Source of the DNA: Candidatus Saccharimonadota bacterium
GTDB lineage: Bacteria; Bacteroidota; Bacteroidia; B-17B0; Aurantibacillaceae
NCBI GenBank assembly: GCA_903970545.1
Contig: CAJCJB010000381.1
Span: 1-42,735, forward strand
DNA: 42,735 nt
Direction: 5' to 3'
Shown here: positions 1 through 42,735 of the stretch, piece after piece
How positions within the stretch are numbered: the stretch's first letter is position 1
Layout of the letters: every line of letters starts with the position of its first letter
Program-made: the position numbers and the translations under genes
The notes under the pieces: generated by a model
Database searches by the model: none
Seen by the model: the letters and a program-made list of their open reading frames with translations, nothing else
What the model was told of the DNA's origin: nothing

Positions 1-918
1 AACAACAACAACTTGATTAATCATATTACAAAATACTTTACGCTTAACCGCCGCGAACGCAATGGAATGATAGCTGTTGCAACATTGATAATTATTCTAC
101 TTGGGGTTAAATACTATATTGTTTACCATTACAAAACACAAACTAATCAAGTAGTTGTAGTTGCCTTAGATGATGTGGCAGCTAAACTTGCTGAGCAAAC
201 CAAAGAAACGGATAAAGATAATTACGGTACTACATCCCTCAATAAAAAAGACAGTCTCTTTTATTTTGACCCGAACACTATAAACTATGAGCAGGCTGTG
301 ATGCTTGGCTTTCCTCAGAAGACAGCACATACCTTACTTAAATACAGAGATAAAGGAGGTAAGTTTTACAAAGCCATTGATTTGAAAAAGCTATATGGTA
401 TAAACGAAGATTTGTTCGACAAGCTAAAACCATTTGTGGTGCTTGATAAGAATAATACACACGATAATAAATACAAACCCTTTGAAAAGAAAACTCCTTT
501 TGTTAAAAATGAAAAACAAAATATCACCATAGAAATAAACAGTGCTGATAGTGTGCAATGGAACCAACTAAAAGGCATAAGCTTTGGACGTGCCAGAATG
601 ATTATAAAATACAGAACGATGTTGGGTGGGTTTTATAATATTGAGCAAATAAAAGAAGTAAAGTATTTTACAGATAGCCTTTATGATATGATAAAAGCCA
701 ACCTTACCGTTAACCCTACACTTGTACAAAAACTAAAAGTAAACACCGTTGACTTTAAAACGATGGTACACCACCCCTACATAAAATACGAAGGCACCAA
801 GTGCATCTTTGCTTTAAAGCGAAACAAAAAGATTAATGCTGATGACTTAAAAAACTCCAGTTGCTTTAGCAGAGAGCAATTAGATAAAGTATTACTTTAC
901 TTAGATTTTGAACAGTAA
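1..918 (+). CDS. ComEA-like helix-hairpin-helix protein, 5' end uncertain
   Basis: The frame is open from the first base and the first possible start is a TTG at 13, so the true start may lie upstream of the window. Counting from the TTG, residues 1-18 are basic, 19-37 form one membrane segment, and the rest is outside or periplasmic. Two ComEA-type helix-hairpin-helix (HHH_3) units are visible, at about residues 80-145 and 170-235, each with the pattern of a turn (GFPQKTA; GISFGRA), then KYR and a GGFY/GGKFY segment. A third weaker copy may occupy the C-terminus (about 237-300). In Bacteroidota such proteins are annotated as ComEA-related DNA-binding proteins; a role in DNA uptake is inference. 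It converges on the NHL gene with only 6 bp between stops and no obvious terminator hairpin. Confidence 0.75.
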   Translation, partial: NNNNLINHITKYFTLNRRERNGMIAVATLIIILLGVKYYIVYHYKTQTNQVVVVALDDVAAKLAEQTKETDKDNYGTTSLNKKDSLFYFDPNTINYEQAVMLGFPQKTAHTLLKYRDKGGKFYKAIDLKKLYGINEDLFDKLKPFVVLDKNNTHDNKYKPFEKKTPFVKNEKQNITIEINSADSVQWNQLKGISFGRARMIIKYRTMLGGFYNIEQIKEVKYFTDSLYDMIKANLTVNPTLVQKLKVNTVDFKTMVHHPYIKYEGTKCIFALKRNKKINADDLKNSSCFSREQLDKVLLYLDFEQ

Positions 919-924
919 GCAAAG

Positions 925-2247
925 CTACCTCACAATAACCAACCTTTTATTTACTACACCCTCGTTGCTTTGCAGGCTTATATTATAAACGCCTTCATTT
1001 AAAATGCCGGCATCTATATTTGTTTTGCCGTTTATAGTTTGACTCAACACCATCTTCCCATTTACATCATAAACCTGCATGGTTTGTTTTGTAGCGTTGC
1101 TTGGTTCTATAACAAAAGTACCGTTGTTGGGGTTGGGGTAAATGTTTACCTGCTCATTGTTATTTGTAAACTGTTCTATGCCTGCTGTTTGACTTTTAGT
1201 TACTTTTCTTATACGATTATTATAATATTCAGCAATATACATATTCCCCGACGCATCAAAAGACACTCCTATTGGATCATATAATTCTGCAGCAGTGGCT
1301 TGACCTCCATCTCCACTAAATCCTTGTGTTCCATCTCCTACAACAGTGCTTATAATACCTAACGTATTTACCATACGAACACGATTATTATAGACATCGG
1401 CAATATAGAAGTTTCCGGTGACGTCAAAATTAATCCCATCAGGGTGGTCTAATTCACAAGCCGTAGCTTCGCCCCCATCGCCTAAACCACTTGAACCCCC
1501 ACCAATAATAGTATTTATTATACCTGATGAATTTACTGTGCGTATAACATTATTAAACAAATCCGATATGTATAGGTTACCGGAATTATCCAAAGCTACT
1601 CTAGTAGGTATATTTAGTTCTGCATTTGTAGCTTGTCCCCCATCACCACTATAACCATTTGTGCCATTTCCGGCAATAGTTGTTATAATTCCTAAAGAAT
1701 TTACTTTACGTATTCGATTATTATTATTGTCCGCTATATATAAGTTCCCGGCTGCATCAAGTACTATTCCACTTGGATAATTTAAGGAGGCATCCGTAGC
1801 CTGTCCTCCATCTCCCAACCCACTAGTACCACCGCCTGCTATAGTTGTTATAATGCCTGATGTGCTTATTTTACGTATTCGTTGGTTATATTGGTCTCCT
1901 ATATACAGATTACCTGTCGCATCAAAAAGCAAACCAGATGGCTCATTTAATTCTGCAGCAGTAGCCTGCCCTCCATCTCCGCTATATGCTGCTGTTCCGG
2001 TACCTGCAAATGTTGTAATAATACCTACGCTATTTACTTTTCGTACACAATTATTACCTAAATCAGCAATGTACATATTTCCTATTGCATCAAATACTAC
2101 ATTCCAAGGAGTGTTTAATTCTGCAGCAGTAGCCTGCCCTCCATCTCCTGCGTATGCACCTGTTCCATTTCCCGCAACGGTGGTAATAATTTGCGCCTTT
2201 CCATTCAAACAAAACGCTAAGGCTAAAAGGGTAAGTAGTTTTTTCAT
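925..2247 (-). CDS. Secreted NHL-repeat beta-propeller protein with T9SS sorting domain
   Basis: A 440-residue protein with a signal peptide (MKKLLTLLALAFCLNGKAQ). Six tandem repeats of about 55 residues follow, each opening IITTxAG and carrying SGDGGQATxAEL, then a NGxLYIAD-like strand and NNRIRKV. This is the NHL propeller pattern, and six repeats fit one closed six-bladed propeller at residues 20-355. After a short linker the C-terminus has VNIYPNPNNGTF and ends GVVNKRLVIVR, a type A Por secretion sorting domain, so export through the type IX system to the cell surface or medium is expected. The ligand is unknown. The repeats are very similar at DNA level, suggesting recent internal duplication or gene conversion. 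A TATCTTTG -7 box lies 20 bp upstream of the ATG. Confidence 0.88.
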   Translation of the reverse strand: MKKLLTLLALAFCLNGKAQIITTVAGNGTGAYAGDGGQATAAELNTPWNVVFDAIGNMYIADLGNNCVRKVNSVGIITTFAGTGTAAYSGDGGQATAAELNEPSGLLFDATGNLYIGDQYNQRIRKISTSGIITTIAGGGTSGLGDGGQATDASLNYPSGIVLDAAGNLYIADNNNNRIRKVNSLGIITTIAGNGTNGYSGDGGQATNAELNIPTRVALDNSGNLYISDLFNNVIRTVNSSGIINTIIGGGSSGLGDGGEATACELDHPDGINFDVTGNFYIADVYNNRVRMVNTLGIISTVVGDGTQGFSGDGGQATAAELYDPIGVSFDASGNMYIAEYYNNRIRKVTKSQTAGIEQFTNNNEQVNIYPNPNNGTFVIEPSNATKQTMQVYDVNGKMVLSQTINGKTNIDAGILNEGVYNISLQSNEGVVNKRLVIVR

Positions 2248-2266
2248 GATAGTTGTTTAAGAAACA

Positions 2267-2274
2267 CAAAGATA
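2267..2274 (-). promoter_or_regulatory. -7 promoter box of the NHL gene
   Basis: On the minus strand this reads TATCTTTG, a perfect TAnnTTTG Bacteroidota -7 element. A TTTG (2290-2293 complement) stands 15 nt upstream as a possible -33 box. Transcription would start about 12 nt before the ATG at 2247. Confidence 0.6.
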
Positions 2275-2341
2275 TTAAATTATACCTAACAAAAAAAGAG
2301 GCTATTGCGTCTCTTTCTGCTTCTTGTATGATGCTTGTTTA

Positions 2342-2656
2342 AACTCTAAAAGTGAATTGAGCGTATCACTAGATGAGTTAATACGTTTACTTGATGAAGT
2401 AAACGTATCACTTGATGTATTGCACGTATGATTACACTTTTTAATACGTACACTTGATGAAGTAATACGTGCATTTGATGAGTTAATACGCTTACTTGAT
2501 GAAGTAAACGTATCACTTGATGAGTTAAGCGTATCATTACGCTTATTAATACGTACACTTGACGAAGTAATACGTACACTTGATGAGTTAATACGCTTAA
2601 CTGATGTAGTGAGCGTATGTAAGCATGTTAAGCAATCTTTAATTAACGATGTTTAG
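2342..2656. repeat. 21-bp minisatellite encoding in-phase heptads
   Basis: About 12 clear copies plus degenerate edge copies of a 21-bp unit, typified by GTATCACTTGATGAGTTAAGC, follow one another without any indel. Read on the plus strand each unit is one heptad (TLDEVIR, TLDELIR, LLDEVNV, SLDELSV), the leucine/valine 3-4 spacing of a coiled coil. The frame is broken by one TGA at 2429-2431, ends TAG at 2654-2656, and has no start codon. The minus strand is also open (VIRLLHQ-type heptads) across most of it. Several units are inverted repeats: 2385-2404 is a perfect 8-bp stem with loop GATG. It may be the remnant of a coiled-coil gene or a non-coding satellite; I do not call it a CDS. Confidence 0.8.
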
Positions 2657-2673
2657 CGTTTGATTTTAAAAAC

Positions 2674-2703
2674 AAAAGCCTCGCATGTTATTGCGAAGCC
2701 TTT
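2674..2703. terminator. Hairpin, terminator-like
   Basis: Arms 2674-2685 and 2692-2703 pair around the 6-nt loop TGTTAT. As minus-strand RNA all 12 positions pair, two as G-U wobbles, and the stem is followed by TTTTGTTTTT. As plus-strand RNA there are two mismatches. It therefore looks more like a leftward terminator, although no leftward gene lies to its right. It stands 17 nt after the end of the 21-bp repeat frame. Confidence 0.5.
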
Positions 2704-2877
2704 ACTTCATGGTTTTAGCTCTAAAACTAATGCTGTTTACTTATTAACGTCCGATTTTAACAATTAAACGGTCAGTTTTTTCATTTTCCAGTTAATTCAA
2801 TACCCCCAACTCATCATTTATAACTTATCATTCATCAGGCAACATTTCCTTATATTTGCCCCGTTAAAAAAACATGT
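2704..2877. other. Intergenic leader region before gcdH
   Basis: With the repeat and hairpin this completes the 630-bp gene-free interval 2248-2877. It holds a small palindrome (GTTTTAG-CT-CTAAAAC at 2712-2727), AT-rich sequence without an open frame, and the gcdH promoter at its right end. I see nothing else in it. Confidence 0.5.
2851..2858 (+). promoter_or_regulatory. -7 promoter box of the gcdH operon
   Basis: TATATTTG matches the Bacteroidota TAnnTTTG box and ends 19 bp before the ATG. No convincing -33 TTTG was found at the expected distance. Confidence 0.55.
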
Positions 2878-4056
2878 ATGGCTTCAGATAATTTTCAGTT
2901 TCACGACTACTATTTGGTAGATGATTTACTAAGTGATGAGCATAAACTAATTAGAGAAACTGCCCGTGCCTGGGTAAAAAAAGAGGTTACGCCTATTGTT
3001 GAAGATGCTTGTCAGAATGCCAAGTTCCCAAAGCAATGGATAAAAGGCCTGGCAGAGATTGGCGCTTTTGGTCCTTACATCCCTACCGAATATGGCGGTG
3101 CAGGCTTAGACCAGATATCGTACGGTATTATTATGCAGGAAATTGAGCGTGGCGATAGCGGTTTGCGTTCTACTGCGTCGGTGCAAAGCTCGTTGGTGAT
3201 GTATCCTATTTTTACGTATGGTACCGAAGAACAAAAACGTAAGTTCCTTCCCAAACTGGCTGCCGGAGATATGATGGGTTGCTTTGGGTTGACAGAGCCT
3301 GACCATGGTTCTAATCCCAGCGGAATGATTACCAATTATAAAGATAAAGGAGATTATGTGTTGCTGAACGGCGCTAAAATGTGGATTAGCAACGCACCCT
3401 TTGCTGATATAGCTGTTGTGTGGGCAAAAGATGAAGCAGGCGATATACGCGGATTGATTGTAGAACGTGGTATGGAAGGCTTTACAACCCCAGAAACACA
3501 TGGCAAATGGAGTTTACGTGCCAGTGCTACCGGCGAGTTGGTATTTGATAATGTAAAGGTTCCTAAAGCAAACTTGTTTCCAACCATCAAAGGATTAAAA
3601 GGTCCTTTGGGTTGTTTAAACTCCGCCCGTTATGGTATTGCGTGGGGCGTTATTGGTGCTGCTTTAGATTGTTACGATAGTGCATTGCGTTACAGTAAAG
3701 AGCGTATACAGTTTGGCAGACCTATTGGTGGTTTCCAGTTAACACAAAAGAAATTAGCCGAAATGATTACCGAAATTACCAAAGCGCAACTGTTGGTTTG
3801 GCGTTTAGGAGTATTGAAAAACGAACATCGTGCTACCCCTCAGCAAATATCAATGGCTAAGCGCAACAACGTAAACATGGCATTGCAAATAGCAAGAGAA
3901 GCCCGCCAAATACATGGTGGTATGGGTATTACAGGAGAATACCCAATCATGCGCCACATGATGAATTTAGAAAGTGTAATTACCTACGAAGGCACACACG
4001 ATATACATTTGCTAATTACCGGACAGGATATTACTGGCTTTAACGCTTTTGTTTAG
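2878..4056 (+). CDS. gcdH: Glutaryl-CoA dehydrogenase (acyl-CoA dehydrogenase family)
   Basis: A full-length 392-residue flavoprotein of the acyl-CoA dehydrogenase family. It oxidises and decarboxylates glutaryl-CoA to crotonyl-CoA in lysine and tryptophan breakdown, passing electrons to ETF. Evidence for the glutaryl subgroup is the RSTASVQSSLVMYPI segment, CFGLTEPDHGSNP, the KMWISNAPFADIAVVWAK stretch and the C-terminal YEGTHDIH with the catalytic glutamate at E371, followed by LITGQDITGFNAF. The usual DPG/SDP of the flavin loop is DHGSNP here, a mild change. It is first in an operon with a biotin carrier (6-bp gap) and a P-loop kinase. Another short-chain acyl-CoA dehydrogenase specificity is possible but less likely. 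Confidence 0.88.
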   Translation: MASDNFQFHDYYLVDDLLSDEHKLIRETARAWVKKEVTPIVEDACQNAKFPKQWIKGLAEIGAFGPYIPTEYGGAGLDQISYGIIMQEIERGDSGLRSTASVQSSLVMYPIFTYGTEEQKRKFLPKLAAGDMMGCFGLTEPDHGSNPSGMITNYKDKGDYVLLNGAKMWISNAPFADIAVVWAKDEAGDIRGLIVERGMEGFTTPETHGKWSLRASATGELVFDNVKVPKANLFPTIKGLKGPLGCLNSARYGIAWGVIGAALDCYDSALRYSKERIQFGRPIGGFQLTQKKLAEMITEITKAQLLVWRLGVLKNEHRATPQQISMAKRNNVNMALQIAREARQIHGGMGITGEYPIMRHMMNLESVITYEGTHDIHLLITGQDITGFNAFV

Positions 4057-4062
4057 TACAAT

Positions 4063-4560
4063 ATGTATAAAGTAAACGTAGATAATAAATTCAATTTCAA
4101 TTTCGAGAAAACGCAGGGAGTATGGCAGTTAGAGGGCAAGGATATTGCCTTTGATATGATTGAAATCAACCCAAGAACCATTCATGTGTTGAAAGACAAT
4201 AAATCCTACAACGTTGAAATTGTAAATCATAACGTAGCAGAGAAAACCCTTCAAATAAAAGTAAACAATACATTATACAGCCTTAGCGTAAAAGATAAGT
4301 ACGATGCCCTATTGCATGAGCTTGGATTGGACAAGGCCATGTCTAAAAAGGTTTCAAACATTAAAGCGCCTATGCCCGGTATGGTATTAAATATATTGGT
4401 AGAAGAAGGGCAGGACATAAAAAAAGGAGATGCTTTGATAATTTTAGAAGCCATGAAGATGGAGAATATTTTAAAATCTCCTGCGGATGGAAAGGTGAAA
4501 AAGGTTGCTGTTAAGAAAGGTGTAGCTGTAGAGAAAGGTCAGATACTGATTGAGTTTTAA
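4063..4560 (+). CDS. Biotin/lipoyl-domain carrier protein
   Basis: A 165-residue stand-alone biotin carboxyl carrier. Residues 1-95 form a beta-rich domain of the kind that precedes the carrier domain in acyl-CoA carboxylase carrier subunits. Residues 97-165 are the biotinyl domain (IKAPMPGMVLNILVEEGQDIKKGD, then EAMKMEN with the biotinylated lysine K132). In Bacteroidota similar proteins serve propionyl-/methylmalonyl-CoA-type carboxylases. Here no carboxyltransferase is adjacent; the neighbour is gcdH, so the partner enzymes must be encoded elsewhere. It is distinct from the accB product at 15458, which has the usual N-terminus of fatty-acid BCCP. Confidence 0.85.
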   Translation: MYKVNVDNKFNFNFEKTQGVWQLEGKDIAFDMIEINPRTIHVLKDNKSYNVEIVNHNVAEKTLQIKVNNTLYSLSVKDKYDALLHELGLDKAMSKKVSNIKAPMPGMVLNILVEEGQDIKKGDALIILEAMKMENILKSPADGKVKKVAVKKGVAVEKGQILIEF

Positions 4561-4563
4561 AAA

Positions 4564-4968
4564 ATGCCTTCGCTTATTTTATTGAGGGGATTGCCTGGCA
4601 GCGGAAAAACAACTTTAGCCAATCTATTAAACGAAGAAGGTAAGTACCCTATACATTCTATTGACTCTTATTTTACGGATGCAACTACCGGAGCTTATAA
4701 CTTTGAGTTTGACAAGAACCACCTTGCCTACAAACAATGCGAAGAACAAACCGAACAAAGCCTAAAGCAAGGTATCGAAAAAATATTTATTGATAATACC
4801 TTTACTTTAGAGTGGGAGATGGAACCTTACTTTAAACTGGCTTCAAAATATACCTACAGCATCTTTGTTCTTACCGTAGAAAACCGACGTGGTGGTAAGA
4901 ACACACACCACATTAGCGACGAACAAATACAAAAAATGGCTGTTAAGTATAAGGTAGTATTGTTCTAG
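4564..4968 (+). CDS. P-loop kinase of the AAA_33 / N4BP2-like family
   Basis: A 134-residue ATPase starting with a beta strand and Walker A GLPGSGKTT at residues 9-17, followed by SIDSYFTD, an IDNTFT strand that fits the Walker B position, and the C-terminal motif NTHHISDEQIQKMAVKY typical of this family (compare HNVP...M..RYE in polynucleotide-kinase-like members). The substrate is unknown; relatives phosphorylate nucleic acid ends or nucleotides, and zeta-toxin-like proteins share the fold. It begins 3 bp after the biotin carrier stop, so it is probably cotranscribed with gcdH. It converges on aroK with a 3-bp gap. Confidence 0.7.
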   Translation: MPSLILLRGLPGSGKTTLANLLNEEGKYPIHSIDSYFTDATTGAYNFEFDKNHLAYKQCEEQTEQSLKQGIEKIFIDNTFTLEWEMEPYFKLASKYTYSIFVLTVENRRGGKNTHHISDEQIQKMAVKYKVVLF

Positions 4969-4971
4969 GTT

Positions 4972-5490
4972 TTAGCTCTCTTTAATATAACTATAGATTT
5001 CCTCCACAATATCTTTTTTGCTTCTTGTCTTTGCATCAATCTGACGATGTGCTTTCAAATAGAAAGGTTCTCTTTCTTTTAGTAATAGATTGATTTTATC
5101 GCTTAGTTCGTTGTCATTCAATCCCGCAAATAAGGGGCGTTTTGTAACACCTCGTATAATCCTTGAGATGATAACATAATCAGGGGCATTGATATAAAAC
5201 ACTTTTCCCGAAGAAAGTATCACATCCATGTTATCATAAAAGCAAGGGGTTCCTCCACCAAGCGAAACAACGGTATTTACATTTGTTTGAGAAACTTCTT
5301 TAAGGTATTTGCTTTCTATCTCTCTGAAATAAGCTTCCCCCTTTTCCTGAAACAGTTGTTTAATACTTACCTCTTCTTTAGCAGAAATAACATCGTCTAA
5401 ATCAATAAATGTATAGCTTGCTTTTTTTGCTAATTGTTTTCCTATGCTGGTCTTCCCCGCAGCAGGCATGCCAATTAAATAGACTATCAT
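4972..5490 (-). CDS. aroK: Shikimate kinase
   Basis: A 172-residue enzyme that phosphorylates shikimate in the chorismate (aromatic amino acid) pathway in the cytoplasm. It has Walker A GMPAAGKTS at residues 7-15, the shikimate-binding FIDLDD at about 29-34, FREIE with the binding arginine near residue 56, the SLGGGTPC loop at about 76-83 and the lid arginine in TKRPLF. Length is normal for AroK. Its ATG overlaps the stop of the DUF983 gene (ATGA), so it is translationally coupled as the last gene of the operon MBL-rhodanese / DUF983 / aroK. Confidence 0.93.
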   Translation of the reverse strand: MIVYLIGMPAAGKTSIGKQLAKKASYTFIDLDDVISAKEEVSIKQLFQEKGEAYFREIESKYLKEVSQTNVNTVVSLGGGTPCFYDNMDVILSSGKVFYINAPDYVIISRIIRGVTKRPLFAGLNDNELSDKINLLLKEREPFYLKAHRQIDAKTRSKKDIVEEIYSYIKES

Positions 5491-5870
5491 GCCTTATTAG
5501 CGGCTTTTGTTTTATCGTACTTTATAAAAAGGTTTATCCATATCAAACGTGCCTTTCTAAAAATGACAGGCCATAAAAGTAAAAGAGAACCTACAAATAA
5601 AATCAGGAAAACATTTGTTCCCCAACTGAAAATAACATTGCTTAAAATAAACAGTGCAACCCCTAAAGCAATATCTAAAGCATAACTAACATACATGGAA
5701 CCATAATAAAAACCATTTTCGGGCATATAACTGCTGTGGCATACAGGGCAATACTCATGTTGCTTATCAAATGTTTTAGGATTGTAAGGATTGTTGCTTA
5801 AAAAGAAACCGCCTTCGTGGCAATAAGGACATTTATTATATAATACGCTATATAGTTTTGTTTTCTTCAT
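5487..5870 (-). CDS. DUF983 membrane protein with zinc ribbon
   Basis: A 127-residue DUF983 protein. The N-terminus has two CxxC pairs (CPYCHEGG near residue 14 and CPVCHSSY near residue 41) that would form a zinc ribbon. Two hydrophobic segments follow at about 58-80 and 84-108, with a basic C-terminus. The family is widespread in alphaproteobacteria and Bacteroidota and has no established function. It starts 9 bp after the MBL-rhodanese gene and overlaps aroK by 4 bp, so it is in the middle of an operon. Confidence 0.82.
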   Translation of the reverse strand: MKKTKLYSVLYNKCPYCHEGGFFLSNNPYNPKTFDKQHEYCPVCHSSYMPENGFYYGSMYVSYALDIALGVALFILSNVIFSWGTNVFLILFVGSLLLLWPVIFRKARLIWINLFIKYDKTKAANKA

Positions 5871-5879
5871 GATTTCAGT

Positions 5880-7283
5880 TTAAGCATTTGCACAAGTAAC
5901 TGCATAAGCCTCAACCGGGATATTGGTTTTGGTAATGGCTCCAAAGCCCCCCGCAACATCAATTAAGTTTTTATATCCTTTAGCTTTTAAGATAGATGCG
6001 GCTATCATGCTACGGTAACCTCCTGCACAATATATATAATAGTTCTTGTTTTTATCTAAAGTATCCTGCCAATCTCCTATAAAATCAAGCGGAAGAGGAT
6101 TTACTTTATTCAAATGTTTGGCATCATATTCTCCGGGTTTGCGAACATCTAGCACGGTTGTATTTTCTTTACCGTATAGTTTAGAAAATTCTTCTGCACT
6201 GATAGATGTAATAGACTCTACTTGTTTACCTGCTTGTTTCCACGTATCAAAGCCACCTTTTAAATAACCCAAACAATTATCATAACCCACACGAGACAGG
6301 CGCATAACCGTTTCTTCTTCTTTACCTTGCGGAGTAACTAAAATGATGGGTTGTTTCAAATCCGTTATGATAGAACCAACCCAAGGGGCAAACTGTCCGT
6401 CTAAACCAATAAATAAAGCATTGGGTATATGTCCTTGTGCAAACTCAGCTGACTTACGCACATCCAAAATCAATGCGCCTTTCTGTATATGATTCTCAAA
6501 ATCAGTTATAGATAAAGCTTTGTTCCCTTTTTCCATCACCTCATCAAAAGCATGATAGCCATTTTTGTTTAAAGAAGCATTCTTTGCAAAGTATTGTGGG
6601 GGTGGTAAAATACCAGTAGTTAATTCTTTAATAAATTCCTGTTTAGAAATATTGGCAAGTGCGTAATTTGTTTTCTTCTGGTTGCCTATAGTATCAAAGG
6701 TTTCTTTACTCATGTTTTTTCCACAGGCAGAACCTGCACCATGCGCTGGATAAACTAATACCTCATCAGGTAAGGTCATTATTTTATTACGAAGAGAGTC
6801 ATATAACATACCCGCTAAATCTTCCTGCGTAAGATTAGATTTAATAGCTAAATCAGGGCGACCAACATCGCCAATAAATAAAGTATCTCCTGTAAAAATG
6901 CAATGCGGCTTTTTGTTTTCGTCTAACAATAAATAGGTGGTAGATTCTAAAGTATGTCCGGGTGTATGTAATACTTTAATGGTAAGTTTACCTACTTTAA
7001 ACTCTTCATTATCTTTTGCAATATGGCTTTTGTAAGACGTTTGTGCCTGCGGACCGTACACTATCTGCGCATTGGTTTTCTTGGCTAAATCAACATGACC
7101 GGAAACGAAATCAGCATGAAAATGTGTTTCAAAAATATACTTTAAAGAAGCTTTGTTTTGTGCAAGTAAATTTAAGTAGGGTTGTGTTTCACGAAGTGGG
7201 TCGATAATAGCTGCCTCTCCTTCGCTCATAATAAAATAAGCACCTTGCGCCAAACATTGTGTATATAATTGTTGTACTAACAT
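5880..7283 (-). CDS. MBL-fold sulfur enzyme fused to two rhodanese domains
   Basis: A 467-residue protein. Residues 1-235 are an ETHE1-like metallo-beta-lactamase domain with THFHADF (H54, H56, D58), H110, D133 and H181 as metal ligands. The position that is His in many MBL enzymes (HxHxDH) is F59 here, which I recall as usual in this subfamily. Residues 255-355 are a rhodanese domain whose active-site loop (LVTPQGKEE) lacks cysteine, so it is probably not catalytic. Residues 362-460 are a second rhodanese with C419 in CAGGYRS. The expected role is persulfide oxidation and sulfane-sulfur transfer in sulfide detoxification, in the cytoplasm. It is first in the operon with DUF983 and aroK. A TAAATTTG box lies at 7300-7307 on the same strand. 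Confidence 0.88.
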   Translation of the reverse strand: MLVQQLYTQCLAQGAYFIMSEGEAAIIDPLRETQPYLNLLAQNKASLKYIFETHFHADFVSGHVDLAKKTNAQIVYGPQAQTSYKSHIAKDNEEFKVGKLTIKVLHTPGHTLESTTYLLLDENKKPHCIFTGDTLFIGDVGRPDLAIKSNLTQEDLAGMLYDSLRNKIMTLPDEVLVYPAHGAGSACGKNMSKETFDTIGNQKKTNYALANISKQEFIKELTTGILPPPQYFAKNASLNKNGYHAFDEVMEKGNKALSITDFENHIQKGALILDVRKSAEFAQGHIPNALFIGLDGQFAPWVGSIITDLKQPIILVTPQGKEEETVMRLSRVGYDNCLGYLKGGFDTWKQAGKQVESITSISAEEFSKLYGKENTTVLDVRKPGEYDAKHLNKVNPLPLDFIGDWQDTLDKNKNYYIYCAGGYRSMIAASILKAKGYKNLIDVAGGFGAITKTNIPVEAYAVTCANA

Positions 7284-7299
7284 GGCATAATATTTACTA

Positions 7300-7307
7300 C
7301 AAATTTA
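7300..7307 (-). promoter_or_regulatory. Possible -7 box of the MBL-rhodanese operon
   Basis: The minus strand reads TAAATTTG, matching TAnnTTTG, 16 bp before the ATG. The -33 region is unclear. Confidence 0.4.
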
Positions 7308-7356
7308 CTACTAAAAAGAAGGATAATGAACGAAAAAACGAGTGATTTTTATCAGT

Positions 7357-8709
7357 CTATTTTAACACGGGATTGGGATTTTTCCAGTTACGGTGAAAGG
7401 AACAATCTTTAAAATCATCATCAATATGGATATAAATAGAACGCATCTTTTTATTAATCCAGGTATCTACGGTAGTTTTTTGTTTAAATGCCTGAGCCAT
7501 ATTTTGCAGTCGTTGATAATCATCTTTTAAATTGGCTTTATGAGGTTCTGTACGGCTTTTTAAATATATTATCTTGAACGCCGGCTTATCAGAAGTCTGA
7601 TCTATAACCGGTTTACTTATATCTCCTACCTGCATTTTATCAAGCATAAACACTAATTTTTCATCCTTACCCAGTTCTTCAATTTCAAAACGTGTGCTTC
7701 CCGCGTCCTTATTTTGTATAGCACCACAGTTGTTTTTAGTGTCTTTATCATCGCTAAATTTTGCACAAGCAGCACAAAAAGTAATTCTACCATCTTGTAT
7801 TTGCTGATAGATGGTATCTAAGGCAGTTTTGGCATCGGCAATATCTTGGGGAGATACTTTTGCGGCCACTAAAATATGACGCACATCAACCAACTCCCCC
7901 CGGCGAGCAATAAGTTGTATAAAATGAAATCCGAAAGGAGACTCGAAAATTTCTGATATTTCACCAGGCTTTAACCTAAAAGCAACGGCTTCAAATTCGG
8001 GTACAAAGGCACCACGTGCAATTCCATCATACTCTCCACCTGTTTTCACAGAACCGGGGTCTTCCGTATAAAGAGTGGCTATAACACTCATGCTTTCTCC
8101 ATTGAGTACACGTTGCCGATAGCCTTCCAATTTTGCACGGGCTGCTTTTTTGGCTTCATCAGTTACTCCGGGCTTTTTAATCAACTGACAAATTTCAACC
8201 TCCGTATTTATTAAGGGTAAACTATCTGAAGGAATGGAATTATAATAAGCTCGCACATCAGCAGGAGATACTTTAATTTCACCTGTTACTTTGCTTTGCA
8301 TTTGTTGTGCTACCAATATATTTCTAATATCATCGCGCATTTCTTCTTTATATTGTTTAACACTTTTTCCATAAAAAGATTCAAACCTTTCTTCAGAACC
8401 AAACTGTCCTAAGTAGTAATTCATCCGCCTGTCCATTTCGGCGTCAACCTGCTCTTCTTTAACATGCACACTATCTTTTTCTGCCTGAGCCAATAATAGT
8501 TTTTGGTACAGCAATTCATCAAACATAGCGCAACGTAAGGAGTCGGTAACTTTACCACCGTTGGCAACCATCCCTTTCATTTCCCTTTCTAATTCAGAAC
8601 GCAATACAATGTATTTTCCTACCACACCGATTGTTTTATCGATGTTTTGCTGAGCAAATGATACTAAAGACAGATGCAACAAAACGATATAGGTAAAGCA
8701 CTTCCTCAT
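7357..8709 (-). CDS. SurA-type periplasmic peptidylprolyl isomerase/chaperone
   Basis: A 450-residue exported protein with a signal peptide ending near SFAQQ (residues 1-20). A SurA N-terminal helical domain follows (about 22-165), then two parvulin (PpiC) domains: about 170-268 (ending FESPFGFHFIQLIARR) and about 272-375 (VDVRHILV near the start). A helical tail completes the SurA plan. It would escort outer-membrane proteins through the periplasm. The second parvulin domain contains an inserted CAACAKFSDDKDTKNNCG cysteine-bearing loop. It is last of three leftward folding-factor genes. A TAACTTTG box at 8727-8734 suggests it also has its own promoter. Confidence 0.88.
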   Translation of the reverse strand: MRKCFTYIVLLHLSLVSFAQQNIDKTIGVVGKYIVLRSELEREMKGMVANGGKVTDSLRCAMFDELLYQKLLLAQAEKDSVHVKEEQVDAEMDRRMNYYLGQFGSEERFESFYGKSVKQYKEEMRDDIRNILVAQQMQSKVTGEIKVSPADVRAYYNSIPSDSLPLINTEVEICQLIKKPGVTDEAKKAARAKLEGYRQRVLNGESMSVIATLYTEDPGSVKTGGEYDGIARGAFVPEFEAVAFRLKPGEISEIFESPFGFHFIQLIARRGELVDVRHILVAAKVSPQDIADAKTALDTIYQQIQDGRITFCAACAKFSDDKDTKNNCGAIQNKDAGSTRFEIEELGKDEKLVFMLDKMQVGDISKPVIDQTSDKPAFKIIYLKSRTEPHKANLKDDYQRLQNMAQAFKQKTTVDTWINKKMRSIYIHIDDDFKDCSFHRNWKNPNPVLK

Positions 8710-8726
8710 GAAGGATTAATAAACTT

Positions 8727-8734
8727 CAAAGTTA
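8727..8734 (-). promoter_or_regulatory. Possible -7 box of the surA-like gene
   Basis: The minus strand reads TAACTTTG 17 bp before the ATG. A second candidate, TAAGTTTG, lies at 8782-8789. Neither has a clear -33 element. Confidence 0.35.
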
Positions 8735-8811
8735 TTACTTTCTTTGGCTTGACTAAAAATAGACTGTTTCATTTCTTCAATCAAACTTAGCTTGCGTTTG
8801 TTTATAATTAT

Positions 8812-9570
8812 CTAACGGATGTTTTCTTTTTCAAAGCTTAATGGAGAAGGATTGTTCTTGATTTTAAATTCTTTAATATTCAGGTAATAATTAAACAACG
8901 TATCGCTCAATTCTATTTGCCTGCTGGTTTTTAAAAGCAACTCAGGGTTATAATCATGCAACGGAATTTCTTTCATTACATCATCTAATAAAAGCCATGT
9001 ATTCTCATCCAAAAAAAAATTATCGGCATATTGTATGCAGTATTTTTTAAGATTATCCTGATCTTTTATATCTTTTGAAAGGTACCATTTCTTTACTTTA
9101 TCAGCGTTGGGAGTCTTCTTATTTATCTTAACGTAAGTTACCTTCACAATATTGTCTTTAAGCATAAAGTTTTGTTCGTGCTCATTATAGTATACTTCTA
9201 TATCTTGCCCACTAACAGCGGTATCTAATTTTTGATGTACTAACTCGGTTTCATATCTATACACCAACAGGTTCTTACGATACTCATCCATTTCTTTCTG
9301 AATATCTTTTTCATCTTCGGATAAATTACCTTCTGCCTGATGCAGAATCAACTCGTTTGTAATCCATTGCTGGATATAGGACTTTACAAATATCTCGCTA
9401 TCCTTTGGGCTGCTGTTTTTAGGAAGAATTAATTTAATATCTTCCATATAAAGTTTTTTTTCAAACACCCGTGCAACAGGCTTTTCTTTGCTATCAGTGC
9501 TTTCTGCCTTTTCTGTTTTACAAGAAAAAGCAAGTAACACAACAACGGGTATGATGAATTTAATTCTCAC
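8812..9570 (-). CDS. Small SurA-like lipoprotein, PPIase domain degenerate or reduced
   Basis: I place the start at the GTG whose first base is 9570, giving 252 residues beginning MRIKFIIPVVVLLAFSCK: a lipoprotein signal with the lipidated Cys at 17. The frame also opens at a TTG at 9579, but that TTG is part of the TATCTTTG promoter box and cannot be translated from it. The body resembles the helical N-terminal half of SurA/PrsA (KDIQKEMDEYRKNLLVYRYE, then DIEVYYNEHEQNF), followed by only about 110 residues in which a canonical parvulin core (VRHIL...GFHIV) is not visible. It may be a chaperone without isomerase activity. It lies between ppiD and surA in the same direction, which supports a folding role. 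Confidence 0.7.
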   Translation of the reverse strand: MRIKFIIPVVVLLAFSCKTEKAESTDSKEKPVARVFEKKLYMEDIKLILPKNSSPKDSEIFVKSYIQQWITNELILHQAEGNLSEDEKDIQKEMDEYRKNLLVYRYETELVHQKLDTAVSGQDIEVYYNEHEQNFMLKDNIVKVTYVKINKKTPNADKVKKWYLSKDIKDQDNLKKYCIQYADNFFLDENTWLLLDDVMKEIPLHDYNPELLLKTSRQIELSDTLFNYYLNIKEFKIKNNPSPLSFEKENIR

Positions 9571-9576
9571 GCGAAG

Positions 9577-9584
9577 CAAAGATA
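9577..9584 (-). promoter_or_regulatory. -7 promoter box of the SurA-like lipoprotein
   Basis: The minus strand reads TATCTTTG. Only six bases (CTTCGC) separate it from the GTG start at 9570. In Bacteroidota the transcript starts a few bases after this box, so the mRNA would have almost no leader. Confidence 0.6.
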
Positions 9585-9648
9585 CATTTAAAGGAAACAG
9601 GTAAATTAAGAGTAGGCATCAGGTAGTAAATACTACTCAATACTCGTC

Positions 9649-11847
9649 TTAAAAATCGAACTTAGCTTTGTGGTCGTCTATGTTTGCCATGGTTTTAAGT
9701 GCTTCCATGGCTTCATAATCTACACGAGAAGAAAGACCGGTGTTGGTTGCATTTTGTATGGCTTTAGAGTAAGCCCCCGCTGCTGATTTTTTATCAGTAA
9801 CACACATTACATAAACCGCATTTTGCCCTTTTAATGCTTTAGATAGTGTGTTTGGTTTTAAAACGCCTACCGCACCACACATAGCATCTTCTTTACCTAA
9901 TCCGGTAACTGCATAACTGCCAAAAGACAATCCATTCATGGTTTCAACTTGCAATTTCATTTTAGAAGCTAAGTCATCCGTAGTTTTAGTTCCCACAAGA
10001 TTTGCATCAAACTCTTTCATAAAGCCTTCTGCCTTCTTATCCTTTTTTGCAAAAAGCGTTACTTCATCTTTTACCTGAGCAAGTGGAGCAATACCTTTTT
10101 CTTTTACTTCGCTTACTTTAGCCACTACAAAACGTGTGCCGAATTGGAATGCCGAAGAAACATCTCCTTTTTTAGCCTGATAAATCCATCGGATTAACTC
10201 TTTTGGGTTTTCCATGCCGGGAACTTGTTTGTCTCCTTCTTTGATATTATCCGCTAAGCGTTTGTTAAGTTTGTTTTCTTCAATACCTTTATCAAAAAGT
10301 TCGGCAGTATTATATTTGCCTGCAAACTCACTTGCTTTAAGGTTAATATCGTTAAGTGTTTTATCACTTGGTTGTATTTTATGCTGAATTGTTGCCAGTT
10401 TGTATTTTAAGGATACACCTTTACTTACTTCCAGCACTTCCATAATATGATACCCAAATTGAGATTCTACAACACCCAATTCTCCTTTTTTACCTTGCAA
10501 ACCAAAGTCTTTAAAGGGTTGTACAAAACCACTTTTTTCGTTCATCCAACCATAATCTCCGCCTTTACCCGGGTAATCTTCATTTTCTTTTTTGCCGGGA
10601 GGTGTTTTTTTACCGCCATCGTCAGAGAAGTTCTTTACGTATTCAGGAAATAATTTCACATCCTTTTTAAGAAGTGTAAGCAAACTATCTGCCATCTTCT
10701 TTGCCTGAGGTTTGGTGCGTTTCAAATCTTTATCTGCAGCACCCGAACCGGCATAAGCAATAAGTATGTGGCGTACCTTGGCAGAGTCAAGCACATCAGC
10801 CTTGCCTTCAAATTTAATAACCTTAATTACTCGGTTCTCCTGATAAGGACCATAAACAGCACCTTTTTCAGCCGTGAAGATAGAAGAATCGACATCAGGA
10901 CTAACCATGTTCTTTTTAAACAAACCAATATCAATCTTGTTGTCATCGTTCTCAGCTTGCATCAATGCAGAGTCTTCGCCAAGCGTTTTTTTAGTTTTCC
11001 AATCGTTTGCAATGTCTGTCATTTGCTTTTTAATATCAGCAATATCATCCGGTGTAGGGAAAGCATCAAAAGCTACGTAATCAATCTTACGGGTAGTTTC
11101 GGTGTTTTTAAATAAGTAAGCGTGGTCGTTATAATAAGCCTGAATATCATCGTCACTTAATTTTACTGCCGAATCGGATACGGTGCTATAACGTTTAGCT
11201 ACATAACTAACACTGTAATTTGTGCTTTGTTTTTCAAACTCTGCTCTGCCCTCTGCTTCTGTAGTATATAAACCTTTTTTTAGCAAGCCATTATACTTCT
11301 CTGCCAGGCGGGTATCGTGTACATAATCTTCTACCTTTTTCCAATAAGCTTCTTGCTCAGGCGTCATTTGTTGTACAAAGCCGGCAAGTTTAGCAGGGTC
11401 AAGCGAACCATCAGGCTTAGCAAAGTTAGGATAGGCCTTGCCGGTTTGTTTATCGCTAAGCTGAGAAACCACAATTTGATGCGGGTGCGTAACCATCAGG
11501 TCATACATTTCATCGTCGCTCACGTTTACACCAACTGTTTTGTAAGCTACCTTTAGTACATCATCAGCCACAAACTCGTTCCACACCTGGTCAACCAAGT
11601 TTTGTTTGGTTGCTTCATCTACCTTTTGTCCGTTTTGCTCGTAGGTTTGTTCGGCAGTACGTAACTTAGTCTGAAAATCGTTATAATCTATATTCTTTCC
11701 GGCAATGGTGCCCACGGTACGCTCGTTAGTGCCAAACAACGAACGACCCGAACTTAGGGCACTTTCTAACACAAAAATGATAAGGGCAAGGGCAATAATA
11801 CCAACCAGTAAGCCTGTTTTGTTTCTAATTTTTTCTAATACGCTCAT
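9649..11847 (-). CDS. ppiD: Membrane-anchored periplasmic folding factor PpiD
   Basis: I use the ATG at 11847 (732 residues, MSVLEKIRNKTGLLVGIIAL). A TTG nine codons upstream is open but lies inside the promoter box. The N-terminus is cytoplasmic, residues about 11-32 form one membrane anchor, and the rest is periplasmic. A SurA-like helical domain with EPxK-type features follows. A parvulin domain begins around residues 355-365 (VRHILIAYAG) and ends QFGYHIMEVLEV near 475. A C-terminal helical domain follows. PpiD sits at the Sec translocon exit and helps newly exported proteins fold. It heads the leftward cluster with the SurA-like lipoprotein and SurA. Confidence 0.9.
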   Translation of the reverse strand: MSVLEKIRNKTGLLVGIIALALIIFVLESALSSGRSLFGTNERTVGTIAGKNIDYNDFQTKLRTAEQTYEQNGQKVDEATKQNLVDQVWNEFVADDVLKVAYKTVGVNVSDDEMYDLMVTHPHQIVVSQLSDKQTGKAYPNFAKPDGSLDPAKLAGFVQQMTPEQEAYWKKVEDYVHDTRLAEKYNGLLKKGLYTTEAEGRAEFEKQSTNYSVSYVAKRYSTVSDSAVKLSDDDIQAYYNDHAYLFKNTETTRKIDYVAFDAFPTPDDIADIKKQMTDIANDWKTKKTLGEDSALMQAENDDNKIDIGLFKKNMVSPDVDSSIFTAEKGAVYGPYQENRVIKVIKFEGKADVLDSAKVRHILIAYAGSGAADKDLKRTKPQAKKMADSLLTLLKKDVKLFPEYVKNFSDDGGKKTPPGKKENEDYPGKGGDYGWMNEKSGFVQPFKDFGLQGKKGELGVVESQFGYHIMEVLEVSKGVSLKYKLATIQHKIQPSDKTLNDINLKASEFAGKYNTAELFDKGIEENKLNKRLADNIKEGDKQVPGMENPKELIRWIYQAKKGDVSSAFQFGTRFVVAKVSEVKEKGIAPLAQVKDEVTLFAKKDKKAEGFMKEFDANLVGTKTTDDLASKMKLQVETMNGLSFGSYAVTGLGKEDAMCGAVGVLKPNTLSKALKGQNAVYVMCVTDKKSAAGAYSKAIQNATNTGLSSRVDYEAMEALKTMANIDDHKAKFDF

Positions 11848-11871
11848 ATTCTTACATAAAATTAAGGGGTG

Positions 11872-11900
11872 CAAAGATAAAAAAACACCCGAAATGCAAA
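11872..11900 (-). promoter_or_regulatory. Promoter of ppiD
   Basis: The minus strand reads TTTG (11897-11900), a 17-nt spacer, then TATCTTTG (11872-11879), close to the Bacteroidota -33/-7 consensus. The leader to the ATG at 11847 is about 20 nt. Confidence 0.65.
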
Positions 11901-12023
11901 AATTTAATTATTGGGGTTTATTGCCGCTATTTTAGCATAACCACAGGAACACTCAAAAGGTTAAAAATACCTAATTAGCGCATTATTATCTATAATTAAC
12001 GGTGTGTGTTTTATTCTTTAAAT

Positions 12024-12031
12024 TACATTTG
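12024..12031 (+). promoter_or_regulatory. -7 promoter box of the Spy-like gene
   Basis: TACATTTG matches TAnnTTTG, 32 bp before the ATG at 12064. No clear -33 element. Confidence 0.5.
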
Positions 12032-12063
12032 CTTTAAAATAAACCCTTAAAACAATCAAATAA

Positions 12064-12450
12064 ATGAAAACACTAAAAATTGGAATCCTTGCGTTGCTTA
12101 TGTCAATTGGCAATTTTGTATTTGCACAACAACAAGGCGGCAAAACCGCTGAAGAAAGAGCAACTGCTCACAGTCAAAAGCTTACCCAGGAACTTGGCCT
12201 AAATGCCGATCAGCAAAAAAGCACCTATACAGCTTGCCTTACACGCGCCCAACAAATGGAGGCCGACAGAGCAAAAAACCAAGGTGACAGAGATGCTATG
12301 AGAGCTGGTCGTAAGCAAATTGAGCAAACTTTTGAAACCAGTATGGGTCAAATATTAACTCCTGAACAAAAAACAAAGTGGGAACAAATTAAAGCGGATG
12401 AAAAAGCTAAACGTCAGCAAGGTGGCGGTGGCCAAAGAGGCGGAGAGTAA
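12064..12450 (+). CDS. Small periplasmic Spy/CpxP-like protein
   Basis: A 128-residue protein with a signal peptide (about residues 1-22, ending FVFAQQ) and a single helical region rich in Gln, Lys, Arg and Ala. Two LTxxQ-like motifs are present: ELGLNADQQ near residue 46 and ILTPEQKTKW near residue 98. These are the hallmark of Spy/CpxP-type periplasmic helical proteins. The tail is glycine-rich (QQGGGGQRGGE). A periplasmic chaperone or envelope-stress role follows from the family only. It is a single-gene transcript: promoter box at 12024 and terminator at 12475. Confidence 0.75.
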   Translation: MKTLKIGILALLMSIGNFVFAQQQGGKTAEERATAHSQKLTQELGLNADQQKSTYTACLTRAQQMEADRAKNQGDRDAMRAGRKQIEQTFETSMGQILTPEQKTKWEQIKADEKAKRQQGGGGQRGGE

Positions 12451-12474
12451 ACACATAATTGGTTAATATGCGGG

Positions 12475-12515
12475 GAAGCCTTTTGGATGTAATGTTCAAA
12501 GGGCTTCTTTGTTTT
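12475..12515 (+). terminator. Rho-independent terminator after the Spy-like gene
   Basis: Arms GAAGCCTTTTG (12475-12485) and CAAAGGGCTTC (12497-12507) form an 11-bp stem with one G-U pair and an 11-nt loop, followed by TTTGTTTT. Confidence 0.85.
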
Positions 12516-12530
12516 ACCGGATTAAAATAT

Positions 12531-12577
12531 TTTGCGTATTTAATTAAAGTAGTATCTTTGCCCTCCTTTTTTAGGAG
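12531..12577 (+). promoter_or_regulatory. Promoter and ribosome site of the yceD-rpmF operon
   Basis: TTTG (12531-12534), an 18-nt spacer and TATCTTTG (12553-12560) form a near-consensus Bacteroidota promoter. AGGAG at 12573-12577 is a Shine-Dalgarno sequence 5 bp before the ATG at 12583, unusual in this window. It is the right arm of a possible CTCCT-TTTTT-AGGAG hairpin (12563-12577), though the left arm lies about where transcription should start and may not be in the mRNA. Confidence 0.7.
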
Positions 12578-12582
12578 TACAA

Positions 12583-13107
12583 ATGGCCGAAAGGAAGTTT
12601 ATTATCCGTTTAAACGGATTGCCCGTAGGAAACCATCTGTACGAATTTAAAGTAGATAACACGTTCTTTGATACCCGCGATTATTCAGACATTAAAGGGG
12701 CTAATGTAAACGTTGAGGTTGAGTTGCTAAAGCAAAACAATCTTATAAACCTTACTTTTAACCTAAGCGGCACCCTAAGCGTTTTGTGCGACAGATGCAC
12801 CAAGCCTTATGATGTAGAGATAGACTCGGTAGAAAAAATGCACCTGCGTTTTGGAAACCCTGATGAACCTCATGCCGAAGATGTGTTTGTTTTGCCTCAC
12901 GGCGAAAACGAACTGGATGTATCGCCACCGCTATATGAGTTTATTGCCCTTGCACTGCCAACCCGCTTGGTACCCTGCGAAGAAGATGAAACTTTTGTAT
13001 GCGATGAAGAAACACTAAATAAACTAAACAATATTTCTGTAGACGAACCCGAGCCAAAACCGGAAACATCTATTTGGGATAGATTAAAAAACATAAATAA
13101 TAACTAG
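12583..13107 (+). CDS. yceD: YceD/DUF177 family protein
   Basis: A 174-residue DUF177 protein. In bacteria this family is encoded next to rpmF and, in E. coli and plants, is tied to 23S rRNA accumulation and large-subunit assembly. Visible features are the central LSVLCDRCTKPYDV and LVPCEEDETFVCDEET, giving two Cys pairs (CxxC and C-x7-C) that could bind a metal, as in many members. The C-terminus ends in the usual WDRLKNI. It is cotranscribed with rpmF, 15 bp downstream. The start is fixed by the AGGAG site and the promoter. Confidence 0.88.
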   Translation: MAERKFIIRLNGLPVGNHLYEFKVDNTFFDTRDYSDIKGANVNVEVELLKQNNLINLTFNLSGTLSVLCDRCTKPYDVEIDSVEKMHLRFGNPDEPHAEDVFVLPHGENELDVSPPLYEFIALALPTRLVPCEEDETFVCDEETLNKLNNISVDEPEPKPETSIWDRLKNINNN

Positions 13108-13122
13108 TAAATAAAATAAGTC

Positions 13123-13311
13123 ATGCCAAATCCTAAACGAAAACACTCGAAAGCCCGCACGCGTAGCCGCAGAGCTACCTATAAAGGAGCCGTTCCAACG
13201 CTTGGCGTTGACCAAACAACAGGCGAAGCCCATTTATGGCATCGCGCACATTGGTACGAAGGTAAACTTTACTATAAAGGAAAAGTAGTAATGGAAAAAG
13301 CCATTAAATAA
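13123..13311 (+). CDS. rpmF: Ribosomal protein bL32
   Basis: A 62-residue large-subunit protein starting [21 protein letters not shown], the conserved basic L32 N-terminus, then [25 protein letters not shown]. The protein has no cysteine at all, so this is the zinc-free (C-) form. It is followed by a strong terminator, which separates it from plsX although the gene order yceD-rpmF-plsX-fabH is the classic one. Confidence 0.95.
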
Positions 13312-13330
13312 GATTAATACAAAATCAACG

Positions 13331-13358
13331 AAAAACAGGCTAAAAACCTGTTTTTTTG
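13331..13358 (+). terminator. Rho-independent terminator after rpmF
   Basis: AAACAGG (13333-13339) pairs with CCTGTTT (13347-13353), extendable by two A-T pairs, and runs straight into seven T residues. Confidence 0.85.
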
Positions 13359-13487
13359 CTTTAAAAGGGTTTTTATTAGCAAATAATTGCACTTTTTGTG
13401 TTAAAAACTAAAATATTTACGATTGGATTTTTATAAAAAAATTAGTTCCTTAGCCGCCTCTTAAAAAAACAGACTATTTAGTTAAAC

Positions 13488-14426
13488 GTGAAAATAGGAT
13501 TAGATATAATGGGAGGCGATTTTGCTCCCAACAACGAACTCGAAGCCGCTATCTTAGCCTCCAAAGAACTATCTTCTGATATAAAAATTGTTCTTTTTGG
13601 TGATAGCGACGTAGCTAAAAAATGCCTCGCTCAAAAAGGCATAGAACCCAATACCTTTGAGTATGTGCATACTACTGATGTGATACAGATGGGGGAACAT
13701 CCTACCAAAGCATTAAGCCATAAACCAAACTCAAGTATAGCATTAGGCTTTAAATACCTTAAAGAAACCAAAATTAATAGCTTTATAAGTGGCGGTAACA
13801 CCGGTGCCATGATGGTGGGGGCCATGTTTTCGGTAAAAGTAGTTCCGGGGGTTATTCGCCCGAGCATAGGCACTATTCTTCCTAAAGAAAGCGGCAAAAT
13901 TGGTTTTATGTTGGATGTGGGTACCAATGCCGATTGCAAACCGGATGTGTTGTATCAGTTTGGTATTTTAGGTTCTTTATTTGCCGAATTTGTGTATAAA
14001 GTAACTAAACCCAAAGTAGCTCTTTTAAATATTGGTGAAGAAGCCGAAAAGGGAAACTTAGTATCGCAAGCGGCCTATAATTTAATGAAGGAGAGTAAAG
14101 ATTTTAATTTTATTGGAAATGTAGAAGGGCGCGATTTGTTTAATGATAAATCAGATGTAATAGTTTGTGAAGGATTTACAGGCAACATTGTTTTAAAAGC
14201 CTGCGAATCTTTTTACAGCACGATAAAAAGAAGAAATAAATCGGATGAGTTTTTTGACCGAATGAATTACGAGATATATGGAGGCACACCTATATTAGGT
14301 ATAAACTCTACTGTAATTATATGTCATGGAATATCAACTCCAACGGCTATAAAGAATAGTATTTTTTTAGCGAAAGATATTTCGGATGCAAACTTGCCTG
14401 AAAAAATAAAAGAAGCATTTAATTAG
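13488..14426 (+). CDS. plsX: Phosphate acyltransferase PlsX
   Basis: A 312-residue enzyme that converts acyl-ACP to acyl-phosphate, the first step of phospholipid synthesis by the PlsX/PlsY route; it is a peripheral membrane enzyme. The GTG start gives the conserved N-terminus MKIGLDIMGGDFAPN. Also seen are FISGGNTGAMM, RPSIGTILP, MLDVGTNADCKP and the C-terminal VIICHGIS. Length is slightly short but within family range. The next gene, fabH, starts on the base after its stop. I found no clear promoter in the 129 bp after the rpmF terminator. Confidence 0.94.
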   Translation: MKIGLDIMGGDFAPNNELEAAILASKELSSDIKIVLFGDSDVAKKCLAQKGIEPNTFEYVHTTDVIQMGEHPTKALSHKPNSSIALGFKYLKETKINSFISGGNTGAMMVGAMFSVKVVPGVIRPSIGTILPKESGKIGFMLDVGTNADCKPDVLYQFGILGSLFAEFVYKVTKPKVALLNIGEEAEKGNLVSQAAYNLMKESKDFNFIGNVEGRDLFNDKSDVIVCEGFTGNIVLKACESFYSTIKRRNKSDEFFDRMNYEIYGGTPILGINSTVIICHGISTPTAIKNSIFLAKDISDANLPEKIKEAFN

Positions 14427-15410
14427 ATGATACGAGCAGCCATAACAGCAGTTGCAGGCTACGTGCCCGATTACATTTTAACTAACCAAGAGTTAGAAAA
14501 AATGGTTGATACTACCGACGAGTGGATTATCAGTCGCACAGGTATTAAAGAGCGCCGTATATTAAAGGAACCCGGCAAAGCCACATCTGATATGGCAAGT
14601 GCAGCTGTTTTGAGATTGTGTGAAAAAAGAGGTATCTCTCCATTGGAAATAGACCTTCTGATATGTGCTACCGTTACCCCCGATATGGTTTTTCCGGCAA
14701 CAGCTAATATTATTTGTGATAAAATAGGTGCAACCAATGCTTGGAGTTATGATATAGGAGCTGCTTGTAGTGGGTTTATTTATAGTTTAATTACAGGTGC
14801 TCAGTTCATACAAAACGGAACCTACAAAAAAGTAGTTATTGTAGGTGCAGATAAAATGAGTTCTATTTTAGATTACGAAGACCGCTCTACCTGCGTTATT
14901 TTTGGTGATGGGGCCGGAACAGTTTTATTAGAACCTACTGCAGAAGAAGTAGGCATACAGGATTTTATATTAAAAACGAATGGCGCAGGCAGACAACATC
15001 TGCACATGAAAGCAGGTGGTTCATTGATGCCTCCTTCGCACGAAACAGTAGATAAAAAATTGCATTATGTTTACCAGGAGGGGCAGCCTGTTTTTAAACA
15101 TGCTGTCTATAATATGTCAGAGGTATCAGTAGAAATCATGGAACGTAACAAATTAAGTTCCGATGATATAGCTTATTTGGTTTCCCATCAGGCAAACAAG
15201 CGTATTATTGATGCTACCGCAGAACGCATGGGACTTGGTGCCGAGAAAGTGCTTATGAATATTGAACGGTATGGAAATACTACTGCAGGCACCGTTCCTC
15301 TTCTACTAATGGATTACGAAAAAAAGTTTAAAAAAGGAGATAACCTCATCCTTTCTGCCTTTGGCGGAGGGTTTACCTGGGGAGCTATCTGGTTAAAATG
15401 GGCTTATTAA
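14427..15410 (+). CDS. fabH: Beta-ketoacyl-ACP synthase III
   Basis: A 327-residue thiolase-fold enzyme that condenses acetyl-CoA (or a branched starter) with malonyl-ACP to start fatty acid synthesis. The catalytic triad is intact: C114 in DIGAACSGF, H254 in SHQANKR and N284 in RYGNTTAG. The N-terminus has DEWIISRTGIKERR and the C-terminus ends in the glycine-rich FGGGFTWGAIWLKW. It directly abuts plsX and is 47 bp before accB, so the four lipid genes probably form one transcript. Confidence 0.95.
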   Translation: MIRAAITAVAGYVPDYILTNQELEKMVDTTDEWIISRTGIKERRILKEPGKATSDMASAAVLRLCEKRGISPLEIDLLICATVTPDMVFPATANIICDKIGATNAWSYDIGAACSGFIYSLITGAQFIQNGTYKKVVIVGADKMSSILDYEDRSTCVIFGDGAGTVLLEPTAEEVGIQDFILKTNGAGRQHLHMKAGGSLMPPSHETVDKKLHYVYQEGQPVFKHAVYNMSEVSVEIMERNKLSSDDIAYLVSHQANKRIIDATAERMGLGAEKVLMNIERYGNTTAGTVPLLLMDYEKKFKKGDNLILSAFGGGFTWGAIWLKWAY

Positions 15411-15457
15411 TTATAATACACAATTAAACTACATATCAACTAATAAAAAACACAAAC

Positions 15458-15961
15458 ATGAAACTAACCGAAATCCAAGATTTAATAAAATTTGTAGCTA
15501 AATCGGGTGTAAGCGAAGTAGAGCTTGAAACCAAAGAGGTTAAAATTGTTATAAAAACTCCTGCGGGTAGAAAGAATGAAACGCAAGTTGTATATCAGCA
15601 AGCAGCACCAACTCAACAATATATTCAGTCTGCACCCCAACAAGTTGTTCAGCAACCTGCGGCTGAGGTTAAAGCAACTGCTTCAACTCCACCAGCCGCT
15701 TCAGGAAATGACGAGAGTAAATACCTAACCATTAAATCACCAATGATTGGTACTTTCTATCGCTCTTCAGGTCCCGACAAACCTTTATTTGTAAATGTTG
15801 GCGATGAGATTGTTATAGGCAAAGTGGTTTGTATCATTGAAGCGATGAAATTATTCAATGAGATTGAAAGTGATATAAAAGGTAAAATTGTAAAAGTGTT
15901 GGTAAACGATGCTACTCCTGTTGAGTACGACCAACCTCTTTTCTTGGTTGATCCTAGTTAA
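15458..15961 (+). CDS. accB: Acetyl-CoA carboxylase biotin carboxyl carrier protein
   Basis: A 167-residue BCCP. The N-terminal helix (MKLTEIQDLIKFV) is followed by a Gln/Ala/Pro-rich flexible linker at about 45-85. The biotinyl domain at about 88-167 has SPMIGTFYRSSGPDKP (the BCCP thumb) and EAMKLFNEI with biotin on K131. Together with AccC it forms the carboxylation half of acetyl-CoA carboxylase, supplying malonyl-CoA to FabH and the elongation cycle. The gene accC follows at 68 bp. Confidence 0.95.
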   Translation: MKLTEIQDLIKFVAKSGVSEVELETKEVKIVIKTPAGRKNETQVVYQQAAPTQQYIQSAPQQVVQQPAAEVKATASTPPAASGNDESKYLTIKSPMIGTFYRSSGPDKPLFVNVGDEIVIGKVVCIIEAMKLFNEIESDIKGKIVKVLVNDATPVEYDQPLFLVDPS

Positions 15962-16029
15962 TTTGTTTTTGGTATTACTGATAACAATCGTATAATTATT
16001 TTAATGTTTAATCACCAAATTGAATATCT

Positions 16030-17370
16030 GTGTTTAAAAAAATATTAATTGCCAATCGCGGAGAAATTGCACTGCGTGTTTTGCGTACCTGCCGAGAAAT
16101 GGGTATAAAAACAGTAGCTGTTTATTCTACTGCCGATAAAGATTCTTTGCATGTTAAGTTTGCCGATGAGGCTGTTTGCATTGGCCCGCCACCCAGCAAA
16201 GATTCTTATTTAAGCATGTCGAGCATTATTGCTGCTGCTGAGATTACTAATGCAGATGCCATACACCCGGGTTATGGTTTCTTATCAGAGAATGCAAAGT
16301 TTTCTGAAATATGTCGCCAGAACAACATTAAGTTTATTGGTGCATCACCCGAAATGATTAATGCTATGGGCGACAAAAGCAACGCCAAAGCTACCATGAT
16401 AAAAAATGGCGTGCCTTGTGTTCCGGGTTCTGATGGATTGTTGGAAAGTGCTGAGCAGGGGAAGGAATTAGCTAAAGACATTAAATATCCTGTAATTATT
16501 AAAGCTACTGCCGGTGGTGGTGGTAAAGGGATGCGCATTATTTGGAAAGAAGAAGATTTTCAGGCTGCTTGGGATAGCGCTACACATGAAGCTTCTGCAG
16601 CATTTGGTAACGGTGCCATGTATATGGAAAAATATATTGAAGAACCACGTCATATAGAAATACAAATTGTGGGCGACCAATATGGAAAAGCCTGCCATTT
16701 AAGCGAGAGAGATTGTTCGGTGCAACGCCGCCATCAAAAACTGGTAGAAGAAACACCTTCTCCGTTTATGACCCCCGAATTGCGTGATGCTATGGGCGAT
16801 GCTGCTGTTAAAGCTGCCCTGTCTATAGGCTATGAAGGTGTAGGTACCATTGAATTTTTGGTTGATAAGCACCGCAACTTCTACTTCATGGAAATGAATA
16901 CTCGTATACAAGTTGAGCATCCTATTACCGAAGAAGTTATTGATTATGATTTAATTCGCGAGCAAATATTAGTAGCGGCTGGTGTTCCTATTTCGGGTAA
17001 AAATTATTATCCGCAATTGCATGCTATTGAGTGTCGTATTAATGCGGAAAATCCTTTTGATAATTTCAAACCATCTCCCGGAAGAATTACAACACTGCAT
17101 ACTCCAGGTGGACATGGAGTGCGTGTAGATAGTCATGTTTATAGTGGTTATTCAATCCCTCCAAATTACGACAGTATGATTGGTAAGCTGATTACCGTTG
17201 CACAAACCCGTGAAGAAGCTATAGCCAAAATGTATCGCGCGTTAAGTGAGTATGTAATAGAAGGAATTAAAACCACTATTCCTTTCCACATGAAGTTGAT
17301 GCAAAACGAAGACTTTAAGAAAGGAAATTATACCACTAAGTTTTTAGAGACTTGGGATTTTAAAGAATAA
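16030..17370 (+). CDS. accC: Acetyl-CoA carboxylase biotin carboxylase subunit
   Basis: A 446-residue ATP-grasp enzyme that carboxylates biotin on AccB. The GTG start gives [17 protein letters not shown], the universal N-terminus. Other motifs are [10 protein letters not shown], the ATP lid [12 protein letters not shown], the [16 protein letters not shown] segment and [16 protein letters not shown] in the active site. Full length. It is the last gene of the plsX-fabH-accB-accC set. The convergent acyltransferase gene ends 15 bp away, and no strong terminator is seen between them. Confidence 0.95.
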
Positions 17371-17385
17371 GCCAAAACTTATTTA

Positions 17386-18501
17386 TTACTTTTCTGCTTT
17401 TAAATATGGAAAGCGACTCTTTAAGTTATTGATGGGGTTTTCCATCAGTTTCCACGAAATGTGTGCCATAATAAATGTAATCATATATAGCACAATAAAG
17501 ATTATATATTTATTAGTAGTTGTATCCAGCCCAATTTTACCGGCTAAATAATTCCAAAATATACTCGGTACAAATAGGTGAAAAACATATAAACCATAGG
17601 AAATTTTACCGGAATAAACCACAAACTTATTTTCTAAAATATATTTGAGAAGCCCTGTAAATTTATTTTGAGAAGCATAGTTTATAACAATGACCGACAT
17701 AAGGGCAAAAATAACGTTATCTACAATTTCGTTTACCCACGCTATTTTATTAAAATAAGTTAGATAATGAAAAGAAAAATATAAAATTACACCTACATAA
17801 ACCCAGGTAATTTTAGTTAAAAAAGAAATTACATTTTTTCTATAAATATTCCAATAAGAAATCAATGCCCCAATACCTAAGGCATGCATACAGCTTAAAG
17901 TAAAATAAGAATTCGCCATCCATTTATCAGAATGGTAAGTAAACAAATAAATTTTGGTAAGTACTGAAATGCTGATTAAGCCTAGGATTATTTTCTCACT
18001 GTATTTAGTAGGAATTAAGATAACAAGCCATGGCCAAAACAAGTAAAATTGTTCCTCAACAGCTAAGGACCAAAAGTGATTAAACTCTCCTACATACACA
18101 TTGTGAATAGATTGGTATATGTTAGAAGTAAATGTAACCAGCCATGGAAAAATTTCGCGGGTATTTTTATAAGAAATTAAATAAAGAAGGAAAATGGTGG
18201 TAAAGTAAAGTGGAAATATTCTTAATACCCTTCTTATATAAAAAGATTTTATCAATGTGGTTTTAGGAATAGAAAACTCAACATATTTAATCTTATTTTT
18301 TAATAAGATATCTGTTATCAGATACCCACTTAAAACAAAAAACAAAGTAACACCATTACCAAAAGGAAAGCCCTGAACAATAGGTCGGTTAATTTGCCAT
18401 TGCAACCAATGCCCTATCATAACCGAAAGAATGGCAAAAAAACGCAGCCCATCTAGTTGAATGATATACGCGTTGTTGCTTTGCTTTTTTATCTCATCCA
18501 T
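17386..18501 (-). CDS. Acyltransferase-3 (OafA/YrhL-like) membrane protein
   Basis: A 371-residue integral membrane protein of the acyltransferase-3 family, with about ten hydrophobic segments. The N-terminus has the family signature LDGLRFFAILSVMIGHW with R20 and H31, then FFVLSGYLI; a conserved FNHFWSLAVEEQFYL stretch follows near residues 140-155. Such enzymes O-acetylate surface or extracellular sugars. It starts 3 bp after the stop of the GH5-like lipoprotein gene, so both are cotranscribed and may act on the same glycan. AT-rich compared with the accC block. Confidence 0.88.
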   Translation of the reverse strand: MDEIKKQSNNAYIIQLDGLRFFAILSVMIGHWLQWQINRPIVQGFPFGNGVTLFFVLSGYLITDILLKNKIKYVEFSIPKTTLIKSFYIRRVLRIFPLYFTTIFLLYLISYKNTREIFPWLVTFTSNIYQSIHNVYVGEFNHFWSLAVEEQFYLFWPWLVILIPTKYSEKIILGLISISVLTKIYLFTYHSDKWMANSYFTLSCMHALGIGALISYWNIYRKNVISFLTKITWVYVGVILYFSFHYLTYFNKIAWVNEIVDNVIFALMSVIVINYASQNKFTGLLKYILENKFVVYSGKISYGLYVFHLFVPSIFWNYLAGKIGLDTTTNKYIIFIVLYMITFIMAHISWKLMENPINNLKSRFPYLKAEK

Positions 18502-18504
18502 ACA

Positions 18505-19995
18505 CTAATTTTCTAGCCGCAATGGATATAATTTAATAGTGCCCAAATTATAAGTAGGTATTCCGTTTTCGGTAATAAGCGGTATTTTATCCCAATCAAA
18601 TTCCTGTCGGCAGCAACTCATTTCGGTTGCAGAAGTCATAGAATGATAAATCTTATAATTTCCGTAAATAATAAAAGAGCCATCTGCTTTTGAAAATGTT
18701 ATGTTTGAGTTTCCAAACCCCTGATCCCAACCCACAGCACCACCACCTTCAATAGGTTGACCACTATTTCCGTTTATCAATCTACCCTTAACGGCATATT
18801 GATTCAATCCATCGTAATTATAATAATTATCTCTACAATCGCATCCTTCAGTTTTTTGTTTGGTATCAAAGTTTTTAAATACGAATGCGGCAGATTTCAC
18901 TGTTCCGTTAATTATAAGATCTTTTTTAGAAGTGGCAGTAGTCCCTTTATTATTTACCAAGCCTAAAAAATTAGATTGAAACTGATACCATTGTGTATCC
19001 TTGTATTGCCACCAAGAGAAACCACTTGCACCACAATTTATGGCACGATGCAAAAACTTTAGTGCATACATTTTTTGCACATCATAACTGATAGAATCGT
19101 TATCAGCAGAAAAACCTGTTTCTCCAACAACCCAAGGAGTTTTTACATATTTACCGTACCAGTATATTTCATTTTCCACCTCTCCTTTATGAAACTCATA
19201 CGGATGGATAGAAAGAAAGTCTACATCCAATATATTGGGGTCCCATTCAAACATTTCCCGTGTGCCAGTTAAGCCAATAGTAAATAGTTGATTAGGCGCA
19301 TATATACGACTAAACTTTTTCCACCCCTTTACAATCGTAAATACATCTTCTTTTCTTCTCTCTGCGCGGTCAAAATACAAAGGTTCATTAAAAAAATCCC
19401 AGGCCAAAATCGCTTTTTCATCTTTAAACTGCTGCAAAAGTTTTGATACATAAGTATCTGTAAGGGCATTTATATCTGGTTCCTTTTTTGTCAAAACAAT
19501 GGACTTAAGGCCAACCTCATCCAACACTTTAAACATATCACCCAAAGCCTGAAAGTATTTTTCTAAAATCTCCCCTTCCAAAACAACCGTGGTATCTCTT
19601 CCAACATCAACAAATTTAGTAATGGCATTATGGTCTACTTTATATTCAGCTATTCCATATAATCTCACAGCATTAAAGCCAAGATCTTTTATCATTTGCA
19701 AATCAGCCTTTAGTCTTAGAAGAGCCGATTCTTTGGTATATATCAGTTTCTTATCGTCAAAACCTGTATTAGATGGCCTTATCCACATAGTATGGTTACC
19801 CATCATTAATTCTGTACCATAATTTAATATCATGGGATAAAAATCTTTGTCATCAAGTTTAAAGGTCTTTTCGTCCATATACACAAAACCGGGCTTGTGG
19901 GGAATCTCATGACGACACGAAGTGAAACCGCTAACCAGTAAGCAACTAAAAAAGGAGTAAATAAATAATTTACGAACTACATCTAAGAAACGCAT
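18505..19995 (-). CDS. GH5-like glycoside hydrolase lipoprotein
   Basis: A 496-residue lipoprotein: signal peptide with lipobox SGFTSC, Cys27. Residues about 40-345 are a TIM-barrel glycosidase of the cellulase / GH-A clan type, with RLYGIAEY at strand 2, AWDFFNEP giving the acid/base E204, SIHPYEFH, and WVVGETGFS giving the nucleophile E292, so both carboxylates are intact. Residues about 400-496 look like a carboxypeptidase-regulatory-like beta-sandwich (AVKGRLINGNSGQPIEG...KADGSFIIYG). The substrate is unknown; mannan or another beta-linked glycan is possible. It lies at the inner or outer membrane surface and is followed by the acyltransferase. Its own promoter faces away from the esterase gene. 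Confidence 0.75.
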   Translation of the reverse strand: MRFLDVVRKLFIYSFFSCLLVSGFTSCRHEIPHKPGFVYMDEKTFKLDDKDFYPMILNYGTELMMGNHTMWIRPSNTGFDDKKLIYTKESALLRLKADLQMIKDLGFNAVRLYGIAEYKVDHNAITKFVDVGRDTTVVLEGEILEKYFQALGDMFKVLDEVGLKSIVLTKKEPDINALTDTYVSKLLQQFKDEKAILAWDFFNEPLYFDRAERRKEDVFTIVKGWKKFSRIYAPNQLFTIGLTGTREMFEWDPNILDVDFLSIHPYEFHKGEVENEIYWYGKYVKTPWVVGETGFSADNDSISYDVQKMYALKFLHRAINCGASGFSWWQYKDTQWYQFQSNFLGLVNNKGTTATSKKDLIINGTVKSAAFVFKNFDTKQKTEGCDCRDNYYNYDGLNQYAVKGRLINGNSGQPIEGGGAVGWDQGFGNSNITFSKADGSFIIYGNYKIYHSMTSATEMSCCRQEFDWDKIPLITENGIPTYNLGTIKLYPLRLEN

Positions 19996-20012
19996 ATAAA
20001 TTTTTAAGTTGC

Positions 20013-20042
20013 CAAAAATAACAATTTATTGATAAGTGTCAA
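20013..20042 (-). promoter_or_regulatory. Promoter of the GH5-like / acyltransferase operon
   Basis: The minus strand reads TTGACA (20037-20042), a 16-nt spacer and TATTTTTG (20013-20020), which ends 17 bp before the ATG at 19995. It combines a good -33 TTG with a TAnnTTTG box. Confidence 0.6.
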
Positions 20043-20139
20043 GTCTTGAGATATGAGGAAGAAGTTAATATAACTATCTTTATCCGCTTAAAATCTAAAT
20101 ATTAATTTCAAGTCTGCTATTTCAACTATTACATAAACT

Positions 20140-20994
20140 ATGCGTTTAAAAGTAATTTATAATGTGTTTTTTATTAGCGTGCTAGCTTGTTTTTTCTTTA
20201 CCTGTACATCACATGTAGTTTCTAATACAGGTATATCGAACACCCCTTTGTCAAAGGATAGTGCCTACGACGTATTTTTAGTAGCAGGTCAGTCAAATAC
20301 CTATTGGGGTTTGGGTTATGATTCTACTAAAGATAAAGGAGCAGATGATATCTACCAGCTTGGCAGACTTGAACCAAACAATTTAAAAATAATAGCCGCC
20401 AAAGAACCCTTGCATCATTTTAACCCTAAACCGGATAGAGTAGGTTTTGCACTAACTTTTGCTAAACTATATCAAAACTATATACAACATGCGCACAATA
20501 TTTTAATTGTGCCCTGCGGTATGGATAATACAGGGTTTGATGGTGAAGGTTGGCATAAAAAGGATTTTTTATATGATGATGCCCTTAGTCGAATTAATTA
20601 TGTGTTTAAAAAATATCCTAAAAGCAAATTAGTAGCTATACTTTGGCATCAAGGAGAAAAGGATGTAAATTACAAAGGCTACCAAAAAGATTTAGATACG
20701 CTGATTGTACAGTTTCGAAGAGAGATAATAACTGCAAGCAACAATACCCCTTTTATTCTAGGTGGTATGGTACCCTATTGGACGGATCTAAAAGAGGTTC
20801 GAAAAAAACAACAGGCTATTATTAGTAATACTACCAACCGTTTACCCAACATAGGCTATGTTGACCCCTACCTACCTACTAGAATACAAAAACCAGACAA
20901 CACCCTTGATACCGTGCATTATAATGCCAACGGACAAAGAGAAATGGGTAAGCGCTATTTTGAAGTGTTTAAGAAAATGAGTGAACATAACTAG
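20140..20994 (+). CDS. Sialate O-acetylesterase-like (SASA/CE6-type) exported esterase
   Basis: A 284-residue SGNH-fold esterase. A signal sequence covers residues 1-22 (ACFFFTC; lipidation at Cys22 is possible but the lipobox is poor). The catalytic serine is S52 in VAGQSN, the WHQGEKD motif is near residue 170, and the Asp/His pair is D257 and H260 in DTVHYNANG. Enzymes of this kind remove O-acetyl groups from sialic acids or acetylated polysaccharides such as xylan. It sits opposite the acyltransferase operon and 31 bp before a GT2, so deacetylation of the locally made glycan is plausible. A TATCTTTA sequence at 20075-20082 is a weak promoter candidate. Confidence 0.8.
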
Positions 20995-21025
20995 TATAAG
21001 TGATTATAGTATAAAAAAATTAAGT

Positions 21026-21763
21026 ATGCCTGCAAACGAAAAATTATCCATTATTATTCCTGCTTATAATGAAGCAAGAACTATTCACCTGATTTTAAAT
21101 AAAGTTTTAGACGTTACTCTCTTAAATAATATAGAAAAAGAAATCATTATTGTAAACGATTTTTCTACCGATACTACAAAAGAAGTTATTGAACAATATA
21201 TAACCCAACACCCAAGTAGCAATTTTCAACTTTTTAATCAGGAATTTAATCAGGGCAAAGGTGCTGCTTTACATAAAGGTATATCCATGGCTACTGGCAA
21301 TTACCTTATTATTCAGGATGCTGATTTGGAATATGACCCTAATGAATACAACGTTTTATTACGTCCTATGGTAGAGGGGCATGCCGATGTGGTTTATGGT
21401 TCAAGGTTTATGGGAGGAAAGCCGCACCGTATTCTTTTCTTTTGGCATAGCATAGGCAATAAATTTCTAACCTTTTTATCTAATATGCTTTCCAATCTTA
21501 ACTTAACAGATATGGAAACCTGCTATAAACTTTTTAGAACAGAAATCATTCAGAAAATATTTTTGAAAGAAAAAAGATTTGGATTTGAGCCAGAAGTAAC
21601 TTCAAAAGTAGCACGTATATCCAATATAAGAATTTATGAAGTAGGTATTTCTTACTATGGCCGTACGTATGAAGAGGGTAAGAAAATAGGTATGAAAGAT
21701 GCCATACGCGCTTTGTATTGTATGATAAAATATAGTTTCTTCGACCGTAAGCTTTATAAATAA
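21026..21763 (+). CDS. Family 2 glycosyltransferase (polyprenyl-phosphate sugar type)
   Basis: I choose the ATG at 21026 (245 residues, [17 protein letters not shown]). The frame also opens at a GTG at 20981, overlapping the esterase gene, but the extra residues do not look like a GT2. It has the GT-A core: [25 protein letters not shown], the metal-binding DADLEYDP and GSRF. The closest type is dolichyl/undecaprenyl-phosphate mannosyl- or glucosyltransferase (DPM1-like), lacking C-terminal membrane segments. It would make a lipid-linked sugar donor, which fits with the GT-C-like protein encoded at 25107, a family that uses such donors. Confidence 0.85.
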
Positions 21764-21805
21764 CAAGCCTTATTCAACTACTATTGTTCTAAACCCGAGA
21801 AAATT

Positions 21806-21885
21806 ATAGCTATGTTCAGATAAAAATATCTAATTTGAAAAAGACATAGCTATATTTAAATAAAGGTATCTATTTCTAAAAAACA
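21806..21885. repeat. Imperfect 40-bp tandem duplication
   Basis: Two copies begin ATAGCTAT at 21806 and 21846, a period of exactly 40, and share the layout ATAGCTAT...ATAAA..TATCTA...AAA. They lie between the convergent GT2 and AlgX-like genes where a terminator would be expected, yet no GC stem is present. Function unknown. Confidence 0.5.
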
Positions 21886-21920
21886 TAATAATAACTAAAT
21901 AAAACAGAGGTAAACCTGCC

Positions 21921-23585
21921 TTACTTAGCCAGTATTAATTTAAACTTTTCGTTCTTACCTAAAGTATTACCATTTGCAAAAATCTGTTGCGTTTTTTCAT
22001 CTATACTTAAATACTTTCCATTGGCAGCTTTAAGTGTAATAAAATTATTAGCTAGTTTTTCCATTGTAAAAGTTTCCCATTCTGCTATCGCAACAGATGA
22101 GTTGGTTAGCACATTTGTACCAGCTAAGTTTGCAGATAAGAATTTAAGTTTATAAGAATATATAGCTACTTGACTATTTTCTAAATCTAAGAGTGAAAAA
22201 GTTTCCCAACCGGAGGATTGATCTCTGTTTGCCATAACAAGTCCTTCTTCCGAACCACCCGCACATAAATATTTATTATTAGATGCCTGCAATTGAATAA
22301 TTTTTTTATTTCTATATATGTTTTTTGCTTCATTTTTGATAGTATCAATAGGTGTATTCTTATTCCATTTAGGGTTACGCTTAATAAAATCTAAAATCCC
22401 ATTCAAAATTCCTTTATCAGATGCGTGGTCGAAATAAAAATCGGTCACGCCATAAGGAAAAATATGCATGGTTCCTATATTACCAAAAAGAATTACATAA
22501 TCTGCGCTTTGTAATTCATCTATTATGCTGACGTTTTTATTTAAATCAATAGTAGCAAAAATATCTGTAGGAATGGGTTGCCATTGTATAAAATGTAAAG
22601 GATATGCATAATCTGAGAAATAAAACCAAAATCTGGAATCTTCTGAGAAAATATTTTTTAATATTTGTAGGTTTTGTAAAGTCCAGAAAAAGCTGTCTCC
22701 TATAATAATAACCTTTGGTTTGTAATTTCTACTTGTTGATTGAACAAATTGGTATTTTGGGTAGACGTACTGTGGCTGACCAACATTGAAAAACAGATTT
22801 AAAGAAGTTTCAATATCTGCATCAGAATGACGCGCGGTATCAGAAAATTCGACACCTATTCTTTTAAATTTTGGAAATGACTTCTTCAATGATTTTTCCA
22901 TGTAACTTATCAAAGAGTCCTGCACAAAAGAAGCGGCGTATAGAGACCAATGAAATCCGGTCTTTGTAAACATGGGATATTGATACTCATTTCTTAGTTT
23001 ACTTATATATGGACAAAAATCAATAACAGGGATTCCTTCTTTGCGATACCCTTTAATAAAATCATCATAATTTGTAAATGATTTTTGTTTTCCCAAATAT
23101 TCAGCAGGAAGGTAATCGGGATAAATACCTTCTTTAGAAGGTGCTATAACCGTTAAAAAATGCCCTCCGTTTTTTTCTATGCTTTCCTTTAAAAACTTAA
23201 CTTTTTCAATAACCGCCTTGTTGTGTTCCTTTCCATTATAAATAATTCCTAATGTTTTTTCAACGGATGGAAAATTAAAAATGATTCCATTTTTTCCTCC
23301 AAGATTATCTGCTACACTTAAATCATTAAATAAAATATTATCTATACTGTTTCTGGTTTTTACAAAAAACCCTCTAAAACCAAAATTGTAGTTCTCATAA
23401 TTTTCAAAATGTTTTTGAAACTTTAAAGCATTTAATGAATCTACGGAAAAAGCAGGTATGGTTGGTTTTATAAAAGCGCCTGTTAATTTTGGTTCTTTAA
23501 GAAACCTTGTTAACTCCTGAAAAATTGGTAACCAAAGTAATGCAAAAAGAAAAACAAACAATACTATTTTCAGTTTATGCTGCAT
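21921..23585 (-). CDS. AlgX/AlgJ-like SGNH protein with C-terminal fascin-like beta-trefoil
   Basis: A 554-residue protein with an N-terminal signal-anchor (residues 5-22). Residues about 60-400 resemble the AlgX/AlgJ SGNH acetyltransferase domain: HFLTVIAPSKEGIYPDYLP, FTKTGFHWS (H212, W213) and the serine motif IIIGDSF (S298). The Asp that precedes the His by two in AlgX/AlgJ is G210 here. Residues 428-554 form three repeats of about 40 residues (NKYLCAGG...WETFSLLDL; LKFLSAN...WETFTMEKL; GKYLSID...EKFKLIL), the fascin-type beta-trefoil often found in sugar- or protein-binding modules. It starts 4 bp after the AlgI-type MBOAT gene, its usual partner, and would receive acetyl groups for periplasmic polysaccharide O-acetylation. 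Confidence 0.8.
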   Translation of the reverse strand: MQHKLKIVLFVFLFALLWLPIFQELTRFLKEPKLTGAFIKPTIPAFSVDSLNALKFQKHFENYENYNFGFRGFFVKTRNSIDNILFNDLSVADNLGGKNGIIFNFPSVEKTLGIIYNGKEHNKAVIEKVKFLKESIEKNGGHFLTVIAPSKEGIYPDYLPAEYLGKQKSFTNYDDFIKGYRKEGIPVIDFCPYISKLRNEYQYPMFTKTGFHWSLYAASFVQDSLISYMEKSLKKSFPKFKRIGVEFSDTARHSDADIETSLNLFFNVGQPQYVYPKYQFVQSTSRNYKPKVIIIGDSFFWTLQNLQILKNIFSEDSRFWFYFSDYAYPLHFIQWQPIPTDIFATIDLNKNVSIIDELQSADYVILFGNIGTMHIFPYGVTDFYFDHASDKGILNGILDFIKRNPKWNKNTPIDTIKNEAKNIYRNKKIIQLQASNNKYLCAGGSEEGLVMANRDQSSGWETFSLLDLENSQVAIYSYKLKFLSANLAGTNVLTNSSVAIAEWETFTMEKLANNFITLKAANGKYLSIDEKTQQIFANGNTLGKNEKFKLILAK

Positions 23586-23589
23586 TTAT

Positions 23590-25011
23590 TTAAAACCTAA
23601 AATATATAAAGGGATTAAAATCACTACAGGTTATTTCTCCAATGCAAAGGGTCATACATAAAATAATTAACAATACTCTAAAAGCAGTACGCCCAAAGCT
23701 TATATTTTGCAAACCCGCACTAATTTCTGTTTTCTTTGCTTTATATATTATAGGAATAAAAGATAAGATTGTTGCCAGTATGATTATAAATACTAAATGA
23801 GTAGAAAAATAATGCTCTTCTTTTGAAGAAAAGGAAAACATCTTTCTTAAAAAGCATATTGCCTGATTCATATTTTTGGCACGAAATAACACCCAGCCTA
23901 TTACAACAATAAAAAAAGTAAACAGAACTCTAAAGAAAACACCAATTTTTGATGTGATTTTAAGAAGGAATAAGCGCTCGATGGCAAGAAAAAAACCATG
24001 ATAAGCTCCCCATGCAATAAAAGTCCATTCGGCACCATGCCATAAACCAGAGATTAAAAACACCACCCATAAATTAAAATATAAACGTGCGCCAGATACT
24101 TTATTTCCTCCTAAGGGTATGTATAAATAATCGCGCATCCACCTGCTTAAAGAAATATGCCACCTGCGCCAAAAGTCGGTAATGCTTTGAGCTATATAAG
24201 GATTATTAAAATTTTCAGGAAATGTAAAGCCCATCATTTTGGCAAGCCCGATTGCCATATCTGAATAACCTGAAAAATCAAAATATATTTGAAAGGTATA
24301 GGTAATTGCCCCCATCCACGAAAGAACAAAATCTAATTCATCTGCTTGTAAAGTAAATATCCTGTCGGCTTCTTTACCTAAAACATTCGCAATTAACACT
24401 TTCTTAGCCAAACCAATCGCAAATCGCAAAAAACCAAGTAATACTTCATCCACATTAAACCTTTTATCTCTCCCTTCAATTTGGTCAGAAATTTCGTTAT
24501 ACCTGATAATGGGACCCGCAATAAGTTGAGGAAATAATAATATATAAAGGGCATAATCTGATATTTTCTTCATGGGGGGTTTTACTCCTCTGTACACATC
24601 TATTATAAAACTTAATTGATGAAAAGTAAAAAACGAAATTCCTATAGGCAGGGCAATCTGTAAAAGTTCTATTGGTTTTATTCCAAAAGAACCCAACATG
24701 GCATTTGTATTATCTACAAAAAAGTTAGCGTATTTAAAATATAAAAGAAAGGCTAAGTTAATAATTACAGAAAAAACCATCAAACGTTTTTGTAAGCGGT
24801 TTTCTTTTAAACCAACAATAATGTGCGCTATGCAAAAATTAAAAATAATTGTCTCTAATAATGCAAATACAAATTGTGGTGCCCCCCATGCATAAAAAAA
24901 GATGCTTGCAAAAACAATGAAATAATTCTTCAGGAATACTGGTATCAGAAAATAAGCAGTAAAAAATAAAGGCAGAAAATATATTAGAAAAAAGGTGCTG
25001 CTAAAAAGCAT
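23590..25011 (-). CDS. AlgI-type MBOAT O-acyltransferase
   Basis: A 473-residue multi-pass membrane protein of the MBOAT family. It has all the AlgI landmarks: FFYAWG, LYFKYANFF, LPIGISFFTFHQLSFIIDVYRG, FPQLIAGPI, DFSGYSDMAIG, the FWRRWHISLSRWMRDYLYIPLGG block (H285) and the catalytic H325 in SGLWHGAEWTF. It passes acetyl groups from cytoplasmic acetyl-CoA across the membrane to an AlgX/AlgJ-type protein, here encoded directly downstream. Alginate itself is not implied; the same pair acetylates many polysaccharides. The 95-bp gap upstream has no strong promoter box, so it is probably transcribed with the membrane protein gene before it. Confidence 0.92.
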   Translation of the reverse strand: MLFSSTFFLIYFLPLFFTAYFLIPVFLKNYFIVFASIFFYAWGAPQFVFALLETIIFNFCIAHIIVGLKENRLQKRLMVFSVIINLAFLLYFKYANFFVDNTNAMLGSFGIKPIELLQIALPIGISFFTFHQLSFIIDVYRGVKPPMKKISDYALYILLFPQLIAGPIIRYNEISDQIEGRDKRFNVDEVLLGFLRFAIGLAKKVLIANVLGKEADRIFTLQADELDFVLSWMGAITYTFQIYFDFSGYSDMAIGLAKMMGFTFPENFNNPYIAQSITDFWRRWHISLSRWMRDYLYIPLGGNKVSGARLYFNLWVVFLISGLWHGAEWTFIAWGAYHGFFLAIERLFLLKITSKIGVFFRVLFTFFIVVIGWVLFRAKNMNQAICFLRKMFSFSSKEEHYFSTHLVFIIILATILSFIPIIYKAKKTEISAGLQNISFGRTAFRVLLIILCMTLCIGEITCSDFNPFIYFRF

Positions 25012-25106
25012 ATTTATTCAATCTTATCTGTAGTAAATACCAATTTAAATTTCTAATTATTACTCATAGTGTTTTCAAAAATTAGTTTGCCTTTTGTTTA
25101 ACTATT

Positions 25107-26618
25107 TTAATTGCTAACTGATTTAGATTGTGGGGCTTTAATATATTTCACTAAGTAATTATTCGCTGATTGATAATTATGGTATAAAATATCTGTTGAT
25201 TGATAATGATGTATAATTTCCCATTCTTCATGAGGAAAATTATTAAAATCCCTCTCTACAAAATAAAAATACTCGTTTTCGTACATTTCTGCCTGAATGT
25301 AATCCATAGTTACCCAATCCCACTTCCAAATTTTTACATAAAATTCAAGTGTAGAAAAAAACATCCAATACCCTCCCAAGGTAATTTTTGCAGAGGGATC
25401 ACATTGTTTAATCTTACCAAGGTCTGTCAGCATATCTTTTGTGTATCTTTCACATGACCACTTATAATACCAGCTTAAATTAAGCGAATAACAAGTATGC
25501 CAAAAAAACAAAGTAGTTAAAAGAACTAATAATCCAGAAGTTATATACTTATAGGAATATACTAATATATCTATTATAAGAAAGCTGCCCATTAAGATAA
25601 ATATGGGGTACAAAAAAACAGCAAACCTTTCCATCATAAAAGGGGTATCAAGAAAGAAATGTTGTAAAACAGAAACCAATACAATTAAAAAAAGGTTCAG
25701 CCCAAAGAAGAGAACAAATTTTTGAGTTAAGTTGATAGGTTTCTTTCTGAAAATATATAGTACGCTTCTTATCATAAAAAGGACAGAGAACCCAACAACC
25801 AATATTTTACAACCTATTATGATATAGTATTGATAGGGTGAAAAATAGGAAAACGTTTCTGCCATTGAACCTACAGTATCAATCCAAAAGCCATCTATAC
25901 CTCCAAAGAAGAGTAGTTTGAGTTGAATTATCTTTCGGATAGGTTCATAGCACAAGGCTAATAAAAGAAAAAAAAAGATAAGGTTAATATAATTTGCCTT
26001 CCATAACCCTTTGAAAGAAAAATTGTGTTTAAAAACAAAAAACTGAAGAAGGTTGTGGGTAAAAATAAAAACAAGAACCAAACTAATAAGGGCAAAATTT
26101 GCAATGGCAGCTAGACAAACAAACAATAGAGTCAAAATATGATATTTGTTTTTTTGATCTTCTATGTACCTACAGTAAAAATAAAACCCGCTCATCATTA
26201 ATGCAATGGCAATACCATAGCCACGCGCTAATGAAAAGAAATCTATCATAAACGGGTTTCCATTCATTAGGATAAAAAACAAAATCACTACCGGTGGTTT
26301 ACTATATCTATTAAATATTTTAAATGAAAAAATAAGATAGAAAATATGCGCAATAATATTGGGTAAGCGAAGTATAAGTTCTGATGTGCCAAACAATACC
26401 TGAAAAAGCTTCATAAGAAGAGTATTCAGAATATGATTGTTGGTACCTGGGTTTTGGTATGAAATAATGTCAATAAAAGAGTCATTTACCCAGTGAAGAT
26501 AAGTATCGCTCTCATCCATAGTAAAAGAAGCATGAGAAGCTTTATATATATCAAAAACAATGAGTATAATTGTTATAAGAATGAAAGCTACAGAATTTAT
26601 TTTTTTCGCAAAATTCAT
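25107..26618 (-). CDS. Multi-pass membrane protein, GT-C glycosyltransferase-like
   Basis: A 503-residue protein with about ten to twelve hydrophobic segments. After the first one comes a loop ASFTMDESDTYLHWVNDSF containing acidic residues (DESD), the position of the catalytic acidic motif in GT-C enzymes of the ArnT/PMT class, followed by GTNNHILNTLL, also common there. The C-terminal 100 residues are non-membrane (KIWKWDWVTMDYIQAEMYENEYFYFVERD). I infer transfer of a sugar from a polyprenyl-phosphate donor, perhaps that made by the GT2 at 21026, onto an extracytoplasmic acceptor. Strongly AT-rich (15 of 60 bases G or C in the line starting 25981). Gap to the holin-like gene is 6 bp. Confidence 0.65.
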   Translation of the reverse strand: MNFAKKINSVAFILITIILIVFDIYKASHASFTMDESDTYLHWVNDSFIDIISYQNPGTNNHILNTLLMKLFQVLFGTSELILRLPNIIAHIFYLIFSFKIFNRYSKPPVVILFFILMNGNPFMIDFFSLARGYGIAIALMMSGFYFYCRYIEDQKNKYHILTLLFVCLAAIANFALISLVLVFIFTHNLLQFFVFKHNFSFKGLWKANYINLIFFFLLLALCYEPIRKIIQLKLLFFGGIDGFWIDTVGSMAETFSYFSPYQYYIIIGCKILVVGFSVLFMIRSVLYIFRKKPINLTQKFVLFFGLNLFLIVLVSVLQHFFLDTPFMMERFAVFLYPIFILMGSFLIIDILVYSYKYITSGLLVLLTTLFFWHTCYSLNLSWYYKWSCERYTKDMLTDLGKIKQCDPSAKITLGGYWMFFSTLEFYVKIWKWDWVTMDYIQAEMYENEYFYFVERDFNNFPHEEWEIIHHYQSTDILYHNYQSANNYLVKYIKAPQSKSVSN

Positions 26619-26624
26619 ACGTCT

Positions 26625-26978
26625 TTAATCCTTCTTTACCCCTGCCAAGGCATCTAATACAGATGAAACAATAGATAATACTATACTAAATAAAAGTGCC
26701 GGAATAAATCCATTTACATGAAACCCTTCTACTAAATGTTTGGCTAAAATAATAATGAGTGCATTTATTACTAAATAAAAAAAACCAAGGGTGAGAATAG
26801 TTACAGGAATAGTAAGAAAAACCAATATAGGTTTTAATACTGCATTTAAAAAGGCTAATACAACAGCTAAAATAAATGCGGTAAAAAAACTATTCCCATC
26901 TATACTAACACCGGGCAATAACCAAGCAGTAATTAAAACAGCTATAGTGGATAGGATTAATTTTAATATAAAATTCAT
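26625..26978 (-). CDS. Phage-holin-family (4-TM) small membrane protein
   Basis: A 117-residue membrane protein with four hydrophobic helices and the signature AVLAFLNAVLKPILVFLTIPVTILTLGFFYLVINALII. It belongs to the family named for the mycobacterial phage holin (superfamily IV, PF04020), which is widespread in chromosomes and is not a sign of prophage. Function unknown. A TATTTTTG box at 26989-26996 lies only 10 bp before its ATG, and the GT-C-like gene follows at 6 bp, so it may lead that operon. Confidence 0.82.
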   Translation of the reverse strand: MNFILKLILSTIAVLITAWLLPGVSIDGNSFFTAFILAVVLAFLNAVLKPILVFLTIPVTILTLGFFYLVINALIIILAKHLVEGFHVNGFIPALLFSIVLSIVSSVLDALAGVKKD

Positions 26979-26988
26979 ATAATTCGCC

Positions 26989-26996
26989 CAAAAATA
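26989..26996 (-). promoter_or_regulatory. -7 promoter box in the 31-bp divergent gap
   Basis: The minus strand reads TATTTTTG, 10 bp before the ATG at 26978, implying a leader of only a few bases. The opposite gene (27010) has only an imperfect box, TAATTTAG at 26998-27005, so both promoters would overlap in this gap. Confidence 0.45.
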
Positions 26997-27009
26997 GTAA
27001 TTTAGTTGT

Positions 27010-29169
27010 ATGATTAGAGCTGTATTTTTTACATTCTTTATCTATACTAGTTGCTTTGCCCAGTATGCTAAAATGAATACTGCTCTTATGAAGGCTTTGC
27101 ATACTAATATTTCAAAAACATATCCTATTTTAATTCAGGGGAATGTTAGCGTGGTAAAAGATTTTACCAGCTCTCATAATGGTTTTTTTAAATACAGCGC
27201 CGGAAACATAAGCTCTGTGTGCCTTACAGGTCAGGCTATTCAAAAATTATCCAAGAATCCACAAATTAAACGAATAGAGTATTATGTAAATCATTTTCGT
27301 ACATTAGATGATACCTCTAACATAAAAAACAATGTACTAAAAGTTCACGAAGGAGCTTCTCCTCTATCCCAAGCTTATGATGGTACAGGAGTTATATTTG
27401 GCTTGATTGATACCGGTATAGATTTCAGACATCCTGATTTTAAGGACAGTACAGGAAAAACCCGGGTAAAATGGTTGTGGGTTCAGCAACCAAACTATAC
27501 AGGAGGAGCATATACAGGGGGTGATATCCCAGAACCATTTAATTATGGAATGGAATGGAGCAATCAGAAAATAGATAGTGGTTTGTGTGGGTTTCAAGAT
27601 TCGGTAGCTTTTGCTCACGGAACAAGAGTTGCCGGTATTGCTGCGGGTAATGGCAATGCTGATTCTATTTATAAAGGAGTAGCCACAAAAGCAGATATTA
27701 TGTGTGTAGCTCTTGATTTTAATAGTAATGGTCCTGTTATTTCTGATGGTGTAAATTATTTAGTTAATAAAGCAACATTAGCTAATAAACCTCTTGTTAT
27801 TAATATAAGTTTAGGAGATTATTACGGTTCGCATGACGGACAGGATTTACAGGCATTGCTTATAGATAGTTTAACCGCAAACATACCCGGACGTTGTGTG
27901 GTAGCCGCATCAGGTGATGCAGGAAATATACCTATTCATTTGCAGTACACCGTTAATGCCGATACTAATTTTACATTTACACGAATCCCATCTTCCAATC
28001 AAATTGACTATGGTGTATTTGCTGATACTGCCAATTTTAAAAACGTACACTATACCATTGGTGTTTACGATTCTACATATTATGTATATCAAGGTAACAT
28101 AGGTTATAGAAACATTACATCGTGTTTAAATACAGTTAAAAATGATACTATCTATAATGGTGGCAGACGCATTGGTATTGTGCAAACCTATGCTTCAGTT
28201 AATAATGGAGGAACGTACGAATTAGATGTTAATATTATTGCAGATTCTATCGGGTATTTCTGGACATTTGAAACCACAGGTTCTGGTTTTTTTGATGCAT
28301 GGTATGATCCCAATGGAGTTTTAGAGTTTGTTCCAATAAGTCAAATTCCTACAACGTTAGCGAGCATGCCCAGAATGACCTATTACAAAGCGCCAGATAT
28401 TAATCAAAATATATGTACGAGTTTCCAATGCAGTAATAATGTAATAACAGTAGGTGATTATACGGATAGAAATGGATTTATTTCCGTAGGTGGTTTGTTT
28501 GCTACACAACCCGGTCCATTTGATTCGCTTTCTACGATGAGCAGCATTGGTCCAACCCGTGATGGACGCATTAAACCTGATGTTGCAGCAACAGGAGATA
28601 ATATTGTTGCACCCGGAGCTATATGGGCTTGTCAGTATAGTGCAGGTTGTTGTCCTACTTCCGGTGCTGTTTCGCAGGATACCTTGTACACAGTATTTAA
28701 CGGAACCTCTGCCTCATCTCCGAATGTAGCAGGGGTGGTTGCTTTGTATTTTCAGAAAAACCCAACAGCTACAAACTTGCAAGTTAAACAGGCTATTACA
28801 AGTTGCGCTACTATAGACCAATATACTGGAAGTAACCTGCCCAACAATGCCTGGGGTTATGGTAAATTAAATGGATATGGTACTTTGTTGTGCGATCAAA
28901 CAACAAGTATAAAATCATCTATTATTTTTGAGAATGTGCAAGTGTATCCAAACCCTGCGCAACAACAAATACAATTTGTATTTAGTAATGATGCTAATAA
29001 TAATGCTGATTTAACCATCTACTCTCTTATAGGTGCACAGGTTTATCAAACACATACAACTGCAAATAACATTAATGTGCCTGTGCAGCAATTGACAGAT
29101 GGCTTATATTTGTACAAAATTGTAAGAAACAACACGTTTGTTTCTGAAGGGAAGTTCATTAAAAATTAA
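27010..29169 (+). CDS. Secreted subtilisin-like (S8) protease with T9SS sorting domain
   Basis: A 719-residue secreted protease. The signal peptide ends near residue 17 (SCFAQ). A pro-region follows to about 115. The S8 domain has D134 in GLIDTGID, H203 in AHGTRVAGI (usual GHGT is AHGT here) and S567 in NGTSASSPN, so the triad is complete. An insert of about 240 residues between the VAASGDAGN oxyanion strand and the serine motif is beta-rich. The last 75 residues (VQVYPNPAQQ...GLYLYKIV...GKFIKN) are a type A Por sorting domain, directing export by the type IX system and attachment to the surface or release. The peroxiredoxin gene begins 2 bp after the stop. Confidence 0.92.
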   Translation: MIRAVFFTFFIYTSCFAQYAKMNTALMKALHTNISKTYPILIQGNVSVVKDFTSSHNGFFKYSAGNISSVCLTGQAIQKLSKNPQIKRIEYYVNHFRTLDDTSNIKNNVLKVHEGASPLSQAYDGTGVIFGLIDTGIDFRHPDFKDSTGKTRVKWLWVQQPNYTGGAYTGGDIPEPFNYGMEWSNQKIDSGLCGFQDSVAFAHGTRVAGIAAGNGNADSIYKGVATKADIMCVALDFNSNGPVISDGVNYLVNKATLANKPLVINISLGDYYGSHDGQDLQALLIDSLTANIPGRCVVAASGDAGNIPIHLQYTVNADTNFTFTRIPSSNQIDYGVFADTANFKNVHYTIGVYDSTYYVYQGNIGYRNITSCLNTVKNDTIYNGGRRIGIVQTYASVNNGGTYELDVNIIADSIGYFWTFETTGSGFFDAWYDPNGVLEFVPISQIPTTLASMPRMTYYKAPDINQNICTSFQCSNNVITVGDYTDRNGFISVGGLFATQPGPFDSLSTMSSIGPTRDGRIKPDVAATGDNIVAPGAIWACQYSAGCCPTSGAVSQDTLYTVFNGTSASSPNVAGVVALYFQKNPTATNLQVKQAITSCATIDQYTGSNLPNNAWGYGKLNGYGTLLCDQTTSIKSSIIFENVQVYPNPAQQQIQFVFSNDANNNADLTIYSLIGAQVYQTHTTANNINVPVQQLTDGLYLYKIVRNNTFVSEGKFIKN

Positions 29170-29171
29170 GT

Positions 29172-29717
29172 ATGCCAAAAAAGACTTTGAAAGAAGCTAT
29201 CATAAAAAAGGTTTTGAAAACCTCTGATAAAATAGCTGCAAAAAAAACAACTTTTGTTAAACACATAACAAGAATTAAAGCAGGAGATGCTGCCCCCTTC
29301 TTTGAAGGAAAAGATCAAAACGGAAATATTATTTCTTTACATGATTTTGCAGGAAAAACTTTAGTACTTTATTTTTATCCGAAAGATGATACACCGGGAT
29401 GTACTGCTCAGGCTTGTAGTTTGAGAGATGAGTATACATTCTTAGCTAAAAAAGATTTTGCCGTAGTGGGAGTTAGTAAAGACAATGAAAAGTCTCATCA
29501 AAAGTTTAGTAAGAAGTTTGATTTACCTTTTCCTTTAATTGCAGATACTGATTTAAACATTATTAAAGCCTATGATGTGTGGGGCAAAAAAATGTTTATG
29601 GGAAGAATATTCGACGGTATTTTGCGTACTACCTTTCTTATTAAAGACAAAAAAATAATACGTGTTATTAGCGATGTGGATACTGAAGAGCACGCTAAGC
29701 AAGTATTGGAGGGCTAA
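29172..29717 (+). CDS. bcp: Peroxiredoxin of the BCP/PrxQ type
   Basis: A 181-residue thiol peroxidase. The core has FYPKDDTPGCTAQACSLRD with the peroxidatic C77 and the resolving C82 five residues later, the classic BCP pair; then VVGVSKDN and a TTFLIKDKKIIRV end. It reduces hydrogen peroxide and organic hydroperoxides using thioredoxin. Its N-terminus carries about 33 extra residues, very rich in lysine (MPKKTLKEAIIKKVLK), not present in typical BCP. No other good start exists before the core, so the extension is probably real. It lies between the subtilase and the WaaE-like gene at 2- and 3-bp gaps. Confidence 0.9.
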   Translation: MPKKTLKEAIIKKVLKTSDKIAAKKTTFVKHITRIKAGDAAPFFEGKDQNGNIISLHDFAGKTLVLYFYPKDDTPGCTAQACSLRDEYTFLAKKDFAVVGVSKDNEKSHQKFSKKFDLPFPLIADTDLNIIKAYDVWGKKMFMGRIFDGILRTTFLIKDKKIIRVISDVDTEEHAKQVLEG

Positions 29718-29720
29718 TAC

Positions 29721-30485
29721 GTGATTAAACTCTCTGTTGTAATCATAGCTTTTAACGAAGAAAAAAACATTACCCGTTGCCTCGATTCCGTTAAAGACGT
29801 GGCAGATGATGTGGTGGTTATTGATTCTTTCAGTAAAGATAAAACCAAAGAGATTTGTTTAGCAAAAGGTGCCCGTGTTATTGAACATGCTTTTGAAGGG
29901 CATATACAGCAGAAGAACCGGGCTATTACACAGGCTTTATACCCGCATGTTTTATCGTTGGATGCTGACGAAGCGTTAGATGATGAGTTAAAGAAATCCA
30001 TTTTACATGCTAAGCAGAATTGGCAGTACGATGGTTATTACATGAATCGTTTGACCAACTATTGCGGACATTGGGTAAGGCATTGCGGATGGTATCCCGA
30101 TAAGAAACTTAGGTTGTGGGATAGTAGAGTAGGGGAGTGGCGCGGCATAAATCCACACGATAAGTATGAGTTGTTTGAAGGAGATAAAGCAACAGGTTAC
30201 TTAAGCGGAAACATTTTGCATTATAGTTTTTATACTATTGAGAGCCACATAAAACAAATAGAATACTTTACCGATATATCCGCTAAGGCTTTGTTTGATA
30301 AAGGTCGTAAGCCTACATTCCTAAAACTATATATTAGTCCTGTTGCCAAGTTTATTGAAAGCTATTTATTAAAGCTTGGCTTTTTGGATGGTAAATATGG
30401 GTTTGAGATTTGCAAGAACTCTGCCTGGGCAACTAAATTAAAATACCATAAGTTAAAAGCTTTGTATAAAGAAAGCGGTACGTAA
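29721..30485 (+). CDS. WaaE/KdtX-like family 2 glycosyltransferase
   Basis: A 254-residue cytoplasmic GT2 with a GTG start 3 bp after the peroxiredoxin stop. Motifs: SVVIIAFNEEKNITRCLDSV, VIDSFSKDKT, QQKNRAI, the metal site LSLDADEALDD and the W/Y-rich acceptor region GHWVRHCGWYPDKKLRLW...GEWRGINPHD that marks the WaaE/KdtX (LPS core glucosyltransferase) group. It probably adds a hexose to lipooligosaccharide or a similar glycolipid. Confidence 0.85.
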   Translation: MIKLSVVIIAFNEEKNITRCLDSVKDVADDVVVIDSFSKDKTKEICLAKGARVIEHAFEGHIQQKNRAITQALYPHVLSLDADEALDDELKKSILHAKQNWQYDGYYMNRLTNYCGHWVRHCGWYPDKKLRLWDSRVGEWRGINPHDKYELFEGDKATGYLSGNILHYSFYTIESHIKQIEYFTDISAKALFDKGRKPTFLKLYISPVAKFIESYLLKLGFLDGKYGFEICKNSAWATKLKYHKLKALYKESGT

Positions 30486-30536
30486 AATTTTATACTTTTA
30501 CTTCTTAAAACATTTACTTAATAAGTATTTCAATTC

Positions 30537-31628
30537 ATGAAAAGGATATGCTTTAGCGGACTTTTATTATTTCTTATTCTTTCTGTAAAAAGCCAAAGTA
30601 AACTTAGTGCGGGATTTGATGCTGATGAATATATGGAAGCACTGCGCATTTCTTCTCAACATTTAGATAGCCTGCACCCAACCTATACACTTCCGATAGT
30701 TGGCAATTATCAAAAAGATTATCGCTCTCCTGTGGTGGGTTTAAAAAACAGATTTGATGTTTGGGTAAAAGATAACAGCATTGGTATTATCTCCATCAGA
30801 GCTACCATAGCTGAAAGCGAATCGTGGATAGAGAATTTTTATATGGGGATGATTGGCAATGAGGGAACCATTGTAATTAGCGACAAGCAGGTTTTTAAAT
30901 ACAAAATAGCTGCTGATACGAATGCCTATGTTCACTTAGGATGGATGTTGGGATTAGCACACATGGCTCCTGATATTGTAGCTCGTATTAATTTACTTTA
31001 TAACAAGGGCATTAAACAATTTATTATTATAGGACATAGTCAGGGTGGGGCGATTGCTTTTTTATTACGTTCATATCTTCAATATTTGGATAATAATACG
31101 ATACCTAAAGATATTGTTTTTAAAACCTATTGCAGCGCGCCTCCTAAGCCCGGTAATTTGTTTTACTCCTATGATTATGATTACATAACCCGTGGTGGTT
31201 GGGGGTATAGGGTTGTAAATAAATTAGATTGGGTACCGGAAACACCGTTTACTGTGCAAACAAGTGGTGATGTAAATAGTGTAAGCCCGATGCGTAACAG
31301 AGAAGAATCTATGAATCATCTGGGCTTTGCTTCCAAAGTGTATTTAAATTCTGTGTATAAAAAAATAAATCGTGCAACTAAAAAGTCATTGAAGTTGTAT
31401 AACAAGTATCTTGGACATACTCTGTATAAACTGATTAAAAAGAATCATCCCGAATATAAAGAGCCCGCTTATAAGCCCAGTGTTAATTATAGCATTACAG
31501 GGACTCCTATTATTCTGGTGCCGACAGAAGCATACAAACAAAAGTTTGCCGATAACGGACAGAATGCATTTTTGCATCATTCGTATAGAAGCTATTTGTT
31601 TTTAACGCAGGAAAACTTCCCTAAGTAA
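30537..31628 (+). CDS. Exported lipase class 3 family protein
   Basis: A 363-residue protein with a signal peptide (about 1-20, VKSQS). It has an alpha/beta-hydrolase core with the nucleophile elbow FIIIGHSQGGA (S168) preceded by an HMAPDIVARINLLYNKGIK helix, as in fungal-type class 3 lipases, and a conserved YCSAPPKPGN segment after it. Later His residues (for example in MNHLGF) could complete the triad. The lipid or ester substrate is unknown. The small TPR gene begins on the base after its stop. Confidence 0.78.
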   Translation: MKRICFSGLLLFLILSVKSQSKLSAGFDADEYMEALRISSQHLDSLHPTYTLPIVGNYQKDYRSPVVGLKNRFDVWVKDNSIGIISIRATIAESESWIENFYMGMIGNEGTIVISDKQVFKYKIAADTNAYVHLGWMLGLAHMAPDIVARINLLYNKGIKQFIIIGHSQGGAIAFLLRSYLQYLDNNTIPKDIVFKTYCSAPPKPGNLFYSYDYDYITRGGWGYRVVNKLDWVPETPFTVQTSGDVNSVSPMRNREESMNHLGFASKVYLNSVYKKINRATKKSLKLYNKYLGHTLYKLIKKNHPEYKEPAYKPSVNYSITGTPIILVPTEAYKQKFADNGQNAFLHHSYRSYLFLTQENFPK

Positions 31629-31940
31629 ATGACACGATTAGAACAACTGCAACAAATACTGGAGCAGGAACCCGATGATGTGTTTTTGCAGTACGCAATT
31701 GCCATTGAATATTTCTCTGCTAATGATTTTGAAAAAGCACTTGGTTGTTTAAAGAACATTATCGCTAATAAACCTGATTATTTAGCTGCTTATTATCAAA
31801 CGGGCAAATGCTATGAGGAATTAAAACAGTTTGAAGAAGCAAAAAGTATTTATGCCAAAGGTATTGAGCTTGCCCATAAGCAAAACAAAGCAAAAACACT
31901 TAATGAGTTGAGGGAAGTTTTGTTTTTGTTGGAGGATTAA
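31629..31940 (+). CDS. Small TPR protein
   Basis: A 103-residue protein without a signal peptide, composed of about two and a half tetratricopeptide repeats (FLQYAIAIEYFSANDFEKAL; YLAAYYQTGKCYEELKQFEEA). Probably a cytoplasmic protein-protein adaptor. It abuts the lipase gene with no gap, so translation is likely coupled, and the transcript then enters the GC-rich block at 31985. Confidence 0.8.
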   Translation: MTRLEQLQQILEQEPDDVFLQYAIAIEYFSANDFEKALGCLKNIIANKPDYLAAYYQTGKCYEELKQFEEAKSIYAKGIELAHKQNKAKTLNELREVLFLLED

Positions 31941-31984
31941 ATTCATTGGTTTATTAGTTACAAAATAATGTGGAATGTTTTATC

Positions 31985-32225
31985 TTCATTTCTTTGTTTG
32001 CCCAAAGAAACGAAGCAAAGAAAGTGCACCACGAAAGCCAACTTAAAGCTTTTCTTGACGCACAAACAGCCCTACATTGCCTAGAAAACTTTCGGTTCGC
32101 ACCGTTCGTGGACGCATGCCCCTGATTTAGGTAACCAACGTAGTTTGAAAACCGAGCGCAAGCCCGACAAAACGCGGAGCAGAGTGGCTTGTGTGTAGCA
32201 GATCGTTTGGTCTTGACTTTTTGTT
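31985..32225. repeat. GC-rich structured non-coding block, probable dispersed repeat
   Basis: The 404-bp gap between two TPR genes contains a block unlike its surroundings: 88 of 180 bases at 32041-32220 are G or C, against 17 of 60 just after it. No frame codes for a plausible protein. It contains stems: TTTCTTTG/CAAAGAAA (31989-31996 with 32003-32010), CGGT-TCGC-ACCG at 32093-32104, and CAAGCC/GGCTTG near 32160 and 32186. The opening with GAAACGAAGCAAAGAAAG and the closing GTCTTGACTTTTTGTTG resemble, from memory, intergenic repeats found in many copies in Bacteroidota genomes. I cannot verify copy number here. Confidence 0.5.
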
Positions 32226-32319
32226 GTAGAGGATAATGTTATTTTATAGGAACCGGAAGAATTAAACCTTAAATAGTGTTATACCAATTCTTACTAAGCA
32301 ACGGAGGGGGATTTTGCTT

Positions 32320-32327
32320 TATCTTTG
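32320..32327 (+). promoter_or_regulatory. -7 promoter box of the TPR cluster
   Basis: TATCTTTG, a perfect TAnnTTTG, 17 bp before the ATG at 32345. No clear -33 box. Confidence 0.6.
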
Positions 32328-32344
32328 CCTAAAACAAAAGCAAT

Positions 32345-33220
32345 ATGAAACACTCGTTCATTATAATTCTATCCGTTATAAGTATTAACTTTTTTGCACA
32401 AACAAATCCGGAAGATTCTTTAAAAACAGCTATACAAAATTATACTAAAGCCATTGCTTCAAATCCTAAAAACCTTAACGCTTATTTTCATAGGGGTTTA
32501 AGTAAAGGATTGTTAGATGATTATAAAGGTGCCATTGAAGATTTTACCAAAGTAATTGAATTAGACCCTAAAGATACCAGTGCGTATTACAACCGCGGGT
32601 TTTGTAAAGGAAACATAGAAGACTACCAGGGTGCGATAACAGACTTAAACAAAGCTATTGAATTAGACCCTAAAGACCCTGCCCCTTATTATTACAGAGG
32701 CTTGGCTAAAGTTAATCTGGAAGATAATAAAGGCGCTATGCTTGATTACAATAAAGCCATTGAACTGGATGCAAAGTATGAAGAGGTTTATTTTAGCAGA
32801 GGTTTATGCAAAAGTATTTCGGCAGATTATCAGGGGGCGATAAAAGACTATAGCAAGACGATTGAATTGAATCCTAAATTTGTTGATTCATATTACAACA
32901 GAGGGTTATCTAAAAGCAAATTAAAAGAGTATAAAAGTGCTATACAGGATTATAATAAAGCTATTGAACTGGATGCTGAACATGTAGGGGCTTATTTCCA
33001 CAGGGGTTTATGCGAAAATATGTTGGCAGATTATACGAATGCGATAAAAGATTATACCAAAGCGATTGATTTAAACCCTAAAGATGCTTTGTCTTATTTC
33101 AACAGAGGAAATGCTAAACAAAAAGCAGGAGACAATCAGGGGGCTTGTTCTGACTGGAAAAAAGCAGATGAGTTGGGTGATACAGAAGCTAAAGAGGTTA
33201 TTACTAAAAACTGTAAATAA
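32345..33220 (+). CDS. Secreted TPR-repeat protein
   Basis: A 291-residue exported protein: signal peptide about 1-18 (INFFAQ), then seven full TPR units of 34 residues, each with YYNRG / YxGAIxDYxKAIELDPK, giving a superhelical array. It ends with a GACSDWKKADELGD...ITKNCK cap that recurs in the next gene and resembles the one at 38794. Sel1/TPR arrays like this bind peptides or assemble envelope complexes; no specific partner is evident. The repeats are close to each other at DNA level. It is followed at 27 bp by a paralogue. Confidence 0.85.
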   Translation: MKHSFIIILSVISINFFAQTNPEDSLKTAIQNYTKAIASNPKNLNAYFHRGLSKGLLDDYKGAIEDFTKVIELDPKDTSAYYNRGFCKGNIEDYQGAITDLNKAIELDPKDPAPYYYRGLAKVNLEDNKGAMLDYNKAIELDAKYEEVYFSRGLCKSISADYQGAIKDYSKTIELNPKFVDSYYNRGLSKSKLKEYKSAIQDYNKAIELDAEHVGAYFHRGLCENMLADYTNAIKDYTKAIDLNPKDALSYFNRGNAKQKAGDNQGACSDWKKADELGDTEAKEVITKNCK

Positions 33221-33247
33221 AAGAGTAAAGCAGGCACACATCTTCGT

Positions 33248-34447
33248 ATGAAAAAAATAGTTCTTTCTGTTTTTTCGCTTCTTATCTTTAATAAAACTAT
33301 AGCTCAATCAAATGATATTGACACCTCAAAATATGCTGACTTAAGAAACCGGATAAACGATCAGTCTTTTTTTATAACTCTTGACAGCAACAATGCAAAT
33401 GCATACAGGAAACGTGCTGAATTAAAATTTCAAATCAAAGATATAAAAGGAGCTATTAAAGATTTCACCAAAGTAATTAAGTTAAACCCAAAAGATGCTG
33501 TTTCTTATTATGACAGGGGTTACTCTAAAGAAGAGTTGAAAGACTATAAAGGTGCTTTGCAGGATTATACCAAAGCTATTCTGTTAGACCCCACAGAACC
33601 TACTTTTTGTTTAGAAAGAGGAATCTGTAAATATGAATTATCAGATTATAAAGGAGCTATACAAGATTATACAAAGGCAATTCAGCTAAGTCCTAAAAAT
33701 GATATAGCGTATTATAACAGAGGGAACTCTAAAGACAAATTAAAAGATTATGAAGGGGCTATACAGGATTATAATTATGCAATAGATTTAAACCCTGCTA
33801 ACCCAATGGCTTTTTATAACAGAGGCTTATCTAAATATGATATAGAAAATTATGAGGATGCTATACAAGACTATAACAAAGCCATAGAACTGAATACTGA
33901 TTTTTTTGATGCTTATGTGAACAGAGGAGATGCGAAGAATAAATTAAAAAATTACACAGATGCCGTGGCTGATTACACGAAAGCAATTGAATTGAATCCA
34001 GCCAGTTTTGATGCGTATTTTGACAGAGGAAACTGCATGGACGCGTATGGAGATTATGCAGGTGCTATGAAAGATTATGACAAAGCCATTGAATTAAACC
34101 CTAAGTATGCTGAGGCTTATAATAATAGAGGTTTATGCAAAAGCAATTTACAGGATTATAAAAACGCTATAGAAGATTTTAACAAAGCAATTGCGTTAGA
34201 ACCTAAATACATAGATGCTTATTACAATAAAGGGAACACAACCTACTATTTAAAAGACTATAACAGCACCATAACTAATTTTACTAAAGCAATAGAACTT
34301 GACCCTAAATACGGCAGAGCTTATCACAACAGAGGGATTGCCAAATACGATTTGAATAATAAAAAAGAGGCTTGTGCAGATTGGTTAAAAGCAGCAGACT
34401 TAGGAATTAAAGAAGCCGGAGATTTGATAAATAAATATTGCAATTAA
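33248..34447 (+). CDS. Secreted TPR-repeat protein, paralogue of the preceding gene
   Basis: A 399-residue protein: signal peptide about 1-19 (NKTIAQ), then ten TPR units of 34 residues (YYDRG, YYNRG, YFDRG, YHNRG and so on) and the same C-terminal cap (KEACADWLKAADLG...NKYCN). It differs from the previous gene mainly in repeat number, which points to tandem gene duplication with repeat gain or loss. Probably periplasmic or surface-exposed. No promoter box was found in the short gap, so cotranscription is likely. Confidence 0.85.
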   Translation: MKKIVLSVFSLLIFNKTIAQSNDIDTSKYADLRNRINDQSFFITLDSNNANAYRKRAELKFQIKDIKGAIKDFTKVIKLNPKDAVSYYDRGYSKEELKDYKGALQDYTKAILLDPTEPTFCLERGICKYELSDYKGAIQDYTKAIQLSPKNDIAYYNRGNSKDKLKDYEGAIQDYNYAIDLNPANPMAFYNRGLSKYDIENYEDAIQDYNKAIELNTDFFDAYVNRGDAKNKLKNYTDAVADYTKAIELNPASFDAYFDRGNCMDAYGDYAGAMKDYDKAIELNPKYAEAYNNRGLCKSNLQDYKNAIEDFNKAIALEPKYIDAYYNKGNTTYYLKDYNSTITNFTKAIELDPKYGRAYHNRGIAKYDLNNKKEACADWLKAADLGIKEAGDLINKYCN

Positions 34448-34471
34448 ATAAATACCACGAAATTTAACAGC

Positions 34472-35572
34472 ATGAAGAAGTGCCTATATTCTTTTCTTTT
34501 TATTTTTTGCGTTTTGTTCTCTTATGCACAAAAGCAGAAACTCCCGAACTTATGTAATGTAGATTCTCTTAGCAAAGCTTATGCCTATAATCAACAAAAA
34601 AGAGAAATTGCTTATTCGCTAAAAAACATAGGATATATTTATAATGGAGATAATAATATAAAGAAATCTCTTGATTATTATAACAAGAGCTTAAAGGTGT
34701 GCGAAGAAATAAATGATAAAGATGGCATTGCCAATTTGCTTTTTAATATCGGGAAGATTTATAATAATCAGGGTGATAGAAAACGAGCTTTGGATTACCG
34801 CGATAAGAGTACAAACATAAGTGCACAGATTAAGAAGCAACAGGAAAACGCTAACTCGTTAAATAAACTGGCTTATGGGTATAATAATAAGGGAGATTTA
34901 AAACTGGCATTAAACAATTATTATTTAAGCTTAAAAATATTTCTTGATATAAACGATAAACAGGGAATTATAAACACACTAAATAACATAGGTACTATAT
35001 ATATAAATCACGGCGATACAAAACCGGGCACAGTTTATTACGGCCTGAGTTTGAAGTTAAAAGATGAGGTTAAAAAAAGAGCATTGGCAATAAAAGAAGA
35101 AGTAAACAACGAAGACGGAATTTCCTATTCGATGAATAACATAAGTACGATTTATTTTAAACAACAAAACTACCGTCTCGCTAAATTATATTCAGACAGT
35201 GCGCTTATAATGGCACAAGAGTTGCATTATCTAAAAAGCATTTGTAAGGCAGAAAGCTTATTAGCTAAAATTGATTCGGCTATGGCTGCTTCTGTTTTCA
35301 TCACAAATGCGGAGAAAGAAAAGCTTTTGATGAGTGCTAAAGCACATCACAAACAATACCTTATGTATACCGATAGCATAGGTAAAAATAAAATTCAAAA
35401 AATGAATGAGGATACATCTGCCGGCAAAATAACTGCCAGTCAACCTCAACAAAATAATCAGGAAACAATAAGAACCACTAACAAGGGAAACAAAATAGAA
35501 ATTCTTATATTTATTATAGGCAGTCTGTTGTTTGTTTTTGTTTATCTCTTTATTAAAAAGAAAAGAAAATAA
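34472..35572 (+). CDS. TPR protein with C-terminal membrane segment, sensor-kinase-like but without kinase
   Basis: A 366-residue protein: signal peptide about 1-19 (LFSYAQ), then four to five TPR_12-type repeats of about 40 residues (SLKNIGYIYNNGD...ALDYYNKSLKI), a helical region to about 330, and one membrane segment at about 342-361 followed only by KKKRK. Signal peptide, TPR array and one TM is the input half of many Bacteroidota histidine kinases and HTH regulators, but no cytoplasmic output domain follows. All frames between the stop and pdxJ (35 bp) are too short to hold one. It may be a natural sensor stub, a truncated relic, or an unrelated anchored scaffold. Confidence 0.75.
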   Translation: MKKCLYSFLFIFCVLFSYAQKQKLPNLCNVDSLSKAYAYNQQKREIAYSLKNIGYIYNGDNNIKKSLDYYNKSLKVCEEINDKDGIANLLFNIGKIYNNQGDRKRALDYRDKSTNISAQIKKQQENANSLNKLAYGYNNKGDLKLALNNYYLSLKIFLDINDKQGIINTLNNIGTIYINHGDTKPGTVYYGLSLKLKDEVKKRALAIKEEVNNEDGISYSMNNISTIYFKQQNYRLAKLYSDSALIMAQELHYLKSICKAESLLAKIDSAMAASVFITNAEKEKLLMSAKAHHKQYLMYTDSIGKNKIQKMNEDTSAGKITASQPQQNNQETIRTTNKGNKIEILIFIIGSLLFVFVYLFIKKKRK

Positions 35573-35594
35573 TTTCATTCTGACAGACATTAAA

Positions 35595-35602
35595 TACCTT
35601 TG
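35595..35602 (+). promoter_or_regulatory. -7 promoter box of pdxJ, leaderless arrangement
   Basis: TACCTTTG is followed after only five bases (CACGA) by the pdxJ ATG at 35608. With a start site a few bases after the box the mRNA would begin at or next to the start codon. Confidence 0.6.
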
Positions 35603-35607
35603 CACGA

Positions 35608-36324
35608 ATGACCAAACTAAGTGTAAATATTAATAAAATAGCTACGTTGCGTAATGCGCGTGGAGGCAATACACCTGATTTGATAACGGTAGCTATAGAT
35701 TGTGAACGCTTTGGTGCGCAGGGTATAACAGTACATCCGCGTCCAGATGAAAGACATATACGTTATGCCGATGTGTATGAATTAAAGAAAGTAGTTACTA
35801 CCGAATTTAATATTGAGGGAAACCCACGTGAACAAAAGTTTATTGATTTGATTTTAGCAGTAAAGCCCACACAAGTAACTTTAGTGCCTGATACTGATGG
35901 ACAGCTTACATCAGACCATGGCTGGGATACGGTGAAACATAAAGTATATCTAAAAGATACTATCGCTCTTTTTAAATCGCATGGAATACGTACATCTGTT
36001 TTTGTAGATGCTGATTTAAAAATGGTTGAAAGCGCTAAAGAGATTGGTACGGATAGGATTGAACTTTACACAGAATCGTACGCAAAAGATTATTCTGTAA
36101 ATAAAGAAGAAGCCATTAAACCTTTTGCAGAGGCTGCAAAACTTGCAGCACAAATTAACACTGGGTTAAATGCAGGGCATGATTTGAGTTTGGATAATCT
36201 TAAATTTTTTAAAGAGCATTTACCAAATTTGCTTGAAGTATCTATTGGTCATGCGCTTATTTCTGATGCTTTGTACTTTGGCCTAGAGAATACCATTATG
36301 ATGTATAGAAGGAAGTTGCAGTAA
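35608..36324 (+). CDS. pdxJ: Pyridoxine 5'-phosphate synthase
   Basis: A 238-residue TIM-barrel enzyme that condenses 3-amino-2-oxopropyl phosphate with deoxyxylulose 5-phosphate in the DXP-dependent vitamin B6 pathway. Motifs: [17 protein letters not shown], the [17 protein letters not shown] equivalent [51 protein letters not shown] and [17 protein letters not shown]. Full length. The start is fixed by the conserved N-terminus and by the promoter 5 bp upstream. Confidence 0.95.
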
Positions 36325-36418
36325 CCCCTCCTCTTTAAAAAGTAAAAACATTAGCAACTAAAATGTTCTACCTTTACCGCCGTTTAAAACGAACAAATAA
36401 AAACCAAAAAAATAAACC

Positions 36419-37276
36419 ATGATAATAAAAACCAAAAAAATAATGGGTGCATTAGCTATAGCGGCACTTAGTTTTAACAGTTTAAACACACAAGCACAAC
36501 AATTAAAAGTTCCGGCACCAAGTCCTACACAAACTATAAAACAAAACTTTGCTTTGGGCGATGTTAGTTTTGAGTATTCACGTCCTGCCGCTAAAGGCCG
36601 TGTTATATTTGGCGATGTGGTTCCTTATGGCAAAACATGGCGCACAGGTGCCAACGGAGCTACAAAAATTACTTTTTCCGACGATGTGAAGTTAGAAGGT
36701 AACGATGTAAAAGCAGGAACCTATGCTTTATATACAGTTCCCAACAAAGACAGCTGGGATATTATGCTGTACAAAGACCTTACCTTAGGTGGCAACGTAG
36801 CCGATTATAAAGTAGAAAACGAGGTATTGCGTTTTAAAGTAAAACCGGTTGCTATGGCTAACAAAATGGAATCGTTTACCATCAATATGGCAAATGTGTT
36901 AGCTACATCGGCAACTATTGAGTTAATGTGGGAAAACACCCGCGTGCCTATTAAACTTACTACCGATATTGATGCTAAAGTAATGAAGAGTATCGATGCC
37001 AATGTGGTGAATGATAGTCGCCCGTATTTTCAGGCGGCAAACTATTATTACGAAAACAATAAAGACCTTAAACAGGCAGCTACATGGGTAGACAAAGCTT
37101 TAGAGCAAAACCCGAAAGCATTTTTTATGATGTTACTTAAAGCAAAAATTGCCTATAAACAAAGTGATAAAGTAGCCGGCAAAGCTGCTGCCGAGAAAAC
37201 AATTACCCTGGCTACCGATGCTAAAAATGATGATTACGTAGCTATGGCTAAAAAGCTGTTGGCTGACAATAAATAA
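36419..37276 (+). CDS. Exported DUF2911 protein with C-terminal TPR-like region
   Basis: A 285-residue protein with a signal peptide (about 1-26, ending NTQAQQ). Residues about 35-185 are a DUF2911 domain: QNFALGDVSFEYSRPAAKGRVIFG, PYGKTWRTGANGAT, AGTYALYTVP, a family common in Bacteroidota and of unknown function. Residues about 200-285 contain TPR-like helices (YFQAANYYYENNKDLKQAATWVDKALEQNPKAF). Probably periplasmic. A TACCTTTA sequence at 36369-36376 is a near-match promoter box. Confidence 0.85.
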   Translation: MIIKTKKIMGALAIAALSFNSLNTQAQQLKVPAPSPTQTIKQNFALGDVSFEYSRPAAKGRVIFGDVVPYGKTWRTGANGATKITFSDDVKLEGNDVKAGTYALYTVPNKDSWDIMLYKDLTLGGNVADYKVENEVLRFKVKPVAMANKMESFTINMANVLATSATIELMWENTRVPIKLTTDIDAKVMKSIDANVVNDSRPYFQAANYYYENNKDLKQAATWVDKALEQNPKAFFMMLLKAKIAYKQSDKVAGKAAAEKTITLATDAKNDDYVAMAKKLLADNK

Positions 37277-37300
37277 GATATACCTGCTATTTGATTAAAG

Positions 37301-37333
37301 AAAGCCTCGTTTTGCACGGGGCTTTTTTATTTT
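37301..37333. terminator. Bidirectional terminator between DUF2911 and carbonic anhydrase genes
   Basis: AAAGCCTCG (37301-37309) pairs with CGGGGCTTT (37317-37325), nine pairs with one G-U, loop TTTTGCA, followed by TTTTATTTT on the plus strand. On the minus strand it is followed by CTTTAAT. Confidence 0.8.
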
Positions 37334-37363
37334 AGGTGTTAGACTATACCTCTTATAAATCAA

Positions 37364-37990
37364 TCAGGTAATATGATATATTTTCATAATATCTTTCAGT
37401 ATCTTTTGGAAGTTGATACGCAGATTGATAAGCTTACCTGTGTGTACATCAAACACCCAGCCATGCACAGTTATGCGATGTTCTTTATGTGCTTTTTGTA
37501 CTTCGGCTGTTTTAATAATATTTATACACTGCTCTTGTACGTTTAGTTCCACAAGTCGGTTGTTACGCTTTTCAATGTTTTTTATGGCATCGAGTTCTTT
37601 TTGGTGCAGGCGATACACATCTCTTATGTTTCGCAGCCAGGGGTTTAAGATGCCTAAGTCTGCCGATTGCATGGCAGCCCTTACACCTCCGCAGTTGTAG
37701 TGCCCGCAAACAACAATGTGCTTAACATTTAGTTGGGTTATGGCATAATTAATAACCGACATGGCACTTAAATCGGTACTCTGCACCATGTTGGCAATGT
37801 TGCGGTGCACGAATACTTCGCCGGGCGCAACACCCATTAACTCTTCGGCAGTAACACGGCTATCAGAACAACCTATATATAAAAAATCGGGGTTCTGCCC
37901 TTTTGAAAGATTGCTAAAATAGTTCTTATCTATTTTTAGTTTATCAGCAACCCACTTTTCATTGTTTTTAAATATACGTTCTACGTTCAT
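37364..37990 (-). CDS. Beta-class carbonic anhydrase
   Basis: A 208-residue zinc enzyme interconverting CO2 and bicarbonate. Zinc ligands are C41 and D43 in IGCSDSRV, H97 and C100 in CGHYNCGG; R45 forms the usual Asp-Arg pair. The FVHRNIANMV and ITQLNVKHIVVCGH segments are typical. Bicarbonate supply for biotin carboxylases such as AccC is one likely role. It is transcribed alone, with a TAAGTTTG promoter box at 38026-38033 and a terminator after it. Confidence 0.93.
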   Translation of the reverse strand: MNVERIFKNNEKWVADKLKIDKNYFSNLSKGQNPDFLYIGCSDSRVTAEELMGVAPGEVFVHRNIANMVQSTDLSAMSVINYAITQLNVKHIVVCGHYNCGGVRAAMQSADLGILNPWLRNIRDVYRLHQKELDAIKNIEKRNNRLVELNVQEQCINIIKTAEVQKAHKEHRITVHGWVFDVHTGKLINLRINFQKILKDIMKIYHIT

Positions 37991-38025
37991 AAAACAATTG
38001 GTTTAATTATTTCGGTTTGTTAGTA

Positions 38026-38033
38026 CAAACTTA
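38026..38033 (-). promoter_or_regulatory. -7 promoter box of the carbonic anhydrase gene
   Basis: The minus strand reads TAAGTTTG; a TTG (complement of 38049-38051) lies 15 nt upstream as a possible -33 element. Leader about 30 nt. Confidence 0.5.
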
Positions 38034-38070
38034 GCCATAAAATTATAGCAATTTTTGTTTCACTTGCTAT

Positions 38071-38784
38071 TTAATTATAACCTTCATGATAACTTTTAAA
38101 TGCAGCCGCAACATATAAACCCGCTGTTTCAGTTCGCAAACGACTAGTACCTAAAGACAAAGCTTTAAAATTATTATCTAAAGCAAGTTTAATTTCCTCT
38201 TCAGTAAAATCTCCTTCGGGTCCAATTAGTATAAGGTTATCTTTATTTTGTAGAACGCTTTTTAATGCTGTCTTTTCCTCTTCTATGCAATGTGCAATAT
38301 ATTTAAAAGAAGTGTTGGTATGTTTTGTAATGAAATCTTTAAAGGATTGTGCTTCATTAATTACAGGCAGTATTGCCTGAATGGATTGTTTAACTGCGCT
38401 TTCTGCTATTTTTTTTAACCTGTCTGTTTTAACTCCTGTCTTTTCTGTTCGTTTGCAAATAATAAACGAGAACTCCTTAACGCCAAGCTCTGTGCACTTT
38501 TCAAGCATCCACTCAATTCTGTCTGCATTTTTTGTAGGAGAAATAGCCATATGCAAATGATGTTTTTTAGTAGATGTAATTTGCTTTTTACTCAGTACCT
38601 TTGCACAGCATTTTTGTGGATTAGCTTCTGTTATTTCTGCTTCGTATAAATTCCCTTTACCATCAATAACATGGATAACATCTCCAGCTTTATGACGCAG
38701 AACTCTTATACAATGTTTAGATTCTTCTTCAGATAAAAGAATAGTATCCGTATCTGTGCAGCTATTAGCAAAGAAAACCTGCAT
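38071..38784 (-). CDS. rsmE: 16S rRNA m3U1498 methyltransferase
   Basis: A 237-residue SPOUT-class methyltransferase. The N-terminal PUA-like domain (SKHCIRVLRHKAGDVIHVIDGKGNLYEAEI) leads into the trefoil-knot catalytic domain with ILIGPEGDFTEEEI and LSLGTSRLRTETAGLYVAAA, the SAM-binding knot. It methylates U1498 near the decoding centre of the 30S subunit. Its ATG lies 9 bp after the TPR gene stop, so it is likely cotranscribed with it. Confidence 0.93.
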   Translation of the reverse strand: MQVFFANSCTDTDTILLSEEESKHCIRVLRHKAGDVIHVIDGKGNLYEAEITEANPQKCCAKVLSKKQITSTKKHHLHMAISPTKNADRIEWMLEKCTELGVKEFSFIICKRTEKTGVKTDRLKKIAESAVKQSIQAILPVINEAQSFKDFITKHTNTSFKYIAHCIEEEKTALKSVLQNKDNLILIGPEGDFTEEEIKLALDNNFKALSLGTSRLRTETAGLYVAAAFKSYHEGYN

Positions 38785-38793
38785 GAAAGCCGA

Positions 38794-39843
38794 TTATTTA
38801 TCTGCCTTTTGCAGATTCTTTTTCATGTATTTGGGGTTAGCACAGTTTGCCGCCATTTCTTTCGCTTCTTCTATTCCTCTATCTGCAGCAGCCTTATACA
38901 TATCACAAGCACCTAATAAATCATTGAGGTTATTATATTTTATTAAAGCTATCTTGTAATAATTCATACCATAATCGGGGCGCATAGCAATTAATTGTTT
39001 GTAATCAAAAATAGCGTTATTCCATTTCTCCTGCTTTTCATCTACTTCTGCACGAAGTAAATACCCATCGTAATAATCTTTTTTCAAATCAAGACATATA
39101 TTCAAATCATCAAAAGCAGAATCTAATTTATCAGCTTTTATATACACTTGTGCACGCAGATAATATACTTTGTAGTTGCTTGTCTTTTTTGAGATAGCCA
39201 TAAATAAATCAGCTAATGCTTTTTCAGGCTCGTTTTTTTCTAAATATACTTTAGCTCGCTCAGCATATATAGAACCCGAATCGGGAAGTATAACTAAAGC
39301 CTTATTTAGTTTCACAAGTGCAGAGTCATATCTTTTTAAGTTTGCTTGTGTCATTCCCTCTTTATAAAGCGTAATTCCTTCGCTCCAGCAAAAGCAATCT
39401 TCAAAAACCTTTTTAGCAATCTCACTTCCTCTGTTTATTTGTTCTCTCGCAATAGAACAACCTCCTTTTTTATCGCCTGCTTTATGTTTGGTATACGCCA
39501 TAAGCGCTAACCCGTCGGCATTTTTGGGGTCTAAAACCAATACTTTTTCAGCATCAGCCTTCATGGCACTATAGTTACCTGTGTTGTAATAACAAGAAGC
39601 GCGTCTTGCATAAACATCGGTAATATACTTTTTATCGTCGCTTAGTACCGTTTTTGATTTTTCTGCGTTATCAGCATCAGCTTGCACCAGAGCAATAGCT
39701 TTATTATAAGATAGAATAGCCAGACTATAACTTTTGGCTTTATATTTCATGTTGCCATCTTCATAGTTCTTTGTAAAATCAGCGGTTTGTGCGCTAATCT
39801 TTATAAAGATAAATAAAGCAATTACTGATAATGTTCTTTTCAT
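38794..39843 (-). CDS. Exported TPR-repeat protein
   Basis: A 349-residue protein with a signal peptide (about 1-18, IKISAQ) and six to seven TPR units, at about 27-130 and 165-320, with linker LPDSGSIYAERAKVYLEKNEPEKAL. It ends LLGACDMYKAAADRGIEEAKEMAANC, related to the cap of the TPR proteins at 32345 and 33248. Probably periplasmic. It is the first gene of a unit with rsmE, although the two have no obvious functional link. No clear promoter box was found just upstream. Confidence 0.83.
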   Translation of the reverse strand: MKRTLSVIALFIFIKISAQTADFTKNYEDGNMKYKAKSYSLAILSYNKAIALVQADADNAEKSKTVLSDDKKYITDVYARRASCYYNTGNYSAMKADAEKVLVLDPKNADGLALMAYTKHKAGDKKGGCSIAREQINRGSEIAKKVFEDCFCWSEGITLYKEGMTQANLKRYDSALVKLNKALVILPDSGSIYAERAKVYLEKNEPEKALADLFMAISKKTSNYKVYYLRAQVYIKADKLDSAFDDLNICLDLKKDYYDGYLLRAEVDEKQEKWNNAIFDYKQLIAMRPDYGMNYYKIALIKYNNLNDLLGACDMYKAAADRGIEEAKEMAANCANPKYMKKNLQKADK

Positions 39844-39869
39844 TTGTTTTTTTTGAGGAGGTAAATTTA

Positions 39870-41342
39870 TTATTTATTTGTTATAACTTGAAAATCGATA
39901 AGACTATCACTATGAAAAGTTAAAGACCAGTCAGGTATAGGCGTGAACGAGAATGTAGTAACAGACACTGTACTAGAACTGATTGCATAAGCCGCTAAGT
40001 TAGCATTGCCCGAAGAACTGCTTGCCACCGTTAGTATGCTTGTATTATTAATATTTGGCTGGTAGGACAACTTTTGTGCACCTATATTTAATGGTGATGG
40101 GGCAAGATTTGTACTCAACCCATTGCAGACATAAATACCTGTATTGGTCGAAAAAATAATACATTCATTAGTTACTTCAACAGCTGATGACATTTTGCCC
40201 ATACCACCTGATAGTAGCGAAGAAGATGAAAACTGATTTTCCACTGGCTGATAGATATATAGTGCAGCCGTATTAGTAGTGGTATCATTACCCAATACAT
40301 ACAAACTATCCGGCTGTTTTTCAAATATAGCCACTGCCTTAAAGTTTGAAGGGAAAGGTATACTTTGTAAAAATGACCCGGTAATATAAAATGTAGTTAA
40401 ATTATCAGGAGTTCCGGATACTTTACTTTTAAAAGCTGCCATACCATACAAACTTGTTGTACTAAAATAATACGGATAACCATAAGAGGTGGTAGAAGGA
40501 AACCCATAAGAAGTACTTGGAGTGCCATTTAGATATGAATAAACAATAGGGCTACCGGCATTATAAATATTATAATAACCAACATAAGGTTTATTTCCAT
40601 CCGTATAAAGACAGGTAAAGTTATCGTTGCTTAGCGAGTTTTCGGTAAAGCTTACCGCCCCCAAAGATTGGGCTTGCATGCTATAGGCTTGAAAGTTTTG
40701 CAAGGTTCCGTTACCATTTCCGTTCACATACAACTGCTCGTTATACCCGCTATACCTCATGCCATTATAACCAACACCTAGCATTGGAAATGTAAACAGG
40801 TTATTTTTCGATGTATCACAATAAGAAATTGTATTAGGGGTATTTTTTAATACTACACAATAACCCCACAACTGCGCCGGAGATGTATAAATATAAATTG
40901 GTTGATAAGCCACCGTAGTATTAGCACCATCACTGGCGGTAACCTGTATATAATAAGTGCCGCTTGCTAAATTAAACTTGGTTACCTCATAATTAATATT
41001 AAAAATAAAATCGGCAGAAGAGATAGGCACATTAACACTTGCCTGTTGCGGAACATAATTTACATCAACCAACGTAACACTTATAGATGCCAAATGCTCA
41101 TTATCACTAACCTGAGCATTTACATTAATAGTAGTTGTATATGTTTTTAACGTAGGGTCTAGTGCATAATTAAATGATTGATTAGCTGCAGGCAGTGTGA
41201 ATGTTATAACCGGAGGTGGATTGGTTTTTTTATCTTTTTTGCACCCACTTACAAGTAACAGGTAGCAAGTAACAAGTAGCAAGTTATAAATAGTGATGCC
41301 TGATACACAATACCTGATACTTGATACTTGAAGGTGCCTCAT
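39870..41342 (-). CDS. Lipoprotein with Ig-like domain and beta-rich, possibly propeller, body
   Basis: A 490-residue lipoprotein with Cys34 in LLLVSGCKKDKK. The first 30 residues are encoded by 7-bp tandem repeats (see the repeat entry), giving an odd signal peptide without lysine. Residues about 45-155 resemble an Ig-like or DUF4625-type domain (VITFTLPAANQSF...VSDNEHLASISVTLVD...YYIQVTASDG). Residues about 160-490 are beta-rich and hold repeating short strands ending in LWGY, YVGYYN, LYGMAAF, LYVLGND and IYVCNG, suggesting a beta-propeller. Function unknown; probably on the cell surface. It is a single gene on the minus strand. Confidence 0.75.
   Translation of the reverse strand: MRHLQVSSIRYCVSGITIYNLLLVTCYLLLVSGCKKDKKTNPPPVITFTLPAANQSFNYALDPTLKTYTTTINVNAQVSDNEHLASISVTLVDVNYVPQQASVNVPISSADFIFNINYEVTKFNLASGTYYIQVTASDGANTTVAYQPIYIYTSPAQLWGYCVVLKNTPNTISYCDTSKNNLFTFPMLGVGYNGMRYSGYNEQLYVNGNGNGTLQNFQAYSMQAQSLGAVSFTENSLSNDNFTCLYTDGNKPYVGYYNIYNAGSPIVYSYLNGTPSTSYGFPSTTSYGYPYYFSTTSLYGMAAFKSKVSGTPDNLTTFYITGSFLQSIPFPSNFKAVAIFEKQPDSLYVLGNDTTTNTAALYIYQPVENQFSSSSLLSGGMGKMSSAVEVTNECIIFSTNTGIYVCNGLSTNLAPSPLNIGAQKLSYQPNINNTSILTVASSSSGNANLAAYAISSSTVSVTTFSFTPIPDWSLTFHSDSLIDFQVITNK
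41253..41333. repeat. 7-bp tandem repeats inside the signal-peptide coding region
   Basis: On the plus strand 41253-41294 reads as six 7-mers (AAGTAAC, AGGTAGC, AAGTAAC, AAGTAGC, AAGTTAT, AAATAGT), and 41299-41333 as five more of another type (CCTGATA, CACAATA, CCTGATA, CTTGATA, CTTGAAG). On the coding strand they give LLLVTCYLLLV and LQVSSIRYCVSG. As 7 is not a multiple of 3, copy-number changes other than multiples of three would shift the frame. Confidence 0.8.
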
Positions 41343-41400
41343 TAGCCTGCGTTGATTTTTAGCGAAAATAGTAAATAATTAAATCATTTAGGTAAAAGAG

Positions 41401-41500
41401 GTTTATGCACGCTTTTGTTCGAGCGTTCCGTTGGTTACAACGGCGGGCTTTACGCGCTGCACAGCAACTTGCTCCAATCCCTAACGCTGCACAATAAGCT
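41401..41500. repeat. Second GC-rich block, probable dispersed repeat
   Basis: Between two minus-strand lipoprotein genes, 52 of these 100 bases are G or C, well above the neighbours. It has a CCGTT-GGTTAC-AACGG stem, a 9-bp direct repeat CGCTGCACA at 41455 and 41485, and on the minus strand GCGTTAGGGATTGGAGC followed further on by AAAGCCCGC. From memory that pairing resembles a repeat spread through Bacteroidota intergenic regions. A 30-codon frame from ATG 41405 to TAA 41497 (MHAFVRAFRWLQRR...) exists but looks like chance. Confidence 0.45.
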
Positions 41501-41516
41501 TTTTAATTAATCAGTA

Positions 41517-42200
41517 TTAATGCGTTTGCCCCGCTTGTATGTATTGCCCATAATTATTATTAAGTGCTTGGGCTTCCATAGTCATTGTTGTAGAGTTGGG
41601 AACGTTTATTTTTATCCAACCATATTTATTACCTAAAGATGTTACAATTTTTATTCCTATATACGCACTATTTACTCTACTCAAATCCCAATCTCCAAGA
41701 TCTGATTGACCAAAACCACTATAGGCAATACTTTTTAAATCTAGCTCTGTTGCCCACGCTAAACTATCATTAATCCAATCATTAGTTATAATAGCTGTAT
41801 AATAGTTACTGCTAGTGGGATTAAGGCTTGCCATAAAAACAGTAGTATTGCCCGCACCTCTAAATACTTCAGCATCAGAACCATATTCTTGCATTGGCAT
41901 TCCACCCCCAGACACTCCCGCAAAGTATTGGTTAATATATAACTCAATATTATGTGTATTGATTGAGTCTAAGGTAATTAATAAAGAATCACGTGTAACA
42001 GTATTATAAGGAACCGAAATTGTTTGATAAGGATACCAAAGATGATAGGTAATATTATAAGAGACAGCTACAGTATTGGTAATAACTGTGCCGGTAGTTG
42101 TGGTTTTATTATTTGTAGTTGTAGCAGTCAAAGAAGGGTCTTTTTTACAAGACGCAATTACTAACAGAACAAACAAATTAATTGCAAATACTTTTTTCAT
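41517..42200 (-). CDS. Lipoprotein of unknown function
   Basis: A 227-residue lipoprotein: signal peptide and lipobox VIASCKKD (Cys18), then a Thr/Asn-rich linker at about 24-45 and a beta-rich domain. Conserved family motifs were not recognised. The C-terminal part (VNSAYIGIKIVTSLGNKYGWIKINV) resembles segments found in many Bacteroidota surface lipoproteins that end with a YGWI strand, but I give no family name. Possibly surface-exposed. It precedes the GC-rich block and the other lipoprotein gene on the same strand. Confidence 0.7.
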   Translation of the reverse strand: MKKVFAINLFVLLVIASCKKDPSLTATTTNNKTTTTGTVITNTVAVSYNITYHLWYPYQTISVPYNTVTRDSLLITLDSINTHNIELYINQYFAGVSGGGMPMQEYGSDAEVFRGAGNTTVFMASLNPTSSNYYTAIITNDWINDSLAWATELDLKSIAYSGFGQSDLGDWDLSRVNSAYIGIKIVTSLGNKYGWIKINVPNSTTMTMEAQALNNNYGQYIQAGQTH

Positions 42201-42366
42201 TCTATAACAAATATATTAAAAGTTCCCGTCACTATAAAATAAGTCCGTTTTATAACACCATTTCCAAACTGGAAATCGGTTTAACCTACATTGTTTTGGT
42301 GCTTTTTTTACTGTTTTTTTGTTAAAATCGACCGTTAAAAAAATAAATCCCACTTCAATTTAAACA
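42201..42366. other. AT-rich intergenic interval with a small palindrome
   Basis: No gene. ATTTCCA-AAC-TGGAAAT at 42260-42276 is a perfect 7-bp inverted repeat with a 3-nt loop, 60 bp upstream of the lipoprotein start, and could be an operator or small hairpin. T-runs follow at 42305-42318. Confidence 0.4.
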
Positions 42367-42621
42367 TTGGGTATCTTAGATGCGCATGATGCCGCCACAC
42401 CCGATAGCCCAACTTTACCCGAGGGTGTGCAGTTTATATGGTTGTTACGTTATGTAGGCACAACGGCACCCACCGACTGGACACAGTTTTCTCATTTGAT
42501 GTTTAGCGGTAAATTCCGCAACATAAGCACCTTTTTGGCTACACAGGCCAAACAAGATGTATGGTACACGGCTGCCTACATCAGTACAACGGGTGTGTTA
42601 GATGAAAATTTTAGGAACTGA
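42367..42621 (+). pseudogene. C-terminal remnant of a gene, 84 codons without a start
   Basis: An open frame that begins right after an in-frame TAA at 42361 and has no ATG or sensible start; the first TTG is not preceded by any signal. The sequence (GILDAHDAATPDSPTLPEGV, FIWLLRYVGTTAPTDWTQFS, KQDVWYTAAYISTTGVLDENF) is codon-like and higher in GC than its flanks, so it was probably coding. It reads like the end of a longer protein whose 5' part was lost. I do not recognise the family with confidence. Confidence 0.45.
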
Positions 42622-42735
42622 TTGAATCTACACAAGGTTTACGAGGTTTACGAGGCATGGGTTACGGGGTTTACATTTTTCATCAAAACATTGATTGTTT
42701 TGTATTTTCTTTGATGGATTATCTTTCTTCTTCTT
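42622..42735. other. Right edge: short direct repeats and AT hairpin
   Basis: GGTTTACGA occurs twice in tandem (42636-42653), with degenerate copies to 42674. CAAAACA-TTGAT-TGTTTTG at 42684-42702 is a perfect 7-bp AT-rich hairpin, followed by TATTTTC. It could act as a weak terminator for the remnant gene. Nothing else is visible. Confidence 0.4.

Follow-up and report, generated by a model that had tools for sequence, protein, structure and literature searches.

We analysed a stretch of 42,735 nucleotides (hereafter the window) in which a gene for an SGNH-trefoil protein lies beside a gene for a membrane O-acyltransferase of the MBOAT kind. The genes of this locus, with an MBOAT motif and a probable gene remnant, are the following:

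18505-19995, minus strand: secreted protein resembling clan GH-A hydrolases (WDFFNEP and GETG motifs)
20981-21763, plus strand: GT2, polyprenyl-phosphate-sugar-synthase-like (DPM-like; Pfam GT2, 1.6e-34)
21921-23585, minus strand: SGNH-trefoil gene, 554 aa (open reading frame list; Pfam ALGX and trefoil models)
23590-25011, minus strand: 473-aa MBOAT (membrane O-acyltransferase), which partners the SGNH protein (Pfam MBOAT, 1.5e-36)
23593-23610, minus strand: FIYFRF, matching the acyl-shuttle motif FxYxxF, at the C-terminus of the MBOAT (sequence)
25042-25105, minus strand: probable in-frame remnant of a lost trefoil, 3' of the GT-C-like gene (protein-level shuffle)
25107-26618, minus strand: polytopic GT-C-like protein without a trefoil (sub-threshold Pfam PMT_2 hint only)

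The initial annotation had placed an open reading frame at 21921-23585. These coordinates are exact; the strand, which had been left unstated, is minus. The 554-residue product reads, in order, as an N-terminal anchor, an AlgX/AlgJ-type SGNH domain and a C-terminal beta-trefoil:

23508-23576, minus strand: N-terminal hydrophobic anchor, about residues 4-26 (single hydrophobic segment, sliding window)
22386-23408, minus strand: AlgX/AlgJ-type SGNH region, about residues 60-400 (Pfam ALGX; profile of relatives)
21924-22304, minus strand: C-terminal beta-trefoil of the CBM92/fascin group, residues 428-554 (Pfam, PDB sequence match, profile, model and Foldseek)

Pfam ALGX (PF16822) matched residues 121-289 with an E-value of 4.5e-11 and 43.4 bits (cut-off 26.5), and a profile built from 18 relatives matched AlgJ (4o8v) at 5.4e-14 and AlgX (4knc) at 7.5e-7. 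The earlier assignment of an AlgX/AlgJ SGNH domain, with FHWS at residues 211-214 and GDSF at 296-299, is thus borne out by the Pfam match. A predicted structure of the full-length protein had a mean pLDDT of 52.5, and its SGNH half, covered by two alignment rows only, was unreliable; the SGNH fold therefore rests on the profile matches. Residues 2-30 are predicted to form a helix in this low-confidence model.

We compared the active-site positions of the SGNH domain across 37 sequences:

22956-22958, minus strand: G210, where AlgJ has the Asp of DxH (Gly, Ala or Ser in 35/37 sequences)
22950-22952, minus strand: H212, the invariant His of TGFHWS (H212 and W213 in 37/37 sequences)
22815-22817, minus strand: D257, part of a DxD motif and a candidate replacement for the catalytic acid (Asp in every one of the 35 sequences that lack DxH)
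22692-22694, minus strand: S298 of GDSF, putative nucleophile (37/37 sequences)

The Ser and His of the triad are present in the window protein and the DxH Asp is absent (GFH). Because the DxH motif is missing, we file the protein as AlgX/AlgJ-related and as neither AlgX nor AlgJ. With G210 in place of an Asp that AlgJ and AlgX need, the catalytic acid is uncertain. Position 257 was Asp in 35/35 AlgX-type sequences without DxH and Asn in the 2/2 that bear it. The catalytic acid of the Bacteroidia AlgX-like proteins may have migrated, with D257 taking over.

An MBOAT 4 bp upstream had been reported as well, and the gene is indeed there: it runs from 25011 to 23590, leaving a gap of 4 bp. The window MBOAT terminates in FNPFIYFRF, and NPFIYF[RK]F ended every partner MBOAT C-terminus that we read. 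The acyl-shuttle motif FxYxxF within this ending is the one defined in PMC12148441. An adjacent MBOAT with a C-terminal FxYxxF marks the two genes as a putative MBOAT-SGNH acyltransferase pair. Among the other neighbours, the DPM-like GT2 has relatives at 66% identity or more close to many trefoil genes. It recurs beside about half of the trefoil loci, as does the GH-A-like secreted protein (relatives at 36-79%). The latter (18505-19995) had no Pfam or PDB matches, and its product possibly represents an unclassified hydrolase family of the pathway. Elsewhere in the window, the adjacent genes at 32345-33220 and 33248-34447 encode products that are 49% identical across 264 residues.

The C-terminal part was modelled on its own (131 residues, 424-554) from ten related tails, and the predicted structure has 12 strands (pLDDT 93.4, pTM 0.87). 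When Foldseek was run with this model, fascin single trefoils and the C. pinensis CBM92 (E about 1e-9, TM 0.83-0.89) ranked above FGF-type, designed and lectin trefoils. The CBM92 structures 7zoh and 7zon aligned at TM 0.87-0.89 (E about 1e-9), and fascin scored about equal to CBM92 by fold. Sequence comparisons led to the same group. Pfam beta-trefoil models matched residues 450-552 (DUF7910, 5.2e-13; FRG1, 2.5e-8; Fascin, 6.6e-8), and the top PDB sequence match, over residues 423-549, was to a GH18 enzyme of Chitinophaga pinensis, in its CBM92 module (1.4e-9). The sequence profile of the tail ranked CBM92 first (2.3e-14) and fascin second (2e-13). The structural check proposed in the initial annotation thus returned a trefoil of the fascin/CBM92 group and not of the ricin-B/CBM13 kind. 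The label "fascin-type" holds for the fold group but undersells the tail, which among characterised modules is closest to CBM92, a family known to bind sugar. The tail and 7zoh share ~26% identity, and a 37% minimum holds within the CBM92 family; we call the module CBM92-like.

Two other trefoil identities were rejected. No ricin-B or CBM13 chain was found up to E 10 in the profile search with the tail, and QxW is absent, the tail's only Trp residues being those of GWETF and EWETF; a ricin-B/CBM13 trefoil is thereby ruled out. Nor is this fascin proper, which bundles actin with four tandem trefoils: here a single trefoil sits on a bacterial membrane-anchored protein. Of 30 pattern matches in viral contigs, none was a relative.

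CBM92 repeats each end in WExF, in which the Trp stacks on the sugar and the Glu bonds O3 and O4; Trp mutants lose binding, and some members are without the Trp at one or more sites (PMC11039641). We aligned 33 tails and located the corresponding positions in the window protein:

22197-22208, minus strand: alpha-site WETF (residues 460-463), with R454 six residues ahead
22068-22079, minus strand: beta-site WETF (residues 503-506), with S497 where R is usual
21942-21953, minus strand: gamma-site NEKF (residues 545-548), Trp lost

WETF had been described in three repeats, which is correct for repeats 1 and 2, but repeat 3 reads NEKF. Across the family, the alpha site has W in 24/33, E in 31/33 and R or K in 30/33 tails; the beta site has W in 28/33, E in 28/33 and R or K in 24/33. 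At the gamma site W occurs in 0/33 tails, E in 24/33 and F in 31/33. The window tail holds both Trp-Glu pairs, with an Arg at alpha and none at beta (S497). The alpha and beta W and E that correspond to CBM92 contacts are among the better-kept positions of the 33 tails (mean commonest-residue fraction 0.51), and the site residues are kept although the tails overall share 30-50% identity. As judged from the alignment, the tail family is a two-site branch, with a gamma site that is predicted to be dead.

The equal rank of fascin and CBM92 by fold, and their near equality by sequence profile, would suit a trefoil that is a protein-protein dock, put to a fascin-like use in clustering the GT-C-like, MBOAT and SGNH enzymes into a single complex, with sugar not its ligand. 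The occurrence of tailed enzymes side by side within one locus, described below, would suit it too. However, the positions kept at alpha and beta are those with which CBM92 contacts sugar, fascin bundles actin with four trefoils and there is one here, and lone secreted lipoproteins also bear tails. We therefore consider a dock unlikely.

We then compared the architecture with that of related proteins. Among 60 relatives, both halves are common only to the window protein and one genome of the same genus (G001); the others either align up to about residue 420 only or share the trefoil only. No tail was present in 29 of the 37 AlgX-type proteins compared, all 29 of them outside the trefoil-bearing groups. 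These comprise 28 proteins from the relatives, including a paralogue from the window's own genome that adjoins an MBOAT of its own, and one from a trefoil locus (G205). The last 130 residues, which might have been part of the normal AlgX-like family, are thus absent from its ordinary members, and these 29 tail-less relatives rule out that the trefoil belongs to that family.

A search for SGNH-trefoil genes beside MBOAT genes in other genomes, also proposed earlier, was successful: the two directly adjoin each other in G099, G144, G296, G429 and G469, as in the window. In G001 the SGNH-trefoil gene is present and the contig ends before any MBOAT is visible. In all, seven genomes from three families have the fusion. 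In a maximum-likelihood tree of the SGNH domain, from which G469 is left out because it was found later, the six SGNH-trefoil sequences from three families formed one clade with 100/100 support. Given seven genomes, three families and a single SGNH clade, a one-off fusion or an assembly artefact is ruled out. A second SGNH type (SGNH2, with a DDHW motif) acquired the tail separately (G002, G296). The MBOAT of G099 lies in two overlapping frames (L048:8007-9256) that share 84% and 67% identity with the window MBOAT; this split probably reflects a frameshift in the gene or the assembly, the assembly being favoured.

Which other proteins carry this trefoil? A scan of 84,980 species together with searches of Bacteroidia genomes showed that polytopic membrane proteins bear the closest trefoils, as C-terminal tails. 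Several of these hosts passed the Pfam PMT_2 cut-off (G051, 66 bits; G144, 62 bits), and one weakly matched ArnT (5ezm, 0.0045). The others were similar to these hosts only or were without a Pfam match, so that several are called GT-C-like on the strength of numerous membrane segments and of transitive similarity. About 24 distinct tails scored at least 100 bits, and all were on membrane GT-C-like or SGNH proteins save one, which was on a 156-aa lipoprotein. Trefoils in other settings were also seen: at the N-terminus instead of the C-terminus of ArnT-like proteins (L050:4617-6884, L117:9065-11170), in small putative lipoproteins with little beyond the trefoil (L051:2685-3167, L056:4841-5311, L066:6878-7417, L116:5136-5627), and as six near-identical repeat units in a secreted protein on a Methanothrix-assigned contig (L058:764-2893).

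The tailed genes stand in rows. G144 has an ArnT-like-trefoil gene, an SGNH-trefoil gene, an MBOAT and a GT-C-trefoil gene, an arrangement of three tailed enzymes about a single MBOAT. The order in G296 is SGNH2-trefoil, MBOAT, SGNH-trefoil, MBOAT and GT-C-trefoil, and the row in G429 and G469 is GT-C-trefoil, MBOAT and SGNH-trefoil. Because the trefoil is common to GT-C-like membrane enzymes of the same loci, it is not special to acetylation. On whether the SGNH tails came from GT-C tails, a trefoil tree gave one supported branch only.

Mean tail identity was 51% within the same genome, 46% for the same host family in other genomes and 45% for different hosts elsewhere. The comparison of the same genome with different hosts elsewhere gave a p of 0.013, which serves as a guide only because tail pairs are not independent. 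Neighbouring genes of G296 encode SGNH proteins of two very different types whose tails share 84% DNA identity across 152 bp. These identities indicate that the tails of neighbouring genes recombine and are homogenised within a locus.

This pattern bears on a further possibility, namely that the trefoil binds cell wall or environmental glycans and merely anchors or stores the enzymes, with no relation to the acceptor that they modify. CBM92 has one ligand preference regardless of the attached enzyme (PMC11039641), and related genomes have standalone trefoil lipoproteins, both of which would agree with such a role. Yet the hosts are membrane-anchored already, the close subfamily is confined to biosynthetic-type membrane enzymes, and homogenised tails within a locus fit a locus-specific ligand, which makes simple anchoring quite improbable.

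The window itself may preserve a case of tail loss. In the sister genome G005, the gene neighbourhood is the same, and a 68%-identical relative of the window GT-C-like gene bears a C-terminal trefoil there. The window copy ends immediately before the tail, and a 64-bp probable remnant then follows in frame (25042-25105), where NTMSNN*KFKLV aligned to NTLGKNEKFKLI. Protein-level shuffling gave a p of 0.002 in the GT-C reading frame and 0.007 in any frame. The remnant DNA is in register with the trefoil ends. DNA alignments alone were not significant (p 0.08-0.93), and an equally high score came from one further non-coding stretch of the window, so that we call this sequence only a probable remnant of a lost trefoil tail. 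The apparent loss, and the occurrence of related GT-C-like genes both with and without a tail, would be expected of a mobile domain that hitch-hikes on the genes of the locus and is functionless there. The conservation of the site residues in otherwise divergent tails and the retention of the SGNH fusion across three families argue against such a passenger, and we hold it to be highly improbable.

Taken together, these results lead us to favour, with fair but not strong confidence, that an MBOAT-SGNH O-acyltransferase has the window protein as its extracytoplasmic half, and that its CBM92-like trefoil is a module shared by several exo-face enzymes of such loci, which holds the nascent surface glycan for them. 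The MBOAT would load cytoplasmic acetyl groups onto the Tyr in its own C-terminal FxYxxF, and the membrane-anchored SGNH protein would hand the acetyl, via its Ser, to the surface glycan. In PatA/PatB the MBOAT acylates itself on that Tyr, from which the Ser of the SGNH protein receives the group (PMC12148441). The alpha and beta sites of the trefoil would hold the acceptor glycan close to the active site, like the beta-sandwich CBM of AlgX, which binds the acceptor (PMC9487903). The architecture, the fold, the conserved sites, the recurrence and the common tail are observed; from these we infer that acetyl is the group moved, that the sites bind sugar, that the chain is the glycan of the locus, and that the trefoil's role is to hold it. 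A common tail would let several exo-face enzymes grip the same nascent chain. GT-C-like enzymes working on that side of the membrane carry the same tail in these loci, so its most likely target is the product that the enzymes of a locus have in common.

The recurrence of the tail on neighbouring enzymes suggests a single grip for a whole assembly line. We extend this, tentatively and at a little under an even chance, to a general scheme in which one interchangeable glycan-reading trefoil sits on consecutive exo-face GT-C-like enzymes and on one or two MBOAT-SGNH enzymes of a Bacteroidia surface-glycan pathway. There it would mark the nascent chain as the common substrate and give processivity. 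It would be an independent bacterial counterpart of the MIR trefoil of eukaryotic PMTs, the nearest precedent for the wider pattern, and recruited from a module family that otherwise serves polysaccharide degradation.

All the parts of this system are of known kinds. Descriptions of CBM92 concern almost exclusively hydrolases and lyases that break polysaccharides (PMC11039641), and in the open-licence literature searched we found no paper that reports GT-C or MBOAT-SGNH enzymes with a fascin-like or CBM92 domain; as far as this search went, a trefoil tail on such enzymes is undescribed in the open literature. A two-site branch of the CBM92 kind, as a recurrent tail of biosynthetic-type membrane enzymes, links the fields of degradation and biosynthesis. 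It predicts that every tailed enzyme of one locus acts on the same glycan, and the small soluble trefoil domain is a candidate probe for Bacteroidia surface glycan. If the scheme is true, it adds a second, independent GT-C trefoil with alpha and beta sites and no gamma, after the PMT MIR trefoil.

The tail shares with CBM92 (CpCBM92A/B, PDB 7zoi and 7zoh) the beta-trefoil and the WExF that closes repeats, and CBM92 is its best sequence match. It differs in having two sites instead of three, in the supporting Arg/Lys at alpha, where CpCBM92A/B have Ser, and in its hosts, which are membrane biosynthetic-type enzymes whereas those of CBM92 are secreted hydrolases and lyases. AlgX of Pseudomonas, which also works in an MBOAT pathway, likewise joins an SGNH acetyltransferase domain to a carbohydrate-binding-type domain at the C-terminus, but it carries a beta-sandwich CBM and the DxH Asp where the window protein carries a trefoil and GxH. 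The suggestion that a trefoil takes the place of the AlgX beta-sandwich agrees with the trefoil fold that the model and Foldseek give for the C-terminal domain. The window protein is anchored at its N-terminus, whereas AlgX is soluble in the periplasm. The MBOAT pairing and the active-site Ser and His are shared by AlgJ, PatB, DltD and other SGNH partners of MBOATs; the FxYxxF shuttle motif is found in PatA, as here, and is carried by DltX for DltB/DltD. AlgJ, which is without a CBM (PMC9487903), differs in the position of its catalytic Asp.

Eukaryotic protein O-mannosyltransferases are likewise GT-C enzymes with a lumenal trefoil that has alpha and beta sites and no gamma. Their MIR trefoil belongs to another trefoil family and sits within an internal loop, whereas the trefoil described here is a C-terminal tail that the GT-C-like enzymes share with a putative acetyltransferase. 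The ppGalNAc-transferases are Golgi enzymes with a QxW ricin-type trefoil and differ from the window tail in both respects. In PMT (GT39), the MIR trefoil takes a sugar (mannose) at alpha and beta, the gamma site is missing, and processivity is affected, and in the ppGalNAc-transferases, mentioned in the same paper, a trefoil lectin guides a glycosyltransferase (PMC7759382).
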